A stretch of DNA of 64,000 nt. It comes from Microlunatus flavus. Its GTDB lineage: Bacteria > Actinomycetota > Actinomycetes > Propionibacteriales > Propionibacteriaceae. Of this stretch, positions 1 through 64,000 are shown one piece after another. The notes below the pieces were generated by a model. It was given only the letters and a program-made list of their open reading frames with translations. It was not told where the DNA came from and made no database searches. The position numbers and the translations under genes are program-made. The stretch lies in the NCBI RefSeq assembly GCF_900110855.1, contig NZ_FOFA01000001.1:248001-312000 (forward strand), in the 5' to 3' direction. Every line of letters begins with the position of its first letter. Position 1 is the first letter of the stretch.

Positions 1-2
1 TG

Positions 3-80
3 CACGACCGGCTCGACCGGGTAGGCAAGAAGCCTCGCGCCCGCCGAAGGTCCGCCCGTCGTCGTACGCTGACCGGCTGA
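3..80 (+). CDS. possible C-terminal end of a gene entering from the left edge
   Basis: The frame is open from the window edge to a TGA at 78-80. It encodes a short, strongly basic tail (KKPRARRRSARRRTLTG). A basic tail is also what random GC-rich sequence gives, so this is only a possible gene end. No domain is visible and function cannot be assigned. Confidence 0.2.
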   Translation, partial: HDRLDRVGKKPRARRRSARRRTLTG

Positions 81-149
81 CGGGCCGACTTCGGGAGCGG
101 CCCGCGTCTCACACGTCGCGCTCGACCGCCGTACGACCACAATGGCTCG

Positions 150-611
150 ATGGACACGGTGACGCGTCGAACCGGTCGGGTGCTGCCGATCCACCGGGCC
201 CGGGTGCTGCTGATCCGTGGTGGCGACCCCGGCCGACCCGACGCAGGTGAATGGTGGTTCACCGTCGGCGGTGGCTGCGAGCTCGCGGAGTCGCCCGCGG
301 AAGCGGCGCGTCGCGAGGCGTTCGAAGAGGCCGGGCTGGTCCTCCCCACCGATCTGGGACCGGTCGTGCTGCGACGCGAGGCCGACTTCGAGTTCGACGG
401 CGAGTGGCTCCAGCAGACCGAGGAGTACTACCTCTGCGAGGTCGACAGCGATGTCCTGACCGATGCGGGATGGAACGAGCTCGAGCAGCGCGTCTTCACC
501 GCCCAACGCTGGTGGTCGATCGACGAGCTGCGGACCACGACCGAGGTCGTCTTTCCGTCCGATCTTGCCGACGTGCTCACCCGCCTCGACGACCCTGACG
601 AATCGCCGTAG
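150..611 (+). CDS. NUDIX hydrolase
   Basis: A 153-residue protein with one complete Nudix box at residues 41-63. It reads G-x5-E-x7-R-E-x2-E-E-x-G, with E56, E59 and E60 as expected Mg2+ ligands. The family hydrolyses nucleoside diphosphates linked to another moiety. Length and position of the box are normal for a stand-alone housecleaning Nudix enzyme; the substrate cannot be read from sequence. The ATG at 150 precedes a typical N-terminal beta strand (RARVLLIRGGD). There is no obvious Shine-Dalgarno, so initiation may be leaderless. It appears monocistronic, with a convergent remnant frame just downstream. Confidence 0.85.
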   Translation: MDTVTRRTGRVLPIHRARVLLIRGGDPGRPDAGEWWFTVGGGCELAESPAEAARREAFEEAGLVLPTDLGPVVLRREADFEFDGEWLQQTEEYYLCEVDSDVLTDAGWNELEQRVFTAQRWWSIDELRTTTEVVFPSDLADVLTRLDDPDESP

Positions 612-632
612 CGGACCCTCCACCGACGTCGG

Positions 633-917
633 TCAGACCCTTGCTTCCTCGGCCCAGGTCGGCCAGGTGCTCGGGTCGGCCGGCGGATCGACGCCTCGCA
701 GCCGGATGAGTTCGACGTCCTCGCCGCTTCGCACCACCGCCCACAGGCTGTGCGGCCGGCCACCGCTGTCGGCCCGCACCCAGTCCAGCACCTCGTCGAG
801 GTCCGCCCCGGTGAGCTCCCGTTCGTCGCAGGCTCCGGGGCTGTCCCAGAAGTAGGCGCGGTAGGCGGGATCGTCGACCCTCGGCGGTCTGATCCCGTGG
901 GTCGACGGGCGACGCGA
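633..917 (-). pseudogene. small conserved-looking reading frame without a usable start
   Basis: Reading leftwards, an in-frame TGA at 918-920 is followed by an open frame to a TGA at 633-635. The translation looks like real protein, including AYRAYFWDSPGACDEREL, LDEVLDWVRADSGGRP and STWPTWAEEARV. Acidic and aromatic residues are well mixed, unlike the Arg/Pro-rich shadow frames nearby. No ATG, GTG or TTG occurs before the protein-like part begins near 875; the first GTG is at 789-791 and would give only 52 residues. Either the upstream half was lost by frameshift or deletion, or the gene truly starts at that late GTG. I do not recognise the family. Confidence 0.45.
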
Positions 918-1006
918 TCACCGCTCGAGTCTGGCGCACGTCGCGGCGACGTCAGCCGACCGCCGGGCGGAGCACGCCTGCTGACCGTTCAGCGGGAAGG
1001 GCGGGT

Positions 1007-1717
1007 TCAGTCCGAGCAGCAGGCGTCGGTACAGCTCGCCCCGCACCCGCAGGCGGTCGGGGTGGTTCTCCCGCTGCTGCGCAGGGCGGCGTCGGGGCTG
1101 CAGCAAGCGTCTCCACGCCAGGCCTCCACGCCCTCGCGGATCGCGACCGCGGCGATGACCAGAGCCGCGACGGGATCCGCCCAGGACCAGCCGAGGAGGC
1201 TGTTCAGGGCGAGGCCGACGAGCAGGACCGCGGAGAGGTACGTGCAGAGCAACGTCTGCTTGGAGTCGGCGACCGCCGACAGGGAACCCAGCTCGCGACC
1301 GGTCCGGCGCTGGCCGTACGACAGCAGCGGCATCACGGCGAGGCTGACCGCGGCGAGGACCAACCCGACGGTGGAGTGCTGGGCCCCCCCGGCGCCGAGC
1401 AGGGACCGGAGGGCGTCGACGGTGACGAAGGCGGCGAGGCCGAAGAAGGAGAACGCGATGATGCGCAACGCGGTCTTCTCCCTGGCCTCCGGGTCCCGTC
1501 CGGCGAACTGCCAGGCGACGGCAGCGGCCGAGGCCACCTCGATGACGGAGTCGAGACCGAAGCCGATCAACGCGCTCGAGGAGGCGTGGCTGCCCGCCGT
1601 GATCGCGACGACGGCCTCGATCACGTTGTAGCTGATCGTCGCGGTCACGAACCACCGGATGCGCCGACCGAGAACTGCCCTGCGGGCCGGCGACGGACCA
1701 AGAGCCAGCAGTGTCAC
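1007..1717 (-). CDS. CDF-type heavy-metal cation transporter with Cys-rich tail
   Basis: A 236-residue membrane protein with about five or six hydrophobic helices. TM2 carries GFGLDSVIEVASA and TM5 ADSKQTLL, matching the metal-site regions of cation diffusion facilitators, which export divalent metals in exchange for protons. The C-terminus is unusual. It holds an early pair (GDACCS) and ends CGCGASCTDACCSD, eight cysteines in about 35 residues, suggesting thiol capture of a soft metal such as Cd, Pb or Zn. The GTG start at 1717 overlaps the stop of the upstream metal sensor (GTGA), so the two are translationally coupled. The metal is inferred from the partner regulator. Confidence 0.85.
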   Translation of the reverse strand: MTLLALGPSPARRAVLGRRIRWFVTATISYNVIEAVVAITAGSHASSSALIGFGLDSVIEVASAAAVAWQFAGRDPEAREKTALRIIAFSFFGLAAFVTVDALRSLLGAGGAQHSTVGLVLAAVSLAVMPLLSYGQRRTGRELGSLSAVADSKQTLLCTYLSAVLLVGLALNSLLGWSWADPVAALVIAAVAIREGVEAWRGDACCSPDAALRSSGRTTPTACGCGASCTDACCSD

Positions 1718-2121
1718 ACCCGCACACCCTCCGTCGGAGCCGACGCCGTCGACACCATCACCCCATCCGCTGACGACGCGGTGGCGCCGTCGGCGTCCTC
1801 GCCGCCGCAGCAGGCCGGATCGACCACCAGGACGACGTCGAGCAGATCATCGAGCGCGTGACCGAGTCGCGCGTCCGTCAGCTCGTAGCGGGTCCGGCGC
1901 CCGTCAGGCCTGGCCACGACCAGGCCGCAGCCGCGCAGGCAGCCCAGATGGTTCGACATCGCCTGACGCGAGACCCCGATCCGGTCGGCGAGATCGGCGG
2001 GATAGGCCGGGCCGTCGCGCAGCGTCAGCAGCACCCGCGCGCGAGTCGGGTCGGACAAGGCGTGGCCGAACCGAGCCAGCGCGTCGGTCGGCGACGAGAT
2101 CAGCACGGTCGGACGATACAC
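1714..2121 (-). CDS. ArsR/SmtB-family metal sensor, CmtR-like
   Basis: A 135-residue winged-helix repressor. The recognition helix lies around residues 48-60 (SRQAMSNHLG). It is followed by C61-x3-C65, and a CC pair sits at 104-105 after DPA. That arrangement matches M. tuberculosis CmtR, which binds Cd and Pb through C57, C61 and C102. CmtR-type sensors bind the operator when apo and release it with metal. The C-terminal 30 residues are an unstructured Ser/Ala-rich extension. Coupling to the CDF exporter makes a self-contained resistance operon. The GTG start at 2121 lies inside the putative operator, so leaderless transcription is likely. Confidence 0.87.
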   Translation of the reverse strand: MYRPTVLISSPTDALARFGHALSDPTRARVLLTLRDGPAYPADLADRIGVSRQAMSNHLGCLRGCGLVVARPDGRRTRYELTDARLGHALDDLLDVVLVVDPACCGGEDADGATASSADGVMVSTASAPTEGVRV

Positions 2122-2133
2122 GCCTTCATGTAT
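2116..2133 (-). promoter_or_regulatory. candidate operator/promoter of the metal-sensor operon
   Basis: The inverted half-sites ATACA (2116-2120) and TGTAT (2129-2133) are 8 bp apart and straddle the GTG start. The A/T richness stands out against the GC-rich surroundings. On the minus strand GAATACAT reads as a -10 region. Autorepression by the CmtR-like protein is inferred. Confidence 0.45.
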
Positions 2134-2226
2134 TCAGGCCCACACGGCGCCAGGAGGACCTTGGGCAGCTCCCGCTGCTCTCGACGTCTCGCCCGAAACT
2201 GCCGATGACCAGGCCGGACGCTCTGG

Positions 2227-2299
2227 AGCCACCTGTCGGATTCGAACCGACGACCTACGCTTTACGAGAGCGTCGCTCTACCAACTGAGCTAAGGCGGC
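2227..2299 (-). tRNA. tRNA-Thr (anticodon CGT)
   Basis: All four stems can be folded over 73 nt. The acceptor GCCGCCT pairs with AGGTGGC (one G-U), the D arm is GCTC...GAGC, and the anticodon stem ACGCT/AGCGT has loop CTCGTAA. The T arm is GTCGG-TTCGAAT-CCGAC. Anticodon CGT decodes ACG threonine. CCA is not encoded after the discriminator T. Confidence 0.97.
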
Positions 2300-2430
2300 G
2301 TGCGGTCCGCGGGCGACGAGCGCCTCACGAACGACGGCCTACTGTACCCAACGGACGGCGCGGCGTCGAAGCGGAAGCGGCCCCTGGGACACGAGCCCGG
2401 CCGATCGGCGTGCCGCCGTGATCTGATGCG

Positions 2431-2856
2431 GTGATGGACCCCTGGCAACGGCAGGTCTCGCTCGCCCGCGCGACGATCGCCTGGAGCGTCGTCAGCACCG
2501 CCGTCGGAGCGCCCCTCGCAGCCCGCGGCGACGACTTCTGGCGGGCCTTCGGGCGGCAGCAGGTCGGCTGGGCCGCGGTCGACGTCGGCGTGGTGGTGGT
2601 CGCGGGCGCCCTGCGCAAGCGCCGGATGCGCCGCTCCGGCAACCCGTACGCCCCGACGGTCCTGCAGCGGGAGCGCCGCGTCCTGCGGCGGGTGCTGCTG
2701 GCGAACGCCGCCGCCGACGCCCTCTACGTCGCCGGCGGCGTCTGGCTGTGGCGGGCGGGCCGTGACCGACCCGCGCGGGCGGGCGCCGGGGCGGGCATCG
2801 TCGTGCAGGGCGCCTTCCTCTGCGTGCACGACACGGTGCAGGCGCTGCGCGGCTAG
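2431..2856 (+). CDS. small membrane protein of unknown function (DUF6992-like)
   Basis: A 141-residue protein starting GTG-ATG. It has about four hydrophobic stretches (near residues 18-27, 45-60, 88-107 and 120-134) separated by basic segments such as LRKRRMRRSG. The look resembles DUF6992-type bacterial membrane proteins; I cannot give a function. The stop shares a CTAG with the stop of the convergent hydrolase, so the two genes overlap by 4 bp and no terminator separates them. Confidence 0.7.
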   Translation: MMDPWQRQVSLARATIAWSVVSTAVGAPLAARGDDFWRAFGRQQVGWAAVDVGVVVVAGALRKRRMRRSGNPYAPTVLQRERRVLRRVLLANAAADALYVAGGVWLWRAGRDRPARAGAGAGIVVQGAFLCVHDTVQALRG

Positions 2857-4460
2857 CCGGAACCGCAGCGGGCGCCCTTCGCGGGCACGGTCCCGTCGTC
2901 GAAGTAGGCCTGCACCAGCCGGCGCACGCAGGCGCTCGAGCCGTACGCGGTGTGGCCCTCCCCCTCGTGCGTGACGAGGACGGCCGAGTCGAGCTGGCGG
3001 GCCATGTCGACGGCGTACTCGTACGGGGTGGCGGGGTCGCCGGTCGTCCCGACCACGACCACCGGCCGGTCGCCGACGCGGTGCAGCGTCCGCACCTTGG
3101 CCGTGGGGGCGACGGGCCACAGGGGGCAGAAGACGTCGGCCCCCGCGAACGGGCCGAGCACGGGGGCCTTGGCCACGAGCTTCGTCGCGGTCCGGTCGGC
3201 GTCGGCGACGCTCACGTCCTGGCTGTCGAGGCAGCGGATGGCGGGGAAGGCGGTCGCGATCGAGCCGTAGCGCCCGTCGCGCGAGCGCTCGTTGCCCGCG
3301 TCGGCCAGCGCGAGCAGCCCGGCGCCCTGGCCGCGTCGCGCCTGCTGCAGGGCCTCGGCGAGCCGCGGCCAGCCGTCGGTCCCGTCGTAGAGCGGGGTGA
3401 GCACCCCCGACAGGCCGAGCTGCTGGGTGAGCTCGCGGCCCCCGCTGCCCGGCAGCGGCTGGGCGTCGAGCCGGGTCAGCAGGTCCTTGATGCTCGCCAG
3501 GACGGCCGGGCGGTCGTCGCCGAGCCCGCAGCGCTGCGCGGCGCACCAGGAGCCGAAGTGGCCGAGCGCCCGCTCGAAGCCCTGCAGCTGGTTGACGTCG
3601 GAGTCGTCGCCGAGGTCGACCGCTCCGTCGAGCACCATCGCGCCGGTGTGCTCGGGGAACGTGTCGGCGTACTGCGCACCGATCTGCGTGCCGTAGGAGA
3701 AGCCGAGGTAGCTGAGCCGGGCGTCGCCGACCAGCCCGCGCAGCAGGTCGAGGTCGCGGACGGTGTCGGCGGTCGCGATGTGCTCGAGGAGCACGCCCGA
3801 CCCGGCGAGGCAGGTCCGACCGAAGTCCTCGACGGCGCTGTTCAGCCGCGAGCTCTCCTGGGCGTCGTCGGGCGAGACGTCGAGGGAGAACAGCGCGTCC
3901 AGCTGGGCGTCGGTCCCGCACCGCACCGGCGTGGAGCGCCCGACGCCGCGCGGGTCCCAGCTGGCCAGGTCGTAGTGCTCGAGGCCCTGGGTCGGGAAGC
4001 CCGCGAGCAGGTTCAGCCCGGAGCCACCCGGGCCGCCCGGGTTGATGAACAGCGTCCCGAGCCGCGGCGACGCGGTGGCCTTGATGCGCCCCATGACGAG
4101 GGTGAGCGCGCGACCGTCGGGTGCGGACCAGTCGAGCGGGGCGGCCACCGTCGCGCACTCCACGCGCTGGGTGCAGGGGTTCCAGGCGAGACGCTGCGCC
4201 GTGTAGCGGGCGACGCCGGACCCCGCCGGCGGGTCGACGATCCCCTGCGGCAGGACGGCGGGCACCGGCTCGAGGGGCCGTCCGTCCGGCGGGGTCGGGT
4301 TCACCCCGGACGGCGCCGGGCTCGAGGACGCCGGCGTCGTGCCGGCGCCGGGGGACGACCGGGGCAGCGGCAGCGGGAGGAGCCCGCTGCAGCCGGCCAG
4401 CAGCCCGACGAGCAGGAGCGCGAGCAGCGCGGCGACCGTCGGGCGTCCGGGCGGCCTCAC
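2853..4460 (-). CDS. secreted lipoprotein alpha/beta hydrolase with TAP-like C-terminal domain
   Basis: A 535-residue exported hydrolase. The N-terminus is a lipoprotein signal, VAALLALLLVGLLAGCSG, with the lipobox Cys around residue 24, then a Pro/Ser-rich linker to about 70. The catalytic region shows the oxyanion segment NPGGPGGSG, nucleophile elbow GFSYGTQ, the Asp in GTTGDPATP and the His in EGEGHTAYG. This is the layout of actinobacterial S33 peptidases of the tripeptidyl-aminopeptidase type, such as SlpD/E and mycobacterial CaeA. The GTG at 4460 overlaps the TGA of the PSP1 gene, so it is translated as its downstream partner. The natural substrate is unknown. Confidence 0.88.
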   Translation of the reverse strand: MRPPGRPTVAALLALLLVGLLAGCSGLLPLPLPRSSPGAGTTPASSSPAPSGVNPTPPDGRPLEPVPAVLPQGIVDPPAGSGVARYTAQRLAWNPCTQRVECATVAAPLDWSAPDGRALTLVMGRIKATASPRLGTLFINPGGPGGSGLNLLAGFPTQGLEHYDLASWDPRGVGRSTPVRCGTDAQLDALFSLDVSPDDAQESSRLNSAVEDFGRTCLAGSGVLLEHIATADTVRDLDLLRGLVGDARLSYLGFSYGTQIGAQYADTFPEHTGAMVLDGAVDLGDDSDVNQLQGFERALGHFGSWCAAQRCGLGDDRPAVLASIKDLLTRLDAQPLPGSGGRELTQQLGLSGVLTPLYDGTDGWPRLAEALQQARRGQGAGLLALADAGNERSRDGRYGSIATAFPAIRCLDSQDVSVADADRTATKLVAKAPVLGPFAGADVFCPLWPVAPTAKVRTLHRVGDRPVVVVGTTGDPATPYEYAVDMARQLDSAVLVTHEGEGHTAYGSSACVRRLVQAYFDDGTVPAKGARCGSG

Positions 4461-5341
4461 GCGGTGGGGTCGTCCGCGCGCTGCGTGCGTCCGCGCCGTC
4501 CCGTCGTGCCCCGACCCTCGTACGCCTGACGCGAGCCGCAGACGCTCGCCCGGCTGCAACGGCTGACGGCGCCGCTGTCCTTCATCCGCACCAGCACCGC
4601 GTCCGCCGGCACCTGGTGCGCCACCACGGTGCCCTCCTCGCCGTCCACCTCGACGCGCGCGCCGACGGCCGGCGCCTCGCGGGCGAACTCGGCGTAGAGC
4701 GGGTGCTCGTACTTGAGGCAGCAGAGCAGGCGCCCGCAGGCCCCTGAGATCTTGAGCGGGTTCGGCGGCAGGTCCTGGGCCTTGGCCATCCGCAGCGTGA
4801 CCGGCTCGAAGTCCTTGAGGAAGGTGGCGCAGCACAGGTCGCGCCCGCAGCTGCCGATACCGCCGGTGAGCCGGGCGGCGTCGCGGGAGCCCACCTGGCG
4901 CAGGTCGACCCGCGAGTCCAGGCTGCGGGCGAGCTCGCCGACCAGCGCGCGGAAGTCGACCCGGTGCGGGGCGGTGAAGTAGACGACCACCAGCTGCTCG
5001 GGCGCGGTCGCGGGATCGAGGTAGTCGATGCCGACGATCTTCATCGCCAGGCCGTGCCGCTTGATGAGCCGGCGGGCCACGAGCTTGGCCTCCGCCCGAC
5101 GGCGGCGGTGGTCCGCGTCCCGCTCCAGGTCGGCCTCGCCGGCCCGGCCCGCGCAGAGCGGCAGACCCACGAAGCCGTCGTCGTCGCTCACCCACTCGGG
5201 CGCCCAGACGCACTCGGCGACCTCGGGCCCGGCCTCGGTGGGCACCAGCACGCGGTCCCCGACGGCGTACGTCTGCTCGCCGGGGTCGAGGTAGTGCAGG
5301 CGTCCGTAGCGTTCGAAGGACACCGCCATGACCCGGGGCAT
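4457..5341 (-). CDS. PSP1 C-terminal domain protein, RicT/YaaT-like
   Basis: A 294-residue cytoplasmic protein. The PSP1 core contains two near-identical cysteine motifs, GSCGRDLCCATF and GACGRLLCCLKYE, which in Bacillus RicT help hold Fe-S clusters of the RicAFT complex that affects RNA maturation. No RicA or RicF partner is visible here. In actinobacteria this gene commonly sits beside holB and tmk, as here. The C-terminal 35 residues are basic and Cys/Ser-rich without known function. The start at 5341 is ATG with MPRVMAVSFERYGRLHYLD in register with the family. Confidence 0.85.
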   Translation of the reverse strand: MPRVMAVSFERYGRLHYLDPGEQTYAVGDRVLVPTEAGPEVAECVWAPEWVSDDDGFVGLPLCAGRAGEADLERDADHRRRRAEAKLVARRLIKRHGLAMKIVGIDYLDPATAPEQLVVVYFTAPHRVDFRALVGELARSLDSRVDLRQVGSRDAARLTGGIGSCGRDLCCATFLKDFEPVTLRMAKAQDLPPNPLKISGACGRLLCCLKYEHPLYAEFAREAPAVGARVEVDGEEGTVVAHQVPADAVLVRMKDSGAVSRCSRASVCGSRQAYEGRGTTGRRGRTQRADDPTA

Positions 5342-5416
5342 GGGCGCCAGCGTACGAGGGCGTGCGAACCGGCGCTGGCGACCCGCAGGTCCGACCGTGG
5401 CCGCGGCCGGAGATGC

Positions 5417-5450
5417 GGAAGCCCGGCAGATGCGGGTCTGCCGGGCTTCC
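5417..5450 (-). terminator. strong hairpin terminator
   Basis: A perfect 14-bp stem (5417-5430 with 5437-5450, GGAAGCCCGGCAGA arm) around a 6-nt loop. It lies between the stop of the BLUF gene (5634) and the start of the PSP1 gene (5341), so it probably ends the BLUF/holB transcript. There is no T-tract, as usual in GC-rich actinobacteria. Confidence 0.7.
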
Positions 5451-5513
5451 TCGGGTGGGCGAGCTGGGGGGCAGGCGGCCCACCCGCGCCAGGGACGTCA
5501 CGGAGATCATGCC

Positions 5514-5525
5514 GCAAGCGCTTGC
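5514..5525. promoter_or_regulatory. 12-bp palindrome resembling a LacI-type operator
   Basis: GCAAGCGCTTGC is a perfect palindrome with the central CG typical of LacI-family sites. It lies about 170 bp upstream of the PSP1 start. Function is inferred only. It does not match the TGGGAACGTTCCCA operator of the ceb operon in this window. Confidence 0.25.
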
Positions 5526-5633
5526 ACCGCGGGGCCGGTACGGGGCGCGCCCCGACGTTCCCGGAGTGAACCGCCTCACAGCGCAACGGGTCGCCGGACG
5601 GGTCGGGGTGTGGTCCGACCGTCTCGGGAACGG

Positions 5634-6044
5634 CTAGCGGCGGGTGTCGAACAGCTCCAGCAGCTCGCGCACGAAGCCGGCCTCCGCGTGGGTCGGGTCG
5701 TCGTGCCGGTCGAGCACGTCGCTGTAGCCGGGCAGGTCGACCGGCTCGGCGTCGAGGTCGTTGAAGCCCATGCTCCAGCCGGGGAACTGGCGCTCGAGCT
5801 GGTCACCGGTCGAGACCGTCGTCACGTGGTGGTGGCGCGGGTCCTCCTGGATGGACGCGTAGAGCGCCTCCACGCGGGCGCGCTGGCCCTCCAGCAGCTG
5901 GACGAAGGTTCCGTCACGGTAGAGCAGGAGACCGGTGAGCCGGGCAGCGCTGTTGTGCGCGCGACTCGACTGCAGGAGCTCGACCAGGGCGTCGCGCGTC
6001 ATCGGCGACGTCGCCCGGCTCGTGTAGACCAGCGAGAAAAGCAC
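5634..6044 (-). CDS. short BLUF-domain blue-light photoreceptor
   Basis: A 136-residue single-domain protein. Flavin-pocket residues are present in order: Y7 and Q49 (the photoactive Tyr-Gln pair), N31 and R35 for flavin contacts, and W90 and M92 in FPGWSMGF. BLUF domains bind FAD and rearrange hydrogen bonds on blue light. Stand-alone versions signal through a partner protein via the C-terminal helices, here about residues 110-136 (FVRELLELF). No GGDEF, EAL or cyclase domain is fused. It follows holB by 50 bp on the same strand and may be cotranscribed. The start at 6044 is GTG. Confidence 0.9.
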   Translation of the reverse strand: MLFSLVYTSRATSPMTRDALVELLQSSRAHNSAARLTGLLLYRDGTFVQLLEGQRARVEALYASIQEDPRHHHVTTVSTGDQLERQFPGWSMGFNDLDAEPVDLPGYSDVLDRHDDPTHAEAGFVRELLELFDTRR

Positions 6045-6069
6045 GCGCAGAAGAGTAAGAGATCCTCAC

Positions 6070-6081
6070 CCTGCTAGCAGG
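6070..6081. promoter_or_regulatory. 12-bp palindrome between holB and the BLUF gene
   Basis: CCTGCTAGCAGG is a perfect palindrome in the 50-bp gap upstream of the BLUF start. It could be a protein-binding site or a small RNA hairpin; the sequence alone does not decide. Confidence 0.3.
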
Positions 6082-6094
6082 AAAATCCGGGTGT

Positions 6095-7282
6095 TCAGGG
6101 CTCCACGAGGGCGATCATCGTGGATTCCAGCGCCAGGAGGGGCGCCACGTTGCCCTCCAGCGCGGTCCGGCAGGCGAGCAGGGCGTCGATGCGGCGCAGC
6201 GTCGACTCCGGGGTCGACCGTCGCGCGAGCGTCGCGAGGCGGGGGGCCAGCTCCTCGTTGACCAACGCGGCGCCCGACCGGGTCTGCAGGCTGAGCAGGT
6301 CGCGGTAGAACGTGGTGAGCTCGGTGAGGGCGCGGTCGATGGCGTCGCGCTGGAACCGCTTGGCCCGGGCGCGCTGCTGCTCGTCGAGCTCCTTGACCGC
6401 GGCGTTGGCCTGCCGGGGCCGCGCACCCCGGGTTCCGAAGCCGAGCGCCTCCTCGAGGGCGGCCCGCTCGCGCGCGTCGACCCCCTCCGTGGCCGCGGTC
6501 GCCTCGGCCGAGCACATCTCCACCAGCCGGGCGGCCGCACCGAGGCAGGCCGACAGGCTGCTGAGACCGAACGGGACCAGCAGGATCTCGCGGCGGCGCT
6601 GGCGGGCGGTCTCGTCGCGGGCGAGCACCCGCGCCCGCCCGACGTGGCCCTGCGCGGCCCGGGCTGCCTCGGCGGCGAGCGCGGGCTCGACTCCGTCGCG
6701 GGCGACCAGCAGCCGGGCGACCGCGTCGGTGGTCGGGGTGGCGAGCGACAGCAGGCGGCAGCGCGAGCGGATCGTGACCACGACGTCGTCCGGCGTCGGC
6801 GCGCACAGCACCCACACCGTCCCCGGCGCCGGCTCCTCCACGCTCTTGAGCAGCGCGTCCGCCCCCCGCTCCGTCACGCGGTCGGCGTCCTCGACGACGA
6901 TGACCTGCTTGTGGCGAAGGGTCGGGCTCATCGCCGCCCGCCGGACCAGGTCACGGACCTCGTCCACCCCGATCGACAGCTGCTCGGTGCGGACGAGCGT
7001 GACGTCGGGGTGCGCCCCGCTCAGCGCGGTGCGGCAGCCGGAGCAGGTCCCGCAGCCCGCCTCGACGCCGCCCGGACGCTCGCACTGTAGGGCTGCGGCG
7101 AACGCGCGGGCCGCATTCGACCGGCCCGACCCGGGGGGCCCGACCACCAGCCAGGCGTGGCTCATCGCGTGGTCCTCGCCGCGCGCGGCCCGCCGCAGCG
7201 TACGGACCGCCTCGTCCTGCCCGACGAGGTCGCCCCACACGCCGTACGCGGTGCCCTCTCGCTCCTGCGTCGCCCCGCTCAC
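6095..7282 (-). CDS. holB: DNA polymerase III clamp-loader subunit delta prime
   Basis: A 395-residue AAA+ protein. The P-loop region GPPGSGRS (48-55) has Arg in place of the catalytic Lys, as is usual for the non-hydrolysing delta-prime wrench of the clamp loader. Zinc-module cysteines are C67, C77, C80 and C83 (CGTCSGC). Sensor-1-like VVEDADRV and the SRC motif (IRSRCR) follow. The C-terminal 150 residues form the helical collar domain. The ATG at 7282 overlaps the tmk stop, so it belongs to the topA-tmk-holB operon that supplies DNA replication functions. Confidence 0.93.
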   Translation of the reverse strand: MSGATQEREGTAYGVWGDLVGQDEAVRTLRRAARGEDHAMSHAWLVVGPPGSGRSNAARAFAAALQCERPGGVEAGCGTCSGCRTALSGAHPDVTLVRTEQLSIGVDEVRDLVRRAAMSPTLRHKQVIVVEDADRVTERGADALLKSVEEPAPGTVWVLCAPTPDDVVVTIRSRCRLLSLATPTTDAVARLLVARDGVEPALAAEAARAAQGHVGRARVLARDETARQRRREILLVPFGLSSLSACLGAAARLVEMCSAEATAATEGVDARERAALEEALGFGTRGARPRQANAAVKELDEQQRARAKRFQRDAIDRALTELTTFYRDLLSLQTRSGAALVNEELAPRLATLARRSTPESTLRRIDALLACRTALEGNVAPLLALESTMIALVEP

Positions 7283-7920
7283 GGGGCCAGGCTGCCAGGT
7301 CGTTCCGACAGCAGGGCCTCCACGCGGGCGGCGACCGTTCCGGCGAGCTCGTCACGCGGACGCCGGGCGGGCAGCACGAGGTAGCGGTCCGGGTCGCGCC
7401 CGGCGAGCGCGAGGAACGAGGCCCGGGCCCGGGTGTGGAAGTCGAGGCCGGCCGACTCCAGGCGGTCAGGGTCGGTGAGCGTGCCGAGCCCGGCCTCCGG
7501 GTCGAGGTCGAGCAGCACGGTCAGGTCGGGCCGGAGGTCGCCGGTCGCCCAGCGCGCCACCCGCTCGACCTCGTCGCCGTCGAGGACGCGACCCGCGCCC
7601 TGGTAGGCGACCATCGAGTCGACGTAGCGGTCGCACACCACGACGGCGCCGCGCCCCAGGGCGGGCCGGACGACCTGGTGGAGGTGCTCGGCCTTGTCCG
7701 CGGCGTAGAGCAGGGCCTCGGTCCGCGGGCCGACCTCGCCGCCCTCGCCGTGCAGGAGCAGGCCGCGCAGCACCGCGCCGAGCGGGGTGCCTCCGGGCTC
7801 GAAGGTGGTGACCACCTCGCGTCCCGCGGCCTCGAGGCGCTCGGCGAGCAGCGCGACCTGGGTCGACTTCCCGACACCGTCGCCGCCCTCGAACACGACG
7901 AAGGCGCCGCGCGGGCTCAC
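7279..7920 (-). CDS. tmk: thymidylate kinase
   Basis: A 213-residue kinase converting dTMP to dTDP. It has a P-loop GGDGVGKST at 12-20, the DRY motif of the family at 97-99 with YVDSMVAYQG, and a LID region around DPDRLESAG. Length is typical. It starts with GTG at 7920, overlapping the stop of the CYTH/CHAD-like gene, and its own stop overlaps holB, so all four genes from topA are translationally chained. Confidence 0.96.
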   Translation of the reverse strand: MSPRGAFVVFEGGDGVGKSTQVALLAERLEAAGREVVTTFEPGGTPLGAVLRGLLLHGEGGEVGPRTEALLYAADKAEHLHQVVRPALGRGAVVVCDRYVDSMVAYQGAGRVLDGDEVERVARWATGDLRPDLTVLLDLDPEAGLGTLTDPDRLESAGLDFHTRARASFLALAGRDPDRYLVLPARRPRDELAGTVAARVEALLSERPGSLAP

Positions 7921-9428
7921 GACGCGAGCCGCCGCACGGTCTTGGCCCAGCGCTCGACGAAGTGCTGCCGGGCGGCCTGGTCACGCTGACGGGCCCGCTC
8001 GTGGTCGCGACCGGCGGCGAAGGCCTCCGCCGGGGTCATGGCGCTCACGTCGGGCGGCGGCGGGACCTCGCCCACACGGACGGCGTCGAGCACCCGGCCC
8101 GGCTTGCGGACCAGGGCCAGCGCGGCCGCCGACTGCTCGGGAAGCACGGCCGACGCCGTGGCCGCCAGCCCGCGCAGCCGTCCGGCCACCGCACGCACCT
8201 CCTGCCACGCGGTGTCCGGGGCGTCGGCACGCAGCGGGTCGGCGACCTCGCGGAGGTGGCGCGTCTCGGCCTCGAGGACCCCGGCGAGGAGCGCGCCCGC
8301 GGGCTCCGACCCGTCGACGACGAGCTGGGGCGAGCGGGCGGCGGAGACGAGGCGCTCGAGGACGGACAGGTAGCGCTCGGTGCGGAGCACCGCCGCGCCG
8401 GTCGCCGCACCGACGAGCCAGTCCAGGTCGTCGTGCAGGTCCTCCTCCCACGCCGCGTCGAGCGTGGGGGCCAGCCCCGCGAGCTCGCCGCGCAGCGCCC
8501 GGGCCTCCGCGACCAGCCGGTCGAGCGCGTAGGCGTCGCCGCCGCGCAGCGCCAGGTCGCTGCGCACGACCTCGCGCAGCCGGTTGCCGACGACGGCTGC
8601 GACGAACCGGCGGAACGGCATGGCGGCGTCCAGGGCCTGCACGTCCGGGATGTCGGAGGGACCGGTCGCGGGCGCCCCGAGGCGGGCGACGAGGCGCGGG
8701 AAGCGCGTGACCCGGTTGGCGCCGACGAGGGAGAAGGCGCGGTCGACCGACGAGCGCTGGTCGGCGCTCAGGCCGCGACCCACCGGGGTCACCATGACCT
8801 CGCGGTAGCGCGCGGTGGTCAGCCCGCCCCGGCGCACGGTCACCTTGTCGTCGCGCAGCAGGGCGAGCGTGGTGCCCGCGTCGTCGCGCAGCGCGAACTC
8901 GCGGCGGTCGCAGTGCAGCGCGGCGACCGGGCCGAGCGTGGCGCGCCGGCGCAGCGGCCGGACGAGCGCCGCGAGGTCCTCGGGCAGGTCCGCGTCCCCC
9001 ATCGGCTCGATGTGGTCCTTGGGCAGCAGGGGCTGCCAGTCCGGCGCCGTGAGGAACCACTCCCCCCGGCCGTCGAGCACGCGGTGCGCCAGGAGCACCC
9101 CCGAGCGGCTCAGCCGGTGGTCGGGGGCGTCGAGCAGGGTGACGTCGATCGTGTACGCCGCGTTGTGCCCGGCGCGCGCGACGACGTTGTGCAGCCCGAC
9201 GTCGCGGTTGACCAGCCTCGGCTCGGGCGAGCTGAACGGGACGTCGTACAGCCGCTGACCGGGCGGGCGGCCCGGCACGGTCGGCGGCTCCGGCAGGAGC
9301 TCCTCGGTCTCGACGTCGGCGCGGTCCCGCTCGCGCCGACGGGCGCGTTCGGGCCGGCCCTTCGCGGCCTTGGCGCCCTTGCCGGCTCTGCCGTCCGGGC
9401 CGCCCTTCTTCGCGCCGGCCTTGGCCAT
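7917..9428 (-). CDS. divergent CYTH/CHAD-like protein
   Basis: A 503-residue protein. After a basic, low-complexity first 45 residues, residues about 90-215 resemble a worn CYTH fold (APDHRLSRSGVLLAHR, CDRREFALRDD, TTARYREVMVTPVG). Residues about 255-500 are helical and CHAD-like with conserved-looking Arg/His (EDLHDDLDWLV, AETRHLREVADPLRAD). CYTH domains bind triphosphates or nucleotides and CHAD domains bind polyphosphate. The canonical ExExK of CYTH is not evident, so catalysis is doubtful. It is wedged between topA and tmk with overlapping codons on both sides, which suggests a link to nucleotide or polyphosphate state. Family assignment is by eye. Confidence 0.6.
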   Translation of the reverse strand: MAKAGAKKGGPDGRAGKGAKAAKGRPERARRRERDRADVETEELLPEPPTVPGRPPGQRLYDVPFSSPEPRLVNRDVGLHNVVARAGHNAAYTIDVTLLDAPDHRLSRSGVLLAHRVLDGRGEWFLTAPDWQPLLPKDHIEPMGDADLPEDLAALVRPLRRRATLGPVAALHCDRREFALRDDAGTTLALLRDDKVTVRRGGLTTARYREVMVTPVGRGLSADQRSSVDRAFSLVGANRVTRFPRLVARLGAPATGPSDIPDVQALDAAMPFRRFVAAVVGNRLREVVRSDLALRGGDAYALDRLVAEARALRGELAGLAPTLDAAWEEDLHDDLDWLVGAATGAAVLRTERYLSVLERLVSAARSPQLVVDGSEPAGALLAGVLEAETRHLREVADPLRADAPDTAWQEVRAVAGRLRGLAATASAVLPEQSAAALALVRKPGRVLDAVRVGEVPPPPDVSAMTPAEAFAAGRDHERARQRDQAARQHFVERWAKTVRRLAS

Positions 9429-12283
9429 CAGCCCGCGGAGGAGGAGGCCGCCGCGCGCGGCGAGGCCGTCTTCTTGGCCGCGGCCTTCTTCGCCGGGGCC
9501 TTCTTGGCCGTCGTCTTGGCCGTCGTCGTCTTGGCCGCGGACTTCTTGGCGGGTGCGCGGCGCGTGGTCTTCTTCGGCGCCGGCCCCTTGGCCCGCTTCT
9601 CCGCGAGCAGCTCGGCGGCCCGCTCGGCGGTCAGCGTCGCCACCTCGTCGTCACGGCGCAGGGTCGCGTTGAACTCGCCGTCGGTCACGTAGGCGCCGAA
9701 GCGGCCCTCCTTGACCACCATCGGCTTGCCCGACGCCGGGTCGGGACCCAGCTCGGCCAGCGGCGGCTTGGCCGCCGCCCGCCCGCGCTGCTTGGGCTGG
9801 GCGTAGATCGCCTCGGCCTGCTCGAGGGTGATGTCGAAGATCTCGTCCTCGCTGGTCAGCGAGCGCGAGTCCGTGCCCTTCTTCAGGTAGGGCCCGTAGC
9901 GGCCGTTCTGCGCGGTGATCTCCTCGCCGTCCGCACCCGCGCCGACCACCCGCGGCAGGCTCATCAGCTTGAGCGCGTCGTCCAGGGTCACGGTGTCGAC
10001 CGTCATCGACGCGAAGAGCGAGCCCGTGCGCGGCTTCGCGTTCTTGGGCGCGTCCTCGGGGAGGACCTCGGTCACGTACGGACCGAAGCGGCCCTGCTTG
10101 GCCACCACGGTGCGGTGCGTCTCGGGGTCGGTGCCGAGCTCGCGCTCCTCCCCCATCGGCTTGCTCAGCAGCTCGCGCGCCAGCTCGAGCGTCAGCTCGT
10201 CCGGCGGCAGCTCCTCGTCGACGTTCGCCCGACGGCCCTCGGAGTCCTCGACGTAGGTGCCGTAGCGACCCACGCGCACGACCACGTCCGAGCCGAGGTC
10301 GCCGACCGGGAACGTCGACAGCCGGCGGGCGTCGATGTCGCCCAGCTCGGAGACGAGCTGCTGCAGACCCTCGTGGCCACCGGAGACCTCCACCGCCGCG
10401 TCGGGACGACTCTCGGGGCCGGTAGCGGAGACCGCGGCGGGGTCGCCGTCGGGCTTGCCGCCGCTGCCGAAGTAGAAGTCGGTCAGGACCGCGACGCGCT
10501 CGGCGTTGCCGCTGGCGATCTCGTCGAGGGTGTCCTCCATCTGCGCGGTGAACTTGTAGTCCACCAGCCCCGGGAAGTGCTCCTCCAGCAGCCGCGTCAC
10601 CGCGAACGCCAGCCAGGTCGGCACCAGGGCCGAGCCCTTCTTGAACACGTAGTCGCGGCTCGTGATCGTGCGGATGATCGACGCGTACGTCGACGGCCGC
10701 CCGATCTCGAGCTCCTCGAGCTTGGCGACCAGCGACGGCTCGGTGTAGCGGGCCGGCGGGCGGGTCTCGTGACCGGCCGGGGTCAGCGAGTCCGGGCGCA
10801 GCGCCTGGTCCTCGCGCAGCTGCGGCAGCCTGGCCTGCGCGTCGTCACCGGTCGCGCCGGGCTCGTCGGTCGACTCCACGTAGGCCTTGAGGAAGCCGTG
10901 GAAGGTGATCGTGCGACCCGAGGCCACGAAGGTGCACGGCTCTCCGTCGCCGGGCGTGGCTTCGATGCGGACGGTGGTCGAGAACCCCTCCGCGTCCTTC
11001 ATCTGCGAGGCGATCGTGCGCATCCAGATCAGCTCGTACAGCCGGAACTGGTCGCCGCGCAGGCCGGTCTGCGCCGGCGTCCGGAACGTGTCGCCCGCTG
11101 GGCGGACGGCCTCGTGGGCCTCCTGCGCGTTCTTGACCTTGGAGGCGTAGACCCGCGGAGCGCTGGGCAGGTAGTCGCTGCCGAAGAGCTGCGTCACCTG
11201 CGCCCGCGCCGCGGAGATCGCGGTGTCGGACAGAACCGAGGAGTCGGTACGCATGTAGGTGATGTAGCCGGCCTCGTAGAGGTCCTGCGCTACCGACATC
11301 GTGCGCTGCGCGGTGAAGCCGAGCTTGCGGCCCGCCTCCTGCTGCAGCGTCGTCGTGCGGAACGGCGCGTACGGCTTGCGCGTGTACGGCTTGGAGTCCA
11401 CGCCGGCCACGCGGAACGGTGCGGTCTCCAGCGACGACGCCAGCGCGCGGGTCTGCGCCTCGTCGAGGTGGACCAGCGTCTCGTTGGGCCGGCTCACCAG
11501 CTGGCCGTGGCTGTCGAAGTCGCGCCCCTGCGCCACCCGGCGCTCGCCGACGCGGGTCAGCCGCGCCGGGAACAGCGGCGGCTCGGCGCCGTCGCCGGCG
11601 TCGAGGACGGCGTCGAGGTCCCAGTACGACGCGGTGCGGAAGGCGATCCGCTCACGTTCGCGCTCCACGACCAGCCGGGTCGCCACGGACTGGACGCGGC
11701 CCGCCGACAGCCGCGGCATGACCTTCTTCCACAGCACCGGCGAGACCTCGTAGCCGTAGAGGCGGTCGAGGATGCGGCGGGTCTCCTGGGCGTCGACCAG
11801 GTCGGTGTCGAGGTCGCGCGGATTGGCCACCGCGTCCTGGATCGCCTTGGGCGTGATCTCGCGGAACACCATCCGCCGCGCCGGGACCTTCGGCTTCAGC
11901 TCCTGCAGCAGGTGCCAGGCGATCGCCTCGCCCTCGCGGTCGTCGTCGGTGGCCAGCAGGAGCTCGTCGGCCTGCGCCAGCGCGTCCTTCAGCGAGCGCA
12001 TCGTCGACTTCTTGTCGGGGTTGACCACGTAGAGCGGCTCGAAGTCGTGGTCGACGTCGACACCCGTACGGGCCCACTTCTCGCCCTTGTACTTGGCGGG
12101 GACCTCCGCGGCGCCGGTCGGCAGGTCGCGCACGTGCCCGCGGCTCGACTCGACGATGTAACCGTCGCCGAGGTAGCTCGCGATGCTCGCGACCTTGGTC
12201 GGGGACTCGACGATCACGAGGCGGCGACCGCCTCCGCCCGTCTTGCCTCGACCTGTTGCAGCCTTCGCCACCTGTTCCTCCAT
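9428..12283 (-). CDS. topA: DNA topoisomerase I
   Basis: A 951-residue type IA topoisomerase that relaxes negative supercoils. The TOPRIM domain starts near residue 21 with E26 and the acidic triad in TDDDREGEA (112-120). The active-site Tyr343 sits in GYITYMRTDS. The C-terminal part lacks zinc fingers and has four GRYGxYV-type repeats, the actinobacterial arrangement. It ends in a Lys/Ala tail resembling histone-like tails that bind DNA. I choose the ATG at 12283; an in-frame GTG lies four codons later. The extension up to 12376 looks non-coding. It heads the topA-CYTH/CHAD-tmk-holB chain. Confidence 0.96.
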   Translation of the reverse strand: MEEQVAKAATGRGKTGGGGRRLVIVESPTKVASIASYLGDGYIVESSRGHVRDLPTGAAEVPAKYKGEKWARTGVDVDHDFEPLYVVNPDKKSTMRSLKDALAQADELLLATDDDREGEAIAWHLLQELKPKVPARRMVFREITPKAIQDAVANPRDLDTDLVDAQETRRILDRLYGYEVSPVLWKKVMPRLSAGRVQSVATRLVVERERERIAFRTASYWDLDAVLDAGDGAEPPLFPARLTRVGERRVAQGRDFDSHGQLVSRPNETLVHLDEAQTRALASSLETAPFRVAGVDSKPYTRKPYAPFRTTTLQQEAGRKLGFTAQRTMSVAQDLYEAGYITYMRTDSSVLSDTAISAARAQVTQLFGSDYLPSAPRVYASKVKNAQEAHEAVRPAGDTFRTPAQTGLRGDQFRLYELIWMRTIASQMKDAEGFSTTVRIEATPGDGEPCTFVASGRTITFHGFLKAYVESTDEPGATGDDAQARLPQLREDQALRPDSLTPAGHETRPPARYTEPSLVAKLEELEIGRPSTYASIIRTITSRDYVFKKGSALVPTWLAFAVTRLLEEHFPGLVDYKFTAQMEDTLDEIASGNAERVAVLTDFYFGSGGKPDGDPAAVSATGPESRPDAAVEVSGGHEGLQQLVSELGDIDARRLSTFPVGDLGSDVVVRVGRYGTYVEDSEGRRANVDEELPPDELTLELARELLSKPMGEERELGTDPETHRTVVAKQGRFGPYVTEVLPEDAPKNAKPRTGSLFASMTVDTVTLDDALKLMSLPRVVGAGADGEEITAQNGRYGPYLKKGTDSRSLTSEDEIFDITLEQAEAIYAQPKQRGRAAAKPPLAELGPDPASGKPMVVKEGRFGAYVTDGEFNATLRRDDEVATLTAERAAELLAEKRAKGPAPKKTTRRAPAKKSAAKTTTAKTTAKKAPAKKAAAKKTASPRAAASSSAG

Positions 12284-12397
12284 CTGGTGCTCGCACGCCG
12301 TCGGGGCGTGGGCGGGGCACACTCTACGGCCCGCCTCTACCCCCACCGCCCGCAACGACCCGCGCCTGCGGACCATTCCGCGAGCGGTCGTGCTCGC

Positions 12398-13972
12398 TCA
12401 GCGCTCCGACGACCCACCCACGGCGCCGCCGACGTCCCCGGGCGGCCCGGCCTCGAGCAGCACCCCGTCGACGGCGAGCGTCCGGACCCTCTCGACGAGC
12501 TCGCGCGCGAGGTCGTCGCCGTCGACGTCGAGGAGGCCCGCGACGGTGTCGACGAGCGTGCCCAGCGGCAGGTCGCCGTCGCAGGCCCCGAGCACCCCCG
12601 CCTCGGCGGTGCCCAGGGCGACCGCGCGGCGCAGGCCCCGCTGCTGGCGCAGCACGATCGAGGAGGGGTCGGCCGCGCCGGGCTCGCCGACCGTCTCCTC
12701 GGCGACGTCAGGAGCCAGGCGCCAGGCGGTGCCCAGGACCTCGTCGGCACCGCGGTCGCGCCAGCGCTCGACCACGTCGAGCTCGTGGGCCAGCGCCGGG
12801 GCCACCGGCTGCTCGACGGCGTAGGGCCACTCCTCGAGCGTGCGGTGCGCGGTCCCGCCGGCCGCGGGCCGTCGCGCGACGACCCAGCCCATGCCCACGC
12901 CCTCGATCCCGAGGTCGTCGAAGTAGGCGCACCAGGCGGCGTACCGCTCGGCGTAGTCGCGTGCCCCGGTCAGGCCGGCGTCGGCGAGCCAGAGCTCGAC
13001 GTAGGCGTACGGGTCGAGCACCTCGCGCTCGACCACGTGCAGGTCGAGGCCGTCGGGCACCCAGCCCGCGACCCGGTCGCGCCAGTCCTGCCCGCGCACG
13101 TGGGCCCAGTTCGCGAGGACCTCGAGCACCCCGCCCGCCGCCAGGTGCTCGACCCCCTGCCGGACGACCGCCTCGACGAGCCCGTCCGAGGTCCGGGTGC
13201 CCTCGCGGTAGGTCAGGCGCTCGCCGGTCGGCGGGGACAGCACGTACGGCGGGTTCGTGACGACCAGGTCGAACTGCTCCCCCGCCACCGGCGCGTAGAG
13301 GTCGCCGTGACGCAGGTCGACGTCGAGGCCGTTGAGGTCGGCGGTGAGCCGGGCGAGGACGAGGGCGCGCGGGTTGAGGTCGGTGGCGACGACCGTCCGG
13401 GCGTGCCGCGCCAGGTGCAGGCTCTGCACGCCGCACCCGGTGCCGAGGTCGAGCGCCCGGTCCACCGGCCGGCGCACGGTGAGCTGGGCCAGGCTCGAGG
13501 AGGCGGAGGAGACGCCGAGCACGAAGTCGGGCCGCATCGGCGTGACGCGGGTGTCCAGGCCGGGCGTCAGGTCGGAGGCGATCCAGGCGTCGTGGCCGGT
13601 GTCGCCGTCGTCGGAGGCGTAGGGACGCAGGTCGACCAGCGCCCGCACGCCGCTGCCGTCGGCGGCGACGATCCCGGCGTCCGCGAGCACGGGGACCAGG
13701 CCGGGCAGCGCCCGGTCGAGGTCGGCGCGGCCCACCGTGTCCTGCAGCAGCCAGAGCCGGGTCAGCGTGGCGAGCGGGTCGTCGCGGCCGGTCAGGGCCA
13801 GCCGCGCCGGGACGGTCGCGTTGCGCCCGAGGGCGGCGTGCGCCCGCTCGCCGACCGCCTCGACGACGGCGTCGACCTCGTAGCGGTGCCGCACGAAGAC
13901 GCCGGTCAGCTCGGCGCACTGCCCGGGCGTCAGCAGCCGCCGGGGCTGCGCGCCTGCACCCTCCGGCGGCAT
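12398..13972 (-). CDS. class I SAM-dependent methyltransferase, DUF7059-type
   Basis: A 524-residue protein. Residues 1-150 form a winged-helix-like N-terminal region of the DUF7059 kind. Residues about 165-330 are a Rossmann methyltransferase with motif I DLGTGCGVQ (175-183) and NPPY (240-243). NPPY marks N-methyltransferases acting on glutamine or on nucleic-acid amino groups (HemK/RsmC style). The C-terminal third is unfamiliar. It shares TGATG with the preceding acyl-CoA-synthetase fragment, so they are coupled. It lies 114 bp ahead of topA on the same strand. The substrate cannot be read; an RNA or release-factor target is possible. Confidence 0.8.
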   Translation of the reverse strand: MPPEGAGAQPRRLLTPGQCAELTGVFVRHRYEVDAVVEAVGERAHAALGRNATVPARLALTGRDDPLATLTRLWLLQDTVGRADLDRALPGLVPVLADAGIVAADGSGVRALVDLRPYASDDGDTGHDAWIASDLTPGLDTRVTPMRPDFVLGVSSASSSLAQLTVRRPVDRALDLGTGCGVQSLHLARHARTVVATDLNPRALVLARLTADLNGLDVDLRHGDLYAPVAGEQFDLVVTNPPYVLSPPTGERLTYREGTRTSDGLVEAVVRQGVEHLAAGGVLEVLANWAHVRGQDWRDRVAGWVPDGLDLHVVEREVLDPYAYVELWLADAGLTGARDYAERYAAWCAYFDDLGIEGVGMGWVVARRPAAGGTAHRTLEEWPYAVEQPVAPALAHELDVVERWRDRGADEVLGTAWRLAPDVAEETVGEPGAADPSSIVLRQQRGLRRAVALGTAEAGVLGACDGDLPLGTLVDTVAGLLDVDGDDLARELVERVRTLAVDGVLLEAGPPGDVGGAVGGSSER

Positions 13973-14784
13973 CAGCGGAGCTCGACGGCCGCGCCGACCA
14001 GCAGCGGACCCAGCAGGGCGCCGTACGGCGTCGCGTCGGTGGGGTCGTCGGCCGGGTGCACGTACGTCCCGGGCGCCCAGCCGGCCCCGAGCGCCTGCGC
14101 GACGAGGTCGAGGGTCCAGGCGTGGTCGTACGTGGCGGCGGGGCCGTCGTCGGTCAGGCGGAGCAGCAGCGGGCTGTCGGCCGGGAGCACCTCGGCCGCG
14201 GCCGGCTCGAACGAACCCGGCTTCATTACGGCGGCCAGGTCGATGTCGCCGAGCGAGGCGTCGAGCGTGCCGGCCTCGGGCCGGAGCACGACCTGGTAGT
14301 CGGCCGACCGGCCGGCCTCGGCGAGCACCGCGGCGACCGCCGCCTTGCGGGCCGCGTCCACCACGACGACGGCGGGGCGGTCGACGGCGGGGTCGTGGCC
14401 GAGCCGGCGGACGGCCCCGGGCGCCTCCTCCATGACCGGGACGGCGACCGCCCCGACCCGCGCGCAGGCCAGCAGGCCGATCACCAGCTCGGGCACCGGG
14501 CCCAGGGCGAGGACGACCTGACGCCCGGGTCGTACGCCCAGCTCACGCAGGCCCCCGCCGAGCTGCGCGACGCGCTCGAGGAGCTCGGCGTAGGAGTAGT
14601 AGGAGCGCACCCCCGCCGCGGCGAAGGGGTGCAGCAGGGCCGGCTCGTCGGCGAGGCCGCGGACCACGTGCCGGTCCAGGGCGTTGTAGGCGAGGTTGAG
14701 GGAGCCGGGCGTCGAGCCCGACGGCCGGGCGAACCAGTCCGGGGCCACCTGCGGCGTCTCGGCGGGCGGGTCGGTCGGGGTCAC
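13972..14784 (-). CDS. truncated acyl-CoA-synthetase-like protein lacking the ATP-binding motif
   Basis: A 270-residue protein aligning by eye to only the N-terminal part of acetyl/propionyl-CoA synthetases. It has LNLAYNALDRHV at 29-40, then YSYAELLERVAQLGGGL, GPVPELVIGLLACARVGAVAVP and the hinge up to about 200. Where the adenylate-forming family has its Gly/Ser/Thr-rich YTSGSTGKPKG loop, this protein reads LLLRLTDDGPAATYDHAW. The acyl and C-terminal catalytic lysine domains are absent. It resembles the actinobacterial TIGR03089 family of AMP-binding-like proteins without known function. A purely structural or regulatory role is inferred. It is coupled to the methyltransferase gene. Confidence 0.75.
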   Translation of the reverse strand: MTPTDPPAETPQVAPDWFARPSGSTPGSLNLAYNALDRHVVRGLADEPALLHPFAAAGVRSYYSYAELLERVAQLGGGLRELGVRPGRQVVLALGPVPELVIGLLACARVGAVAVPVMEEAPGAVRRLGHDPAVDRPAVVVVDAARKAAVAAVLAEAGRSADYQVVLRPEAGTLDASLGDIDLAAVMKPGSFEPAAAEVLPADSPLLLRLTDDGPAATYDHAWTLDLVAQALGAGWAPGTYVHPADDPTDATPYGALLGPLLVGAAVELR

Positions 14785-14843
14785 GCGCGCTCCTCGGGTC
14801 GGGCTGGTCGGGGGGCGCGGCGTACGCGGGCCCCCGGACGCAC

Positions 14844-14874
14844 GACGGGGCCGCTCCGATGGAGCGGCCCCGTC
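14844..14874 (-). terminator. hairpin terminator of hppA
   Basis: A perfect 14-bp GC stem (14844-14857 with 14861-14874) closes on a 3-nt loop 15 bp after the hppA stop. No T-run. Confidence 0.75.
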
Positions 14875-14888
14875 ACGGTGGTGGAGGT

Positions 14889-17264
14889 TCAGCTGGGGTT
14901 GCGCTCGGCCGGGGTGGTGACCTCGGCCTGCGACTGCCCCTGCGTCACGGCTGACGCGCCGCCGGCCGTCCCCGTGGTGACCGACGGGGTGCCGGAGGAC
15001 CCGGCGTCGTCGGTCATGCCGGAGTCGCCGCGACGAGCGCTGATCACGAGCATCACGACGATGACCGCAGCCGCCGCGAGGGCGATGAGGTAGCGCAGGG
15101 CGCTCGGGTCGCTGCTGAGCGGGGACATCGCGACGACGGCCGGGGCGATGAGCAGGGCGACGAGGTTCATCACCTTGATCAGCGGGTTGATGGCCGGGCC
15201 GGCGGTGTCCTTGAACGGGTCGCCCACGGTGTCACCGATGACGGTGGCCTCGTGCGCCGGCGAACCCTTGCCGCCGTGGTTCCCGTCCTCGACGAGCTTC
15301 TTCGCGTTGTCCCAGGCGCCACCGGAGTTGGCCAGGAACACCGCCATCAGCGTGCCGCAGGCGATCGCGCCGGCGAGGTAGCCCGCCAGGGCCGGGGCCC
15401 CGAGGCCGAAGCCGACGGCGATCGGCGCGCAGATGGCCAGCAGGCCGGGCGTGGCCAGCTCGCGCTGCGAGTCGCGGGTCACGATGTCGACCACGCGGCC
15501 GTACTCCGGCTTGCCCGTCCCGTCCATGATCCCGGGGATCTCGCGGAACTGGCGCCGCACCTCGTAGACCACGGCGCCCGCCGCGCGGCTCACCGCGTTG
15601 ATGGCGAGGCCGGAGAAGAGGAAGACGACGGCCGCACCGATGAGGAGCCCGACCAGCGTCAGCGGGGAGAAGACGACCGACTCGTCGACGAAGCTCTGGT
15701 AGCGCTCGAGGAGCACGCCGCGGATCGAGTCGGTGTAGGAGCCGAAGAGCGCGGTCGCCGCCAGGACGGCGGTGGCGATCGCGATGCCCTTGGTGATGGC
15801 CTTGGTCGTGTTGCCGACCGCGTCGAGCTCGGTGAGGATCTGCGCGCCCTCGCCGTGGACGTCGCCCGACATCTCGGCGATGCCCTGCGCGTTGTCGGAG
15901 ACCGGGCCGAAGGTGTCCATGGCCACGATGACGCCGACCGTGGTCAGCAGGCCGCAGCCGGCGAGCGCGATGGCGAAGAGTCCGACGACGCCGGAGCCGC
16001 CCACGAGGAACGCGCCGTAGACAGCCGCACCGATCACGAGGGCGGTGTAGACGGCCGACTCCAGGCCGAGCGAGATGCCGGAGAGCACGACGGTCGCCGC
16101 GCCGGTGAGCGAGGTGCGACCGACGGTCTTGACCGGCTTGTCCTCGGTGCCGGTGTAGTAGCCGGTGAGCTTGAGGATCGCCGCCGCGAGCACGATGCCG
16201 ATGATCACCGAGATGATCGCGACGAGCCGCGGGCTGCCGACCGGTGCGCTCGCGTCGACCCCGAGCTCGGCGAACGTGCCGGGGAGGTAGACGAGGCTGG
16301 CGATCACGCACAGGACCGCGCTGATGACGGCCGAGAGGTAGAACGACCGGTTGATGGTGACGAGGCCGTTCTCGCCCTGGCGCGGCTTGGTCAGGAAGAT
16401 GCCGATGAGGGCGGTCACGACGCCGATGGCGGGGATGATCAGCGGGAAGACCAGGCCGGCCTCGCCGAAGGCGGCCTTGCCCAGGATGAGCGAGGCGACC
16501 AGCGTCACCGCGTACGACTCGAAGAGGTCGGCCGCCATGCCCGCGCAGTCGCCGACGTTGTCGCCCACGTTGTCGGCGATGGTCGCCGCGTTGCGGGGGT
16601 CGTCCTCGGGGATGTTCTGCTCGACCTTGCCGACGAGGTCGGCGCCGACGTCGGCGGCCTTGGTGAAGATGCCGCCGCCCACGCGCATGAACATGGCGAG
16701 CATCGCGGCCCCGAAGCCGAAGCCCTCGAGGATCACCGGGGCGTCGCCCTGGAAGATCAGCACGACCACCGCGGCACCCAGCAGGCCGAGGCCGACCGTG
16801 GCCATGCCGACGTGGGCGCCGGTGCGGAAGGCGATCCGCATGGCGGGGCTGCGGCCCTCGGCACCGGCGCGCGCCGCGGCGGCGACGCGCAGGTTGGCGC
16901 GGGTCGCGAGCCACATGCCGAGGTAGCCGATCAGGCCGGAGAACACCGCACCCGCGAGGAAGGCGATCGACCGGGCGATCCGCAGGCCCCAGTGGGAGCC
17001 CTCCTCGTCGGTGTGGGCGGGCAGCGCCAGCAGCAGCAGGAACGCCACGACCGCGAAGACCCCGAGGGTCCGGAACTGCCGGCCGAGGAAGGCGCTCGCG
17101 CCCTCCTGCACGCCGCGGGCGATCACCTGCATGTTCGGTGTGCCGTCGCCAGCCGCGAGCACCTCGCGGCGGAACACGAAGGCCATGACCAGGGCCACGG
17201 CCGCGATCACGGCGACGATGGCGACCAGCGTCAGGTTGCCGCCGGACAGCGTCGTCACGGGCAT
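14889..17264 (-). CDS. hppA: K+-insensitive pyrophosphate-energised proton pump
   Basis: A 791-residue integral membrane pyrophosphatase with about 16 helices, coupling PPi hydrolysis to H+ export. The substrate-site stretch is intact ([20 protein letters not shown], then [20 protein letters not shown]), as is a second acidic motif near [18 protein letters not shown]. The K+-dependence determinant reads [10 protein letters not shown], with Lys and Thr at the positions that define K+-insensitive enzymes. The C-terminal 45 residues are a Ser/Thr/Gly-rich cytoplasmic tail. A good Shine-Dalgarno (AGGAGG) precedes the ATG at 17264. Monocistronic, with its own terminator. Confidence 0.96.
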
Positions 17265-17614
17265 CGGGGGTCCTCCTGTACAACATCAGCGGGGGACACG
17301 GGCGCACGTCGCGGTGGCGGCGGTGGCCAGCCTGTCGCACAGGTCCTCGGGGTATCAGACGCCAGGAGTGTAACCACAGGACGCACTGGTTTCCTGCCGC
17401 CGTGGTGCGCGCCCACGCCGTCCCGTGCGGGACCGACAACCAGCGGCCACCCTGCCGACGAGCCCCGCCCTCACGGCCAGCGCCCCCACCGAACACCCGG
17501 CGCCGTGCGTCTCCCCCACCTGCTCCCCCGTCGCTCCTCCTCTCCTTGCTCCATCCGCTGATCCGCAGCCGGCTCCGCGCTCGGACGCCGGTCCCGAGCT
17601 CGTGCCCGACCCGC
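17265..17614. other. intergenic region upstream of hppA
   Basis: About 350 bp between the end of the pilus locus and hppA. It must contain the hppA promoter. A GGGTAT at 17350-17355 lies on the plus strand, opposite to the genes, and has no GTTT partner. I see no coding sequence. Confidence 0.5.
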
Positions 17615-18004
17615 TCAGCGGACCGGTCCGGCGTGCGCCCGGCCCTCGAGGTGCCGCGGCAGTCCCGGCACCCGCACCCCCACGTCGACGACGACCTCCA
17701 CGCTGACCACGTAGTCGACGTCGTCGCCCACCCGGTCGCAGCTCGCGAGCCGACCGCCGTTGGCCTTCGCCAGCCGGGCCGCCGCCGGGCAGGGCGCGCG
17801 ACCCTCGGCGTACGCCGCCGCCCCGCTCAGGGCCGCCAGGTCCGCCGCACCCCGGGCCTGGTGCCCGGCCACGAGGTAGGCCGCGGCCACCATCGCGACC
17901 GCCGCGACCACCCCGACCACGGCCATCACGCCGACGACGAGCAGGGTGCCGCTGCCGCGCTCGCCGCGCGTGCCCCAGGCCTCCGGCGCGCGGGGGCGGC
18001 TCAC
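17615..18004 (-). CDS. TadE/G-like protein, Rv3654c family
   Basis: A 129-residue protein with a basic N-terminus ending GERGSG, then one hydrophobic helix (TLLVVGVMAVVGVVAAVAMVAAA, about 18-40) that starts like a pilin-type segment. It continues LVAGHQARGAADLAALSGAAAYAEG, the signature of helicase/secretion-neighbourhood TadE-like proteins. The soluble part contains two cysteines (CPAAARLAK, LASCDRVG) that could pair outside. It is the last gene of the Tad locus, overlapping the upstream TadE gene by 4 bp. It probably acts as a minor pilin. Confidence 0.85.
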   Translation of the reverse strand: MSRPRAPEAWGTRGERGSGTLLVVGVMAVVGVVAAVAMVAAAYLVAGHQARGAADLAALSGAAAYAEGRAPCPAAARLAKANGGRLASCDRVGDDVDYVVSVEVVVDVGVRVPGLPRHLEGRAHAGPVR

Positions 18005-18381
18005 CAGTCGCCCCCGGGTTCACGGGCGACCCGGGCGCGTGCGGCGAGCGGCACGGAGGGCATGCCCGACAGCAGCGGCCGTGCCCGTACGTGGACCTCC
18101 ACCGTGACGACCCCGGCCCGGGTGCTCGTCGAGACCGTCGCCCCCGGAGGCGCGGCAGCCTTGGCCAGCCGGACGCCCTTCGCGTCCCCACGAGCGGCCT
18201 GCCGGGCCACGGCCGACGCGGTGTCGACGCAGCGCAGCTCGACGACCACGAGGAAGATCCCCCAGAGCAGCATCCCGAGCAGCACCAGGGCCGCGAGGGT
18301 GGCGACGGCCAGCTCGGCCGTCACCATCCCCCGCTCCCCCGGGCGCCGCCCGGCCGGCCCCGGCCCTCCGAGCCCGACCAC
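18001..18381 (-). CDS. TadE-family minor pilin
   Basis: A 126-residue protein. I choose the GTG at 18381 because GGAGG lies 7 nt upstream. This start also supplies the short basic leader ending RRPGERG before MVTAELAVATLAALVLLGM, giving a class-III prepilin cleavage site with Glu at +5. The internal ATG at 18327 would remove that leader. One N-terminal helix is followed by a small extracytoplasmic domain with VTVEVHVRARPLLSGMPS. It corresponds to mycobacterial Rv3655c. It overlaps the next TadE-like gene and follows the Flp gene by 14 bp. Confidence 0.85.
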   Translation of the reverse strand: MVGLGGPGPAGRRPGERGMVTAELAVATLAALVLLGMLLWGIFLVVVELRCVDTASAVARQAARGDAKGVRLAKAAAPPGATVSTSTRAGVVTVEVHVRARPLLSGMPSVPLAARARVAREPGGDW

Positions 18382-18395
18382 CGTGCGGCCTCCGC

Positions 18396-18677
18396 TCAGT
18401 GCGCGAACTTGAGGAACGTGCTCAGCACCTTCAGCACGATGGCCAGGAGGGCAGCCTTCACGGCGCCCGTCGTCACCACCGCGAGCAGCACGCCCGCGAT
18501 CGCGACCGCCGCGACGATGCCGACCGCCCACTCCGCGCTGACCATCCCCCGCTCGCGCCGCTGCCGCGGCGCGGGCACGCCCTCCGCCCAGCGCACGACC
18601 GCGCCCTCCTGGGCCGGCCCGCACGGCTCGACGGCCCCGACCGCGACCGGCGTCGCCGTGTCCTGCACCTGCTCCAT
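18396..18677 (-). CDS. DUF4244 Flp-like major pilin
   Basis: A 93-residue protein with a long leader to about residue 46 (ending PRQRRERG), then MVSAEWAVGIVAAVAIAGVLLAVVTTG and a second short hydrophobic stretch to the end. The G|M-x3-E arrangement is a prepilin peptidase site, so the mature pilin would be about 47 residues. It corresponds to Rv3656c. The ATG at 18677 has GAGGAGG a few bases upstream. Being the first gene after a long spacer, it likely has its own promoter for high pilin output. Confidence 0.85.
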   Translation of the reverse strand: MEQVQDTATPVAVGAVEPCGPAQEGAVVRWAEGVPAPRQRRERGMVSAEWAVGIVAAVAIAGVLLAVVTTGAVKAALLAIVLKVLSTFLKFAH

Positions 18678-18814
18678 CTCGGACCTCCTCAGGTCTCCCA
18701 CCCCCGCGGGGATGTCGCGTCCACCCGGACGCACTCGGAGTGTTCTCAGGGACCGCCGGATGCGCCGGTCCTGCGACGGGCTGTGCACGGAGACGACCGG
18801 TACCGAGCTCGTCC

Positions 18815-18823
18815 TGTGGACAA
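18815..18823 (-). promoter_or_regulatory. consensus DnaA box
   Basis: TGTGGACAA is the exact complement of TTGTCCACA, the actinobacterial DnaA-box consensus, lying in non-coding DNA upstream of the pilin gene. A single box is not an origin; a regulatory or titration role is inferred. Confidence 0.45.
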
Positions 18824-19247
18824 GCGGCACGGCTGCTGCAGGGCACCGCGGTCGACGCGGAGCTCGGTCGGGTGGGCGCACGGGCGACCAGCTCGGGTGG
18901 CGAAGCCGATCCACCAGGTAGGAGGTGAGGTCTGTCGGCTGAGAACCACGACGGCGCCGCGCCCGCGAGAGCCCTCCCGAGGCAACCGGCCCGGCAAGGC
19001 TTGGTCTCGGTCCGTGGCTCCTGGCACCAGAAGGCACGTCTCCCGCGACTTCTGGCCCAGCGAGCAGGGGCTGGCGCCGTGGGGGCGGACTGCGGCGGGC
19101 TGCACCCTCGCGCGGCACCGGTGGCCGCAGCGCGTGACCTCGGGCATCGGAAGCGCCCCGAAGGGCCGTGCGCCACCTCCGGGCGCAGCGGGCACGCTGC
19201 CGTACGCGCGCGAAGCCTTGCGAGCGGCCGGGCTGGCCGCCTCCTCA

Positions 19248-19310
19248 CGTCGAGTGCGCGCCGATCCGGCGGCTCGCCGGCGTGTCGGCCCGCTTCGCGC
19301 GCACTCGACG
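19248..19310 (-). terminator. 14-bp inverted repeat downstream of tadC
   Basis: Perfect 14-nt arms (19248-19261 and 19297-19310, CGTCGAGTGCGCGC) are separated by 35 nt that can also fold. It lies 170 bp past the tadC stop, so it may end the ssd-tadABC transcript. Confidence 0.45.
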
Positions 19311-19480
19311 AGAGCGGGCCCTTACGCCAGGGCCATCGTCGCCGTGGAGGCCCCGGCCGAAGCCGTCATGGCCGAGTGGCAGCGCCGACCCCAGGGCGCG
19401 CAGCGAGAGCACGATCGCCCGACGCTCGGCCACCTGGCCTGCGCTCCACGCCCGTCGAACGGACGCGGAGCCGCCCCGCG

Positions 19481-20278
19481 TCACAGGGACAGGGCGCGCG
19501 CGAGGGCGGAGGCGACCGTCGGGACGACGCCGAGCAGCAGGAAGGCGGGGATGAAGCACGTCATCAGCGGCATCACGCTGCGGACGCCGACGCTGCGGGC
19601 CACGACCTGGAGGGCGGCCTGACGCCGCTCGCGCGCCTGGGTCGCGTGGTGGCGGAGCGTACTGACGAGCAGGGTGCCCGACTCGACCGACCGGGCCAGG
19701 TCGGCCGCGGCGGGACCGAGCTGGGGGTGTCCGGCCAGCGCCTGCCAGGCCTCCGCGTCAGCGACCCCGAGGTCGGTCGCCGCCCGGACACGGCCCAGGT
19801 CCTCCGCCACCGGGCCGTCGAACGCGTCGCACACCACCGCGCAGGCGCTGCGGACGGGCAGGCCGGCGGCCAGGCAGGACGCCATGAGCTCCAGCGCCTG
19901 CGGCGTCTGCAGCACGAGGGTCTGGCGACGCCGCCGGGTGGACGACGGTTCGACCCGGCCGAGCAGCACGACGGCAGCGACGAGCAGCACCGGCGCCAGC
20001 CCGACCGACAACCAGACGGGCGCGCCGACCCGTACGGCGAGCAGGGCCGCCACGCCGGCCAGCACCGCTCCGAGACCGAGGCGTCGCCCGAGCGGCACCG
20101 CGTCCTCGCGCCCGCGCAGCCACGCGATGACCGGCCCGGGCTCCCCCGGAACCGTCGCCCCGGGCTCCCCGGACGAGCGGAGGTCGCGCGGCGGGGGCAG
20201 CAGCGCGAGCACCGTGGCTGCGGCGCACACGGCAGCCACCCAGGCCCAGGGTGACGCCGCCGCCAGGTCGACGCCCAC
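19481..20278 (-). CDS. tadC: TadC-like inner-membrane platform protein
   Basis: A 265-residue type II secretion F-domain protein with about four helices, including AWVAAVCAAATVLALLPP near the start and MPLMTCFIPAFLLLGVVPTVASAL at the end. The cytoplasmic GspF domain carries QTPQALELMASCLAAGLPV and AAADLARSVESGTLLVSTLRHHA, typical for Tad platform proteins that pair with TadB above the ATPase. The GTG at 20278 begins one base after the tadB stop (TGACGTG). It corresponds to Rv3657c. Confidence 0.88.
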   Translation of the reverse strand: MGVDLAAASPWAWVAAVCAAATVLALLPPPRDLRSSGEPGATVPGEPGPVIAWLRGREDAVPLGRRLGLGAVLAGVAALLAVRVGAPVWLSVGLAPVLLVAAVVLLGRVEPSSTRRRRQTLVLQTPQALELMASCLAAGLPVRSACAVVCDAFDGPVAEDLGRVRAATDLGVADAEAWQALAGHPQLGPAAADLARSVESGTLLVSTLRHHATQARERRQAALQVVARSVGVRSVMPLMTCFIPAFLLLGVVPTVASALARALSL

Positions 20279-20279
20279 G

Positions 20280-21119
20280 TCAGGCGCCCGCCGCGGCCGC
20301 GCCGGCGAGCCGCTCGATCCACAGGACCCCGGCCGCGGCGAGCGCGAGGCCGACCAGCAGGCACGCCCAGCCGAGCGGGCCGGCGACCAGCCAGTCCAGG
20401 GGTCGGCCGCCGAGCAGGTAGCCCAGCCCGATGCCGACCAGGGGCAGGACCGCCATGACCTTGCCGGTCGAGCGTGGCGCCGAGAGCTCCGCCGACACGA
20501 CCGACCGAAGGGACTCGTCGGAGGCCAGCCCCGACGCGACCTCCTCGAGCGCGGGCGCCATGGGCGCGCCGGTCGAGGTGGACACCTGCCAGGCCCGGGC
20601 GAGGTCACCCAGACCGCCGTGGCCGGGTCGGCCCGCCCGGGACCGCAGGGCCTCCGGCACGTCGCCGCCGATCTGCTGGACCGCGGCCGCCTCGGCGAGC
20701 ACCGGGCACTCACGCGCGACGAGCGAGAGCGCGTCCGCCGGCACCTGCCCGACGCGGACGTACGAGGCGAGCACGCCGCACGCCCGGGCGACGTCGCTCT
20801 GCGCGGCGCGAGAGCGACGGTCGGCGGCGTGCAGCGCGACCACCTGCGCGACCGTCCCGGCGGCCAGGGCGAGCGCCGCGGCGAGGACCGCGCCGCGCGC
20901 CCCGGCGACGACGCCGCCGCCGGTGACCAGCCCGGCAACGGCGACGACGGCGAGCACCCGCCGCAGACGGCGCCGTCCGGAGACCCGCACGGGCTCGCCC
21001 GCCTCGGCGCGGAACCGGGTCCGGGCGCGGGCGTCCGGTGCGGCCGGGACCGCCAGAGCGGCCGTCAGGACGGCGAGCCCGACGGCGAGGAGGGGCACCA
21101 GGCCGGGTGGCGTCGTCAT
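20280..21119 (-). CDS. tadB: TadB-like inner-membrane platform protein
   Basis: A 279-residue F-domain membrane protein starting MTTPPGLVPLLAVGLAVLTAALAVP. The cytoplasmic domain contains ACGVLASYVRVGQVPADAL and a second repeat GDLARAWQVSTSTGAPMAPALEEVA, then C-terminal helices GYLLGGRPLDWLVAGPLGWACLLVGLALAAAGVL. It forms the assembly platform with TadC. The ATG at 21119 overlaps the TadA stop (ATGA). It corresponds to Rv3658c. Confidence 0.88.
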   Translation of the reverse strand: MTTPPGLVPLLAVGLAVLTAALAVPAAPDARARTRFRAEAGEPVRVSGRRRLRRVLAVVAVAGLVTGGGVVAGARGAVLAAALALAAGTVAQVVALHAADRRSRAAQSDVARACGVLASYVRVGQVPADALSLVARECPVLAEAAAVQQIGGDVPEALRSRAGRPGHGGLGDLARAWQVSTSTGAPMAPALEEVASGLASDESLRSVVSAELSAPRSTGKVMAVLPLVGIGLGYLLGGRPLDWLVAGPLGWACLLVGLALAAAGVLWIERLAGAAAAGA

Positions 21120-22267
21120 CGCGCGAGCATCTGCTCGAGGCGGGCGCTGCCCGGTCCGAGGCGCGTGCGGCCGTCCGGGCCGAACGCGACGGCCTGCTCC
21201 GTCCGGGTCAGCCCGCTCGCGGCGTCCCGGGCGAACACCGAGATCTCGCTGACCCGTCGCCGGCCCTGCTCGTCGCGGGTGATGTGGACGGATGCGTGCA
21301 GCGCCGAAGCGATCTGCGCGTGGACGGCCAGCCTCGGCAGCCCGCCGAGCGCGGCCAGCGCCTCGAGCCGCGCGGGCACGTCGGCCGAGGAGTTGGCGTG
21401 GACCGTGCCGCAGCCGCCCTCGTGGCCCGTGTTCATGGCGGTCAGGAGGTCGGCGATCTCGGGTCCCCGGACCTCGCCGACGACGAGCCGGTCGGGTCGC
21501 ATGCGCAGCGACTGCCGGACGAGGTCGGTCAGCGTCACCGCCCCGGCGAGCTCGGAGTTGGCCGGGCGGCCCTCCATGCGCACGACGTGCGGGTGCGCGG
21601 GCGCGAGCTCGCGGGAGTCCTCGACGACCACGATGCGCTCGCGGGGCGGCACCAGGGCCAGCAGCGCCGCGAGCAGGGTGGTCTTGCCGCTGCCGGTGCC
21701 GCCGCTGACCAGGAACGCCAGCCGGGCCTCGACGACGCGCGTGAGCAGCTCGGCGGCCCCGGGCGTCAGCGAGCCGGACGCGACGCAGTCGGCCAGCGAG
21801 AAGGACCGGCGGGCCGGGACGCGGAGGCTGATGCACGTGCCCGGGTCGGCCAGCGTGCCCAGTACGGCGTGCACCCGGCTCCCGTCCGCGAGACGGGCGT
21901 CCACGAAGGGCACCGCGTCGTCGAGGCGGCGCCCGACCGACGCGGCGAGGCGCTGGGCGAGGCGGCGCACCTCGGCCTCCGAGCCGAAGCGCACCTCCGT
22001 CCGCTCGAGCCCCCGGCCGCGGTCGACGAAGACCTGGTCCGCGCCGTTGACCAGCACGTCGGTGACGCCCGGCTCGGCGAGCAGGGCCTCCAGCGGCCCG
22101 GCCCCGACGCTGTGGCGGTGCAGCAGGTCGAGCGTGTCGATCACGGCGCTGTCGCTGACCACCCGGCCCTCCGCCCGCATCGCGTCGGCGACGTCGGCCG
22201 GCGTGTGCGTACGGCCGAGGCGGGCCAGCCGCGTACGGATCGGTCCGAGGTCCTCGAGCGCGCTCAC
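21116..22267 (-). CDS. tadA: TadA/CpaF-type pilus assembly ATPase
   Basis: A 383-residue secretion ATPase powering Flp pilus assembly. The N-terminal domain contains EPGVTDVLVNGADQVFVDRG. The ATPase core has Walker A SGGTGSGKTTLL, the Asp box with VVVEDSRELAP, Walker B in RPDRLVVGEVRGPE, and the His box MNTGHEGGCGTVHANSS. The GTG at 22267 overlaps the ssd stop. It corresponds to Rv3659c. All catalytic motifs are intact. Confidence 0.94.
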   Translation of the reverse strand: MSALEDLGPIRTRLARLGRTHTPADVADAMRAEGRVVSDSAVIDTLDLLHRHSVGAGPLEALLAEPGVTDVLVNGADQVFVDRGRGLERTEVRFGSEAEVRRLAQRLAASVGRRLDDAVPFVDARLADGSRVHAVLGTLADPGTCISLRVPARRSFSLADCVASGSLTPGAAELLTRVVEARLAFLVSGGTGSGKTTLLAALLALVPPRERIVVVEDSRELAPAHPHVVRMEGRPANSELAGAVTLTDLVRQSLRMRPDRLVVGEVRGPEIADLLTAMNTGHEGGCGTVHANSSADVPARLEALAALGGLPRLAVHAQIASALHASVHITRDEQGRRRVSEISVFARDAASGLTRTEQAVAFGPDGRTRLGPGSARLEQMLAR

Positions 22268-23379
22268 GCGACCAGCTCCCCGGTGCGCACCAGCCGGTCG
22301 CAGAGCTCCCGGCAGAGGCGGGCGAGCGGGGAGCGGGCCGGGTGGCCCGGCGGGTCGCCGCGCTCGGCGGCGGCCAGCAGGGCCGGGTCCTCCTCGAGCA
22401 CCCCGGCCAGCGGGAGGTCGAGCGTCTCGGCGACGACCTCGGGGTCGAGCCGGTGCCCGCGTCCCCGGCGGACGACGACCTCGAGCTCGCGGCAGCGCGG
22501 AGCCAGCCCGCGCAGGCAGGCGTCGGCCGAGGCGACACCCCGGACGTCGGCCCGCGCGACGAGCAGCACGGTCGCCGCACGCCGCAGCACCACGTCGTGG
22601 GCCGGGTGCGCCGCCCGGGGCAGGTCGACGACGACCAGGTCGTGGCTCGCCGCGGCCGAGTCGAGTACGGCGGCCAGCTGGACCTCGCCGAGCGCGCCGG
22701 ACTCGAGCGCGGTGCGGTCCACCGCGAGCACGTCGACGCCGTCGCAGCGGGGCAGCTGCCCCGCCAGGTCGCCCAGGTGCCCGCGGGCCGAGGCGAACCG
22801 GCTCCAGCGCCACCCGGCCAGGTGCTCGGCCCCTAGGAGCACGTCGACCCCGCCGCCGACCGGGTCGGCGTCGAGGAGCAGCACGCGCCGGCCGTCAGCG
22901 GCCGCCGACAGCGCCAGCGCAGCCGCGAGCGAGGACGTCCCGACCCCGCCGGACCCGCCCGTCAGCACGAGCACCCGCCCGCGGTCGTCCCCGGACACGA
23001 GGCCGGCCAGGGCGGCCGCGAGGTCGGGGGCCGCCTCGGGCAGCAGGACGGCGGCCGCGTGCAGGCGGCTCGCCCAGGCGTACGTCTCCGCCCGCTCGTC
23101 GTCGCGACCCACCACGTGCACGCCGGTGCGGGACGGCAGCACGAGCCCGGCGACGCGGGCCGCCTGGTCGGCGCCCACGAGGACGGCCGCGGCGCCGCGC
23201 CAGGCGCTGCGGAGCAGGTCGTCCGTCGACGCCTCGTCCGCCTCCAGCCCGAGGGCGGCGACGACCGAGAGCAGGTGGCGCGCGAGGACGGCGTCCGCCG
23301 TCAGGACGAGCACGGAGCGGACGGGGCCGGGCGGTCCCGACGGCCGGGCGGCGGGGCGAGAAGGTGGGGTGGTCGGCAC
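22264..23379 (-). CDS. ssd: CpaE/Ssd-like MinD-family septum-site protein
   Basis: A 371-residue protein. Residues 1-125 form a receiver-like N-terminal domain without phosphorylation motifs. It is followed by a ParA/MinD-like ATPase with LTGGSGGVGTSSLAAALA, a deviant Walker A in which the usual final Lys is replaced (GGVGTSS). LLLDADPVGGGVDVLLG and VVVDLPRAA follow. The same lysine-deficient P-loop is known for mycobacterial Ssd (Rv3660c), which affects septation. I choose the GTG at 23379 where homology-like sequence begins; the frame upstream is not protein-like. It is the first gene of the tad operon and may position the pilus machinery. Confidence 0.85.
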   Translation of the reverse strand: MPTTPPSRPAARPSGPPGPVRSVLVLTADAVLARHLLSVVAALGLEADEASTDDLLRSAWRGAAAVLVGADQAARVAGLVLPSRTGVHVVGRDDERAETYAWASRLHAAAVLLPEAAPDLAAALAGLVSGDDRGRVLVLTGGSGGVGTSSLAAALALSAAADGRRVLLLDADPVGGGVDVLLGAEHLAGWRWSRFASARGHLGDLAGQLPRCDGVDVLAVDRTALESGALGEVQLAAVLDSAAASHDLVVVDLPRAAHPAHDVVLRRAATVLLVARADVRGVASADACLRGLAPRCRELEVVVRRGRGHRLDPEVVAETLDLPLAGVLEEDPALLAAAERGDPPGHPARSPLARLCRELCDRLVRTGELVA

Positions 23380-23430
23380 GTCGTCAGCCTTCGTCGCGGA
23401 GCCCCGGTCGTGCCGGTCGACCGGTCGGGC

Positions 23431-23471
23431 TGTGGACGACGGGCGGAGCCCGAGAACCGTCCTGTGGACGA
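23431..23471 (-). promoter_or_regulatory. pair of DnaA-like boxes upstream of ssd
   Basis: TGTGGACGA occurs at 23431-23439 and again at 23463-23471, 32 bp apart in the same orientation. Each complements TCGTCCACA, which fits the degenerate actinobacterial DnaA box (Y-Y-V-TCCACA). Regular spacing of about three helical turns supports cooperative binding, but function is inferred. Confidence 0.4.
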
Positions 23472-23559
23472 CCGGCACACCCCAGCGTGAGCGTTCGGAG
23501 CGGGCGCAGCAGGGCGCCCGCCCGCTCCGCCCGAAGCCGGTGAGTTTCCTGAAGAATCC

Positions 23560-23575
23560 TGTGAGCCACTTCACA
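23560..23575. promoter_or_regulatory. CRP/GlxR-type binding site
   Basis: TGTGAgccactTCACA matches the TGTGA-N6-TCACA consensus of CRP-family regulators at all ten positions. It lies in the divergent region, 181 bp from the ssd start and 280 bp from the methyltransferase start. Actinobacterial Crp/GlxR proteins use this consensus with cAMP. Confidence 0.65.
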
Positions 23576-23854
23576 CGAAGCGCCCGAGAAGGTAGACAGG
23601 GGTCCAGGAGATCCGGGGCCGACGACGACTCTGGATCCGGGTCCGGCGTCGCGCACCCACGCGGCGATCACCCATCGCTATGGGAGTTGCGTCCTCGGCT
23701 CGACCGGGGCCAACGCTGCAGAACGCACGCCTGGTCACACGGCGCCGGACCACCCCCACCTTCTTCGCACGCCCCCGTCTACGAGCCGCACCCGTCGCGG
23801 GGCACGCGGCCGTGGTGGACCGGCGGGCCGTCCGGCGCGACTACCGTGTGCGCC

Positions 23855-24622
23855 ATGCCCGCCGCCCCTGTCCCCGGTTCGCGCCGGCCGGGCGCCCTGC
23901 AGCCGGCGGCCGTCGACTGGATGGTCGGCGAACGGCCGGCCCGGGTCCTCGACCTGGGGTCGGGACGGGGCTCCTTCGCCACCGCCCTCGTCGAGGCCGG
24001 CCACGAGGTCTTCTGCCTCGACCACGACCCGGAGCGCGTCGCCGCTCTGCCCGCCCGGCTCGGAACCCGTCTGCACGTCGCCGGCCAGGTCGAGTCGATG
24101 CCCTACCTGTCCTGCCACTTCGACGTCGTGACCGCTGCCCAGACGCTGCACCGCTTCGCCCCGGGGCTCGCCGTCACCGAGATCGCCCGCGTGCTGCGCC
24201 CCGGCGGCCACCTGGCCGTGCTCTACCAGACCCGGGACGACACGGTCCCCTGGGTGCGCCGGCTCATGGGCATCCTGCAGCGGGTGGACCCGTCGGCGAT
24301 GCAGGGCGCGTACGGGGACGCGTCGGTCGCCGAGCTCGCGCAGAGCCCCTACTTCCACGAGCTCGAGCGGCGGAGCTTCCGCACCTGGGTGCCGACCACG
24401 CGCGACGCGCTGGTGACGATGGCCGCCCGGCGCCCGGCCGTCGCCGCCCTCCCCCAGAGCGAGCGCGACGCCGTGCTGGCCGAGGTCGGCGGTCTCTACG
24501 ACTCCTCCGCCCGTGCGCCCGAACCGTTGCTGCTGCCCTTCCGCACGAGCTGCTGGCGCGCGATGGTGGACCACTCGGGGCTGACGATCGACGAGGACCC
24601 GGCGCTGACGATCGCGGTCTGA
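23855..24622 (+). CDS. class I SAM-dependent methyltransferase (type 11)
   Basis: A 255-residue cytoplasmic methyltransferase. Motif I is RVLDLGSGRGSFATALVEAG (about 28-47), the acidic end of strand 2 FCLDHDPERV, and post-I FDVVTAAQTLHRF with LRPGGHLAVLYQTRDD. It has the UbiE/type-11 layout used for small-molecule substrates. The ATG at 23855 follows GTGTGCGCC with no clear Shine-Dalgarno. It is divergent from the ssd-tad operon and shares its control region. The substrate is unknown. Confidence 0.85.
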   Translation: MPAAPVPGSRRPGALQPAAVDWMVGERPARVLDLGSGRGSFATALVEAGHEVFCLDHDPERVAALPARLGTRLHVAGQVESMPYLSCHFDVVTAAQTLHRFAPGLAVTEIARVLRPGGHLAVLYQTRDDTVPWVRRLMGILQRVDPSAMQGAYGDASVAELAQSPYFHELERRSFRTWVPTTRDALVTMAARRPAVAALPQSERDAVLAEVGGLYDSSARAPEPLLLPFRTSCWRAMVDHSGLTIDEDPALTIAV

Positions 24623-24951
24623 GGAACGGGTCGCGTGCGGCTGCGCAGGGCTCGGCTCCGCCGACCTGGGCCGACCCGCGCTGGGGCGCAGCGAAGGGCG
24701 ACGCGCCCGAGACCGAGTCGGCACCCCGGTCTGGGCGTCGTCGCCCTCCGCGCCAGAACCCCGAGAGGTCCTGGCATGCCGTCTTTCTACCCTGTCCGAA
24801 GCAGTTCACACAGCACCGGGGTCCACGGAACCGTCGCGGCTCGCTTCGTGTCAGCGGCCTCGGGTAAGAAGGTCGGAGCGTCGTCGACGGCGCCGTCACC
24901 GCACGCCCAGCACCCGAGCACCAGTCCTGCACCGCCCCGGAGGCCAGACCC
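24623..24951. other. intergenic region upstream of the aldehyde dehydrogenase gene
   Basis: 330 bp with no credible frame. On the minus strand a half CRP-type site (TGTGA followed by N6-TCGGA) occurs near 24800-24812; too weak to call. The dehydrogenase promoter is probably in the A/T-richer part around 24780-24880. Confidence 0.45.
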
Positions 24952-26385
24952 GTGACCCTGATCGACCAGCCCGGCACCACCGGCACGCCGCTCACCGAGA
25001 GCCGCGACCCCGACGGCTCCCGGCCGATCACGATCGTCGACCCGCAGGACGGCAGCACCGTCGGCACCGTCCACAGCGCCGACGAGGGTGACGTCGCCGC
25101 CGCCGTGCAGGCCGCCCGCCGGGCCGCCGAGGGCTGGGCCGCCACCGCTCCCGCCGCCCGGGGCGCACTGCTGCACGCCATGGCCGACGCGCTCGCCGCG
25201 CGGGCCGACGAGGTCGCGGCCCTGAACACGCGCGAGACCGGCAAGCCGGCGGGCGACGCACGTGGGGGCGTCGACGCGGCCGTCGGGACGCTGCGCCAGT
25301 ACGCGGAGCTCGGCCCGCTGCACCGCACCCACAGCCTGCGCGGGGCCGACGTGGCCATCGACTACACCCGACCCGAGCCGCGCGGCGTCGTCGCCGCCGT
25401 CACCCCCTGGAACGACCCGGTCGCCGTCGCCGCGGGCCTCGTCGGCGCCGCCCTGGTCACGGGCAACACCGTCGTGCACAAGCCCAGCGAGCGCTGCCCC
25501 CACGTCGGGCGGCTGCTGGGCGAGATCTGGTCCTCCCCGCTCCCGGAGGGCGTCCTCACCACCCTCACCGGGGACGGCCGGACGGGCGCCCAGCTGGTCG
25601 GCTCCGCCGGTGTCGACGTCGTCGCGCACGTGGGCTCGACGGCGACGGGCCGTGCGATCGCGGCCGAGGCGCTGCGGACGGGTGCGCACACGATCCTCGA
25701 GAACGGCGGCAACGACGCCCTGCTCGTCGACGCCGACGTCGACCCCGCCTGGGCGGCGGCGCAGGCCGCGCTCGGCGCGTACGCGAACAGCGGCCAGATC
25801 TGCACCTCCGTCGAGCGCATCTACGTCCACGCCGACGTCGCGGACGCGTTCGTCGAGGCGCTGGTCGCCGAGGCCGAGCAGCGCAACGCGGACGGGATGG
25901 CGCCGCTGGTCGACACGCGGATGCGCGCCGAGGTGCACCGCCAGGTCGCCGCGGCGCAGCAGGCGGGCGCCCGGGTCCTCGTCGGCGGCGAGGTCCCGGC
26001 CGGTCCCGGCGCCCACTACCCGGCCACGGTCGTCGTCGACGTCGCCTCGGACACCGACCTGGTCCGCGAGGAGACCTTCGGACCCGTGGCTCCCGTGCAG
26101 GTCGTCGCGAGCTTCACCGAGGGGCTCGACCGGGCCGTCGCGTCGCGCTACGGGCTGGCCGCGACGGTCCTCACGGGTTCGCTGGAGCACACGACGGAGG
26201 CCGTCCGCCGGCTGCCCGTCGGCACCGTCAAGGTGAACGCCGTCTTCGGCGGGGCGCCGGGCGGGGCCGCGGAACCGCGGGGAGCGAGCGGGCACGGCTT
26301 CGGCTACGGTCCCGAGCTGCTCGACGAGATGACCACCCGCAAGGTCGTGCACATCGGCCGGCCGGTGCTGCGGACGCAGGCCTGA
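24952..26385 (+). CDS. NAD(P)+-dependent aldehyde dehydrogenase
   Basis: A 477-residue ALDH-superfamily enzyme oxidising an aldehyde to a carboxylate. It has the cofactor-site motif VTPWNDPVAVAAGLVGAALVTGNTVVHKPSE, the Rossmann GSTATG, the general base Glu in TILENGGNDALLV and the nucleophile Cys in NSGQICTSVERIYV. The base motif reads ENGGN rather than ELGGK/N, a minor departure. The C-terminal EETFGPVAPV is conserved. It starts with GTG at 24952 preceded by GGAGG. It appears monocistronic. The substrate cannot be inferred from neighbours. Confidence 0.9.
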   Translation: MTLIDQPGTTGTPLTESRDPDGSRPITIVDPQDGSTVGTVHSADEGDVAAAVQAARRAAEGWAATAPAARGALLHAMADALAARADEVAALNTRETGKPAGDARGGVDAAVGTLRQYAELGPLHRTHSLRGADVAIDYTRPEPRGVVAAVTPWNDPVAVAAGLVGAALVTGNTVVHKPSERCPHVGRLLGEIWSSPLPEGVLTTLTGDGRTGAQLVGSAGVDVVAHVGSTATGRAIAAEALRTGAHTILENGGNDALLVDADVDPAWAAAQAALGAYANSGQICTSVERIYVHADVADAFVEALVAEAEQRNADGMAPLVDTRMRAEVHRQVAAAQQAGARVLVGGEVPAGPGAHYPATVVVDVASDTDLVREETFGPVAPVQVVASFTEGLDRAVASRYGLAATVLTGSLEHTTEAVRRLPVGTVKVNAVFGGAPGGAAEPRGASGHGFGYGPELLDEMTTRKVVHIGRPVLRTQA

Positions 26386-26444
26386 CCTGCGCCGCGGCGC
26401 CGCGACCGCTTGACCGGCGCCGGAAGCGGCGGGACGCCGCTGGG

Positions 26445-26747
26445 GTGCTCGGACGCGCACCTCGATCGGTGACGCACGCCGAGGCCGTCCGGGCCGCGGC
26501 GGGCGGGGCCGTGGTCGTGTACTGGCGCAAGGGCTGCCCGTTCACGGCCCGGTCGCGCCTGGTCCTGGGCAGCCGTGCGCGCGAGGCGGTCTGGGTGGAC
26601 GTCTGGGCTGACCCGGACGCGTCGGCGTACGTCCGCAGCGTCGACGGCGGCGACGAGGTCGTGCCGACCGTCGTCATCGGGGGTCGGCCGCACACCAACC
26701 CGTCGCCCCGCGTCGTGGCCCGGGCGCTGGCGGCCCGTCGGCGCTGA
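26445..26747 (+). CDS. glutaredoxin-like protein with monothiol active site
   Basis: A 100-residue thioredoxin-fold protein. The active site reads WRKGCPFTARS, so it has a single cysteine (CPFT) where mycoredoxins have CPYC. The cis-Pro motif is VPTVVIGGRPHTNPSP. The thiol partner is probably mycothiol, the actinobacterial thiol (inference). The GTG at 26445 or the GTG at 26469 (VTHAEAV) may be the start; the second gives the more usual length before the first strand. Confidence 0.8.
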   Translation: MLGRAPRSVTHAEAVRAAAGGAVVVYWRKGCPFTARSRLVLGSRAREAVWVDVWADPDASAYVRSVDGGDEVVPTVVIGGRPHTNPSPRVVARALAARRR

Positions 26748-26813
26748 CCCGGCGCGCACCCGAGCGGCGGCTCCCCCGATCGAGCGCCCGAGCGGTCTGC
26801 ACGGGGGCGGCGT

Positions 26814-28403
26814 TCAGGCGTCCAGAGGCTCCAGGAGGTCGTGCTCGACGACGGTCGGGAGCGAGAGCGTCTTGTAGCCGACGTCGTCGAAGAGCACCAC
26901 GACCTCCTCGCCCTCGACGCTGATGACCATGCCCTCGCCGAAGCTCGCGTGGCTCACGCGCTCCTCGGGCTGGAAGGGCGAGTCCGGCGCCGCGGCGTCC
27001 TGCGCCTCCTCGGCGGCCGCGGCCCCGGAACGGCAGTTGTCGCAGCGCTCGCAGCGTGGCGTGTCCGACTCGCCGAGGTAGGCGAGCAGGAACTGCCGCC
27101 GGCACCGCCGGGTCTCGGCGTAGCCGCGGACCATCTCGACCCGGGAGCGCTGCAGCGTCTGGTAGCCCTCGGCGCGGGCGCGGACCTCGTCCACGCCCAC
27201 GGTCTCGCCCTCCGCGCCCGCCTCGATCACGAGGTTCGCGATGCGCTGCAGCTTGCGCAGGCTGACGTCGGCCACCTCGGCCTGCTCCGCCGCGGTCGCG
27301 TCGGGCCGGGTGGCGAGGGCGGCCAGCACCCGCGACACCTCCGACGGCTTGGGCACGGGCACCGTCTGGAACCGGCGCAGCGAGAGGTCCTCGGTCCGGA
27401 AGTAGAGGACGCCCGCCGACGGGTCGCCGTCGCGCCCGGCCCGGCCGACCTGCTGGTAGTACTCGTCCGGCGACTCGGGGATGTGGGCGTGCAGCACCCA
27501 GCGCACGTCGGGCTTGTCGATGCCCATGCCGAAGGCCGAGGTGGCCACCACGACGTCGACCGCGGAGGTCATGAAGTCGGCCTGCGCCTGCTCGCGGGCC
27601 TTCTTCGCCAGCCCCGCGTGGTAGCAGGTGGTGGTCCGCCCGGCGTCCGCGACGAGCGCCGCGTAGTGCTCGGCGGCCTTGCGGGTGGAGACGTAGACGA
27701 TCCCGCTGCCCTCCTGGGCCGCGGCCGCCGCCACGACGCGCTCCTCCTGGTCACGCTCGGTCACGCACCGCTCGACCGACAGGTCGATGTTCTCCCGGGC
27801 CGCGCCGCCGACGATGATCGAGACGTCGGTCAGGTGCAGCCGGTCCACGATGTCGGTCCGCACCGGCAGGGACGCGGTCGCGGTCATCGCGATGGTGCGG
27901 GCGCCGAGGCCCTCGAGGAGCTCGCCGAGGCGCAGGTAGTCCGGCCGGAAGTCGTGGCCCCAGGAGGACACGCAGTGCGCCTCGTCGACGACGACGAGGC
28001 TCGGCCGCATCGACGAGACGGCGGCGTGGACGGCGTCGTTGGCGAGCTGCTCGGGGGCGAGGAAGAGGAACTCGACCTCGCCGTCCCGCGCGGCCGCGAG
28101 GGCCTCCTCGCGCTGCTTGGGCGTCTCGGCCGAGGAGATCCGGCGGGCGCGCGTCCGGTCGCCGTACGCCTCGAGGTGCTCGGCCTGGTCCTGCTGCAGC
28201 GCGAGCAGCGGGGAGACGACGAGCGTCGGCCCGTCGATGAGCACGGCGGCGAGCTGGTAGGCCAGCGACTTCCCCGCGCCCGTGGGCTGCACCAGCAGGG
28301 CGTCACGCCCGTCGAGCAGCGCCTGGACCGCCTCGCGCTGCCCGGCGCGCAGCCGGTCGCGCCCGAACACCGTCCGCGCGGCGTCCGAGATCTTGTCGCT
28401 CAC
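26814..28403 (-). CDS. RecQ-family ATP-dependent DNA helicase
   Basis: A 529-residue superfamily 2 helicase. Walker A TGAGKS is at 41-46, the DEAH box DEAHC at 140-144, the TATA motif MTATASLPVRTDIV, and motif VI QQVGRAGRDG. A RecQ zinc site follows (RRCRRQFLLAYLGE... CERCDNC). The C-terminal 50 residues form a PcrA/UvrD-like Tudor module (SHASFGEGMVISVEGEEVVVLFDDVG) instead of an HRDC domain. I choose the GTG at 28403 because AGGAGGA lies 4-5 nt upstream; the earlier in-frame GTG lies before this ribosome site. It unwinds recombination or repair intermediates. Monocistronic. Confidence 0.9.
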   Translation of the reverse strand: MSDKISDAARTVFGRDRLRAGQREAVQALLDGRDALLVQPTGAGKSLAYQLAAVLIDGPTLVVSPLLALQQDQAEHLEAYGDRTRARRISSAETPKQREEALAAARDGEVEFLFLAPEQLANDAVHAAVSSMRPSLVVVDEAHCVSSWGHDFRPDYLRLGELLEGLGARTIAMTATASLPVRTDIVDRLHLTDVSIIVGGAARENIDLSVERCVTERDQEERVVAAAAAQEGSGIVYVSTRKAAEHYAALVADAGRTTTCYHAGLAKKAREQAQADFMTSAVDVVVATSAFGMGIDKPDVRWVLHAHIPESPDEYYQQVGRAGRDGDPSAGVLYFRTEDLSLRRFQTVPVPKPSEVSRVLAALATRPDATAAEQAEVADVSLRKLQRIANLVIEAGAEGETVGVDEVRARAEGYQTLQRSRVEMVRGYAETRRCRRQFLLAYLGESDTPRCERCDNCRSGAAAAEEAQDAAAPDSPFQPEERVSHASFGEGMVISVEGEEVVVLFDDVGYKTLSLPTVVEHDLLEPLDA

Positions 28404-28509
28404 CTGTCCTCCTTGGCTGGGCACCCGGGCTCGTTACCCCGAGACCGCCCTGTCGCACGCGTCCGGGCCACCCCGGTCGGCGCCGGACACGGCGCGTAGC
28501 GTCGGGCGC

Positions 28510-29640
28510 ATGAGGCTTCCCGAGATCGCGCAGCTGCTCACCGACGACCCGGGCCCCTTCGCGACCGCGTACGCCGACGTCAGCCGGGTCGCCGAGGCCG
28601 GGGACGACGCCGTCGCGCTGACGGCGCGCGCGGCCCACGACGAGCTGGTCGCGGCGGGCGCGCCCGCCGCGGTGGCCGAGGCCGTGCGCGACGCCCTGGG
28701 AGCGAGCACGCACGAGGGCGGCGAGGTCGCCCGGGTGGTCGTGGCCAGCGAGCGCGGGGTCCGCCACGTCGCCCTCGTCCGCGGGCGCCGGCCGCAGCCG
28801 TCGACGTCCTGGGGCGCGCTGCCCGACCTCGGGCCCTGGCTCGAGGACGCGACGCTGGTCACGCCCTTCGTGCTCGCCCGCGTCGACCACGAGGGCGGCA
28901 GCGTCGCCACCTACGCCGACGCGGCGGCGGCGCCCGACCACGAGGCCGAGGCGACCGGCGGCGACCCGAACTTCCTCCACAAGGCCGGCGGCGGGGGCAT
29001 GTCGTACGGCCGCCACGAGCACTCGGTCGAGGAGGAGTGGAAGCGCAGCGCGGACGCCGTCGCCGAGGAGGTCGAGCGGCAGGTGCGCGTCGGCCCGTCG
29101 CTCGTGCTCGTGGGCGGCGAGCCCGACGCGGTCAGCGAGCTCAAGGCCAAGCTGGCGCACGTCGAGGCGGAGGTCGTCGAGCTGCAGGGCGGGCGGCGCA
29201 ACGCCGACGGCGGCGAGGAGGCCTTCGCCGCCGAGATCACGCAGGCCCTGCGCGGCCGGGCCGTCTCGGCCTCGCTCGACGCGCTCGAGGAGCTGAAGCA
29301 GCGCCTCGGCGAGCAGGCCCAGGGCAAGAGCGCCCGGGCGGCGTCCGGCGTGCACGACGTGCTCGACGCCCTCGTCCGGGGGCAGGTCGACACGCTCCTG
29401 ATCGACGTGCGGGCGGCGGCGGAGACGTCCGTGACGCCGGCCGACCAGCCCGGCCTGGACCTGGGCGCGGTCGTCACCCTCGACGCCGTTCCGGCCGACC
29501 AGGTCCTGCTCGCGCTGGCGGCGCTGACCGGTGCCGACGTGCGGGCCGCGCGCCGCAGCACCCTGGGCGGGGAGCCCGTGGCCGCGGTGCTGCGCTGGGA
29601 CAACACCGCCGAGCCGGAGGCGCCGTCCGCGTCGCGCTGA
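28510..29640 (+). CDS. baeRF family-2 (bacterial eRF1-like) protein, Rv2629-like
   Basis: A 376-residue protein resembling bacterial members of the archaeo-eukaryotic release-factor-1 superfamily. The central domain has SVEEEWKRSADAVAEEVERQVRVGPSLVLVGGEPDAVSELKAKL, and the last third QVDTLLIDVRAA. Rv2629 of M. tuberculosis, a ribosome-associated hibernation factor, has this overall architecture, so ribosome binding under stress is a reasonable guess. It is divergent from the helicase gene with about 106 bp between starts. The ATG at 28510 fits the start of conserved-looking sequence (MRLPEIAQLLTDDPGPFATAYADVSR). Confidence 0.8.
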   Translation: MRLPEIAQLLTDDPGPFATAYADVSRVAEAGDDAVALTARAAHDELVAAGAPAAVAEAVRDALGASTHEGGEVARVVVASERGVRHVALVRGRRPQPSTSWGALPDLGPWLEDATLVTPFVLARVDHEGGSVATYADAAAAPDHEAEATGGDPNFLHKAGGGGMSYGRHEHSVEEEWKRSADAVAEEVERQVRVGPSLVLVGGEPDAVSELKAKLAHVEAEVVELQGGRRNADGGEEAFAAEITQALRGRAVSASLDALEELKQRLGEQAQGKSARAASGVHDVLDALVRGQVDTLLIDVRAAAETSVTPADQPGLDLGAVVTLDAVPADQVLLALAALTGADVRAARRSTLGGEPVAAVLRWDNTAEPEAPSASR

Positions 29641-29662
29641 CGCCTCGGGCCGCCGGGAATCG

Positions 29663-29860
29663 TCAGCCCCGGCGGCCGAGCAGCACGTAGGCCAGCGAAC
29701 CGCCGGTGTTCAGCGCCGACAGCGCCCGCCAGAGGTTCTTGCCGCCGCGCACGCCCGACGCCGGGCGCCGGGCCAGGTCGCGCCACACGAGCGCGGTGAC
29801 GAGGACGTGCCCGGCGAGCGCGGGCAGCAGGACGGCCGGACGGCGCGAGGAGGAGCTCAT
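29663..29860 (-). CDS. small two-helix membrane protein
   Basis: A 65-residue protein with a hydrophobic helix at about 9-25 (AVLLPALAGHVLVTALVW) and a second near the end (ALNTGGSLAYVLLGRR), joined by a basic loop with GVRGGKNLWRALS. It resembles short PLD-nuclease-N-terminal-like membrane proteins of actinobacteria (W-rich helix ending LGRR). Base use is coding-like. Function unknown. Confidence 0.65.
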   Translation of the reverse strand: MSSSSRRPAVLLPALAGHVLVTALVWRDLARRPASGVRGGKNLWRALSALNTGGSLAYVLLGRRG

Positions 29861-29959
29861 GGCTCCACGATGCGCCTGGCCCTCGTGCGCAGCGGCCCCG
29901 GTCCGGTGGCCCGGGCCCTCGAGCCGGCCGCCGAGCCGGCCCGGATCGGCCTGAGGGGC

Positions 29960-31453
29960 TCAGCCCTCCGCGGCCATGCTCCGGATCCGCGTGACGACGT
30001 CGGTCGTCGAGTGCGCCGGCACGAAGTCGAGGATGCGGACCTCGCCGCCGTACGCGCGGACCACCGGGGTCTCGGCCATCATCTCGGGCGTGTAGTCGCC
30101 GCCCTTGGCGTAGACGTCGGGCTTGACGAGCTCCAGCAGCGGGATCGGGGTGTCGGTCTCGAAGACCGTCACGTAGTCCACGCAGCTCAGCGCGGCGAGC
30201 ACGCCCGCGCGGTCGGCCTCGGTGTTGATCGGGCGCTGGGGCCCCTTGAGCCGGCGCACCGACTCGTCGCTGTTCACCGCGACGACCAGCAGGTCGCCGA
30301 GCCGGGCCGCCTGGGCCAGCGAGGTCGTGTGGCCGCGGTGCAGGACGTCGAAGCAGCCGTTGGTCAGCACGACCCGGCGGCCCGCGGCGCGCTCGGCCTG
30401 CAGGCGCAGGGCCAGCTCGGCGGCCGGGAGCACCCGCTCCGAGGTGCGGCCCAGGTGGTCGGCCAGGTCGTCGGCGGTGCAGACCGACGTGCCGGAACGG
30501 TGGACGACCACGTCGGCCGCGGCCTGCGCCAGCTCCAGGGCCGCCGGCAGCTCCACGCCGCCGGCGCGGGCCAGCGTGAGCGCGGCGACGAAGGTGTCCC
30601 CCGCGCCTGCCGCCTGCTTGTCGAGCACGGGCCGGGCGGTGGTGCGGTGCAGGATCCCCGTGGCGTCGAGCAGCACGGCGCCCTCGGCGTCGAGCGTGAC
30701 GACGACCTGCGCGGCACCGGTCCGTTCCACGAGCGCGGCGGCGGCGTCGGTCACGGCCTCGACGCGGGCGGCGAGCGGCGGGGTGCGGTCGAGCAGCCCG
30801 AAGGCCTCGCGGGCGTTGGGCGTGACGAGGTCGGGGGCCACGACCGCCCAGGGCGCCGGGTCGTGGGCGTCCACGACGAGGAGGGCGGGGCGCTCGGACT
30901 GGAGCACCTCGACCAGCGCCGGGGAGGGCCCGGAACCGTAGTCGCAGACGACGACCGCGTCGGCCCGCGCCAGGACCCCGGTGGCCGCGCGGGCCGCCCG
31001 GTCGCGCACGTGCTCCGGCGGCACCTCGTCCACGCCCTCGTCGATGCGCAGCAGGATCTGCTCGCCGCCGACGATGCGGACCTTGGTCGTGGTGCGCACC
31101 TCGGGCGCGACGAGCAGGCCGGTGACGTCCACCCCGGCCGCCTCGAGCAGGCTGCGCAGCAGGTGGCCGGGCTCGTCGTCGCCCACGACGCCGACCATGC
31201 TGACGCGGGCGCCGAGGGCGGCCAGGTTCACGGCCGTGTTCGCGGCGCCGCCGGGCACGTGCCGGCGCTCGAAGACCTCGACCACCGGCGCCGGCGCCTC
31301 GCGCGACATCCGTTCGGTGCGTCCGCGCCACCAGCCGTCGAGGATCGGGTCGCCGACCACCGTGACCCGGGGTGCCTGGTCCCGCAGGACCAACGGCAGC
31401 TCCGGACCCAGCAGCCGCTCCGGGCCGCCGTCCTCCCACCCTGCTGTACGCAT
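29960..31453 (-). CDS. hldE: bifunctional heptose kinase/adenylyltransferase, HldE paralog 1
   Basis: A 497-residue two-domain enzyme. The N-terminal PfkB kinase (about 28-330) has HVPGGAANTAVNLAALG and the catalytic AAGAGDTF. The C-terminal nucleotidyltransferase (about 360-497) has NGCFDVLHRGHTTSLAQA and the KGGDYTPEM signature. HldE phosphorylates D-glycero-D-manno-heptose-7-phosphate at C1 and later adds AMP. Both active sites look complete, including the Asn of GGAANTAVN that the second copy lacks. It stands apart from the six-gene heptose operon and is followed by uppP and a DedA gene on the same strand. Confidence 0.9.
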   Translation of the reverse strand: MRTAGWEDGGPERLLGPELPLVLRDQAPRVTVVGDPILDGWWRGRTERMSREAPAPVVEVFERRHVPGGAANTAVNLAALGARVSMVGVVGDDEPGHLLRSLLEAAGVDVTGLLVAPEVRTTTKVRIVGGEQILLRIDEGVDEVPPEHVRDRAARAATGVLARADAVVVCDYGSGPSPALVEVLQSERPALLVVDAHDPAPWAVVAPDLVTPNAREAFGLLDRTPPLAARVEAVTDAAAALVERTGAAQVVVTLDAEGAVLLDATGILHRTTARPVLDKQAAGAGDTFVAALTLARAGGVELPAALELAQAAADVVVHRSGTSVCTADDLADHLGRTSERVLPAAELALRLQAERAAGRRVVLTNGCFDVLHRGHTTSLAQAARLGDLLVVAVNSDESVRRLKGPQRPINTEADRAGVLAALSCVDYVTVFETDTPIPLLELVKPDVYAKGGDYTPEMMAETPVVRAYGGEVRILDFVPAHSTTDVVTRIRSMAAEG

Positions 31454-31599
31454 GCGCGCCCCTTACCCCGTCGGACGAGGACCTATGTCACGGCGGCGGG
31501 ACGACCTCGGGGCGAACGCTACGCGAGCGCCGGCCCCCCGGGCCACGGGCGCGTGGCCGCTCCCGCTCGGCGAGCAGGTCCGGCGAGCGCGGGTCGGCG

Positions 31600-32436
31600 C
31601 TAGGTGGCGCTGACCACGCCGGTCAGCAGCAGGACGGCGATGACCACGGCGAGGACCACGCGGTAGCCGACGAAGACCGTGATCGGGAACTTGGCCACGA
31701 TGCGCAGCAGCCACGCGATCGAGGCGAACCCGACGACGAAGCTCACGACGGTGGCGACGGCCGTCGGGCCCCAGCCGACGGAGGTGGCGATGTCGTCGGC
31801 GCTGCCGACGGCCTCGTACACGCCGGCCGCGGTGAGGGCCGGGATGGCGAGGAAGAAGGCGAGGCGGGTGGCCGAGACGCGGTCGAGCCCGCGCAGCAGG
31901 CCCGCGCTGATCGTCGCGCCGGAACGGGAGACGCCGGGCACGAGGGCGAGGCACTGGACCACGCCGACCACGAGGGCGTCGACGAGGGTCAGGTCGGACT
32001 CGCTGCGGTCCTGGCGGCCCAGCCGCTCAGCGAGGACCATCACGACGCTCCACACCAGCAGGCCGCCGACGACGAACCACAGGCTGCGCAGCGGACCGGT
32101 GATCAGGTCGCTGAGGAGCAGGCCAACGATGCCGATCGGGATCGAGCCGGCGATGACCAGCCAGGCCATCTTCCAGTCCCGCTCCTGGCGAGCCCCGGCG
32201 TTCACCAGCCCGCGGAACCACGCCCCCGCGAGGCGGACGATGTCCGCGCGGAAGTAGACGATCGAGGCGATGATCGCGCCGACCTGGATGACGGCGGTGA
32301 AGGCGGTGACGCCCGCGTCGTCGATGCGCAGCCCGAGCAGCTTCTCCACGATGGTGAGGTGGCCGGTGCTGGACACCGGCAGGAACTCGGTGATCCCCTC
32401 GACGACGCCGAGCAGCAGGGCTTCCCAGAAGTTCAC
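31600..32436 (-). CDS. uppP: undecaprenyl-diphosphatase
   Basis: A 278-residue membrane protein with about eight helices that removes phosphate from undecaprenyl diphosphate to recycle the lipid carrier for peptidoglycan and surface glycans. Both family signatures are present: LLGVVEGITEFLPVSSTGHL near the start and ALVPGVSRSGATISAGLLRG in the middle. The GTG at 32436 (VNFWEALLLG) is the natural start; the frame beyond lacks the family pattern. Its place beside heptose and glycosyltransferase genes fits surface polymer assembly. Confidence 0.93.
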   Translation of the reverse strand: MNFWEALLLGVVEGITEFLPVSSTGHLTIVEKLLGLRIDDAGVTAFTAVIQVGAIIASIVYFRADIVRLAGAWFRGLVNAGARQERDWKMAWLVIAGSIPIGIVGLLLSDLITGPLRSLWFVVGGLLVWSVVMVLAERLGRQDRSESDLTLVDALVVGVVQCLALVPGVSRSGATISAGLLRGLDRVSATRLAFFLAIPALTAAGVYEAVGSADDIATSVGWGPTAVATVVSFVVGFASIAWLLRIVAKFPITVFVGYRVVLAVVIAVLLLTGVVSAT

Positions 32437-32520
32437 AGGCGCAGAGCCTAGGGCTGATCGGCGCGCCCGACCCACTCGTGAGCCCCCGCGGCGGGGACGA
32501 GAGACCCCGGACGCACCTTC

Positions 32521-33219
32521 TCACGGCGGCGTACGACCGTGGCGGGACCCCGGAGCGAGGCCAAGGTCACACCTCGGCCGCGGACCCGACGCCCCGTCCA
32601 CGCCGCCGGTCCTGCCCTCGCGGCGGCGCAGCACCCGGCGCACCAGCACCACCACGACCACCACCACGACCACGGCGCCGAGCGCCAGCTCGCTGGCGTG
32701 GTCGACCTGCTTGAGCACCGACGCGTACGCCGCACCCGCGCCGAAGCCGAGGCTCGCGACGACCCCGGCCCAGGTGAGCCCGCCGGCGACGTTGGCGAGG
32801 GTGAAGTCCCGCTCACGCATCGCGCTCGCCCCGGCGACGCCCGGCACGAGCGCGCGGAGCAGCGCGGTCCACCGACCCAGGAGCACCGCCCAACGACCGC
32901 GGCGGCCGACGAGGTCGGTCACGTACGCGGCCCGGGGGCGCAGCCGACCGGGGAGGCGGTCGACGAGGCCCGGGCCGAAGCGTCGTCCGAGCCGGTAGCC
33001 GACCTGGTCGCCGACGACGGCGCCGACGGCCGCGGCGGCGATCACCGCCGCGAGGTCCAGCCGTCCGCCGTGCGCCACGACCCCGGCCACGAAGACGGCC
33101 GTCTCCCCCGGCACGACGAGCCCGACGAAGGCCGACGCCTCGAGGGCCGGCAGCGCGGCCGCGACGAGGAGCACGAGCCACGGCGGCAACCCGACGAGCA
33201 CCTGCACTACCTGCGTCAT
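32521..33219 (-). CDS. DedA-family membrane protein
   Basis: A 232-residue protein with DedA features: an N-terminal re-entrant helix region with FVGLVVPGETAVFVAGVVA, AAVGAVVGDQVGYRLGRRFG, and the RWTALLRALVPGVAGASAM motif. Some DedA proteins flip undecaprenyl phosphate across the membrane, which suits the uppP neighbour. A run of eight valines (about 184-191, from a CCACCA-type DNA tract) forms part of the last helix. The tail after RRREGRTGG is hydrophilic and probably disordered. Confidence 0.88.
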   Translation of the reverse strand: MTQVVQVLVGLPPWLVLLVAAALPALEASAFVGLVVPGETAVFVAGVVAHGGRLDLAAVIAAAAVGAVVGDQVGYRLGRRFGPGLVDRLPGRLRPRAAYVTDLVGRRGRWAVLLGRWTALLRALVPGVAGASAMRERDFTLANVAGGLTWAGVVASLGFGAGAAYASVLKQVDHASELALGAVVVVVVVVVLVRRVLRRREGRTGGVDGASGPRPRCDLGLAPGSRHGRTPP

Positions 33220-33375
33220 CCCGACCTCCTCCCGCTCGACCCGGCAGCCCGGACCACACCCCCTGCACCAACGCCGCAGGACGGGCGTCGGTGCCGCCGC
33301 CGCGCACGGTCCGCTCAGCCTGCACCCAGATCGCCCGCGCGACGACCCCGCCGCGACGCCCTAGCATCGCTGCCC

Positions 33376-34473
33376 GTGCCGTCCTCCGTCCTCGTCGGCG
33401 ACCTCGGGCCCCGATTCGACGACGTGCGGCGGATCGCCGTGCTGCGCGGGCGCGGGATCGGCGACCTCATGTTCGTCCTGCCCGCGGTCGAGTCCCTGCT
33501 CGCCGCCTACCCCGGCGCCGAGGTGACCCTGCTCGGGATGCCCTCCCACGCCGCCCTGCTCGGCGAGCAGCCCGCCCCGTTCACGTCGGTGGAGGTGCTG
33601 CCCGTGCACCCCGGCGTCCGCGAGCCCGACCCGGCGCACCCGGTCGACGCGGACGCCACCGAGGCCTTCTGCGCCCGGGCGCGGGCGCAGCGCTACGACC
33701 TCGCCGTCCAGGCGCACGGGGGCGGCGGCAACTCCAACCCCTTCCTGCTGCGGCTCGGCGCCCGGCACATGATCGGCACCGCCGCGCCGGGGGCGCCCGC
33801 CCTCGACCGGGTCGTCCCCTACCGCTACCACCAGCACGAGACGCAGCGCTGGCTCGAGGTCGCCGCCCTCGCCGGCGCCCCGGCCGTCCAGCTCGAGGCG
33901 CGGCTGCGCGGCCGCGCGAACCGTCGCCCCCGGCCCGGCGCCCGTCCCCGGCTCGTGGTGCACCCGGGCGCGACCGACCCGCGGCGGCGCTGGCCGGCCT
34001 CCCGGTTCGCGGCCGTCGCACGGGCGGTGGCGGAGCGCGGGGTCGAGGTCGTCGTGGTCGGCGACGCGAGCGACCTGCCCGCGGCCGCGCGCATCGTCGA
34101 GGTCTGCGCGAGCCCGCTGGTCACCTCCGTGGCCGACGCGCTGCCGCTGGCACAGCTCGTCGACCTGCTCGAGGACAGCGACGTCGTCCTCGCCAACGAC
34201 TCCGGCCCCCGCCATGTCGCCATGGCCGTGGGAACGGCCACGGTCGGGGTGTTCTGGGGACCGAACATGATCAACGCGGCGCCGGTCGGACGCCGCCGGC
34301 ACCGGGTGCACCCGGGCTGGACGGTGCACTGCCCCCGCTGCGGCGCCCCGCTGGCCTCCGGCGACGAGCTGCGCTGCGCCCACGAGGACGAGTCCTGGGT
34401 GGTCGACGTCGCGGTGGCACCGGTGCTCGCCGACGTGCTCGACCTGCTCGAGACCGCACCGGTGCCCGGGTGA
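33376..34473 (+). CDS. family-9 glycosyltransferase (heptosyltransferase-like) with Cys motif
   Basis: A 365-residue GT-B fold enzyme resembling ADP-heptose:LPS heptosyltransferases. The N-terminal RIAVLRGRGIGDLMFVLPAV and the donor-site motif DSDVVLANDSGPRHVAMAVGT with TVGVFWGP are present. Unusually it ends with a probable zinc-binding insertion, VHCPRCGAPLASGDELRCAHED. It starts with GTG at 33376 and overlaps the next family-9 gene (GTGA). It is divergent from the DedA/uppP pair. The donor is likely the ADP-heptose made by the nearby genes, by inference. Confidence 0.85.
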   Translation: MPSSVLVGDLGPRFDDVRRIAVLRGRGIGDLMFVLPAVESLLAAYPGAEVTLLGMPSHAALLGEQPAPFTSVEVLPVHPGVREPDPAHPVDADATEAFCARARAQRYDLAVQAHGGGGNSNPFLLRLGARHMIGTAAPGAPALDRVVPYRYHQHETQRWLEVAALAGAPAVQLEARLRGRANRRPRPGARPRLVVHPGATDPRRRWPASRFAAVARAVAERGVEVVVVGDASDLPAAARIVEVCASPLVTSVADALPLAQLVDLLEDSDVVLANDSGPRHVAMAVGTATVGVFWGPNMINAAPVGRRRHRVHPGWTVHCPRCGAPLASGDELRCAHEDESWVVDVAVAPVLADVLDLLETAPVPG

Positions 34474-35402
34474 GCGGGACCGCGGACGCACGCCCGGTCG
34501 CGCTCGTCCTGCGCGCGCTCGGCCTGGGCGACCTGCTCGTGGCGGTCCCCGCGCTGCGCGCCCTGCGGCGGGCGCGGCCCGAGCACCACGTGGTCCTCGC
34601 CGCACCGGAGTGGCTGCGCCCGGTGGTCGGGTTGACCGGCGCGGTCGACGCCCTGCTGCCGGTCGCCGGCCTGGAGCCACTGCCGTACGTGGGGCCGGTC
34701 GACCTCGCCGTGAACCTCCACGGCGCCGGTCCTCAGAGCCACGCCCTCCTCGACGCCCTGCGACCCCGCGAGCGGATCGGCCACGCGGCGCCCGGCTGGG
34801 ACGGGCCGCCCTGGGTCGACAACACGCTCGAGCGGTTCCGCTGGATCGAGGTGCTCCGCCACCACGGTCTCGACGGCGACCCGGCCGACGTCGCCATCGC
34901 CCGTCCGGCGGAGCCGAGCCCGGCTCCCGGTGCGGTCGTCGTCCACGTCGGGGCCGCGTTCGGGTCGCGGTCCTGGCCGGCCGAGAGGTTCGCGGCGGTC
35001 GTGGCGGCGCTGGCCGCCGACCGGCCCGTCGTCCTCACCGGCTCCGCGGCCGAGCGCGAGCGCGCCGCCGGCATCGCCGCGGCCGCCGGGATGCCCGACG
35101 CCGCGAACCTCGCCGGTCGCACCGACCTGGGGGCGCTCGCCGCCCTCGTCGCGCAGGCGGCGCTCGTGGTGAGCGTCGACACCGGGGCCGCGCACCTGGC
35201 CACGGCGTACGGGACCCCGTCGGTCGTGCTCTTCGGACCCGCGCCGCCCTCGCGCTGGGGGCCGCCCCCCGCTGGGCCGCACGTCGTCCTGACCGACGAG
35301 TCCGTACGCCGCGGCGACGCGTTCGGTGACGAGCCGGACCCGGCGCTGCTCGCCGTCGGCGTCGACGACGTGCTCGCCGCGGCCCGCCGGCTGCTGGCCT
35401 GA
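34470..35402 (+). CDS. family-9 glycosyltransferase (heptosyltransferase-like)
   Basis: A 310-residue GT9 protein. The N-terminal VALVLRALGLGDLLVAVPALRALRRARP, a central HVGAAFGSRSWPAERFAAVVAAL and the donor-site VVSVDTGAAHLATAYGTPSVVLFGP are intact. It lacks the cysteine insertion of its upstream partner. It starts with GTG at 34470 inside the previous stop. The pair suggests sequential addition of two sugars. The acceptor is unknown. Confidence 0.87.
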   Translation: MSGTADARPVALVLRALGLGDLLVAVPALRALRRARPEHHVVLAAPEWLRPVVGLTGAVDALLPVAGLEPLPYVGPVDLAVNLHGAGPQSHALLDALRPRERIGHAAPGWDGPPWVDNTLERFRWIEVLRHHGLDGDPADVAIARPAEPSPAPGAVVVHVGAAFGSRSWPAERFAAVVAALAADRPVVLTGSAAERERAAGIAAAAGMPDAANLAGRTDLGALAALVAQAALVVSVDTGAAHLATAYGTPSVVLFGPAPPSRWGPPPAGPHVVLTDESVRRGDAFGDEPDPALLAVGVDDVLAAARRLLA

Positions 35403-35456
35403 CCTCCCGGGGCCGACCTCCCGGGCGCCGGGCCCGGGCGCTGCGACACTCACCCC

Positions 35457-36185
35457 ATGGCTGGGAGGTCGAGGCAGGACGACCCGCTGGACGCCGAGCT
35501 GCGGCACCGGCGCGCGGGCCAGGGCGAGAACCGGCTGGTGCCGACCCTCGCCGTCCTCGCCGCCGTCGTCGCGTACGCGCTGCTGCCCGAGGACCTGCTC
35601 TTCGCGCCCCGCTACCTCATCGCCGGCGTCGAGCTGGCGCTGCTGGTGGCCCTCGTGCTCACGAACCCCCGCCGCCTGGTCCGGCGCACGCGCGTCTCCC
35701 GCGGCGCCTCGGTGCTGCTGGCGGCGACGGTGATCGTCACCAACCTGGTCGCGCTCGGGATGCTGGTCGCGAGCCTCACCCGCCCGGACACGCCGGGGGG
35801 TTCGCTGCTGCTGGCCGCGATGCAGGTCTGGCTGACCAACGTCGTCGGCTTCGCGCTGCTCTACTGGGAGCTCGACCGCGGTGGGCCCGTCGCCCGGCGC
35901 CGGCTGCGCCGCGACGAGCTGCCGCCCGCCGACTGGCGCTTCAGCCAGGACGAGATCGGCGACAACGTCGAGGAGGTCCGGGTCAGCGCCAGCGGCGAGA
36001 GCGGGTGGGTGCCGACCTTCGTCGACTACCTCTACCTCTCGCTGACCAACTCCAGCGCGTTCAGCCCGACCGACACCATGCCGTTGAGCACGCGGGCCAA
36101 GGCGCTCATGGGGCTGCAGGCGACGGCGGCCCTGCTCACCACCCTGCTCGTCATCGCCCGGGCCGTCGGCTCGCTCGGCGGCTGA
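35457..36185 (+). CDS. DUF1345-type membrane protein
   Basis: A 242-residue membrane protein with about five helices and a short basic N-terminus. The stretch YLYLSLTNSSAFSPTDTMPLSTRAKALMGLQATAALLTTLLVIARAV matches the C-terminal signature of DUF1345 proteins, whose SLTNSTAFSPTD loop recalls an ion-selective re-entrant segment. Transport activity has not been shown for the family as far as I know. It follows the GT9 pair by 54 bp and may be cotranscribed. A bidirectional terminator follows. Confidence 0.8.
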   Translation: MAGRSRQDDPLDAELRHRRAGQGENRLVPTLAVLAAVVAYALLPEDLLFAPRYLIAGVELALLVALVLTNPRRLVRRTRVSRGASVLLAATVIVTNLVALGMLVASLTRPDTPGGSLLLAAMQVWLTNVVGFALLYWELDRGGPVARRRLRRDELPPADWRFSQDEIGDNVEEVRVSASGESGWVPTFVDYLYLSLTNSSAFSPTDTMPLSTRAKALMGLQATAALLTTLLVIARAVGSLGG

Positions 36186-36249
36186 GGCGCCCGACCGCGC
36201 GGGCCGGGCGCCGGCGCCCCCGGTCGGACCAGAGCCCCGGACGGACGGG

Positions 36250-36287
36250 AGCCCCGGCGCCGCCCCCTTCCTGGCGGCGCCGGGGCT
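36250..36287. terminator. bidirectional hairpin terminator
   Basis: A perfect 15-bp GC stem (36250-36264 with 36273-36287) around an 8-nt loop. It lies between the convergent DUF1345 and manganese catalase genes and can serve both strands. Confidence 0.75.
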
Positions 36288-36328
36288 GTCCTGGAGGCCC
36301 GGTCAGGCCGGCCGGACCGGTCCGACCG

Positions 36329-37207
36329 TCACTCGACGATGTCCTTGATCTTGCCGAGGGTCTTGTCAACGAGGTTCGGCTCCGGCGTGGTGCCGTAGAG
36401 GCGCGGGTCACCGTGGTTGCCGACCGGCGGCATGGCCGCGGTCGTGGTCGGGCCCTCGGAGTAGCTGAACTCGCCCTTGCCGTCCGGCGTCGGCCCCTTG
36501 GCCCAGCTGCCCTCGCCGGCCTGCTTGCCGTCGGAGAAGTTCATGGACGTGTACGCGACGTCACCCACCTCGTCGGACAGCGGGAAGTTGCTCGGGACCG
36601 GCAGGTCCTCGTAGCCCTCCTCGCGCAGCTCCCGGGCCGCGGCGATCCACTGGTTCTGGTGCATGTGGTCGCGCGCGATGAGGAACGACAGCAGGTCGCG
36701 GACGCCCTTGTCGTCGGTCATGTGGTAGAGCCGGGCGGCCTGCACGCGGCCCTGCATCTCGGCGTTCGCGTTGGCCGTGAAGTCGGCCAGCAGGTTGCCG
36801 CTGGCGGTGATGTAGCTGCCCTGCCAGGGGTTGCCGTTGCTGTCGACCGCACGGGCGCCCGCACCCGCCACGATGGCGTGCTGCACGTCCTCGCCGCCGA
36901 TGATCGCAGCCATCGTGGGGTCGCCCTTGACCGCGGCCTCGACGTCGCTCGCCGGCGCCTTCTCGAGCAGCTGGGCGATCATGATCGCGATCATCTCGAC
37001 GTGGCCGAACTCCTCCGCCCCGATGCCGTAGAGCAGGTCGCGGTACTTGCCCGGCAGCTTGGTGTTCCAGGCCTGGAAGCCGTACTGCATGGCCACGGTG
37101 ATCTCCCCGTACTGGCCCCCGAGGATCTCCTGCATCTTGCGGGCGAAGAACACGTCCGGCCCGGCCGGCGTCGCGTTGTACTGCAGCTCCTGCTTGTGGA
37201 AGAACAT
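36329..37207 (-). CDS. manganese catalase
   Basis: A 292-residue non-haem dimanganese catalase that disproportionates H2O2. Metal ligands are visible in E35 (GGQYGEITVAMQYGFQ), E66 and H69 (EEFGHVE), the Glu in NAEMQGRVQAARLY, and the His in ARDHMHQNQW. Length is usual for the family. The ATG at 37207 has GGAGG upstream; the longer frame to 37231 is not needed. A SigB/SigF-like promoter candidate lies just upstream, consistent with general-stress control. It may be relevant to desiccation or stationary-phase survival. Confidence 0.92.
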   Translation of the reverse strand: MFFHKQELQYNATPAGPDVFFARKMQEILGGQYGEITVAMQYGFQAWNTKLPGKYRDLLYGIGAEEFGHVEMIAIMIAQLLEKAPASDVEAAVKGDPTMAAIIGGEDVQHAIVAGAGARAVDSNGNPWQGSYITASGNLLADFTANANAEMQGRVQAARLYHMTDDKGVRDLLSFLIARDHMHQNQWIAAARELREEGYEDLPVPSNFPLSDEVGDVAYTSMNFSDGKQAGEGSWAKGPTPDGKGEFSYSEGPTTTAAMPPVGNHGDPRLYGTTPEPNLVDKTLGKIKDIVE

Positions 37208-37264
37208 CCCTGCCTCCTGGCGGCGGACCACGTCGGTGGACGATCTCCGTCGCCCTCCGGATGC

Positions 37265-37289
37265 CTTCCCGTGGGGCCGGGCACCAAAC
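37265..37289 (-). promoter_or_regulatory. candidate SigB/SigF-type promoter of the manganese catalase gene
   Basis: On the minus strand GTTT (37289-37286), a 15-nt spacer and GGGAAG (37270-37265). The -35 and spacing fit GTTT-N15-GGGTAT; the -10 differs at two positions. It ends 57 bp before the start codon. Confidence 0.45.
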
Positions 37290-37416
37290 CCCGCGGCGCC
37301 GCTCGCTGATGAGCTGGGGCCACGACCCCCCGAGGTGAGGCGTGCGCCCCGTCACAGCGCACCTGCGCCACGTGTCCCTGTGCGGCACTTGTCACACGCT
37401 CGTCACGCAGTCGTCG

Positions 37417-37441
37417 GTTTGGTGGCGAGAAGCAGGGGTAC
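37417..37441 (+). promoter_or_regulatory. SigB/SigF-type promoter of the heptose operon
   Basis: GTTT (37417-37420), a 15-nt spacer, then GGGTAC (37436-37441). It matches the actinobacterial stress sigma consensus GTTT-N14-16-GGGTAT at nine of ten positions. It lies 31 bp ahead of the ATG of the first heptose-operon gene, leaving a short leader with a GAGGGGAG ribosome site. Confidence 0.65.
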
Positions 37442-37472
37442 TTCTGGGGGAAGGTCTGCTTCTCGAGGGGAG

Positions 37473-38735
37473 ATGGTGTTGCGGGTCGCTCTGGTGTCCG
37501 AGCACGCGAGTCCCCTCGCCGCGATCGGTGCGGTCGACGCGGGCGGGCAGAACGTCCACGTCGCCGAGCTCGCCAGCGGGCTGACCCGCCTGGGTCACGA
37601 GGTCGTCGTCTACACCCGGCGTGACGACCCGGACCTCCCGGCCACCGTCCGCACCGACGACGCGTACGACGTGGTCCACCTCGACGCCGGCCCGCCGCGC
37701 AGAGTCCCGAAGGACGCCCTCTGGCCGCTGATGCCGGCCTTCGCCGACGCGCTGCGCGCGCACCTGCGGGCCCACCGGCCCGACGTCGTGCACGCCCACT
37801 TCTGGATGTCGGGCTGGGCCGCGACCCGGGCCGCCCGCCGGCTGCGGATCCCCACGTTCGTGACGTTCCACGCTCTCGGCTCGGTGAAGCGCCGCCACCA
37901 AGGCAGCGCCGACACGAGCCCGCCGGAGCGTGTCGACGTCGAGGTCGCGGTCGCGGAGCGCGCCACCGGCGTCATCGCCACCTGCCGTGACGAGGTGGCC
38001 GAGCTCGCCGCCCTGGGCGTCGACCTCGACGGCGTCGACGTCGTGCCCTGCGGGGTCGACGTGCGGCACTTCACCACCGGCGCCGCTCCCCTGGACCACC
38101 CGCCGCGCCGCGAGCCCCACCGCATCGTCAGCGTCGGCCGCCTCGTGCCGCGCAAGGGGTACGCGACCATCGTCGAGGCCCTCGTCGACCTGCCCGGCGT
38201 GGAGCTGGTCGTGGCCGGCGGGCACGCCGACGGCACGGTCGAGGCCGAGCAGGTGCGCCTCGAGACGCTGGCCGCCGACCTCGGCGTGGCCGACCGCGTG
38301 CACTTCGTCGGCCAGGTCGGCCACTTCCTCATGCCGGCGCTGCTGTGCACCGCCGACGTCGTGGTCTGCTCGCCCTGGTACGAGCCGTTCGGGCTCGTCC
38401 CGCTCGAGGCCATGGCCTGCGGCGTCCCCGTGGTCGCCTCGGCCGTCGGCGGGATGCTCGACAGCGTCGCCGACGGCGAGACCGGCCTCCTCGTCCCCCC
38501 GCAGGACCCGCAGGCGCTCGCCGCCGCGGTCGGCGGGCTGCTCGCCGACCCGGCTCGTCGGGCCGCGTACGGACGGGCCGGCGTGCGCCGGGCGCGTTCC
38601 CAGTTCTCCTGGGACGCGGTGGCGGCCGCCACCGCCGAGGTCTACGCGCGGGCCCACGACCGGTCGAGCACCGCCGCCGGGACCCCTGCCGCCGGAACCG
38701 CAGCCGGGCGCCTGCCCGCGCTGGGACCGGCGTGA
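37473..38735 (+). CDS. family-4 glycosyltransferase
   Basis: A 420-residue GT-B enzyme. The N-terminal domain opens LRVALVSEHASPLAAIGAVDAGGQNVHVAELASGL, the donor-loop style shared with MshA and sucrose synthase-like proteins. The C-terminal domain has SVGRLVPRKGYATIVEAL and the E-x7-E donor motif CSPWYEPFGLVPLEAMACGVPVVAS. The last 30 residues are Ala/Pro-rich and likely disordered. The ATG at 37473 has GAGGGGAG adjacent and a stress promoter upstream. It is the first gene of the heptose operon and probably builds the same surface glycan. The donor may be GDP/UDP-sugar or ADP-heptose. Confidence 0.88.
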   Translation: MVLRVALVSEHASPLAAIGAVDAGGQNVHVAELASGLTRLGHEVVVYTRRDDPDLPATVRTDDAYDVVHLDAGPPRRVPKDALWPLMPAFADALRAHLRAHRPDVVHAHFWMSGWAATRAARRLRIPTFVTFHALGSVKRRHQGSADTSPPERVDVEVAVAERATGVIATCRDEVAELAALGVDLDGVDVVPCGVDVRHFTTGAAPLDHPPRREPHRIVSVGRLVPRKGYATIVEALVDLPGVELVVAGGHADGTVEAEQVRLETLAADLGVADRVHFVGQVGHFLMPALLCTADVVVCSPWYEPFGLVPLEAMACGVPVVASAVGGMLDSVADGETGLLVPPQDPQALAAAVGGLLADPARRAAYGRAGVRRARSQFSWDAVAAATAEVYARAHDRSSTAAGTPAAGTAAGRLPALGPA

Positions 38736-39292
38736 GGCCGCCCGGGCGCGAGGGGGCCCGGGTGCGCGCGGTGCTCTTCGACCGCGACGGCACGCTCGTG
38801 CACGACGTCCCCTACAACCGCGACCCCGCGCTGGTGGCGCCCGTCGACGGGGCACGTGAGGTCCTCGACGACCTCCGCGCGCGCGGCGTGGCGCTCGGCG
38901 TGGTCAGCAACCAGTCGGGCCTGGCCCGGGGCCTCATCACGCCGGCGGAGCTCGAGGCGGTCAACGGTCGGGTCGAGGAGCTGCTCGGTCCGTTCGGCAC
39001 CTGGCAGGTCTGCCCGCACGGCCCCGGCGACGGCTGCGCCTGCCGCAAGCCCGCACCCGGCCTCGTCCTGGCCGCCGCCGCGGCGCTCGGCGTCGCGGTG
39101 TCCGACTGCGTCGTCGTCGGCGACATCGGGGCCGACGTCGGTGCCGCGCTCGCGGCCGGTGCCGGCGCCGTCCTCGTCCCCACACCGGTGACCCGCGTCG
39201 AGGAGGTGGACCACGCCCGCGCGCACGCGCTCGTGGCCACCGACCTGCGCGAGGCCCTCATGCTGATCACGGACGAGCAGGTCCTGGCGTGA
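38732..39292 (+). CDS. gmhB: D-glycero-beta-D-manno-heptose-1,7-bisphosphate 7-phosphatase
   Basis: A 186-residue HAD-IIIA phosphatase. The nucleophile motif is VLFDRDGTLVHD, motif II GVVSNQSGLARG, the zinc loop CPHGPGDGCACRKPAPG (three Cys and one His, diagnostic for GmhB), and motif IV VVVGDIGADVGAA. It removes the 7-phosphate between the two HldE steps. The GTG at 38732 overlaps the glycosyltransferase stop; a later GTG at 38762 is an alternative. Its stop overlaps the next gene. Confidence 0.92.
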   Translation: MRPPGREGARVRAVLFDRDGTLVHDVPYNRDPALVAPVDGAREVLDDLRARGVALGVVSNQSGLARGLITPAELEAVNGRVEELLGPFGTWQVCPHGPGDGCACRKPAPGLVLAAAAALGVAVSDCVVVGDIGADVGAALAAGAGAVLVPTPVTRVEEVDHARAHALVATDLREALMLITDEQVLA

Positions 39293-40365
39293 GCGCGCCG
39301 CACGGCCACGTCCTGGTGGCACGCCTGGACAGCGTCGGCGACATCCTGCTGGCGGGGCCCGCGGTCCGGGCCGTCGCCGCGTCGGCCGCCAGGGTGACGA
39401 TGCTGGTCGGGCGCGGACGCGCCCCGGTCGCCCGGCTGCTGCCGGGCGTCGACGACGTGATCGAGTTCGAGGCGCCGTGGGTCGTGCCCGACCCGGGCGG
39501 CGTCGACCCGGCCGCGGTCGACGCCCTGGTCGCCCAGGTGCGCGCCGCGCGGGTGGACGCGGGCCTGGTGCTCACCTCGTTCCACCAGTCGCCGCTGCCG
39601 CTGGCCCTGCTGCTCCGGATGGCCGGCGTCGGCTGGCTCGGGGCGATCAGCGAGGACTACCCCGGTTCGCTGCTCGACCTGCGCCACCTCATGCCCGACG
39701 CGCCGGCCGACGTCCCGGAGAGCGAACGGGCCCTCGCGCTCGCCCGCGCGGCAGGTTTCACCTTTGAGGGGCCGGCCCGGCTCGAGGTGCGCCACCCGCT
39801 GCCCGACGTGAGCGCCCTGGTGGGCGAGGGACCGTACGTCGTCTACCACCCGGGCGCCGACGCCCCGGCCCGCCGGCCGAGCGCCGGGCAGAGCCGCACG
39901 CTGGTCGCCGCCCTCGTCGCCGCGGGGCACCGCGTCGTGGTGACGGGTTCGCCGGTGGAGGCGGACCTCACCGGGACCGTCGCGCAGGGCCAGGCCCTCG
40001 ACCTCACCGGGGCCGTCGACCTGGCCGGGCTCGCGGCCGTCCTCGAGGGCGCCCAGGTGGTCGTCGCGCCGAACACGGGACCCGCGCACCTGGCCGCCGC
40101 CGTCGGCACGCCGGTGGTGTCGCTGTTCGCGCCGGTCGTCCCGCCCGAACGCTGGGCCCCGTACGGCGTCCCCGTCGTGCTGCTCGGCGACCAGGACGCC
40201 CCCTGCCGCCTGACCCGCGCCCGGCACTGCCCGGTGCCCGGGCACCCCTGCCTGGACGGCGTCGACCCCGACGCCGTCGTCGCCGCCGTGGCGACGCTCC
40301 GCCTCACCCCACCCGCCGGCACGACCGTGCCGGCCCGTACCCGCGAGGTCGACCATGTCTCTTGA
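39289..40365 (+). CDS. family-9 glycosyltransferase (heptosyltransferase-like)
   Basis: A 358-residue GT9 enzyme, third of its family in the window. It opens HVLVARLDSVGDILLAGPAVRAV, with the donor-site motif VVVAPNTGPAHLAAAVGTPVVSLFAPVVPPERW and the C-terminal cysteine segment CRLTRARHCPVPGHPC seen in many bacterial heptosyltransferases. Embedded between gmhB and gmhA, it is the best candidate for transferring the ADP-heptose made by this operon. It starts with GTG inside the gmhB stop and ends 11 bp inside gmhA. Confidence 0.9.
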   Translation: MSAPHGHVLVARLDSVGDILLAGPAVRAVAASAARVTMLVGRGRAPVARLLPGVDDVIEFEAPWVVPDPGGVDPAAVDALVAQVRAARVDAGLVLTSFHQSPLPLALLLRMAGVGWLGAISEDYPGSLLDLRHLMPDAPADVPESERALALARAAGFTFEGPARLEVRHPLPDVSALVGEGPYVVYHPGADAPARRPSAGQSRTLVAALVAAGHRVVVTGSPVEADLTGTVAQGQALDLTGAVDLAGLAAVLEGAQVVVAPNTGPAHLAAAVGTPVVSLFAPVVPPERWAPYGVPVVLLGDQDAPCRLTRARHCPVPGHPCLDGVDPDAVVAAVATLRLTPPAGTTVPARTREVDHVS

Positions 40366-40987
40366 CACCCGCACCCCCTTCGACGTGGAGGTGGACGCCG
40401 CCGGCAGCGTCGGCCTCGTCGCCGAGCACCTCGCCGCGCTGGCCGAGGCGGCCTCCCGCGCCGGCGCGTACGCCGCGACCGTCGCCCGCTGGGGCGCCGA
40501 GCTCGCCCGCCGCTACGAGGACGGCGCCCATCTGATGGCCTGCGGCAACGGCGGCAGCGCCGCGGAGGCGCAGCACCTGACCGGCGAGCTCGTCGGCCGG
40601 TTCCGTCACGACCGCCGCCCGCTCCCGGCCGTCGCGCTCTGCGCCGACTCCGCGGCGCACACGGCGATCGCGAACGACTACGGCTTCGAGGAGGTCTACG
40701 CCCGCCAGGTCACGGCCTGGGGCCGTTCCGGGGACGTGCTCGTCGCCTTCTCCACCAGCGGCACGAGTCCGAACGTGGTCGCCGCCGCCAAGGCCGCGCA
40801 CGAGGCCGGCGTGACGGTCTGGGCCCTGACCGGCCCGGGCCCGAACCCGCTCGCCTCGCTCGCCGACGAGGCGGTCGCCGTCGAGGCGCCGACCACCGCG
40901 ACGGTCCAGGAGATCCACCTGAGCCTCGTGCACGCGCTCTGCGTCGCGCTCGACCACGCCCTGGGCGTGCAGCCGAGCGTCGCGTGA
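40355..40987 (+). CDS. gmhA: phosphoheptose isomerase (SIS domain)
   Basis: A 210-residue sugar isomerase converting sedoheptulose-7-phosphate to D-glycero-D-manno-heptose-7-phosphate, the first step of ADP-heptose synthesis. The SIS core shows MACGNGGSAAEAQHLTGELVGRF (catalytic Glu in AEAQH) and FSTSGTSPNVVAAAKAAHEAG, with the C-terminal His of QEIHLSLVHALC. The ATG at 40355 overlaps the glycosyltransferase by 11 bp and the stop overlaps hldE, so levels of the three are linked. Confidence 0.94.
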   Translation: MSLDTRTPFDVEVDAAGSVGLVAEHLAALAEAASRAGAYAATVARWGAELARRYEDGAHLMACGNGGSAAEAQHLTGELVGRFRHDRRPLPAVALCADSAAHTAIANDYGFEEVYARQVTAWGRSGDVLVAFSTSGTSPNVVAAAKAAHEAGVTVWALTGPGPNPLASLADEAVAVEAPTTATVQEIHLSLVHALCVALDHALGVQPSVA

Positions 40988-42444
40988 CCGGTCCGGCCGC
41001 CACCCGCGGTCCGCTCCTGGTCGTCGGGGACACCCTCCTCGACGTCGACCTCGAGGGCAGCTCCGACCGGCTCGCGCCGGACGCGCCCGTCCCGGTCGTC
41101 GACGTGACCCACGAGTGGCAGCGGCCGGGCGGCGCCGGGCTCGCGGCGCTGCTCGCCGCCCGCTCCGGCCACGAGGTCGTGCTGCTCACCGCGCTGGGCG
41201 CCGACGAGTCGGCCGACCGGGTGCGCCAGATGCTCGGCGAGCTCGTCGAGGTCGTCGCCCTGCCGCTCTCCGGCGCGACGAGCCGCAAGACCCGCGTGCT
41301 GGCCAACGGCGTCCCCGTCACGCGTCTCGACGTCGGCAGCGGCCGGGCCCTCGACGCCCCGCTGCCCCCGGCCGCGCACGCGGCGATCGAGCGCGCCGGC
41401 GCCGTGCTGGTCGCCGACTACGGCCGCGGGGTGACCGGCCTCGACGACCTGCGCGAGCACCTCACCGAGCGGGCCCGCGCGATCCCCGTCGTGTGGGACC
41501 CGCACCCCCGCGGCTCGGCGCCCGTGCCCGGCTGCGCGCTCGTGACGCCCAACGCCAGCGAGGCCCGCGCCCTCGGAGGGGTCGACGGCACGGCCGACCA
41601 GGGACGGGTCCTCGCCCGGCTCTGGCAGGCCCGCGGGATCGTCGTCACCCTCGGCGCCCGCGGTGCGCTGCTGGTCCAGGGCGACACCGAGACGCTCGTC
41701 CCGCTCGACGACCCGGAGGCCGAGGACCGCCCGGCCGGCGGGCGCGCCCCGCACGCCGGACGGCTCGACACCTGCGGGGCCGGCGACGCCTTCGCGACGG
41801 CCGCGGCGGTCGCGCTCCTCGAGGGCCAGGCGCCGTACGAGGGCGTCCGCACCGCCGTCGGGCAGGCCACCGCGTTCGTCCGGGCCGGCGCCGCCACCGC
41901 CGTGTCGACCGAGGTCCCGTACGCGGGCTCGTCCGACCGACCCGAGCCGGCCGACGCCTTCCGGCTCGTCGAGCAGGTCCGGGCCGCCGGCGGGACGGTG
42001 GTCGCGACCGGCGGCTGCTTCGACCTGCTGCACCGGGGGCACGTCAGCCTGCTCAGCGCCGCCCGTTCCCTGGGCGACGCCCTCGTCGTGTGCCTCAACT
42101 CCGACGCCTCGGTCCGGCGCGGCAAGGGCGCGGACCGGCCGCTGGTCACGCAGGAGGACCGGGCCCGCGTGCTGTCCGCGCTGGCCAGCGTCGACGGTGT
42201 CGTCGTCTTCGACGAGGACACCCCCGCCGAGGTCCTGGCCCGGCTGCGGCCCGACGTCTGGGTCAAGGGCAGCGACTACACCGACCAGCCGATCCCGGAG
42301 GCCGCCGTCGTCGAGGCGGCGGGCGGGCGGGTCGTCCTGCTCCCCGTCGTCGACGGATACTCCACCACCCGCCTCGTCGACGCCTCGCGCGCGGCCGGCA
42401 CCCCGTCCACCAGCACCACGAACCAGCACACCGAGGAGAACTGA
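40984..42444 (+). CDS. hldE: bifunctional heptose kinase/adenylyltransferase, HldE paralog 2
   Basis: A 486-residue PfkB plus nucleotidyltransferase protein. The kinase catalytic motif TCGAGDAFATA and the adenylyltransferase GGCFDLLHRGHVSLLSAARS with VKGSDYTDQPI are intact. The PfkB substrate motif that reads GGAANTAVN in paralog 1 is RPGGAGLAALLAARSG here, so the conserved Asn is missing and kinase substrate binding may differ. It sits in the operon with gmhB and gmhA and is thus the likely main pathway enzyme. GTG start in the gmhA stop; TGATG overlap with the SDR gene. Confidence 0.9.
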   Translation: MTGPAATRGPLLVVGDTLLDVDLEGSSDRLAPDAPVPVVDVTHEWQRPGGAGLAALLAARSGHEVVLLTALGADESADRVRQMLGELVEVVALPLSGATSRKTRVLANGVPVTRLDVGSGRALDAPLPPAAHAAIERAGAVLVADYGRGVTGLDDLREHLTERARAIPVVWDPHPRGSAPVPGCALVTPNASEARALGGVDGTADQGRVLARLWQARGIVVTLGARGALLVQGDTETLVPLDDPEAEDRPAGGRAPHAGRLDTCGAGDAFATAAAVALLEGQAPYEGVRTAVGQATAFVRAGAATAVSTEVPYAGSSDRPEPADAFRLVEQVRAAGGTVVATGGCFDLLHRGHVSLLSAARSLGDALVVCLNSDASVRRGKGADRPLVTQEDRARVLSALASVDGVVVFDEDTPAEVLARLRPDVWVKGSDYTDQPIPEAAVVEAAGGRVVLLPVVDGYSTTRLVDASRAAGTPSTSTTNQHTEEN

Positions 42445-43196
42445 TGACGTCGACCCTGACGCCCCCCGCCACCGAGACCGCGAACGGGAGCCGCGAGCGC
42501 ACCGCGCTCGGCACCGTCCTGATCACGGGCGGTTCCTCCGGCCTGGGCGCCGCGACCGTCGCCGCCGTGCAGGCCGCCGGCGGCACCCCGCTCGTGCTCG
42601 ACCTCACCAAGCCGGCCGCCGACCTGCCGGACGGGGCGTACGCCGAGGTCGACCTCTCCGACCCGCGCGCCGCGGAGCAGGCCGTGCGCGACATCGTCGA
42701 GGCCAACGGCGGGCGCCTCGACGGCGTGCTGACCGCGGCGGGCATCGACTTCCCCGCTCCGCTGGACGGCATCGACGGCCCCACCTGGGAGCGCATCGTC
42801 ATGGTCAACCTGTTCGGCACCGCCGCCGTCGCGCGCGCCGCCCTGCCCTACCTCAAGGAGAGCCGCGGCCGCATCGTCACCGTGGCCTCGACGCTGGGCA
42901 TCAAGGCCGTCGGCGACGCGACCGCGTACTGCGCCTCGAAGTTCGGCGTGGTCGGCTTCACCCGCTCGCTGGCCGCGGAGACCGCCGGCCAGATCGGCGT
43001 GACGCTGCTCATCCCGGGCGGCATGCACACGCACTTCTTCGACGACCGCGACGCCCAGTACAAGCCGGGCGCCGACGCCGTGCTCAACAAGCCCGAGGAC
43101 ACCGCCGCGGCCGTCGTCTTCGCCCTCTCCCAGCCCGCCGGCTGCGAGGTCCGCGAGCTCGTCGTCGCCAGCTCGGTCGAGACCTCCTGGCCCTGA
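42444..43196 (+). CDS. classical short-chain dehydrogenase/reductase at the end of the heptose operon
   Basis: A 250-residue NAD(P)-dependent SDR. The cofactor motif is ITGGSSGLGAA (about 27-37), the structural motif TAAGIDF is close to NAAG, and the active site shows Ser in VASTLG and YCASK (Tyr/Lys). Translational coupling to hldE suggests it acts on the heptose product or the finished glycan sugar. It is not HldD, whose extended SDR fold is longer (about 310 residues) and of a different subtype. No hldD is present in this window. Confidence 0.85.
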   Translation: MTSTLTPPATETANGSRERTALGTVLITGGSSGLGAATVAAVQAAGGTPLVLDLTKPAADLPDGAYAEVDLSDPRAAEQAVRDIVEANGGRLDGVLTAAGIDFPAPLDGIDGPTWERIVMVNLFGTAAVARAALPYLKESRGRIVTVASTLGIKAVGDATAYCASKFGVVGFTRSLAAETAGQIGVTLLIPGGMHTHFFDDRDAQYKPGADAVLNKPEDTAAAVVFALSQPAGCEVRELVVASSVETSWP

Positions 43197-43243
43197 CGGG
43201 TCTGGCCGGGCCTCCGGGCCCGGTACGCCCGCGTCTCCGGCCT

Positions 43244-43340
43244 TTCACGTTCACGTGGAACTCCGATGCTTCCCGCAGCAGATCTGCTGCGGGAAGCACG
43301 AGTTCCCTGCGGTCAGCGGTGGAGCTTCACGTGAACGTGG
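43244..43340. repeat. palindromic repeat element, copy 1 (complete)
   Basis: A 32-bp perfect palindrome (43267-43298) with AGATCT at its centre is nested in outer inverted arms (43246-43264 and 43321-43339, starting CACGTTCACGTG and ending CACGTGAACGTG). The arms match at all but two or three positions. It fills the gap between the convergent SDR and metallo-hydrolase genes and can fold into a long hairpin from either strand. A second copy lies at 60174-60239. Confidence 0.85.
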
Positions 43341-43394
43341 GACGGGGACCGGGTGGCGTGCGGGTCGGCCGGGACCGAACCCCTCGGAACCAGG

Positions 43395-44180
43395 TCAGGC
43401 GACCCCGGCGGCGCGGGCCATGTCGACGGCGGGGCCGACGCCCTGCAGCCACGGCTCGCCGTGCCCGGGCAGCACCGCGGGCACGTCGAGCGCGGCCACG
43501 GCCGTGAGGGAGTCCAGGGCCGTCCGGGCGTCGTTCGTGGCCCCGCGCGCGACGACGCGCGGCCCGCGGCGGCCCGTGTAGATGTCGAGGGTGACCAGCG
43601 CGTCGCCCGTGATGACCGCGTCGTGGTCGGGCAGGTGCACGACGTACTCGCCGTCGGTGTGGCCGGGTGCCGGAACCATCTCGGGCCGGGCGGGCAGGTC
43701 GAGCACGCTGCGGCCCTCGAGCAGGTGGTCGGCGGTCAGTCCCGGGACGCTCAGCGCGCCGGCCCGCACCATCGAGCCGAGGACCGGCAGCGCGCGCGGG
43801 TGCGTCAGCGGATAGGCGAACCGCGGCCGTTCGGGCCGGTAGCGGTACGGGTGCCGCAGGATGGGCGCGTCCGCCGCGCCCGCCCAGACCTCGATGCCGT
43901 ACGAGCGCTGCAGGCGGCTCGCGAACCCGACGTGGTCGAAGTGCCCGTGGGTGATGATCAGGCCCTTGACGTCGGACGCGCTGCGCCCGACGTCGGCCAG
44001 GCACTGCCGCACCGCCGCCCACGTCCGCGGGAAGGCGGCGTCGACGAGCGTCACGCCGTCCTCGCCCTCGACGACGTAGCAGTTCGTGTGGCCGTGCGTG
44101 ACGAGGTGGACCCCGGGGACGACGTCTCGGACGGTCCTCGTCGAGTCGGTCGAGGCGGAGGACTGGTCAACGCGCGGCAC
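43395..44180 (-). CDS. MBL-fold metallo-hydrolase
   Basis: A 261-residue metallo-beta-lactamase-fold hydrolase. The zinc motif ITHGHFDHVG (HxHxDH) is followed by the distal His in APGHTDGEYV, the bridging Asp in ITGDAL and the C-terminal His in VLPGHGEPW. It is of the glyoxalase II/lactonase-like type, cytoplasmic, with no signal peptide. It starts with GTG at 44180 with GGAGG before it. It is on the opposite strand to the heptose operon and ends facing it. The substrate is unknown. Confidence 0.88.
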   Translation of the reverse strand: MPRVDQSSASTDSTRTVRDVVPGVHLVTHGHTNCYVVEGEDGVTLVDAAFPRTWAAVRQCLADVGRSASDVKGLIITHGHFDHVGFASRLQRSYGIEVWAGAADAPILRHPYRYRPERPRFAYPLTHPRALPVLGSMVRAGALSVPGLTADHLLEGRSVLDLPARPEMVPAPGHTDGEYVVHLPDHDAVITGDALVTLDIYTGRRGPRVVARGATNDARTALDSLTAVAALDVPAVLPGHGEPWLQGVGPAVDMARAAGVA

Positions 44181-44235
44181 GTCCCCCTCCTACCCCGTCA
44201 CCCTCCCCCTCAACGCACGCCCCCGTGAGCCGCGG

Positions 44236-45189
44236 TCAGCGCGAGGCCACGTCGGCCAGCACCCTGTCCCAGTCCCCCAGGAACCGTCCCAGCCCGTGCC
44301 GCTCGAGCGCGGCCTCGCGCGCGACCAGCCCGGCGGCGCGGGCCGCGTCCGGGTCGGCCAGCAGCCGGTGGGCGGCGGCCACGAGCTCGTCGGGGTCGGG
44401 CGAGATCGCGCCGGCCGCCGGCGGCACGGTGCGCGCGGCGACCGTGGCCTCGAGGACGACCACCGGCAGCCCGAGGAGCATCGACTCGATCAGCGACAGC
44501 CCGAGCGACGTCCAGCGGTTCAGGTGCAGGTACGCGCGCCGCTGCACCAGGGCGTCGCGCAGCTGCGGCGGCTTGAGGTTGCCGCCGTACGCCACCCCGG
44601 GCTGGTCGCCGAGCGCCGCGGGCAGCAGGTCGGCGTCGATCCCGAAGGCGTCGACGGGGGCCGGCGCGAAGCGCGGCAGAAGGTCGGTCCCGGTCACGCG
44701 CCAGCGCCGCACGGGTTCGTTGACCACGAAGGCCAGGCGCGCGAGCGACCCGTCGTAGCGCAGGCCCGGGTCGGCCAGCCCGTGCTCGACCACCGTCGTC
44801 GGCGCCGACCCGGTGTCCCACAGCAGCGCGTTGAGGTGGGTGACGTGCACGACCAGCAGGCCGGCGTCGGCCAGCGGGTGGCGCGTGTTCGGCACCGACT
44901 CCTTGGGCGTGTTGTGCTCCAGGAACAGCGCCGGAACGTCCCGCCCGGGCCGCAGCCCCGTACGGGCCTCGACGGTCGCCGCCTCGTCGGGCCGCTGCAG
45001 GACGACCACGTCGGGCGGGTCGTCGCGCAGCGTCTCCTCGGCGACCTCGCGGGCGCGGGCGGGCGCGTCCGCGCCCAGGCGCGACAGCCCGCCGTGCCCG
45101 TCGACCGCGGGCAGGAACTCGTAGTCGTGCTCCCCGGCGACGAACGCGTCGGTGTAGCCGCCGTGCACGTCGGACAGCAGGATCCTCAC
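44236..45189 (-). CDS. GT-B-type glycosyltransferase
   Basis: A 317-residue protein opening MRILLSDVHGGYTDAFVAGEHDYEFLPAVDGHGG and ending with a GT4-like donor region (YLHLNRWTSLGLSLIESMLLGLPVVVLEATVAA). There the Glu of IESMLLGLPVVV takes the place of the E-x7-E motif. It is about 60-80 residues shorter than most GT4 enzymes, with a compact linker. It is probably another surface-sugar transferase; donor and acceptor unknown. The GTG start is at 45189. It may share a transcript with the SDR gene to the right. Confidence 0.75.
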   Translation of the reverse strand: MRILLSDVHGGYTDAFVAGEHDYEFLPAVDGHGGLSRLGADAPARAREVAEETLRDDPPDVVVLQRPDEAATVEARTGLRPGRDVPALFLEHNTPKESVPNTRHPLADAGLLVVHVTHLNALLWDTGSAPTTVVEHGLADPGLRYDGSLARLAFVVNEPVRRWRVTGTDLLPRFAPAPVDAFGIDADLLPAALGDQPGVAYGGNLKPPQLRDALVQRRAYLHLNRWTSLGLSLIESMLLGLPVVVLEATVAARTVPPAAGAISPDPDELVAAAHRLLADPDAARAAGLVAREAALERHGLGRFLGDWDRVLADVASR

Positions 45190-45241
45190 GAGCGCGCAGC
45201 GTACGGGGCCGCCGGCCCACCCTCCCGGGGACGGGCTCCGC

Positions 45242-46045
45242 TCAGGGCGTGCGCCAGTCGTCGGAGGTCAGGTGCGAGCCGGCCATGGGGCCCATCTGCA
45301 GCATGCCGCCGTCCACCGGCCAGGAGGCCCCGTTGACGTACGAGGCGGCGGGCGAGGCGAGGAACGCCACGACGGCAGCGATCTCCCAGGCGTCGCCGGG
45401 ACGGTTCAGCGGGACGCCGGGCCGGGCGGTCCGCCGCGGGTCCTCGTCGGTCTGACCGGTCATCGGGGTGGCGATCTCGCCGGGGGCCACGCAGTTCGCC
45501 GTGATGCCGAACCGTCCGAGCTCCAGCGCGAACGTCTTCATCAGCCCGCCGAGGCCGTGCTTGGCCGCGTCGTACGCGCCCGAGCCCACGCGGGGCTGGT
45601 GCTCGTGGACGCTCGTGACGGCGATCAGCCGCCCGCCGCGGCCGCCGGCGAGCAGGTGGCGCGCGGCGCGCTGCAAGCAGACGAACGCGCCGTCGAGGTC
45701 GACGGCGACGACGTGGCGCCACTCGTCGAAGCCCATGTCGACGAGCAGGGTCCCGCTGCCCGTGCCGGCGTTGTTCACGAACACGTCGACGCCGCCCAGC
45801 TGCTCGACGAGCGCGTCGACGACGTCGCCGCAGCCCGGCACGTCAGCCGTGTCGAGCCGCTCGACGAACGCCTGCCGGCCGTGGCCGCGCACCTCCTCGG
45901 CGGTGGCCTGGGCCCCCGCCTCGTCGCTGTGCCAGGTGATGCCGACGTCGTGGCCCTGCTCGGCCAGGGCGACCGCGGTCGCCCTGCCGATGCCGGAGTC
46001 GGAGGCGGTGACGATCGCCCGCCGCGTGCGCGTGCCGTTGGTCAT
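45242..46045 (-). CDS. short-chain dehydrogenase/reductase
   Basis: A 267-residue classical SDR close to FabG and glucose 1-dehydrogenase. Cofactor motif VTASDSGIGRA (TGxxxGIG with ASD variant), NNAG, active-site Ser in VTSVHEH and YDAAK (Tyr and Lys present). The C-terminus has SPAASYVNGASWPVDGGMLQMGPM as in sugar dehydrogenases. The second and third Gly of the usual TGG/TGA are replaced by Ala-Ser, a mild oddity. It is likely cytoplasmic. The substrate cannot be inferred. Confidence 0.87.
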   Translation of the reverse strand: MTNGTRTRRAIVTASDSGIGRATAVALAEQGHDVGITWHSDEAGAQATAEEVRGHGRQAFVERLDTADVPGCGDVVDALVEQLGGVDVFVNNAGTGSGTLLVDMGFDEWRHVVAVDLDGAFVCLQRAARHLLAGGRGGRLIAVTSVHEHQPRVGSGAYDAAKHGLGGLMKTFALELGRFGITANCVAPGEIATPMTGQTDEDPRRTARPGVPLNRPGDAWEIAAVVAFLASPAASYVNGASWPVDGGMLQMGPMAGSHLTSDDWRTP

Positions 46046-46126
46046 GCCCGAACCGTTCCCCGTACGGCGTCCGGCAAAACTCCTCGGTCCGGCGTGGGTC
46101 CGTGCGCCGCAGGCAGCCCGGGTCGC

Positions 46127-46948
46127 TCAGGCCGCCGCCGGGACCTCGCGCTCGTCGAGGGAGCCGATCAGGCGGCGGAGCTTGGTCATCAGGCGGGCGA
46201 GGAGACGGGAGACCTGCATCTGGTTGGTCCCGAGCACCCCGGCGATGTCGCTCTGCGAGCGCTCCTCGTAGAAGCGCATGCGCAGGAGCTCACGCTCCGC
46301 CTGCGTCAGCTCGGGCCACACCGACGACACGAGCACCCGTGCCTCGCAGCGGTCGCCCTCGGGGTCGTCCTCGGAGCGGTCCTGCGCGAGCGCGTCGAGC
46401 GAGCTGCAGGTGTAGGCCTGGCTCGCGCTGCGCGCGCGCCGGACCTCGTCCACGCTGGCGCCGAGCGAGGCCGCGAGCTGGCGCTCGGAGGGCTCGCCGC
46501 CGACGGCCTGGGCGATCTCGGGCCAGGAGCGCCACATCTCCGCCGACAGCTCCTGCGTCGGGCGGGGCGGGCGGATGGACCAGCCGTGGTCGCGGAAGTG
46601 CCGCTTGACCAGACCGGTCACGGTCGGGAAGGCGAAGGCCGTGAACGGCCCCTGGTCGGGGTCGAAGCGGGAGCACGCCTCGACCAGGCCGGCGCGGGCG
46701 ATCTGGCGGAGGTCGTCGGCCTCCTCCCCGCGGTCACGGAACCGTCGGGCGACGGCGTCGGCGAGCCAGAGGTGGCTGGTGACGATCTCGTCGACGATCG
46801 CGCGCCCGCGGTCCTCGTCGGCGGCGCGGGACTCACGGAAGAGAGCCAGCGTGTGCGCGGCGAGCTCGGCGCGCTGGTCCTGGTCCGGCGCACGCAGCGC
46901 GGTGGACGCGTCGGCCGAGGCGGCGGGCGAGAGAGTGAGAAGAGGCAT
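46127..46948 (-). CDS. SigB/SigF-family RNA polymerase sigma factor
   Basis: A 273-residue group 3 sigma factor with regions 2, 3 and 4. Region 2 has VTSHLWLADAVARRFRDRGEEADDLRQIARAGLVEACSRFDPDQG and FTAFAFPTVTGLVKRHFRDHGWSIRPPR. Region 4 has LTQAERELLRMRFYEERSQSDIAGVLGTNQMQVSRLLARLMTKLR with a helix-turn-helix. This is the SigF/SigB stress subfamily that reads GTTT-N15-GGGTAT promoters. No anti-sigma or anti-anti-sigma gene lies next to it, which is atypical. The start codon is at 46948. Confidence 0.92.
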   Translation of the reverse strand: MPLLTLSPAASADASTALRAPDQDQRAELAAHTLALFRESRAADEDRGRAIVDEIVTSHLWLADAVARRFRDRGEEADDLRQIARAGLVEACSRFDPDQGPFTAFAFPTVTGLVKRHFRDHGWSIRPPRPTQELSAEMWRSWPEIAQAVGGEPSERQLAASLGASVDEVRRARSASQAYTCSSLDALAQDRSEDDPEGDRCEARVLVSSVWPELTQAERELLRMRFYEERSQSDIAGVLGTNQMQVSRLLARLMTKLRRLIGSLDEREVPAAA

Positions 46949-47046
46949 CAGTGCGCTTCCGTTCGTTGAGAGACGAACGTGGCGCGCTGCTGGCCACGCA
47001 TCGAGTGAAACACGCGACCATCGAGCGAGTCCACCACCCCTGGGTA

Positions 47047-47055
47047 TGTGGACAA
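47047..47055 (-). promoter_or_regulatory. consensus DnaA box in the sigma-factor/MFS intergenic region
   Basis: TGTGGACAA, the exact complement of TTGTCCACA, in the 230-bp divergent gap. Isolated; regulatory role inferred only. Confidence 0.4.
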
Positions 47056-47178
47056 GATCTCAGGCTCTGCTCAGAAACATGGCCTGACAAGGAAAGACGC
47101 CGTTGAGGCGTCAATCCGGGACGCTGACAGCCGCGGGACGACGGGTCCGCGAGGCCGCCGGCACGGCAGAGTGGCGGC

Positions 47179-48381
47179 GTGTCCAGCACGTCGCTCTCCC
47201 CCGACCGGACCGCCACCGCCGCCGGCGTACGCGCGACGTACGCGGCCTTCATCGCGACGGGTTTCGCCTTCGCCAGCTGGGCCTCCGAGATCCCCCAGGT
47301 GCGCGACCACCTGGCCCTGTCGTCGGCCGAGCTGGGCCTGGTGCTGCTGGCCATCGCCGCCGGTTCGGTGATCGCGCTGCCCCTGGCGGGCCCGCTCGTC
47401 GCGCACGTCGGCTCGAAGCGCAGCGTCCAGGCCATGTCGCTGCTGTCCGGCGCCGCCCTCGTCGGCATCGGGCTGGGGTCCCCGTACGGCGTCGTGCCGC
47501 TGGTCGTCGCCCTGTTCTTCCTCGGCTTCGCCCAGGGCGGTTGGGACGTCGCCATGAACGTCCAGGGCGCCGTCGTGGAGCGCCGCCTCGGCCGGGCGAT
47601 CATGCCGCGCTTCCACGCCGGCTTCAGCATCGGCACCGTGGTGGGCGCCCTCAGCGGGGCCGGGCTGGTGGCGCTCGGCGTCCCCGTCACCGCCCACCTC
47701 GTCGCCGCGGGGGTCGTCGTGATGGCGGTCGCCCCGCTCGCCGTGCGGGGCTTCGTCCCCGACACCGAGGAGCGCGCGCACGACGACCCTGCACCACCCC
47801 GCCGCAGCGCGCTCGCCGCCTGGCGGGAGCCGCGCACCCTCCTCGTCGGCCTCTTCGTCCTGGCCTTCGCCTTCGCCGAGGGGACCGGCAACGACTGGAC
47901 CAGCGTCGCCCTCATCGACGGCTACGGCACCTCCCGGGTCGTCGGCATCCTCGGCTTCGCGACCTTCCTCGCGGCCATGACGGTCGGTCGCTGGATCGGC
48001 CCCGGCCTGCTGGACCGGCACGGCCGCGTCGCCGTCACCCGCCTGATGGCCGCGGCCAGCGTGGCCGGGCTGCTGCTGTTCGTCTTCGGCCAGCACCCGG
48101 TGGCGGCCTTCCTCGGCGCCGTCCTGTGGGGCGCGGGCCTCTCGCTCGGCTTCCCCGTCGGGATGAGCGCCGGCGCCGACGAGCCCGCGTACGCCGCCGC
48201 CCGCGTGAGCGTGATCGCCTCGATCGGCTACGTGGCGTTCCTCGGCGGGCCCCCGCTGATCGGCTTCCTCGGCGAGCACGTCGGGGTGCTGAAGGCCCTC
48301 ACCGCGGTCGCGGTGCTGCTGGCCATGGCGACGGCCATCGCCGGCGCCGTCCGGCCGCTGCCGGGCTCCGACGACCGCTGA
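47179..48381 (+). CDS. MFS transporter
   Basis: A 400-residue major facilitator protein with about 12 helices. Helix 1-2 features are FIATGFAFASWASEIPQVRDHL and the A-loop-like GPLVAHVGSKRS. The region GFAQGGWDVAMNVQGAVVERRLGR resembles the FucP/YbjJ branch for sugars or fermentation products. It starts with GTG at 47179 and runs divergent from the sigma factor. No neighbouring catabolic gene reveals the substrate. Confidence 0.87.
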   Translation: MSSTSLSPDRTATAAGVRATYAAFIATGFAFASWASEIPQVRDHLALSSAELGLVLLAIAAGSVIALPLAGPLVAHVGSKRSVQAMSLLSGAALVGIGLGSPYGVVPLVVALFFLGFAQGGWDVAMNVQGAVVERRLGRAIMPRFHAGFSIGTVVGALSGAGLVALGVPVTAHLVAAGVVVMAVAPLAVRGFVPDTEERAHDDPAPPRRSALAAWREPRTLLVGLFVLAFAFAEGTGNDWTSVALIDGYGTSRVVGILGFATFLAAMTVGRWIGPGLLDRHGRVAVTRLMAAASVAGLLLFVFGQHPVAAFLGAVLWGAGLSLGFPVGMSAGADEPAYAAARVSVIASIGYVAFLGGPPLIGFLGEHVGVLKALTAVAVLLAMATAIAGAVRPLPGSDDR

Positions 48382-48460
48382 CGCGCGGGCTCCGGCCGCC
48401 CGCACCAGCCCGGTCGGTCGCGCGCACCCGGTCGCTTGGGGGCTCCTGCACACTTCATCG

Positions 48461-49594
48461 GTGAAGATCGTCTACAACGCGTTCAACGGACGCTACGCGG
48501 ACAGCCCCCGCGCGCTGCACCAGGGCCTGCTCGCGCGCGGCGTCGAGGCCGAGCACGTCTGGCTCCAGGACGAACGCTTCGTGGGCGGCTTCCCGGCCGG
48601 CGTCGCCACCGTCCCGATCGGCACGCCGACGGCCGTCGCCGCGCTGGAGTCGGCCGACGTGCTGATCAGCAACACCCACATCCAGCTCGACCGCTGGCAG
48701 AAGCCCGCCGGTGCCTTCTACCTGCAGACCTGGCACGGGACCCCGCTGAAGCAGATCCACCGGGCGGCGGCCAGCATCCCGCCCGAGGAGATGATGGTCG
48801 AGCTCGACCTCGACATCGCCCGCTGGGACGCCCTGGTCAGCCAGAGCCCGGCCGCCACGGGGCTCCTGCGCACGGCCTTCGGCTACGCCGGCCCCGTCAT
48901 GGAGACCGGCTACCCGCGCAACGACGTGCTCAGCGCCCCCGACGCCGCGCGGCGCCGGGCGGAGCTGCGCGAGGAGCTCGGCATCGGCGACGACGTCACC
49001 GCGGTGCTCTACGCCCCGACCTACCGCGACGACACCGTCGACGAGGCCGACGCCCCCGACGGCCTCGACCTCGAGCAGCTCGTCCGGCGCCTCGGCCCCG
49101 GCCGCACCGTCCTGCTGCGCCAGCACTACTACCTCTACCGCCGCCCGGTGCGGACGGGCCTCGCCGGCCTGGTCGACGTCTCGGACAACCCCGACATCGC
49201 GGACCTCTACCTGGCCGCCGACGCGATGGTCACCGACTACTCCTCGGCGATGTTCGACTTCGCGGTGACGGGCAAGCCGCTGCTGCTGCACCCGTACGAC
49301 CTCGAGCACTACCGCGACCAGCTGCGCGGCTTCACCTTCGACCTCGACACCGAGGGCCCCGGTGAGCTCGTCCTCGACCCCGCGGTCCTGGCCGAGAAGC
49401 TGCTGGCGCTGCCGGCGACCTCGGCGGAGGACGCCGTGCGCTACGCCGCGTTCCGCCGTCGCTGGTGCGGCCTGGACGACGGCCACGCCACCGACCGCGT
49501 CCTCGACCAGCTGCTCGAGCTCATCCTGCCGAGCACGGACGCAGAGCCCGGATCCGTCGATGGCCGCCTTGCGAGCGGCACCAGGTGGGTGTGA
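48461..49594 (+). CDS. CDP-glycerol:glycerophosphotransferase (TagB/TagF family)
   Basis: A 377-residue Glyphos_transf protein. It opens MKIVYNAFNGRYADSPRALHQGL, carries FYLQTWHGTPLKQIHR (catalytic His) and VLYAPTYRDDTVDE. In the donor half, ADAMVTDYSSAMFDFAVTGKPLLLHPYDLEHY shows the DYSS phosphate site. Such enzymes polymerise or prime glycerol-phosphate wall teichoic acids or modify glycans. It has no membrane segment and probably acts at the inner membrane face. GTG start at 48461. It stands alone but fits the surface-glycan theme. Confidence 0.9.
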   Translation: MKIVYNAFNGRYADSPRALHQGLLARGVEAEHVWLQDERFVGGFPAGVATVPIGTPTAVAALESADVLISNTHIQLDRWQKPAGAFYLQTWHGTPLKQIHRAAASIPPEEMMVELDLDIARWDALVSQSPAATGLLRTAFGYAGPVMETGYPRNDVLSAPDAARRRAELREELGIGDDVTAVLYAPTYRDDTVDEADAPDGLDLEQLVRRLGPGRTVLLRQHYYLYRRPVRTGLAGLVDVSDNPDIADLYLAADAMVTDYSSAMFDFAVTGKPLLLHPYDLEHYRDQLRGFTFDLDTEGPGELVLDPAVLAEKLLALPATSAEDAVRYAAFRRRWCGLDDGHATDRVLDQLLELILPSTDAEPGSVDGRLASGTRWV

Positions 49595-49702
49595 TGGTCA
49601 GGCGCCGGCGCGAAGGCAGCCTGGACGGCTGTTGAGCGTCGGCAACGCAGCCAGCGCGCCCGCACGGGGTCGCGCAGCCGGCGGAGATCGACGGTTCCGG
49701 GC

Positions 49703-50707
49703 TCAGCCGGCGGGCCGGTTGCGGTAGCGGCCGACCAGCTCGGGCGCGGCCTGCTGCAGCCGGACCGGCGCGAGCCCGGCGGCCATGAGCTCGAGGTCGT
49801 CGACGACCATGTCGCCGATCTCGAGGAACGCGGCGGGGATGCCGCCGGCGCGGTGGGCGGAGAGCACCACGCCCTCCAGCGAGCGGAAGGGCGAGTCGGC
49901 CGGGACCGGCTCCTCGGGCCACACGTCGCTCGCGGCGAGGAAGCGGCCCGCGGCCACCCGCTCCGCGAGCGCGTCGTAGTCCGTCACCGCGGCGCGGCTG
50001 ACCAGCACCAGCCGGGCACCGTCGGGCAGCAGGTCGAGCTCGCGGGCGCCGAGCAGGTGCTCGCTGTCGCCGGTGACCGTGGCCAGCACGAAGACGAAGC
50101 GGCTGCTGCTCAGGACCTCGTCCAGACCGGCCGGGGTCGCGTCGGCCTCGCGCAGCACGGCGTCGGGGAGCCAGGGGTCGTAGACACGCAAGGTCGGCGC
50201 GAAGGGCGCCAGCAGCGGGCGCAGCGCCCGTCCGAGGTTGCCGTAGCCCACGAGCCCGACGTCGGCGTGGCGCAGCAGCACGGCGTCGGCGTTGCCCTCA
50301 CCCAGGTAGCGCTCGCGGCCCTCGCGGAACGCCCGGTCCTCCCGGCTGATGCCGCGCGCCAGGTCCAGCGCCAGTCCGAGCGCGTGCTCCGCCACGGCCT
50401 GCGCGTACGCCGGCCCGCAGCCCAGCACCCGGATGCTGCGGGCGAAGGCGGTCGGGTAGTCGATGTTCGGGTAGAAGTTCCCCTCGACGTTGACCACGGC
50501 CCGCAGGTCGGGCGCCCGGTCGAGCCGCTCCGTCGGCAGGTCGGGCTGGCCGACGACCGCCCACGCATCGGGCAGCGCGGCGTCGAGACCGTCGGCGCCC
50601 GCGGGCTCGACGACGGTGAAGCGTTCGCGCAGCCGCGCCAGCGTCTCGGGACGGAAGATCCGCTCGACGGGCTGCGGCTGCGGGACGAGGACGACGACGG
50701 GTTTCAC
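49703..50707 (-). CDS. D-2-hydroxyacid dehydrogenase family protein
   Basis: A 334-residue NAD-dependent dehydrogenase. The Rossmann motif is DVGLVGYGNLGRALRPLLAPF, with VYDPWLPDAVL after strand 2. The substrate-binding Arg is in VLVSRAAVTDYDALAERV and the catalytic His in GVVLSAHRAGGIP. I choose the GTG at 50707 because GGGAGG lies 9 nt upstream; the ATG at 50716 lies right next to that site. It may act as a phosphoglycerate-dehydrogenase-like or hydroxypyruvate reductase. The substrate is unknown. Confidence 0.85.
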   Translation of the reverse strand: MKPVVVLVPQPQPVERIFRPETLARLRERFTVVEPAGADGLDAALPDAWAVVGQPDLPTERLDRAPDLRAVVNVEGNFYPNIDYPTAFARSIRVLGCGPAYAQAVAEHALGLALDLARGISREDRAFREGRERYLGEGNADAVLLRHADVGLVGYGNLGRALRPLLAPFAPTLRVYDPWLPDAVLREADATPAGLDEVLSSSRFVFVLATVTGDSEHLLGARELDLLPDGARLVLVSRAAVTDYDALAERVAAGRFLAASDVWPEEPVPADSPFRSLEGVVLSAHRAGGIPAAFLEIGDMVVDDLELMAAGLAPVRLQQAAPELVGRYRNRPAG

Positions 50708-50739
50708 GGCGCCCATCCTCCCGGACCCCAGCTGCCCGC

Positions 50740-50796
50740 CGAGAGGTAGGTTGCCGCGCCCGAACGCCCTCGAAGCGCGCGGCAACCTACCTCTCG
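50740..50796 (-). terminator. 20-bp stem inverted repeat
   Basis: Perfect 20-nt arms (50740-50759 and 50777-50796, inner end GCCGCGC) with a 17-nt loop. It lies between the aldo-keto reductase stop and the hydroxyacid dehydrogenase start. It may be a second terminator or an operator-like element; the arm is richer in A/T (GAGAGGTAGGTTG) than the usual hairpins here. Confidence 0.55.
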
Positions 50797-50822
50797 CCGG
50801 GTGGAGAGGTCAGAGCGCAAGA

Positions 50823-50857
50823 ACGCTCCCCGAGCGTCAGCGGTGCTCGGGGAGCGT
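50823..50857 (-). terminator. hairpin terminator of the aldo-keto reductase gene
   Basis: A perfect 13-bp stem (50823-50835 with 50845-50857, ACGCTCCCCGAGC arm), 9-nt loop, starting six bases after the stop codon. Confidence 0.75.
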
Positions 50858-50862
50858 CGAGC

Positions 50863-51933
50863 TCAGGCGTGGAACGCGTCGCCCGCGGTCTCGGCCTTCT
50901 CGGAGTCGCGGGCGCTGGCCCACAGGTCGACGCCGGACTCGACGGCGAGCTCGTCGATCCGCTTCAGCTCCTTGTCGCTGAAGTCGAGGCGCTGCGTCGC
51001 CGCGACGTTGTCCTCGAGCTGCTGGACGCTGCTGGCGCCGATCAGCGTGCTCGTGACGCGGGAGTCGCGCAGCACCCACGCCAGCGCCATCTGCGCCAGC
51101 GTCTGGCCGCGCTCGGCCGCGATGTCGTTCAGGCCCTTGACGCGCTCGATGACCTCGGGCGTGATCGTCTCGGCCTCGAGGGACTTGCCCTGCGCGGCGC
51201 GGGAGTCGGCCGGGATGCCGTTGAGGTAGCGGTTGGTCAGCAGGCCCTGGGCCAGCGCGGTGAAGGCGATGCAGCCGGCACCGACCTCGTCGAGCGCGTC
51301 GAGCAGGCCGCCCTCGATCCAGCGGTTGAACATCGAGTACGACGGCTGGTGGATCAGCATCGGCGTGCCCAGCTCGCGCAGGATCTTCGCCGCCGCCAGC
51401 GTGCGCTCCGGGGAGTAGGACGAGACGCCGACGTAGAGCGCCTTGCCCGCCCGGACGGCCGCGTCGAGCGCGCCCATCGTCTCCTCCAGCGGCGTGCCGG
51501 GGTCGGGACGGTGGTGGTAGAAGATGTCGACGTAGTCCAGGTTCAGCCGCTTGAGCGACTGGTCGAGGCTCGCCGTCAGGTACTTGCGCGAGCCCAGGTC
51601 GCCGTACGGGCCGGGCCACATGTCCCAGCCGGCCTTGGACGAGATGACGAGCTCGTCGCGGTAGGGCTTGAAGTCCGCCTTGAGGATCCCGCCGGCGTTG
51701 GTCTCCGCAGAGCCGTACGGCGGGCCGTAGTTGTTCGCCAGGTCGAAGTGGTTCACGCCCAGGTCGAAGGCGCGGCGCATGATCGCGCGCTGGGTCTCCA
51801 GCGGCTTGTCGTCGCCGAAGTTGTGCCAGAAGCCGAGCGAGACGGCGGGCAGCTGCAGCCCGCTCACCCCGCAGCGGCGGTAGGGCTGGACGTCGTAACG
51901 GTCCGCGGCGGCGCGGTAGGGCTCGGGAATCAC
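50863..51933 (-). CDS. aldo-keto reductase, L-glyceraldehyde-3-phosphate reductase type
   Basis: A 356-residue AKR of the YghZ/MgrA type. Catalytic residues appear in GVNHFDLANNYGPPYGSAE (Asp and Tyr), SSKAGWDMWPGPYG (Lys) and FYHHRPDPGTPLEE (His). It reduces aldehydes with NADPH. The GTG at 51933 is divergent from the ceb operon, whose operator region lies between them. A half operator CGTTCCCA (51955-51962) sits near its own start, so the sugar regulator may control both. Confidence 0.88.
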   Translation of the reverse strand: MIPEPYRAAADRYDVQPYRRCGVSGLQLPAVSLGFWHNFGDDKPLETQRAIMRRAFDLGVNHFDLANNYGPPYGSAETNAGGILKADFKPYRDELVISSKAGWDMWPGPYGDLGSRKYLTASLDQSLKRLNLDYVDIFYHHRPDPGTPLEETMGALDAAVRAGKALYVGVSSYSPERTLAAAKILRELGTPMLIHQPSYSMFNRWIEGGLLDALDEVGAGCIAFTALAQGLLTNRYLNGIPADSRAAQGKSLEAETITPEVIERVKGLNDIAAERGQTLAQMALAWVLRDSRVTSTLIGASSVQQLEDNVAATQRLDFSDKELKRIDELAVESGVDLWASARDSEKAETAGDAFHA

Positions 51934-51970
51934 GTCCGGCAGTTAACCAAAGACCGTTCCCACCAATCTC

Positions 51971-52000
51971 TTGACACCCCTTCAGCCCGACCTCTACTGT
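51971..52000 (+). promoter_or_regulatory. sigma70-type promoter of the ceb operon
   Basis: -35 TTGACA (51971-51976), 18-bp spacer, -10 TACTGT (51995-52000). A consensus -35 is rare in this GC-rich window. The tandem operators begin 3 bp after the -10, so bound repressor would block initiation. Confidence 0.7.
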
Positions 52001-52002
52001 CC

Positions 52003-52030
52003 TGGGAACGTTCCCATGGGAACGGTCCCA
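52003..52030. promoter_or_regulatory. tandem CebR-type operators
   Basis: TGGGAACGTTCCCA (52003-52016, perfect palindrome) abuts TGGGAACGGTCCCA (52017-52030, one mismatch). Streptomyces CebR binds TGGGAGCGCTCCCA, which differs only in the central positions. The probable repressor is the LacI-family protein at 57051-58058. Confidence 0.8.
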
Positions 52031-52052
52031 GAAGCTCACGAAGGAGTGGCAG

Positions 52053-53393
52053 ATGTCGTCGACACGCAGGCACCACCGCTGGGCGGCACTCGCCGCCGGC
52101 GTCACCACGCTCGCCCTGGCCGTCGCCGGCTGCGGTGGCTCGAGCGGCTCGGCCGAGGGCGGCTCCAGCTCCGGCACCGGCAACGAGAAGGTCGAGCTCA
52201 CCGTCACGACCTTCGGGACGATGGGCTTCGACAAGCTCTACGCGCAGTACGAGGCCGCGCACCCGAACGTCACCATCAAGGCCTCGAACATCGACACGGG
52301 CGACAACGCGCTCACCGACTGGAAGACCAAGCAGGCCGCCGGCAGCGGGCTGCCCGACGTCCAGGCCGTCGAGGAGGGCTGGCTCGGCCAGGTGATGAAG
52401 GTGTCGAGCTCCTTCACCGACCTGCGCGAGCACGGCGCCGACGCCATCAAGGACCGCTGGGTGCCCTGGAAGCTCGCCCAGGGCACCGACCCCGAGGGCC
52501 GGATCATCGGCTACGGGACCGACATCGGCCCCGAGGGCCTCTGCTACAACCGCACCCTGTTCAAGCAGGCCGGGCTGCCGACCGACCGCGACGAGGTGGC
52601 CACGCTGTTCGGCGGCGACCAGGCCTCGTGGGCGAAGTACTTCGAGGTCGGCAAGCAGTACCACGACAAGACCGGCAAGGCCTTCTACGACCAGAGCGGC
52701 TTCGTCTGGAACGCCATGGTCAACCAGCAGCCCGTCGGCTACTACACGCCCGACGACAAGCTGAACATCGAGGGCAACGCCACCCTGCGCGGCCTGTGGG
52801 ACCAGCTCGGCACCGCCGCGTCGCAGGGCCTCTCGGCCAACCAGTCGCAGTGGGACTGGGGCAAGGGCAAGGCCTTCACCGACGGCAGCTTCGCGACCTT
52901 CGTCTGCCCGGGCTGGATGCTCGGCGTGGTCAAGGGCCAGGTGAGCTCCGGCGGCGGTGACGCCAAGACCGGCTGGGACTTCGCCGACGTGTTCCCCGGC
53001 GGCGCGGCCAACTGGGGCGGGTCGTTCCTGACCGTGCCCAAGACCTCCAAGCACCCGGCCGAGGCGGCCGCGCTCGCCGACTGGATGACCCAGCCCGCGC
53101 AGCAGGCGGCGGCGTTCGCGGCGGCCGGCGTGTTCCCGAGCGGTGTCCAGGCGCAGAGCGACCCGGGCGTCACCGGCACGAACGAGCTGTCGACCTTCTT
53201 CAACGACGCCCCGCTCGGCACCATCCTCGCCAAGCGCGCCCAGGGCGTCGTCGCGCAGCACAAGGGCCCGCAGGACTCGGTGATCCAGTCGCAGGTCTTC
53301 GGCCCAGCGATCAAGGAGATCGACAAGGGCGTCCCGGCCGCGCAGGCCTGGGACGACGCGATCAAGCTCCTGAACCAGGTCGTCAACAGCTGA
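52053..53393 (+). CDS. cebE: cellobiose/oligosaccharide ABC transporter binding lipoprotein (CebE-like)
   Basis: A 446-residue extracellular solute-binding protein. The lipoprotein signal is RRHHRWAALAAGVTTLALAVAGC with the lipidated Cys27, followed by a Gly/Ser linker. The fold shows VTTFGTMGFDKLYAQYEAAHPNVTIKAS, then PGWMLGVV and FLTVPKTSKHPAEAAALADWMT, as in family-1 carbohydrate binders such as CebE. The Shine-Dalgarno AAGGAG lies 6 nt before ATG 52053. It is the first gene of the operon, directly behind the CebR-type operators. The sugar is inferred from the operator and the beta-glucosidase. Confidence 0.87.
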   Translation: MSSTRRHHRWAALAAGVTTLALAVAGCGGSSGSAEGGSSSGTGNEKVELTVTTFGTMGFDKLYAQYEAAHPNVTIKASNIDTGDNALTDWKTKQAAGSGLPDVQAVEEGWLGQVMKVSSSFTDLREHGADAIKDRWVPWKLAQGTDPEGRIIGYGTDIGPEGLCYNRTLFKQAGLPTDRDEVATLFGGDQASWAKYFEVGKQYHDKTGKAFYDQSGFVWNAMVNQQPVGYYTPDDKLNIEGNATLRGLWDQLGTAASQGLSANQSQWDWGKGKAFTDGSFATFVCPGWMLGVVKGQVSSGGGDAKTGWDFADVFPGGAANWGGSFLTVPKTSKHPAEAAALADWMTQPAQQAAAFAAAGVFPSGVQAQSDPGVTGTNELSTFFNDAPLGTILAKRAQGVVAQHKGPQDSVIQSQVFGPAIKEIDKGVPAAQAWDDAIKLLNQVVNS

Positions 53394-53418
53394 CCTGGCT
53401 CCCACCGCAGCGGGATGT

Positions 53419-53451
53419 CCCCGGGTCGCCGGTTCCGGCGGCGACCCGGGG
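53419..53451 (+). terminator. intercistronic hairpin after the binding-protein gene
   Basis: A perfect 12-bp stem (53419-53430 with 53440-53451, CCCCGGGTCGCC arm) and 9-nt loop in the 138-bp gap before the permease gene. Such hairpins in sugar ABC operons commonly protect the binding-protein mRNA and reduce read-through. Confidence 0.6.
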
Positions 53452-53531
53452 CACCCCTCTCCTGATCCGACCCACCGACGGGCTCGGGGCACCTGGGCGA
53501 CGGGCTCAGCGCGCGCGAGCCGAGGAGCACC

Positions 53532-55511
53532 ATGACCGCCACCGCCACGCTGCCCCCGGGCCGCACCGACCGACCCGCACGACCGCCGCTCACGCCCCGC
53601 CAGCGGCTCAGCCGCGCGGACGTCCGCTACTCCCCCTACCTCTACGTCGCGCCGTTCTTCGTCCTCTTCGGGCTGGTCGGCCTCTTCCCGCTCGTCTACA
53701 CGTTCGTCGTCTCGCTGAACGACTGGGACCTGCTGGGCGGGCCGGGCGACTGGATCGGCCTCGCGAACTTCCGCGCCGAGCTCGTCGACCCGCTGTTCTG
53801 GAACTCGATGCTCAACACCGTGAGCATCTTCGTGCTCTCCGCCGTCCCGCAGGTCGCCATCGCGCTGGTCCTCGCGGCCCTGCTCGACCAGCAGCTGCGG
53901 GGCAGCACGTTCTGGCGGATGAGCGTCCTGCTGCCGTACGTGGTCACGCCCGTCGCCGTCGCGCTGATCTTCTCGAGCCTGTTCGGGGAGACGTACGGGC
54001 TGATCAACAACCTGCTCGGCGCGGTCGGCGTCGACCCGGTGCAGTGGAAGCAGAGCCGCCTCGCCAGCCACCTGGCGATCGCCACGATGATCAACTGGCG
54101 CTGGACCGGCTACAACGCGCTGATCCTGCTCGCGGCCATGCAGGCCGTGCCGCGCGACCTGTACGAGTCGGCCGCCCTCGACGGCGCGTCGCCCGTGCGC
54201 CGCTTCTTCTCGATCACCATCCCGAGCATCCGCCCCACGATCATCTTCGTGGTGATCACCGCGACCATCGGCGGGCTGCAGGTCTTCACCGAGCCCAAGC
54301 TGTTCGACGCCACGAGCGCGACGCCGGGCGGCGCGTTCAGGCAGTACCAGACCACCGTGCTCTACCTGTGGGACCTGGCCTTCAACCGCGGCGACTTCGG
54401 CAAGGCCGCGGCGGTCGCCTGGATGCTGTTCATCGTGGTCGTCGCGATCGGCCTGCTGAACTTCGCGATCTCGCGCAAGATCGCCTCGGGCGATGCGCCC
54501 AGGAAGAAGCGGAAGCGCCCTTCGACAGGCTCAGGGAACGTCGTGGGCTCAGGGAACGTCGTGGGCTCAGGGGACGTCGTGGGCTCGGGGGACGTCGCGG
54601 GGCTCCGAGGTCGTCCGATGAGCGCGGCGAGCGTGCCCACCGCGGTCGCGGTGCAGCCCGTCGACGCGGTGGTCCCCCGCCGGCGCGGGCGGCTCGGCGG
54701 CGCCCGGCCCGGCTTCCTCACCTACGGCCTCCTGCTGGCCTGGTTCCTGGGCACGGCGTACCCGCTGTGGTGGTCCTTCGTCGTCGGCTCGAACGGTCCC
54801 GCGACGCTCAGCTCGACCTATCCCCCGCTGCTGCCGGGCGGGGCCTTCTGGGCCAACGCCGCCCAGGTCTTCGACACGGTCGCCTTCTGGCAGGCGATGG
54901 CCAACAGCCTGATCGTCTCCGGGATCATCACGGTCTCGGTGCTGACCTTCTCCGCGCTGGCCGGCTTCGCCTTCGCCAAGCTGCGCTTCCGCGGGCAGGG
55001 CGGGCTGATGGTCTTCGTCGTCGCCACGCTCGCCGTGCCGACCCAGCTCGGCATCATCCCGCTCTTCCTGCTGATGCGGACGTTCGGCTGGACCGGGCAC
55101 CTGGGCGCGGTGATCATCCCCACGCTGGTCACGGCGTTCGGCGTCTTCTTCATGCGGCAGTACCTGATCAGCGTCGTCCCCGACGAGCTCGTCGAGGCCG
55201 CCCGCGTGGACGGGGCGTCGACGTTCGGCACCTTCCTGCACGTCGGCCTGCCGGCGGCGCGTCCCGCGCTCGCCGTGCTCGGGCTGTTCACCTTCATGAC
55301 GGCGTGGACCGACTACCTGTGGCCGCTGCTCGTGGTCCCGCAGAACCCGACGCTGCAGGTCGCGCTCAGCCAGCTGCAGTCGGCGCGCTACGTCGACTAC
55401 CCGGTCGTGCTGACCGGCGCGGTCCTGGCGACGCTGCCGCTCCTGGTGCTTTTCGTGGTCGCCGGCAAGCAGCTGATCAGCGGCATCATGACCGGGGCGG
55501 TGAAGGGATGA
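53532..55511 (+). CDS. fused sugar ABC transporter permeases (CebF-CebG in one frame)
   Basis: A 659-residue protein joining two permeases that are normally separate. Residues about 1-325 are CebF-like with six helices and the EAA loop ESAALDGASPVRRFFSITIP. Residues about 390-659 are CebG-like with the EAA loop EAARVDGASTFGTFLHVGLP. Between them lies a linker with four six-residue repeats (GSGN/DVV), encoded by 18-bp tandem DNA repeats, and no stop codon. An in-frame ATG at 54618 (residue 363, MSAAS) has CCGAGG upstream and could restart a separate CebG. The ATG at 53532 has GAGGAGC upstream. It forms the channel for the binding protein; the ATPase (MsiK-like) is not in the window. Confidence 0.85.
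   Translation: MTATATLPPGRTDRPARPPLTPRQRLSRADVRYSPYLYVAPFFVLFGLVGLFPLVYTFVVSLNDWDLLGGPGDWIGLANFRAELVDPLFWNSMLNTVSIFVLSAVPQVAIALVLAALLDQQLRGSTFWRMSVLLPYVVTPVAVALIFSSLFGETYGLINNLLGAVGVDPVQWKQSRLASHLAIATMINWRWTGYNALILLAAMQAVPRDLYESAALDGASPVRRFFSITIPSIRPTIIFVVITATIGGLQVFTEPKLFDATSATPGGAFRQYQTTVLYLWDLAFNRGDFGKAAAVAWMLFIVVVAIGLLNFAISRKIASGDAPRKKRKRPSTGSGNVVGSGNVVGSGDVVGSGDVAGLRGRPMSAASVPTAVAVQPVDAVVPRRRGRLGGARPGFLTYGLLLAWFLGTAYPLWWSFVVGSNGPATLSSTYPPLLPGGAFWANAAQVFDTVAFWQAMANSLIVSGIITVSVLTFSALAGFAFAKLRFRGQGGLMVFVVATLAVPTQLGIIPLFLLMRTFGWTGHLGAVIIPTLVTAFGVFFMRQYLISVVPDELVEAARVDGASTFGTFLHVGLPAARPALAVLGLFTFMTAWTDYLWPLLVVPQNPTLQVALSQLQSARYVDYPVVLTGAVLATLPLLVLFVVAGKQLISGIMTGAVKG
54528..54599 (+). repeat. 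four tandem 18-bp repeats inside the permease fusion
   Basis: Units at 54528-54545, 54546-54563, 54564-54581 and 54582-54599, based on GGCTCAGGGAACGTCGTG. Units 1 and 2 are identical; 3 and 4 carry one and three or so changes. The array is preceded by CCTTCGACAGG, giving TTCGACAGGCTCAG, a motif seen in short interspersed repeats of many bacteria. As 18 bp is a whole number of codons, copy-number change keeps the fusion in frame. Confidence 0.9.
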
Positions 55512-57028
55512 GCACCACCCTGGACCCGGTCCTCGCCCTGGCTCCGGACGCACCGGCTCCGGACCCACTGGCGCAGGTCGGGCGTACGCCGTGGCCCCCC
55601 GGCTTCCTCTGGGGAGCGGCGACGTCGGCCGGCCAGATCGAGGGCGGCGCGCACGCCGACGGCCGCGAGGACTCGATCTGGGACGCGTTCGCCCGGGTGC
55701 CGGGCAACGTCGCCGGCGGCGACACCCCGGAGCGCGGCGCCGAGCACCTGGAGCGGATGCCGGACGACGTCGCGCTGCTCGGCGCGCTCGGCCTGACGGC
55801 GTACCGGTTCTCGGTCAGCTGGGCGCGGGTGCGCCCGGGCGACCGTTACCGCAACGACGCCGGGCTCGCCTTCTACGACCGCCTGGTCGACGAGCTGCTG
55901 GCCCGCGACGTCGTGCCGTTCCTCACGCTCTACCACTGGGACCTGCCGCAGGCGCTCGAGGAGCGCGGCGGCTGGACCGTGCGGGACACCGCGGAACGCT
56001 TCGTCCGCTACGTGGAGGACGTGCACGCCCGCCTCGGCGACCGGGTCGAGCACTGGACGACGTTCAACGAACCCTTCTGCTCGGCGTTCATCGGCCACGC
56101 CTCCGGCGAGCACGCGCCGGGGCGTCAGGACCCGGGCGCCGCGCTCGCCGCGCTGCACCACCAGCACCTGGCGCACGGGCTGGCGACCCGCCGGCTCCGC
56201 GAGCTCGCCCGTCCGGGCGTGCCGCTGCAGGTCGGCATCAGCCTGAACCTCACCACCGCGGTCCCCGCCGACCCCGACGACCCGGTCGACGTCGACGCGG
56301 CCCGCCGGGTGGACGCGCTGTGGAACCGGGCGTTCCTCGAGCCGGTGCTGCACGGGCGCTACCCGGCCGACTTCCTCGCCGACGTGGCCGGGCTCGGCCT
56401 GGAGGAGGTCGTCCGCCCGGGCGACCTCGAGACGATCGCCCAGCCGATCGACTTCCTGGGCGTGAACCACTACCACGACGACTGCGTCACCGGCCACCCG
56501 CAGAGCGGGCCCGGCGGGCTCCGGCCGACCGACAAGGTCACGCGCTCGCCCTTCGTCGGCAGCGAGCACGTCGGCTCCGTGACCCGCGACCTGCCGCTGA
56601 CCGAGATGGGCTGGGAGGTCCACCCGGACGGGCTGCGCGACCTGCTCGTCCGGCTCGGGCGGGAGCACCCGGGCCTGCCGCTGCACGTGACCGAGAACGG
56701 GGCCGCGTACGCCGACGTCGTCACCCCCGACGGGTGCGTCCACGACGCCCAGCGAGCCGCGTTCGTCGAGGCGCACGTCGCCGCGGTGGCCGAGGCGGTG
56801 GAGCTCGGGGCGGACGTGCGCGGCTTCTTCGCGTGGTCGCTGCTCGACAACTTCGAGTGGGCCTGGGGCTACGCGAAGCGCTTCGGGATCGTGCACGTCG
56901 ACCACGCCACGCAGCGGCGCACGGTCAAGGACAGCGGGCACCGGTTCGCGGCGCTCGTGGCCGCGGCGCGGCACGGCGACCAGCCGGCGCCGGCCGGGGC
57001 CCGTGCTCAGCCCGCACCCCTACCATGA
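55508..57028 (+). CDS. bglC: GH1 beta-glucosidase
   Basis: A 506-residue family 1 glycoside hydrolase that cleaves imported cello-oligosaccharides or other beta-glucosides. The acid/base Glu188 lies in TTFNEPF and the nucleophile Glu396 in VTENGAAY. PPGFLWGAATSAGQIEGG near the start and WSLLDNFEWAWGYAKRFG near the end form the aglycone and glycone pockets. No signal peptide, so it is intracellular as for BglC. The ATG at 55508 overlaps the permease stop (ATGA). The last 25 residues are Pro/Ala-rich and overlap the region before the regulator gene. Confidence 0.94.
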   Translation: MSTTLDPVLALAPDAPAPDPLAQVGRTPWPPGFLWGAATSAGQIEGGAHADGREDSIWDAFARVPGNVAGGDTPERGAEHLERMPDDVALLGALGLTAYRFSVSWARVRPGDRYRNDAGLAFYDRLVDELLARDVVPFLTLYHWDLPQALEERGGWTVRDTAERFVRYVEDVHARLGDRVEHWTTFNEPFCSAFIGHASGEHAPGRQDPGAALAALHHQHLAHGLATRRLRELARPGVPLQVGISLNLTTAVPADPDDPVDVDAARRVDALWNRAFLEPVLHGRYPADFLADVAGLGLEEVVRPGDLETIAQPIDFLGVNHYHDDCVTGHPQSGPGGLRPTDKVTRSPFVGSEHVGSVTRDLPLTEMGWEVHPDGLRDLLVRLGREHPGLPLHVTENGAAYADVVTPDGCVHDAQRAAFVEAHVAAVAEAVELGADVRGFFAWSLLDNFEWAWGYAKRFGIVHVDHATQRRTVKDSGHRFAALVAAARHGDQPAPAGARAQPAPLP

Positions 57029-57050
57029 GGCGCGTGAGAGCGGCAGCGCG

Positions 57051-58058
57051 ATGACCGTGGCGACCGACACCCCCACGCTCAAGATGGTCGCCGCGGCGGC
57101 CGGGGTGTCGAAGTCGACGGTCTCCCGGGTGATCAACGACTCCCCCAGCGTGACCAAGGAGGCCGTCGCGGCCGTGTCGGCCGCGATCGAGCAGCTCGGC
57201 TACACGCCCAACCGGGCGGCCCGCACGCTGGTCAGCCGGCGCACGCAGACCCTGGCGCTGGTCATCCCCGAGAACACGGCCACGTTCTTCACCGACCCGT
57301 ACTTCGCCTCGGTCATCCAGGGCGCGGCGACCCGGGTGTCGGAGACCGAGTTCACCCTGGCGCTGCTGATCGCCGGGGGCAGCGAGGACAAGGTCCGCCG
57401 CTACCTCCGCGCCGGCAGCGTCGACGGGGCCCTGGTGCTGTCGCACCACGCCGACGACCGCTCGTACTCCCACCTCGCCGGCCGGCTGCCGCTCGTCTTC
57501 GGCGGCCGCCCGATGAGCCAGGAGGGCGACCTGCCCTTCTACGTCGACGTCGACAACGTCGCCGCGGCGCAGGAGGCGACGCGCCGGCTCGTCGCCGCCG
57601 GGCGGCGTCGCATCGCCACGGTGGCGGGGCCGGCGGACATGGCCGCCGGCGTGGACCGGCTCGAGGGGTGGCGCCGCGCGCTCGCCGAGGCCGGCCAGAG
57701 CGACGACCTGGTCGAGCGCGGCGACTTCTCCCCGGCGAGCGGGGAGGCGGCCGCGCGCCGGCTGCTCGAGCGCGGCGAGCCCTTCGACGGGCTGTTCGCG
57801 GCCAGCGCCCAGCTGGCGTCCGGGGCCCTGCGCGTGCTGCGCGAGCACGGCCGGCAGGTCCCGCACGACCTCGGCCTGGTGACCGTCGACGACGACTACT
57901 TCGCGCAGGGCTCGACGCCGCCGCTCACCACCGTGCGCCAGCCGACCCTCGAGGTGGGCCGCCGGATGGCCGACGTGCTCATCGACCTCGTCATGGCTCG
58001 CGACGTCGAGCGCGTGACGATCTTCCCCACCGAGATCGTCGACCGGGGCTCGGCCTAG
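57051..58058 (+). CDS. cebR: LacI-family repressor, CebR-like
   Basis: A 335-residue regulator. Helix-turn-helix and hinge at residues 10-60 (LKMVAAAAGVSKSTVSRVINDSPSVTKEAVAAVSAAIEQLGYTPNRAARTL), then a periplasmic-binding-like effector domain with DPYFASVIQGAATRVSE and DNVAAAQEATRRLVAAGRRRIATVAGP. I choose the ATG at 57051; an upstream in-frame start at 57003 would add 16 residues and overlap the glucosidase more. It probably binds the tandem TGGGAACGTTCCCA sites 5 kb upstream and is induced by cellobiose-type sugar. Being last in the operon gives autoregulation. In Streptomyces cebR is upstream and separately transcribed. Confidence 0.87.
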   Translation: MTVATDTPTLKMVAAAAGVSKSTVSRVINDSPSVTKEAVAAVSAAIEQLGYTPNRAARTLVSRRTQTLALVIPENTATFFTDPYFASVIQGAATRVSETEFTLALLIAGGSEDKVRRYLRAGSVDGALVLSHHADDRSYSHLAGRLPLVFGGRPMSQEGDLPFYVDVDNVAAAQEATRRLVAAGRRRIATVAGPADMAAGVDRLEGWRRALAEAGQSDDLVERGDFSPASGEAAARRLLERGEPFDGLFAASAQLASGALRVLREHGRQVPHDLGLVTVDDDYFAQGSTPPLTTVRQPTLEVGRRMADVLIDLVMARDVERVTIFPTEIVDRGSA

Positions 58059-58155
58059 CCGTCGCCGTGACAACCGCCCGGCGACCCCCGGGCGCCCGGA
58101 CCCCCGTCGTAGGGTGAGCGCGACGAGCGGGTGACGAGGGCGAGGAGGCCTGAAG

Positions 58156-60129
58156 GTGGCGGACGCGGAGACGCAGGACCAGGGGCTGGAGAGCCTGTCG
58201 GCCGAGGAGCGGCGCTTCCCGCCCCCGCCGGACCTGGCCGCGCACGCCAACGTCACCGAGGCCACGTTCGCGGAGGCCGCCGCGGACGACGTCGCCTTCT
58301 GGGCCGAGCAGGCCAGGCGCCTGTCCTGGGCGACCGAGCCGACCGAGACGCTCGACTGGAGCGGCGCGCCCTTCGCCACCTGGTTCGCCGACGGCACGCT
58401 GAACGCCGCGTACAACTGCCTCGACCGCCACGTGGAGGCCGGGAACGGCGACCGCGTCGCCTTCCACTTCGAGGGCGAGCCGGGCGACACCCGCACCATC
58501 ACCTACGCCGAGCTGACGGCGGAGGTCTGCCAGGCGGCGAACGCGCTCGTCGAGCTGGGCGTGAAGTCCGGCGACCGGGTCGCCATCTACATGCCGATGA
58601 TCCCCGAGGCCGCGGTGGCCATGCTGGCCTGCGCACGGATCGGCGCGCCCCACACCGTCGTGTTCGGCGGCTTCTCCTCCGACGCGCTCGCGACCCGCAT
58701 CCTCGACTGCGGGGTCGAGGTCGTCATCACCGCCGACGGCGGGTTCCGCAAGGGGAAGGCGTCGGCGCTCAAGCCTGCCGTCGACGAGGCGCTGGAGCGC
58801 TGCCCGGACGTGCGCAGCGTGCTGGTCGTGCGCCGCACGGAGCAGGAGACGGCCATGGTCGAGGGCCGCGACGTGTGGTGGCACGACCTGGTCGCGTCCC
58901 AGCCGACCGAGCACGCGTACGAGGCGTTCGAGGCCGAGCACCCGCTCTACATCATGTACACGAGCGGCAGCACCGGGAAGCCGAAGGGCATCTTCCACAC
59001 GACCGGCGGCTACCTGACCGGCGTCGCGTACACGCACTGGGCGACCTTCGACCTGAAGCCCGAGACCGACGTCTTCTGGACCGCCGCGGACATCGGCTGG
59101 GTGACCGGGCACTCCTACCTCGTCTACGGCCCGCTCGCGAACGGCACGACCAGCGTGATGTACGAGGGCACGCCGGACACGCCGCACCAGGGCCGGTGGT
59201 GGGACATCGTCGACTCCTACGGCGTGACGATCCTCTACTGCGCGCCGACGGCGATCCGGACGTTCATGAAGTGGGGCGCCGACATCCCCGCCAAGGCCGA
59301 CCTGTCGAGCCTGCGCCTCCTGGGTTCCGTCGGCGAGCCGATCAACCCCGAGGCGTACGTCTGGTACCGCGAGCACATCGGTCACGACCGCACGCCGGTC
59401 GTCGACACGTGGTGGCAGACCGAGACCGGCATGCACATGATCTCGCCGATGCCGGGCGTGGCCGACGGCAAGCCCGGCGCGGCCATGCGCGCGGTGCCCG
59501 GGGTGAGCGTCAAGGTCGTCAACGACGAGGGCCAGCCGGTCTCGGACGACGCCGCGGGCTACCTCGTGATCGACCGGCCGTGGCCGGCGATGCTGCGCGG
59601 CATCTGGGGCGACCAGGAGCGCTACGTCGACACCTACTGGTCGCGGTTCCCGGGCGTGTACTTCGCCGGCGACGGGGCCAAGCTCGACGCCGACGGCGAC
59701 ATCTGGCTGCTCGGCCGCGTCGACGACGTCATGAACGTCTCCGGCCACCGCATGTCGACCGCCGAGATCGAGTCGGCGCTGGTCAGCCACCCCAAGGTGG
59801 CCGAGGCGGCCGTCGTCGGGGCGACCGACGACACGACCGGGCAGGCGATCGTGGCGTTCGTGATCCTGCGCAGCGAGGCCGGCGACGGCGGTCCCGACGT
59901 GGTCGACGAGCTGCGCAAGCACGTGGCCCGCGAGATCGGCGCGATCGCCCGCCCGCGCCAGATCATGGTCGTCGAGGAGCTGCCCAAGACCCGCTCCGGC
60001 AAGATCATGCGCCGCCTGCTGCGCGACGTGGCGGAGAACCGCGAGCTCGGCGACGTCACGACGCTCACCGACTCCACGGTCATGGACCTGATCAAGGGCA
60101 ACCTCGCCGGGTCCTCCTCCGAGGACTGA
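58156..60129 (+). CDS. acsA: acetyl-CoA synthetase
   Basis: A 657-residue AMP-forming acetate:CoA ligase. The ATP motif YTSGSTGKPKG is at 268-278, WWQTETG (about 418-424) marks the acetate/AMP site, and the hinge is at GRVDDVMNVSGHRMST. The catalytic Lys616 in PKTRSGKIMRR is the conserved lysine acetylated by Pat-type enzymes and released by sirtuins. The GTG at 58156 has GAGGAGG 8 nt before it. It supplies acetyl-CoA when acetate is present. Compare the inactive fragment at 13972-14784, which shares the YNxLDRHV block. Confidence 0.96.
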   Translation: MADAETQDQGLESLSAEERRFPPPPDLAAHANVTEATFAEAAADDVAFWAEQARRLSWATEPTETLDWSGAPFATWFADGTLNAAYNCLDRHVEAGNGDRVAFHFEGEPGDTRTITYAELTAEVCQAANALVELGVKSGDRVAIYMPMIPEAAVAMLACARIGAPHTVVFGGFSSDALATRILDCGVEVVITADGGFRKGKASALKPAVDEALERCPDVRSVLVVRRTEQETAMVEGRDVWWHDLVASQPTEHAYEAFEAEHPLYIMYTSGSTGKPKGIFHTTGGYLTGVAYTHWATFDLKPETDVFWTAADIGWVTGHSYLVYGPLANGTTSVMYEGTPDTPHQGRWWDIVDSYGVTILYCAPTAIRTFMKWGADIPAKADLSSLRLLGSVGEPINPEAYVWYREHIGHDRTPVVDTWWQTETGMHMISPMPGVADGKPGAAMRAVPGVSVKVVNDEGQPVSDDAAGYLVIDRPWPAMLRGIWGDQERYVDTYWSRFPGVYFAGDGAKLDADGDIWLLGRVDDVMNVSGHRMSTAEIESALVSHPKVAEAAVVGATDDTTGQAIVAFVILRSEAGDGGPDVVDELRKHVAREIGAIARPRQIMVVEELPKTRSGKIMRRLLRDVAENRELGDVTTLTDSTVMDLIKGNLAGSSSED

Positions 60130-60173
60130 ACCCGCCCGCCCGCCGCGGGACCTGCCGCCCTGGAGTCACAGGT

Positions 60174-60239
60174 TCTTCACGTTCACGTGAAACTTCGATG
60201 CTTCCCGCAGCAGATCTGCTGCGGGAAGCACGAGTTCTC
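60174..60239. repeat. palindromic repeat element, copy 2 (right arm lost)
   Basis: The 32-bp perfect core (60199-60230) is identical to copy 1. The left arm (from 60176, TTCACGTTCACGTGAA) matches copy 1 at all but about three positions, and the sequence after the core (CGAGTTC) also matches. The right outer arm is absent. It lies between the convergent acsA and VOC genes. Confidence 0.85.
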
Positions 60240-60274
60240 CGGGTGGACGAGGCGTACCGGGCGGGCGGACCCGC

Positions 60275-60682
60275 TCAGGCCGGCGGCTGGGCGATCCGGA
60301 CGTGGTTGCCGAACGGGTCGCGGAACCCGAAGTCGGTGCCGTAGTTGCGCGGCGTCGGCTCCTCCGGCAGGTCCACGCCCTTGGCCTTGAGGTCGTCCCA
60401 CGTCCGCTGGATGTCGTCGGTCTCGAAGAACAGGGTGCCGCCACCCGCGCCCTTGGTCACGAGGTCGCGCACCTGCTCCGCGGTCGCGTCGTCCATGGCG
60501 GGCGGGCCCGGGCGTTCGAGGAGGATCTCGCGCTCCTCGCCCGGGACCTTCACGGTGAGCCAGCGCATGAAGCCGAGGTCGAGGTCGTTGGAGACCTCCA
60601 GGCCGAGCGTCCCGACGTAGAAGTCGAGCGCCTGGTCCTGGTCGAGGACGTGGAGGGACGTGATGGTCAGCGAGGTGATCAT
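60275..60682 (-). CDS. VOC (glyoxalase/dioxygenase-like) family protein
   Basis: A 135-residue vicinal-oxygen-chelate fold protein with paired beta-alpha-beta-beta-beta modules: SLHVLDQDQALDFYVGTLGLEVSNDLDLG and TLFFETDDIQRTWDDLKAKGVDLPEEPTPRNYGTDFGFRDPFGNHVRI. Candidate metal ligands include the His of SLHVLD and the Glu in ILLERPG. This subgroup often partners with AraC regulators and its reaction is unassigned. It starts 11 bp after the AraC-gene stop, so the two are one transcript. Confidence 0.87.
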   Translation of the reverse strand: MITSLTITSLHVLDQDQALDFYVGTLGLEVSNDLDLGFMRWLTVKVPGEEREILLERPGPPAMDDATAEQVRDLVTKGAGGGTLFFETDDIQRTWDDLKAKGVDLPEEPTPRNYGTDFGFRDPFGNHVRIAQPPA

Positions 60683-60692
60683 GTCCTCGACG

Positions 60693-61154
60693 CTAGCCAG
60701 CGACGGCCGGCCGCGCTTCTCCGAAACTGCTCTCCCGCACGGCCCCCGGCGCGAACGTGCTCGGCCGCAGCCAGGCCATCGCGAAGCACGACGGCACGGG
60801 CGGCAGCGGCCCCCGCCGGCGGTACGCGGTCGGCGTCTCCCCGACGACCCGCACGAACGTCCGCGTGAACGTCCCGAGGCTCGCGAACCCGACGGCCCAG
60901 CAGACCTCGGTGACCGGGGTGGACGTCGTGCGCAGCAGGTGCATCGCCCGCTCGACCCGGCGCCGCTGCAGGTAGCGGTGCGGCGTCTCGCCGAACGTCG
61001 CCGCGAAGGTGCGGATGAAGTGGCTCGGCGAGCAGCAGGCCAGCCGGGCCAGCTCGGCGACCTCCAGGGGGCGCTCGTACGCGGCGTCCATCGCGTCGCG
61101 GGCCCGCAGCATCGCGCGGTTGCGCTCCTCGCTCGCCCGGCTCACGCGCGTCAT
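60693..61154 (-). CDS. AraC-family transcriptional regulator
   Basis: A 153-residue protein consisting of an AraC DNA-binding domain without a ligand domain. First helix-turn-helix: LEVAELARLACCSPSHFIRTFAATFGETPHRYLQRRR. Second: PVTEVCWAVGFASLGTFTRTFVRVVGETPTAYRRRG. The C-terminal 30 residues are hydrophobic and unusual. I choose the ATG at 61154. Short AraC proteins of this type are commonly paired with a VOC gene. It is divergent from the MFS gene at 61196 with only 41 bp between starts. Confidence 0.87.
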   Translation of the reverse strand: MTRVSRASEERNRAMLRARDAMDAAYERPLEVAELARLACCSPSHFIRTFAATFGETPHRYLQRRRVERAMHLLRTTSTPVTEVCWAVGFASLGTFTRTFVRVVGETPTAYRRRGPLPPVPSCFAMAWLRPSTFAPGAVRESSFGEARPAVAG

Positions 61155-61195
61155 TCTCGCTCGCCCGACGCCGCCCGGCAGGGCAGGCTGCACCG

Positions 61196-62401
61196 GTGAG
61201 CTCCGCACCCGGCGTCGTCCGGCACCTCGCCGTCGCCCAGGCCTTCTTCATCGCGGCCTCGAGCGTGGACCTCACGCTCACCGGGATCGTCGGGGCCTCG
61301 GTCGCCCCGCGCCCCGACCTGGCCACCCTGCCCTTCAGCCTGCTCTTCGTGGCCGGCGGGCTGACGACGTTCCTGGCGTCGCGGAGCATCGGCCGCTTCG
61401 GCCACCGGGCGACCTTCGTCGCGGCCGGCCTCGTGGCCGCCGGCGGCGGCACGATCTCGGCGCTGGCGATCGCGCGCGGCTCGTTCGTCCTGTTCTGCCT
61501 CGGTACGGCCGTCGTCGGCGCCTCCAACGCGACGGCCGGCTACTACCGCTACCTCGCCGCCGACACGAACCCGGCTACCCGCGCCCGCGCCGTCAGCACG
61601 GTCCTCGCCGGCGGCCTCGTCGCGGCGCTGGCCGGACCGTTCGTCGCCACCGCGCTGCGCGACGTCACCCGTACGCCGTACGTCGCCTCCTACCTGCTGG
61701 TCGCCGCCCTCGGGCTGGGCGCCGCCGCCTGGAACACGCGGCTCCGCGTCCCCGCCCCCAACCCCTCCGGCGGTCCGCACCCGAGCGTGGCGACCGCGCC
61801 GCCCCGGGCGTACGGCGTCCTGTGGCGCCAGCCGGTCCTGCTGCTCGGCACCGTGGCCGTCGTCACCGCCGCCCTCACGATGCTCGCGCTGATGACGGCC
61901 GGGCCGATCCTGGGCCTGAACGCCGGACGCACGCCCGGCCAGGCGGCCCTGGCGATCCAGCTGCACCTGGTCGGGATGTTCGCGCCGGGCTTCGTCGTGC
62001 CGCGGGTCGTCGGGCGCCTCGGCGAGCGCCGGGTCGCCGCCCTGGGGTGCGCGGTGATCGTCGTCGCCGGCCTGGCGGCCGCGGGCGGGGCCGCTCTCCC
62101 GCTCTACCTGACGGCGATGTTCGCCGTCGGGGTCGGCTGGAACCTCGCCTACTCCGGCGGCAGCGCCATGATCGCCTCGGCCTACCGCCCCTCCGAGCGC
62201 GGCCGGGTGCAGCCCGTCGCCGAGGTCCTCGGCATCGCCGCGCAGGTCGGCGGGTCGTTCGCGGCGGCGGGGTTCACGACCGAGACGAGCTGGCGGGCCC
62301 TCGGCTGGGCCACGGTCGCGGTGGCCGTCGTCGTGGGGACCCTGCTCGTGGCGCACCGCGCGCGGGTCGAACCTCCGCCGGCGGTCGACGCCCCGGCGTG
62401 A
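61196..62401 (+). CDS. MFS transporter
   Basis: A 401-residue major facilitator with 12 probable helices. The first helices read RHLAVAQAFFIAASSVDLTLTGIVGASVAP. The loop SRSIGRFGHRATF stands in for motif A and GASNATAGYYRYLAADTNPATRARAVSTVLAGG follows. It looks like a drug or metabolite exporter of the YcaD/YbjJ breadth. It starts with GTG at 61196 and runs divergent from the AraC gene, which may regulate it. Confidence 0.85.
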   Translation: MSSAPGVVRHLAVAQAFFIAASSVDLTLTGIVGASVAPRPDLATLPFSLLFVAGGLTTFLASRSIGRFGHRATFVAAGLVAAGGGTISALAIARGSFVLFCLGTAVVGASNATAGYYRYLAADTNPATRARAVSTVLAGGLVAALAGPFVATALRDVTRTPYVASYLLVAALGLGAAAWNTRLRVPAPNPSGGPHPSVATAPPRAYGVLWRQPVLLLGTVAVVTAALTMLALMTAGPILGLNAGRTPGQAALAIQLHLVGMFAPGFVVPRVVGRLGERRVAALGCAVIVVAGLAAAGGAALPLYLTAMFAVGVGWNLAYSGGSAMIASAYRPSERGRVQPVAEVLGIAAQVGGSFAAAGFTTETSWRALGWATVAVAVVVGTLLVAHRARVEPPPAVDAPA

Positions 62402-62413
62402 CGGGGAAGCCGC

Positions 62414-62863
62414 TCAGGCCGGCTGCGCCGGGTGGGCCGCCAGGACCTTGTCCAGCAGCAGCCGGAGCTGCTCGCGCTCGTCCACGTCGAGCGCGGCGAG
62501 CAGCTCGTCCTGCACGCGTCGGGCGCTCCGCTCGAGGCCGGCGAGGCGGGCCGTCCCCGCGGGGGTCGCCGTCAGCACCTGACGCCGTCCGTCGTCGGGG
62601 TCCTGCGTGCGCGCGATCAGCCCCTCCTGCTCCAGCCGGGTGGCGATCCGGTTGACGTTCGCGCGGTCGAGCCCCAGGCTCCGGCCGATCTCCGCCTGGC
62701 TCAGCGGCCCGAGCTCGTCCAGGGCGGCCAGCACGGCGAAGTCCGACCTCGCCTCCAGCGCCATGTGCGCGGCCGTCAGCCGGGCGCCCAGTGTCGCCAC
62801 CCGTCCCGCCTGCCAGCTCGCGAGCGCGCGGAGCCGGGCCGGAGCGGCCTGTGGCTGACTCAT
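62414..62863 (-). CDS. MarR-family transcriptional regulator
   Basis: A 149-residue winged-helix regulator. The recognition helix region is LSQAEIGRSLGLDRANVNRIATRLEQEGLIARTQDPDDGRRQVLTATPAG, with the wing DPDDGRR. N- and C-terminal helices make the dimer interface. The ATG at 62863 has GGAGG 5 nt upstream. It is divergent from the SDR gene, and two matching palindromes lie between the start codons. MarR proteins usually release DNA on binding a phenolic or oxidised ligand, and the SDR may modify that ligand. Confidence 0.9.
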   Translation of the reverse strand: MSQPQAAPARLRALASWQAGRVATLGARLTAAHMALEARSDFAVLAALDELGPLSQAEIGRSLGLDRANVNRIATRLEQEGLIARTQDPDDGRRQVLTATPAGTARLAGLERSARRVQDELLAALDVDEREQLRLLLDKVLAAHPAQPA

Positions 62864-62876
62864 GCTCCTCCAAACT

Positions 62877-62919
62877 GTTGTCGACACCAACGAGTTCCCT
62901 GTATGTTGTCGGCAACAAC
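62877..62919. promoter_or_regulatory. pair of MarR-type operators
   Basis: GTTGTCGACACCAAC (62877-62891) and GTTGTCGGCAACAAC (62905-62919) share GTTGTCGxCAxCAAC with start points 28 bp apart. They overlap a plus-strand promoter candidate with -35 TTGTCG (62878-62883) and -10 TATGTT (62902-62907, 18-bp spacer). Autoregulation and control of the SDR gene are inferred. Confidence 0.7.
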
Positions 62920-62938
62920 GAAACGACAGGAGACCGCC

Positions 62939-63733
62939 ATGCCCATCCTCACAGCCCCCACCACCACGACCTCGACCGCACCCACGGGTTCGACCGCCCG
63001 GACCCGGGTCCTGGCGGGCCGCCGCGTGCTGGTCCCCGGCGGCACCGGGGCGGTCGGCGAGGGCGTCGTCCGCGCGTACCTCGACGCCGGCGCGGACGTC
63101 GTCGTCCCCTCGCGCAGCGCCGTACGCGCCGCCGAGCTGCACGCGCTCCTCGGTCCCGAGGACGCCGCCCGCCTGCACGTCTTCGAGCACGACTACACCA
63201 CGTTCGCGGGCGCGGGGTCGCTGGTCGCGACGATGCTCGACCGGCTCGGCGGCGTCGACGACGTCGTCGCCCCCATCGGCGGGTGGTGGGCGGGCCGGAG
63301 GCTCACCGAGGTGGAGGACACCGACTGGCAGAGCGCCTTCGTCGGTCTCGCGACGACGCACCTGGCGGTCGCCCGGGCGGCGCTGCCGCACCTTCCGAGG
63401 CAGGGCGCGTACGCGGTGGTCGTCGGGCAGTCGGCGCACCACCCGGTGCCCGGGAGCGGGCTGGTGAGCATGGAGCAGGCCGCCGTGCTGATGATGCAGC
63501 GAGTGCTGGCCGCGGAGGCCGGGGACGAGGCCCGCGTCTTCGCGCTGGTCCTGGGTCCCGTCCGCACCCGGGCCGTCGCCGGCGAGCCGGCCTGGGTCAG
63601 CGCCGCGCAGGTCGGCTCCGTCGCGGTCGCGCTCTCCGCCGACCCGAGCCTCACCAGCGCGGAGCTCGGCCTGGGCGACGGCGACGCGGCCCGCGCGGTG
63701 CTCGAGGAGCTGGCGGACCGGACGGGCCGGTAG
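62939..63733 (+). CDS. short-chain dehydrogenase/reductase
   Basis: A 264-residue SDR with cofactor motif LVPGGTGAVGEGVV (about 31-43). The active-site triad is incomplete: the usual YxxxK is replaced in VSMEQAAVLMMQ, so no catalytic Tyr-Lys pair is visible. IGGWWAGRRLTEVEDTDW occurs where NNAG usually lies. It may be an atypical reductase or a non-catalytic NAD(P) sensor. The ATG at 62939 follows AGGAG by a few bases. Controlled by the adjacent MarR protein by inference. Confidence 0.8.
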   Translation: MPILTAPTTTTSTAPTGSTARTRVLAGRRVLVPGGTGAVGEGVVRAYLDAGADVVVPSRSAVRAAELHALLGPEDAARLHVFEHDYTTFAGAGSLVATMLDRLGGVDDVVAPIGGWWAGRRLTEVEDTDWQSAFVGLATTHLAVARAALPHLPRQGAYAVVVGQSAHHPVPGSGLVSMEQAAVLMMQRVLAAEAGDEARVFALVLGPVRTRAVAGEPAWVSAAQVGSVAVALSADPSLTSAELGLGDGDAARAVLEELADRTGR

Positions 63734-63841
63734 CGCCTCCGCGCTCCGGGGTCGCGAGCGGGCCCGTACGCGCGTCGGCGGGCTGATCCGTGCGGGGCCC
63801 GGCCCAACCACTAGGCTCCGGAGCGACGAAGGGGAGGCAGC

Positions 63842-64000
63842 ATGGCGGAACAGGGAGTGGGCGAGATCGTCCGCGCCATCAGTGACGACGTCAAGGAGCT
63901 GGTGCGCGACGAGGTCCAGCTGGCGAAGGCGGAGCTCGTCCCGGCCGCCAAGGCGGGTGGCATCGGCGCGGGCCTCCTGGCCGGCGCGGCCTTCTTCGGC
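63842..64000 (+). CDS. holin-like membrane protein (DUF1469/Holin-X type), cut by window end
   Basis: The first 53 residues read MAEQGVGEIVRAISDDVKELVRDEVQLAKAELVPAAKAGGIGAGLLAGAAFFG. An amphipathic helix with VKELVRDEVQLAKAEL leading into a membrane segment is the pattern of actinobacterial phage-holin-like DUF1469 proteins, often found beside acsA-region genes. GGGGAGG lies 5 nt before the ATG. Partial. Confidence 0.75.
   Translation, partial: MAEQGVGEIVRAISDDVKELVRDEVQLAKAELVPAAKAGGIGAGLLAGAAFFG

Follow-up and report, generated by a model that had tools for sequence, protein, structure and literature searches.

Two sugar permease genes in one reading frame in Microlunatus flavus, with a repeat-encoded linker and a candidate single-base shift at their junction

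Sugar importers of the CUT1 kind, e.g. those with the permease pairs MalFG, SugAB and CebFG, carry their two membrane permeases as separate subunits. In ceb systems the ATPase subunit is of the MsiK type, and its gene is located elsewhere. Permeases joined in one chain are also known: the PhnU2 model of NCBIfam (546 positions) comprises two permease domains in one frame, as does a fused CUT1 pair present in three genomes of the genus considered here (G007, G012 and G013). Genes for subunits of one complex may be joined by 4-nt stop/start overlaps, whose translational coupling depends on the close stop, as set out in the accessible part of PMC10666635. Two classes of interspersed repeats are also relevant to the locus described below. 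REP elements are short, occur in more than 100 copies and lie mainly between convergent or co-directed genes, with a minority inside genes (PMC3733652, accessible part). Rickettsia palindromic elements (about 150 bp) are found as in-frame copies inside unrelated protein genes (PMC10969869, accessible part).

We analyzed a 64,000-nt stretch of the M. flavus genome (the window) and compared it with related genomes, the closest of which (G003) is approximately 94% identical. The window contains an operon whose content (binding protein, permeases, GH1 beta-glucosidase and LacI-type regulator) suggests a ceb-type importer. Its components are as follows.

52053-53393, + strand: sugar-binding lipoprotein-like protein of the importer, 446 aa (PF13416, SBP_bac_8, E 6e-29; PF01547), matching G003 in a single frame
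53532-55511, + strand: fused permease frame, 659 aa (open frame; PF00528 twice), matching G003 in two different frames
53532-54497, + strand: first permease half (CebF/MalF/SugA type), conserved part, end approximate (PDB matches; dN/dS)
54618-55511, + strand: second permease half (CebG/MalG/SugB type), 297 aa from an internal ATG (PF00528; dN/dS)
55508-57028, + strand: GH1 beta-glucosidase, whose start overlaps the permease stop by ATGA (PF00232, E 6.8e-136; TIGR03356)
57003-58058, + strand: LacI-family regulator (PF00356, PF13377)

An earlier, sequence-only reading of this DNA had placed two permeases in one 659-residue frame, and our analysis agrees with this. The frame has no internal stop in the assembly, and a profile search located two PF00528 (BPD_transp_1) stretches within it, the second at residues 476-643. 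The best PDB matches give the order MalF-like, then MalG-like: the first half resembles structurally solved MalF and SugA chains (best stretch 34-316 against 7cad_A, and 94-315 against MalF, 2r6g_F), and the second half the SugB, AlgM2 and MalG chains. Both halves thus match the CUT1 pairs, and the operon shares with them a binding-protein gene, a GH1 gene and a LacI regulator; it differs from them in lacking the two separate permease genes, an arrangement that is usual but not strictly defining for such pairs. The GH1 protein scores 519 bits with TIGR03356, above the NCBI cut-off of 478.5, and its location beside the permeases is suggestive of a putative role of the importer in cellobiose or cellodextrin transport. 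No ATPase subunit was found among the four operon proteins scanned. Elsewhere in the window, an AraC-like regulator (60693-61208, - strand) is intact, whereas it is broken into two frames in G003.

The sequence-only reading had also assumed that these permease genes are normally separate. A scan of named genomes, from which the best 80 of 168 relatives were kept, bore this out: the genes are split in all 80, and a conserved old fusion was rejected on this basis. The same reading would have been weakened by many relatives carrying the fusion without any repeat; none of the 80 is fused, and the fusion was seen in one genome only. A 4-nt overlap joins the two genes in 69 of the 80 (61 ATGA and 8 GTGA). 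Among 20 genomes of the same genus, a whole-gene DNA match (88%) was obtained in G003 only, where both permease genes are separate; in the next closest relative (G024) they are likewise split, with ATGA. The first-gene tails are hydrophilic (length 326 to 394 aa in 79 relatives, one truncated being left out). In 62 of the 69 overlap-bearing relatives at least 30 nt of the first-gene end (median 826 nt) are open in the frame needed to enter the second gene, and such fusions therefore need only a +1 shift.

The fused CUT1 pair of G007, G012 and G013 resembles the window protein in having both permease domains in one frame, but it is a distinct paralogue, approximately 29% identical, with long linkers of its own and common to three genomes, whereas the fusion in the window is confined to one genome and has a linker made of a repeat. 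The paralogous frames (G012, L215:1159-3450; G007, L216:461-3475, + strand; G013, L217, - strand, 1430-3454 of the reversed locus) contain extra hydrophobic stretches in their linkers, and the similar CUT1 pairs of G038, G015 and G054 have a stop between the genes. Against the PhnU2 model the window protein scored 78.5 bits, far below the cut-off of 593. Both domains lie in one open frame, as in naturally fused permeases, but the fusion is not conserved across species.

The junction between the two halves contains the following features.

54521-54534, + strand: TTCGACAGGCTCAG, core of an interspersed repeat, read in frame as STGS (133 exact copies in the genome; reversed control, 0)
54528-54601, + strand: array of four 18-bp units encoding the GSGNVV/GSGDVV linker (Tandem Repeats Finder)
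54599-54602, + strand: GGGG run with the probable +1, the next GGCTC following at 19 rather than 18 nt (G003: GGG, step 18)
54606-54611, + strand: CGAGGT, weakened ribosome site of the second permease by duplex energy (G003: GGAGGT)
54618-54621, + strand: ATGA, start of the second permease and probable remnant of the old stop/start overlap (the form found in 61 of the 80 relatives, with GTGA in 8)

Tandem Repeats Finder reported 4.1 copies of an 18-bp unit (94% matches, score 120), so that the linker does consist of four such units, as the sequence-only reading had stated. That reading had also made each unit begin with the interspersed motif, which is incorrect: the motif occurs once in the window. 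The units begin with GGCTC (at 54528, 54546, 54564 and 54582), and TTCGACA precedes the first of them only. Basic residues flank the linker.

In G003, the first gene ends PSTGSGSVTGSEVAR; this TGA and the start codon of the second gene overlap as ATGA, and one repeat unit is already present in frame in its tail, ahead of the stop. The alignment with related genomes that the sequence-only reading had called for thus places the old stop within an ATGA overlap, as in G003 and most relatives. In the window this TGA (54619-54621) is out of frame; the +1 frame gives GSEVVR-stop, which corresponds to the GSEVAR-stop of G003. Counting the GGCTC at 54601, the steps between successive GGCTC starts in the window are 18, 18, 18 and 19, while G003 has a single step of 18, and the distance from the last GGCTC to the ATG is 17 nt in both. 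The window is longer by a net 61 nt, which an affine aligner distributed over gaps of 6, 49 and 6. A 6-bp addition upstream and three extra 18-bp units leave the frame unchanged. In this comparison of the two sequences, a net +1 at the junction relative to G003 is not in doubt; its placement in the G-run is inferred from the phase of the units.

The statement of the sequence-only reading that the motif belongs to an interspersed bacterial repeat was borne out by its copy number in the genome, which greatly exceeds chance. The exact core motif was found in none of the 80 fetched relative loci. A 16-base form of the repeat occurs in 14 of the 20 genus genomes, in up to 418 copies. In a sample of 296 genomes from the phylum, 7 contained it, that of the window included. 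Its copy number across the genus ranges from 0 to 418 (G004, G002, G010), and the genome of the window has no Y1_Tnp gene to explain the spread: the Y1_Tnp/RAYT transposase profile (PF01797) had 0 matches there, while the control was found in 5 of 14, and RAYT-driven spread was rejected.

Genomic context was determined, with a simple codon-score gene caller, from 100 listed places of the 133, which gave 102 copies for the consensus and 101 after de-duplication. Most of the 101 copies are intergenic (86), 11 lie inside genes and 4 straddle a gene end; the intergenic copies are located between converging (40), tandem (37) or diverging (7) genes, or at contig edges (2). One dense intergenic cluster (L192:1504-2416, spacing about 64-126 bp or more) occupies a gap of more than 1 kb between called genes. 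The repeat therefore shares with REP elements, as described in the accessible part of PMC3733652, its shortness, a copy number above 100, a mostly intergenic location and some in-gene copies; it differs in the lack of a Y1_Tnp (RAYT-type) gene in the genome. With respect to a palindromic hairpin, its typed copies fold at best modestly against shuffles (z-scores of -1.67, -0.26 and -1.17 for three full-length forms and 0.20 for the window piece).

Eight of the 11 in-gene copies are on the strand of the gene, six of them in the STGS phase. The genes affected include purH, carB and genes for an FAD/2Fe-2S dehydrogenase subunit, a UvrD-type helicase, an HGLS enzyme and a GH31 enzyme. Same-strand, in-frame copies in conserved enzyme genes are located at L004:1501-1514, L175:1543-1578, L021:1501-1514, L186:1514-1527, L193:1518 and L015:1501, and two of these loci, L015 and L193, have in-frame arrays of their own, of 24 and 21 bp, respectively. 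In the purH-type gene, the single gene compared, the repeat adds 8 residues that 13 of the 15 aligned orthologues lack and that are represented by shorter stretches in the other two (four genus members with partial matches only were left out). Array steps are divisible by 3 in 7 of 8 in-gene cases, the eight steps coming from four loci with four from one locus, against 13 of 37 intergenic and 0 of 4 mixed cases. In its in-frame presence within unrelated genes the repeat is like the Rickettsia palindromic elements, from which it differs in size, its units being tens of bases long against about 150 bp (PMC10969869, accessible part).

We propose, with a probability of roughly 0.7, that a +1 shift gave rise to the fusion once the first gene had acquired a repeat-extended tail, so that the repeat became the linker and was not the cause. 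The ancestor would have had two separate, translationally coupled permease genes with an ATGA overlap, i.e. a junction of the 4-nt coupled kind that joins subunits of one complex (PMC10666635, accessible part). By the time of the split from G003, the hydrophilic first-gene tail would already have contained an in-frame copy of the interspersed repeat, which in the lineage of the window would have gained three 18-bp units with the frame kept. A +1 in the short G-run between array and overlap would then have allowed the first frame to bypass its stop and join the second ATG, giving one open frame with a linker of Gly/Ser-rich repeat peptide. From the known topology of CUT1 permeases, the joined ends are expected to be cytoplasmic; the linker would connect two cytoplasmic ends, so the topology need not change.

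Coupling by re-initiation should have ended with the loss of termination beside the ATG. Unlike in present-day 4-nt coupled overlaps, the old stop is now out of frame, and termination-reinitiation therefore cannot occur at this site. The sequence-only reading had pointed to the internal ATG at 54618 and its fair ribosome site; both were recovered, with GAGGT ending six bases upstream. The duplex energy of this site, -7.1 kcal/mol, is weaker than the -10.7 of G003 but similar to that at the first permease start (-7.9); the site region is predicted to be no less accessible than that of G003 (unpaired fraction 0.38 in the window versus 0.17), and the local fold around the start is strong in both (-25.7 and -23.1, respectively). 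Because a usable ribosome site persists ahead of the second start, a 659-aa single-chain permease together with some free second subunit is the expected pair of products. The coexistence of fused and split forms, raised in the earlier reading, is accordingly plausible as a prediction. A structure model of the fused chain built from a 15-row alignment (pLDDT 51, pTM 0.38) was too poor to judge the pairing of the halves.

The shift may be real and yet a non-adaptive lesion: a recent frameshift on the way to loss of the importer, with a non-working fused chain and a free second subunit that has no free partner. Its confinement to one genome and a second-gene ribosome site weaker than that of G003 fit such a history, but neither half nor the neighboring operon genes contain a stop or other frame break, and the three same-genus genomes mentioned above have other CUT1 pairs joined in one frame; we regard this explanation as rather unlikely. 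The dN/dS values against G003 (0.11 for the first half, 322 codons; 0.13 for the second, 297 codons) point to purifying selection on both halves between the two species; these values span the whole time since the split from G003 and are silent on the period after the fusion.

Somewhat less probable, and in our view unlikely, is an assembly or sequencing error, in which the extra G would not exist in the cell and the organism would have two genes that overlap by ATGA, the repeat tail merely being longer. The +1 does sit in a G-run adjoining a tandem array in a 26-contig draft, and all other kept relatives are split; on the other hand, the run has just four bases, the frame is open across the whole array, and no further frame error of the window was seen. 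The last point comes from a protein-level frame test of 46 window ORFs against G003, covering 120 kb of this one relative: 38 matched in one frame, 5 gave no match and 3 matched in two frames, namely a mis-called ORF (caller artefact), a gene broken in G003 and the fusion itself. This test was used in place of a DNA-level indel listing against G003, in which 151 of 187 in-gene gaps were not multiples of 3, many of them adjacent compensating pairs that reflect local misalignment.

The sequence-only reading had attributed the fusion to the repeat itself, whose insertion or expansion at the cebF stop would have removed that stop. A repeat does lie at the junction, with three units more than in G003, but G003 has the repeat with an intact stop, and the extra units, at 18 bp each, cannot change the frame, which is shifted only by the 19-nt last step. 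For these reasons we reject the repeat as the cause of stop loss and consider this route very improbable; the +1 may, as a mixed case, have arisen in the same slippage event as the expansion. The separate ancestral genes, the linker of interspersed-repeat origin and the internal start are thus the parts of the earlier reading that stand, while its causal role for the repeat does not. Finally, an old fusion that reverted in G003 is barely credible: the operon variant is found at the nucleotide level in just two of the 20 genus genomes searched, but all 80 named relatives are split and G003 shares the 4-nt overlap with most of them.

No description of this fusion was found in titles and abstracts on fused sugar permeases, REP elements, overlap fusions or Rickettsia elements, and a search by the letters of the repeat motif returned no literature. 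Fused permeases and in-gene repeats are themselves already known; what is less usual is the order, a tail repeat first and then one base.

Should the extra base prove to be an assembly error, the locus would illustrate how easily 4-nt overlaps can make false fusions in GC-rich genomes. If the base is real, the locus would be a gene fusion whose before-state is present in a sister species, with the order tail repeat, unit gain, one base, and it would allow two causes to be told apart that resemble each other when only one genome is considered. More tentatively, and with considerable doubt on our part, 4-nt overlaps may leave co-operating subunits one base from fusion, with an in-frame repeat serving as a ready Gly/Ser-rich linker; the +1 would here have given a working single-chain sugar permease plus free second subunit, their ratio set by the two starts instead of by re-initiation. 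A real fusion would also show that coupled subunits can merge into a single chain with neither a deletion nor a new linker being required.
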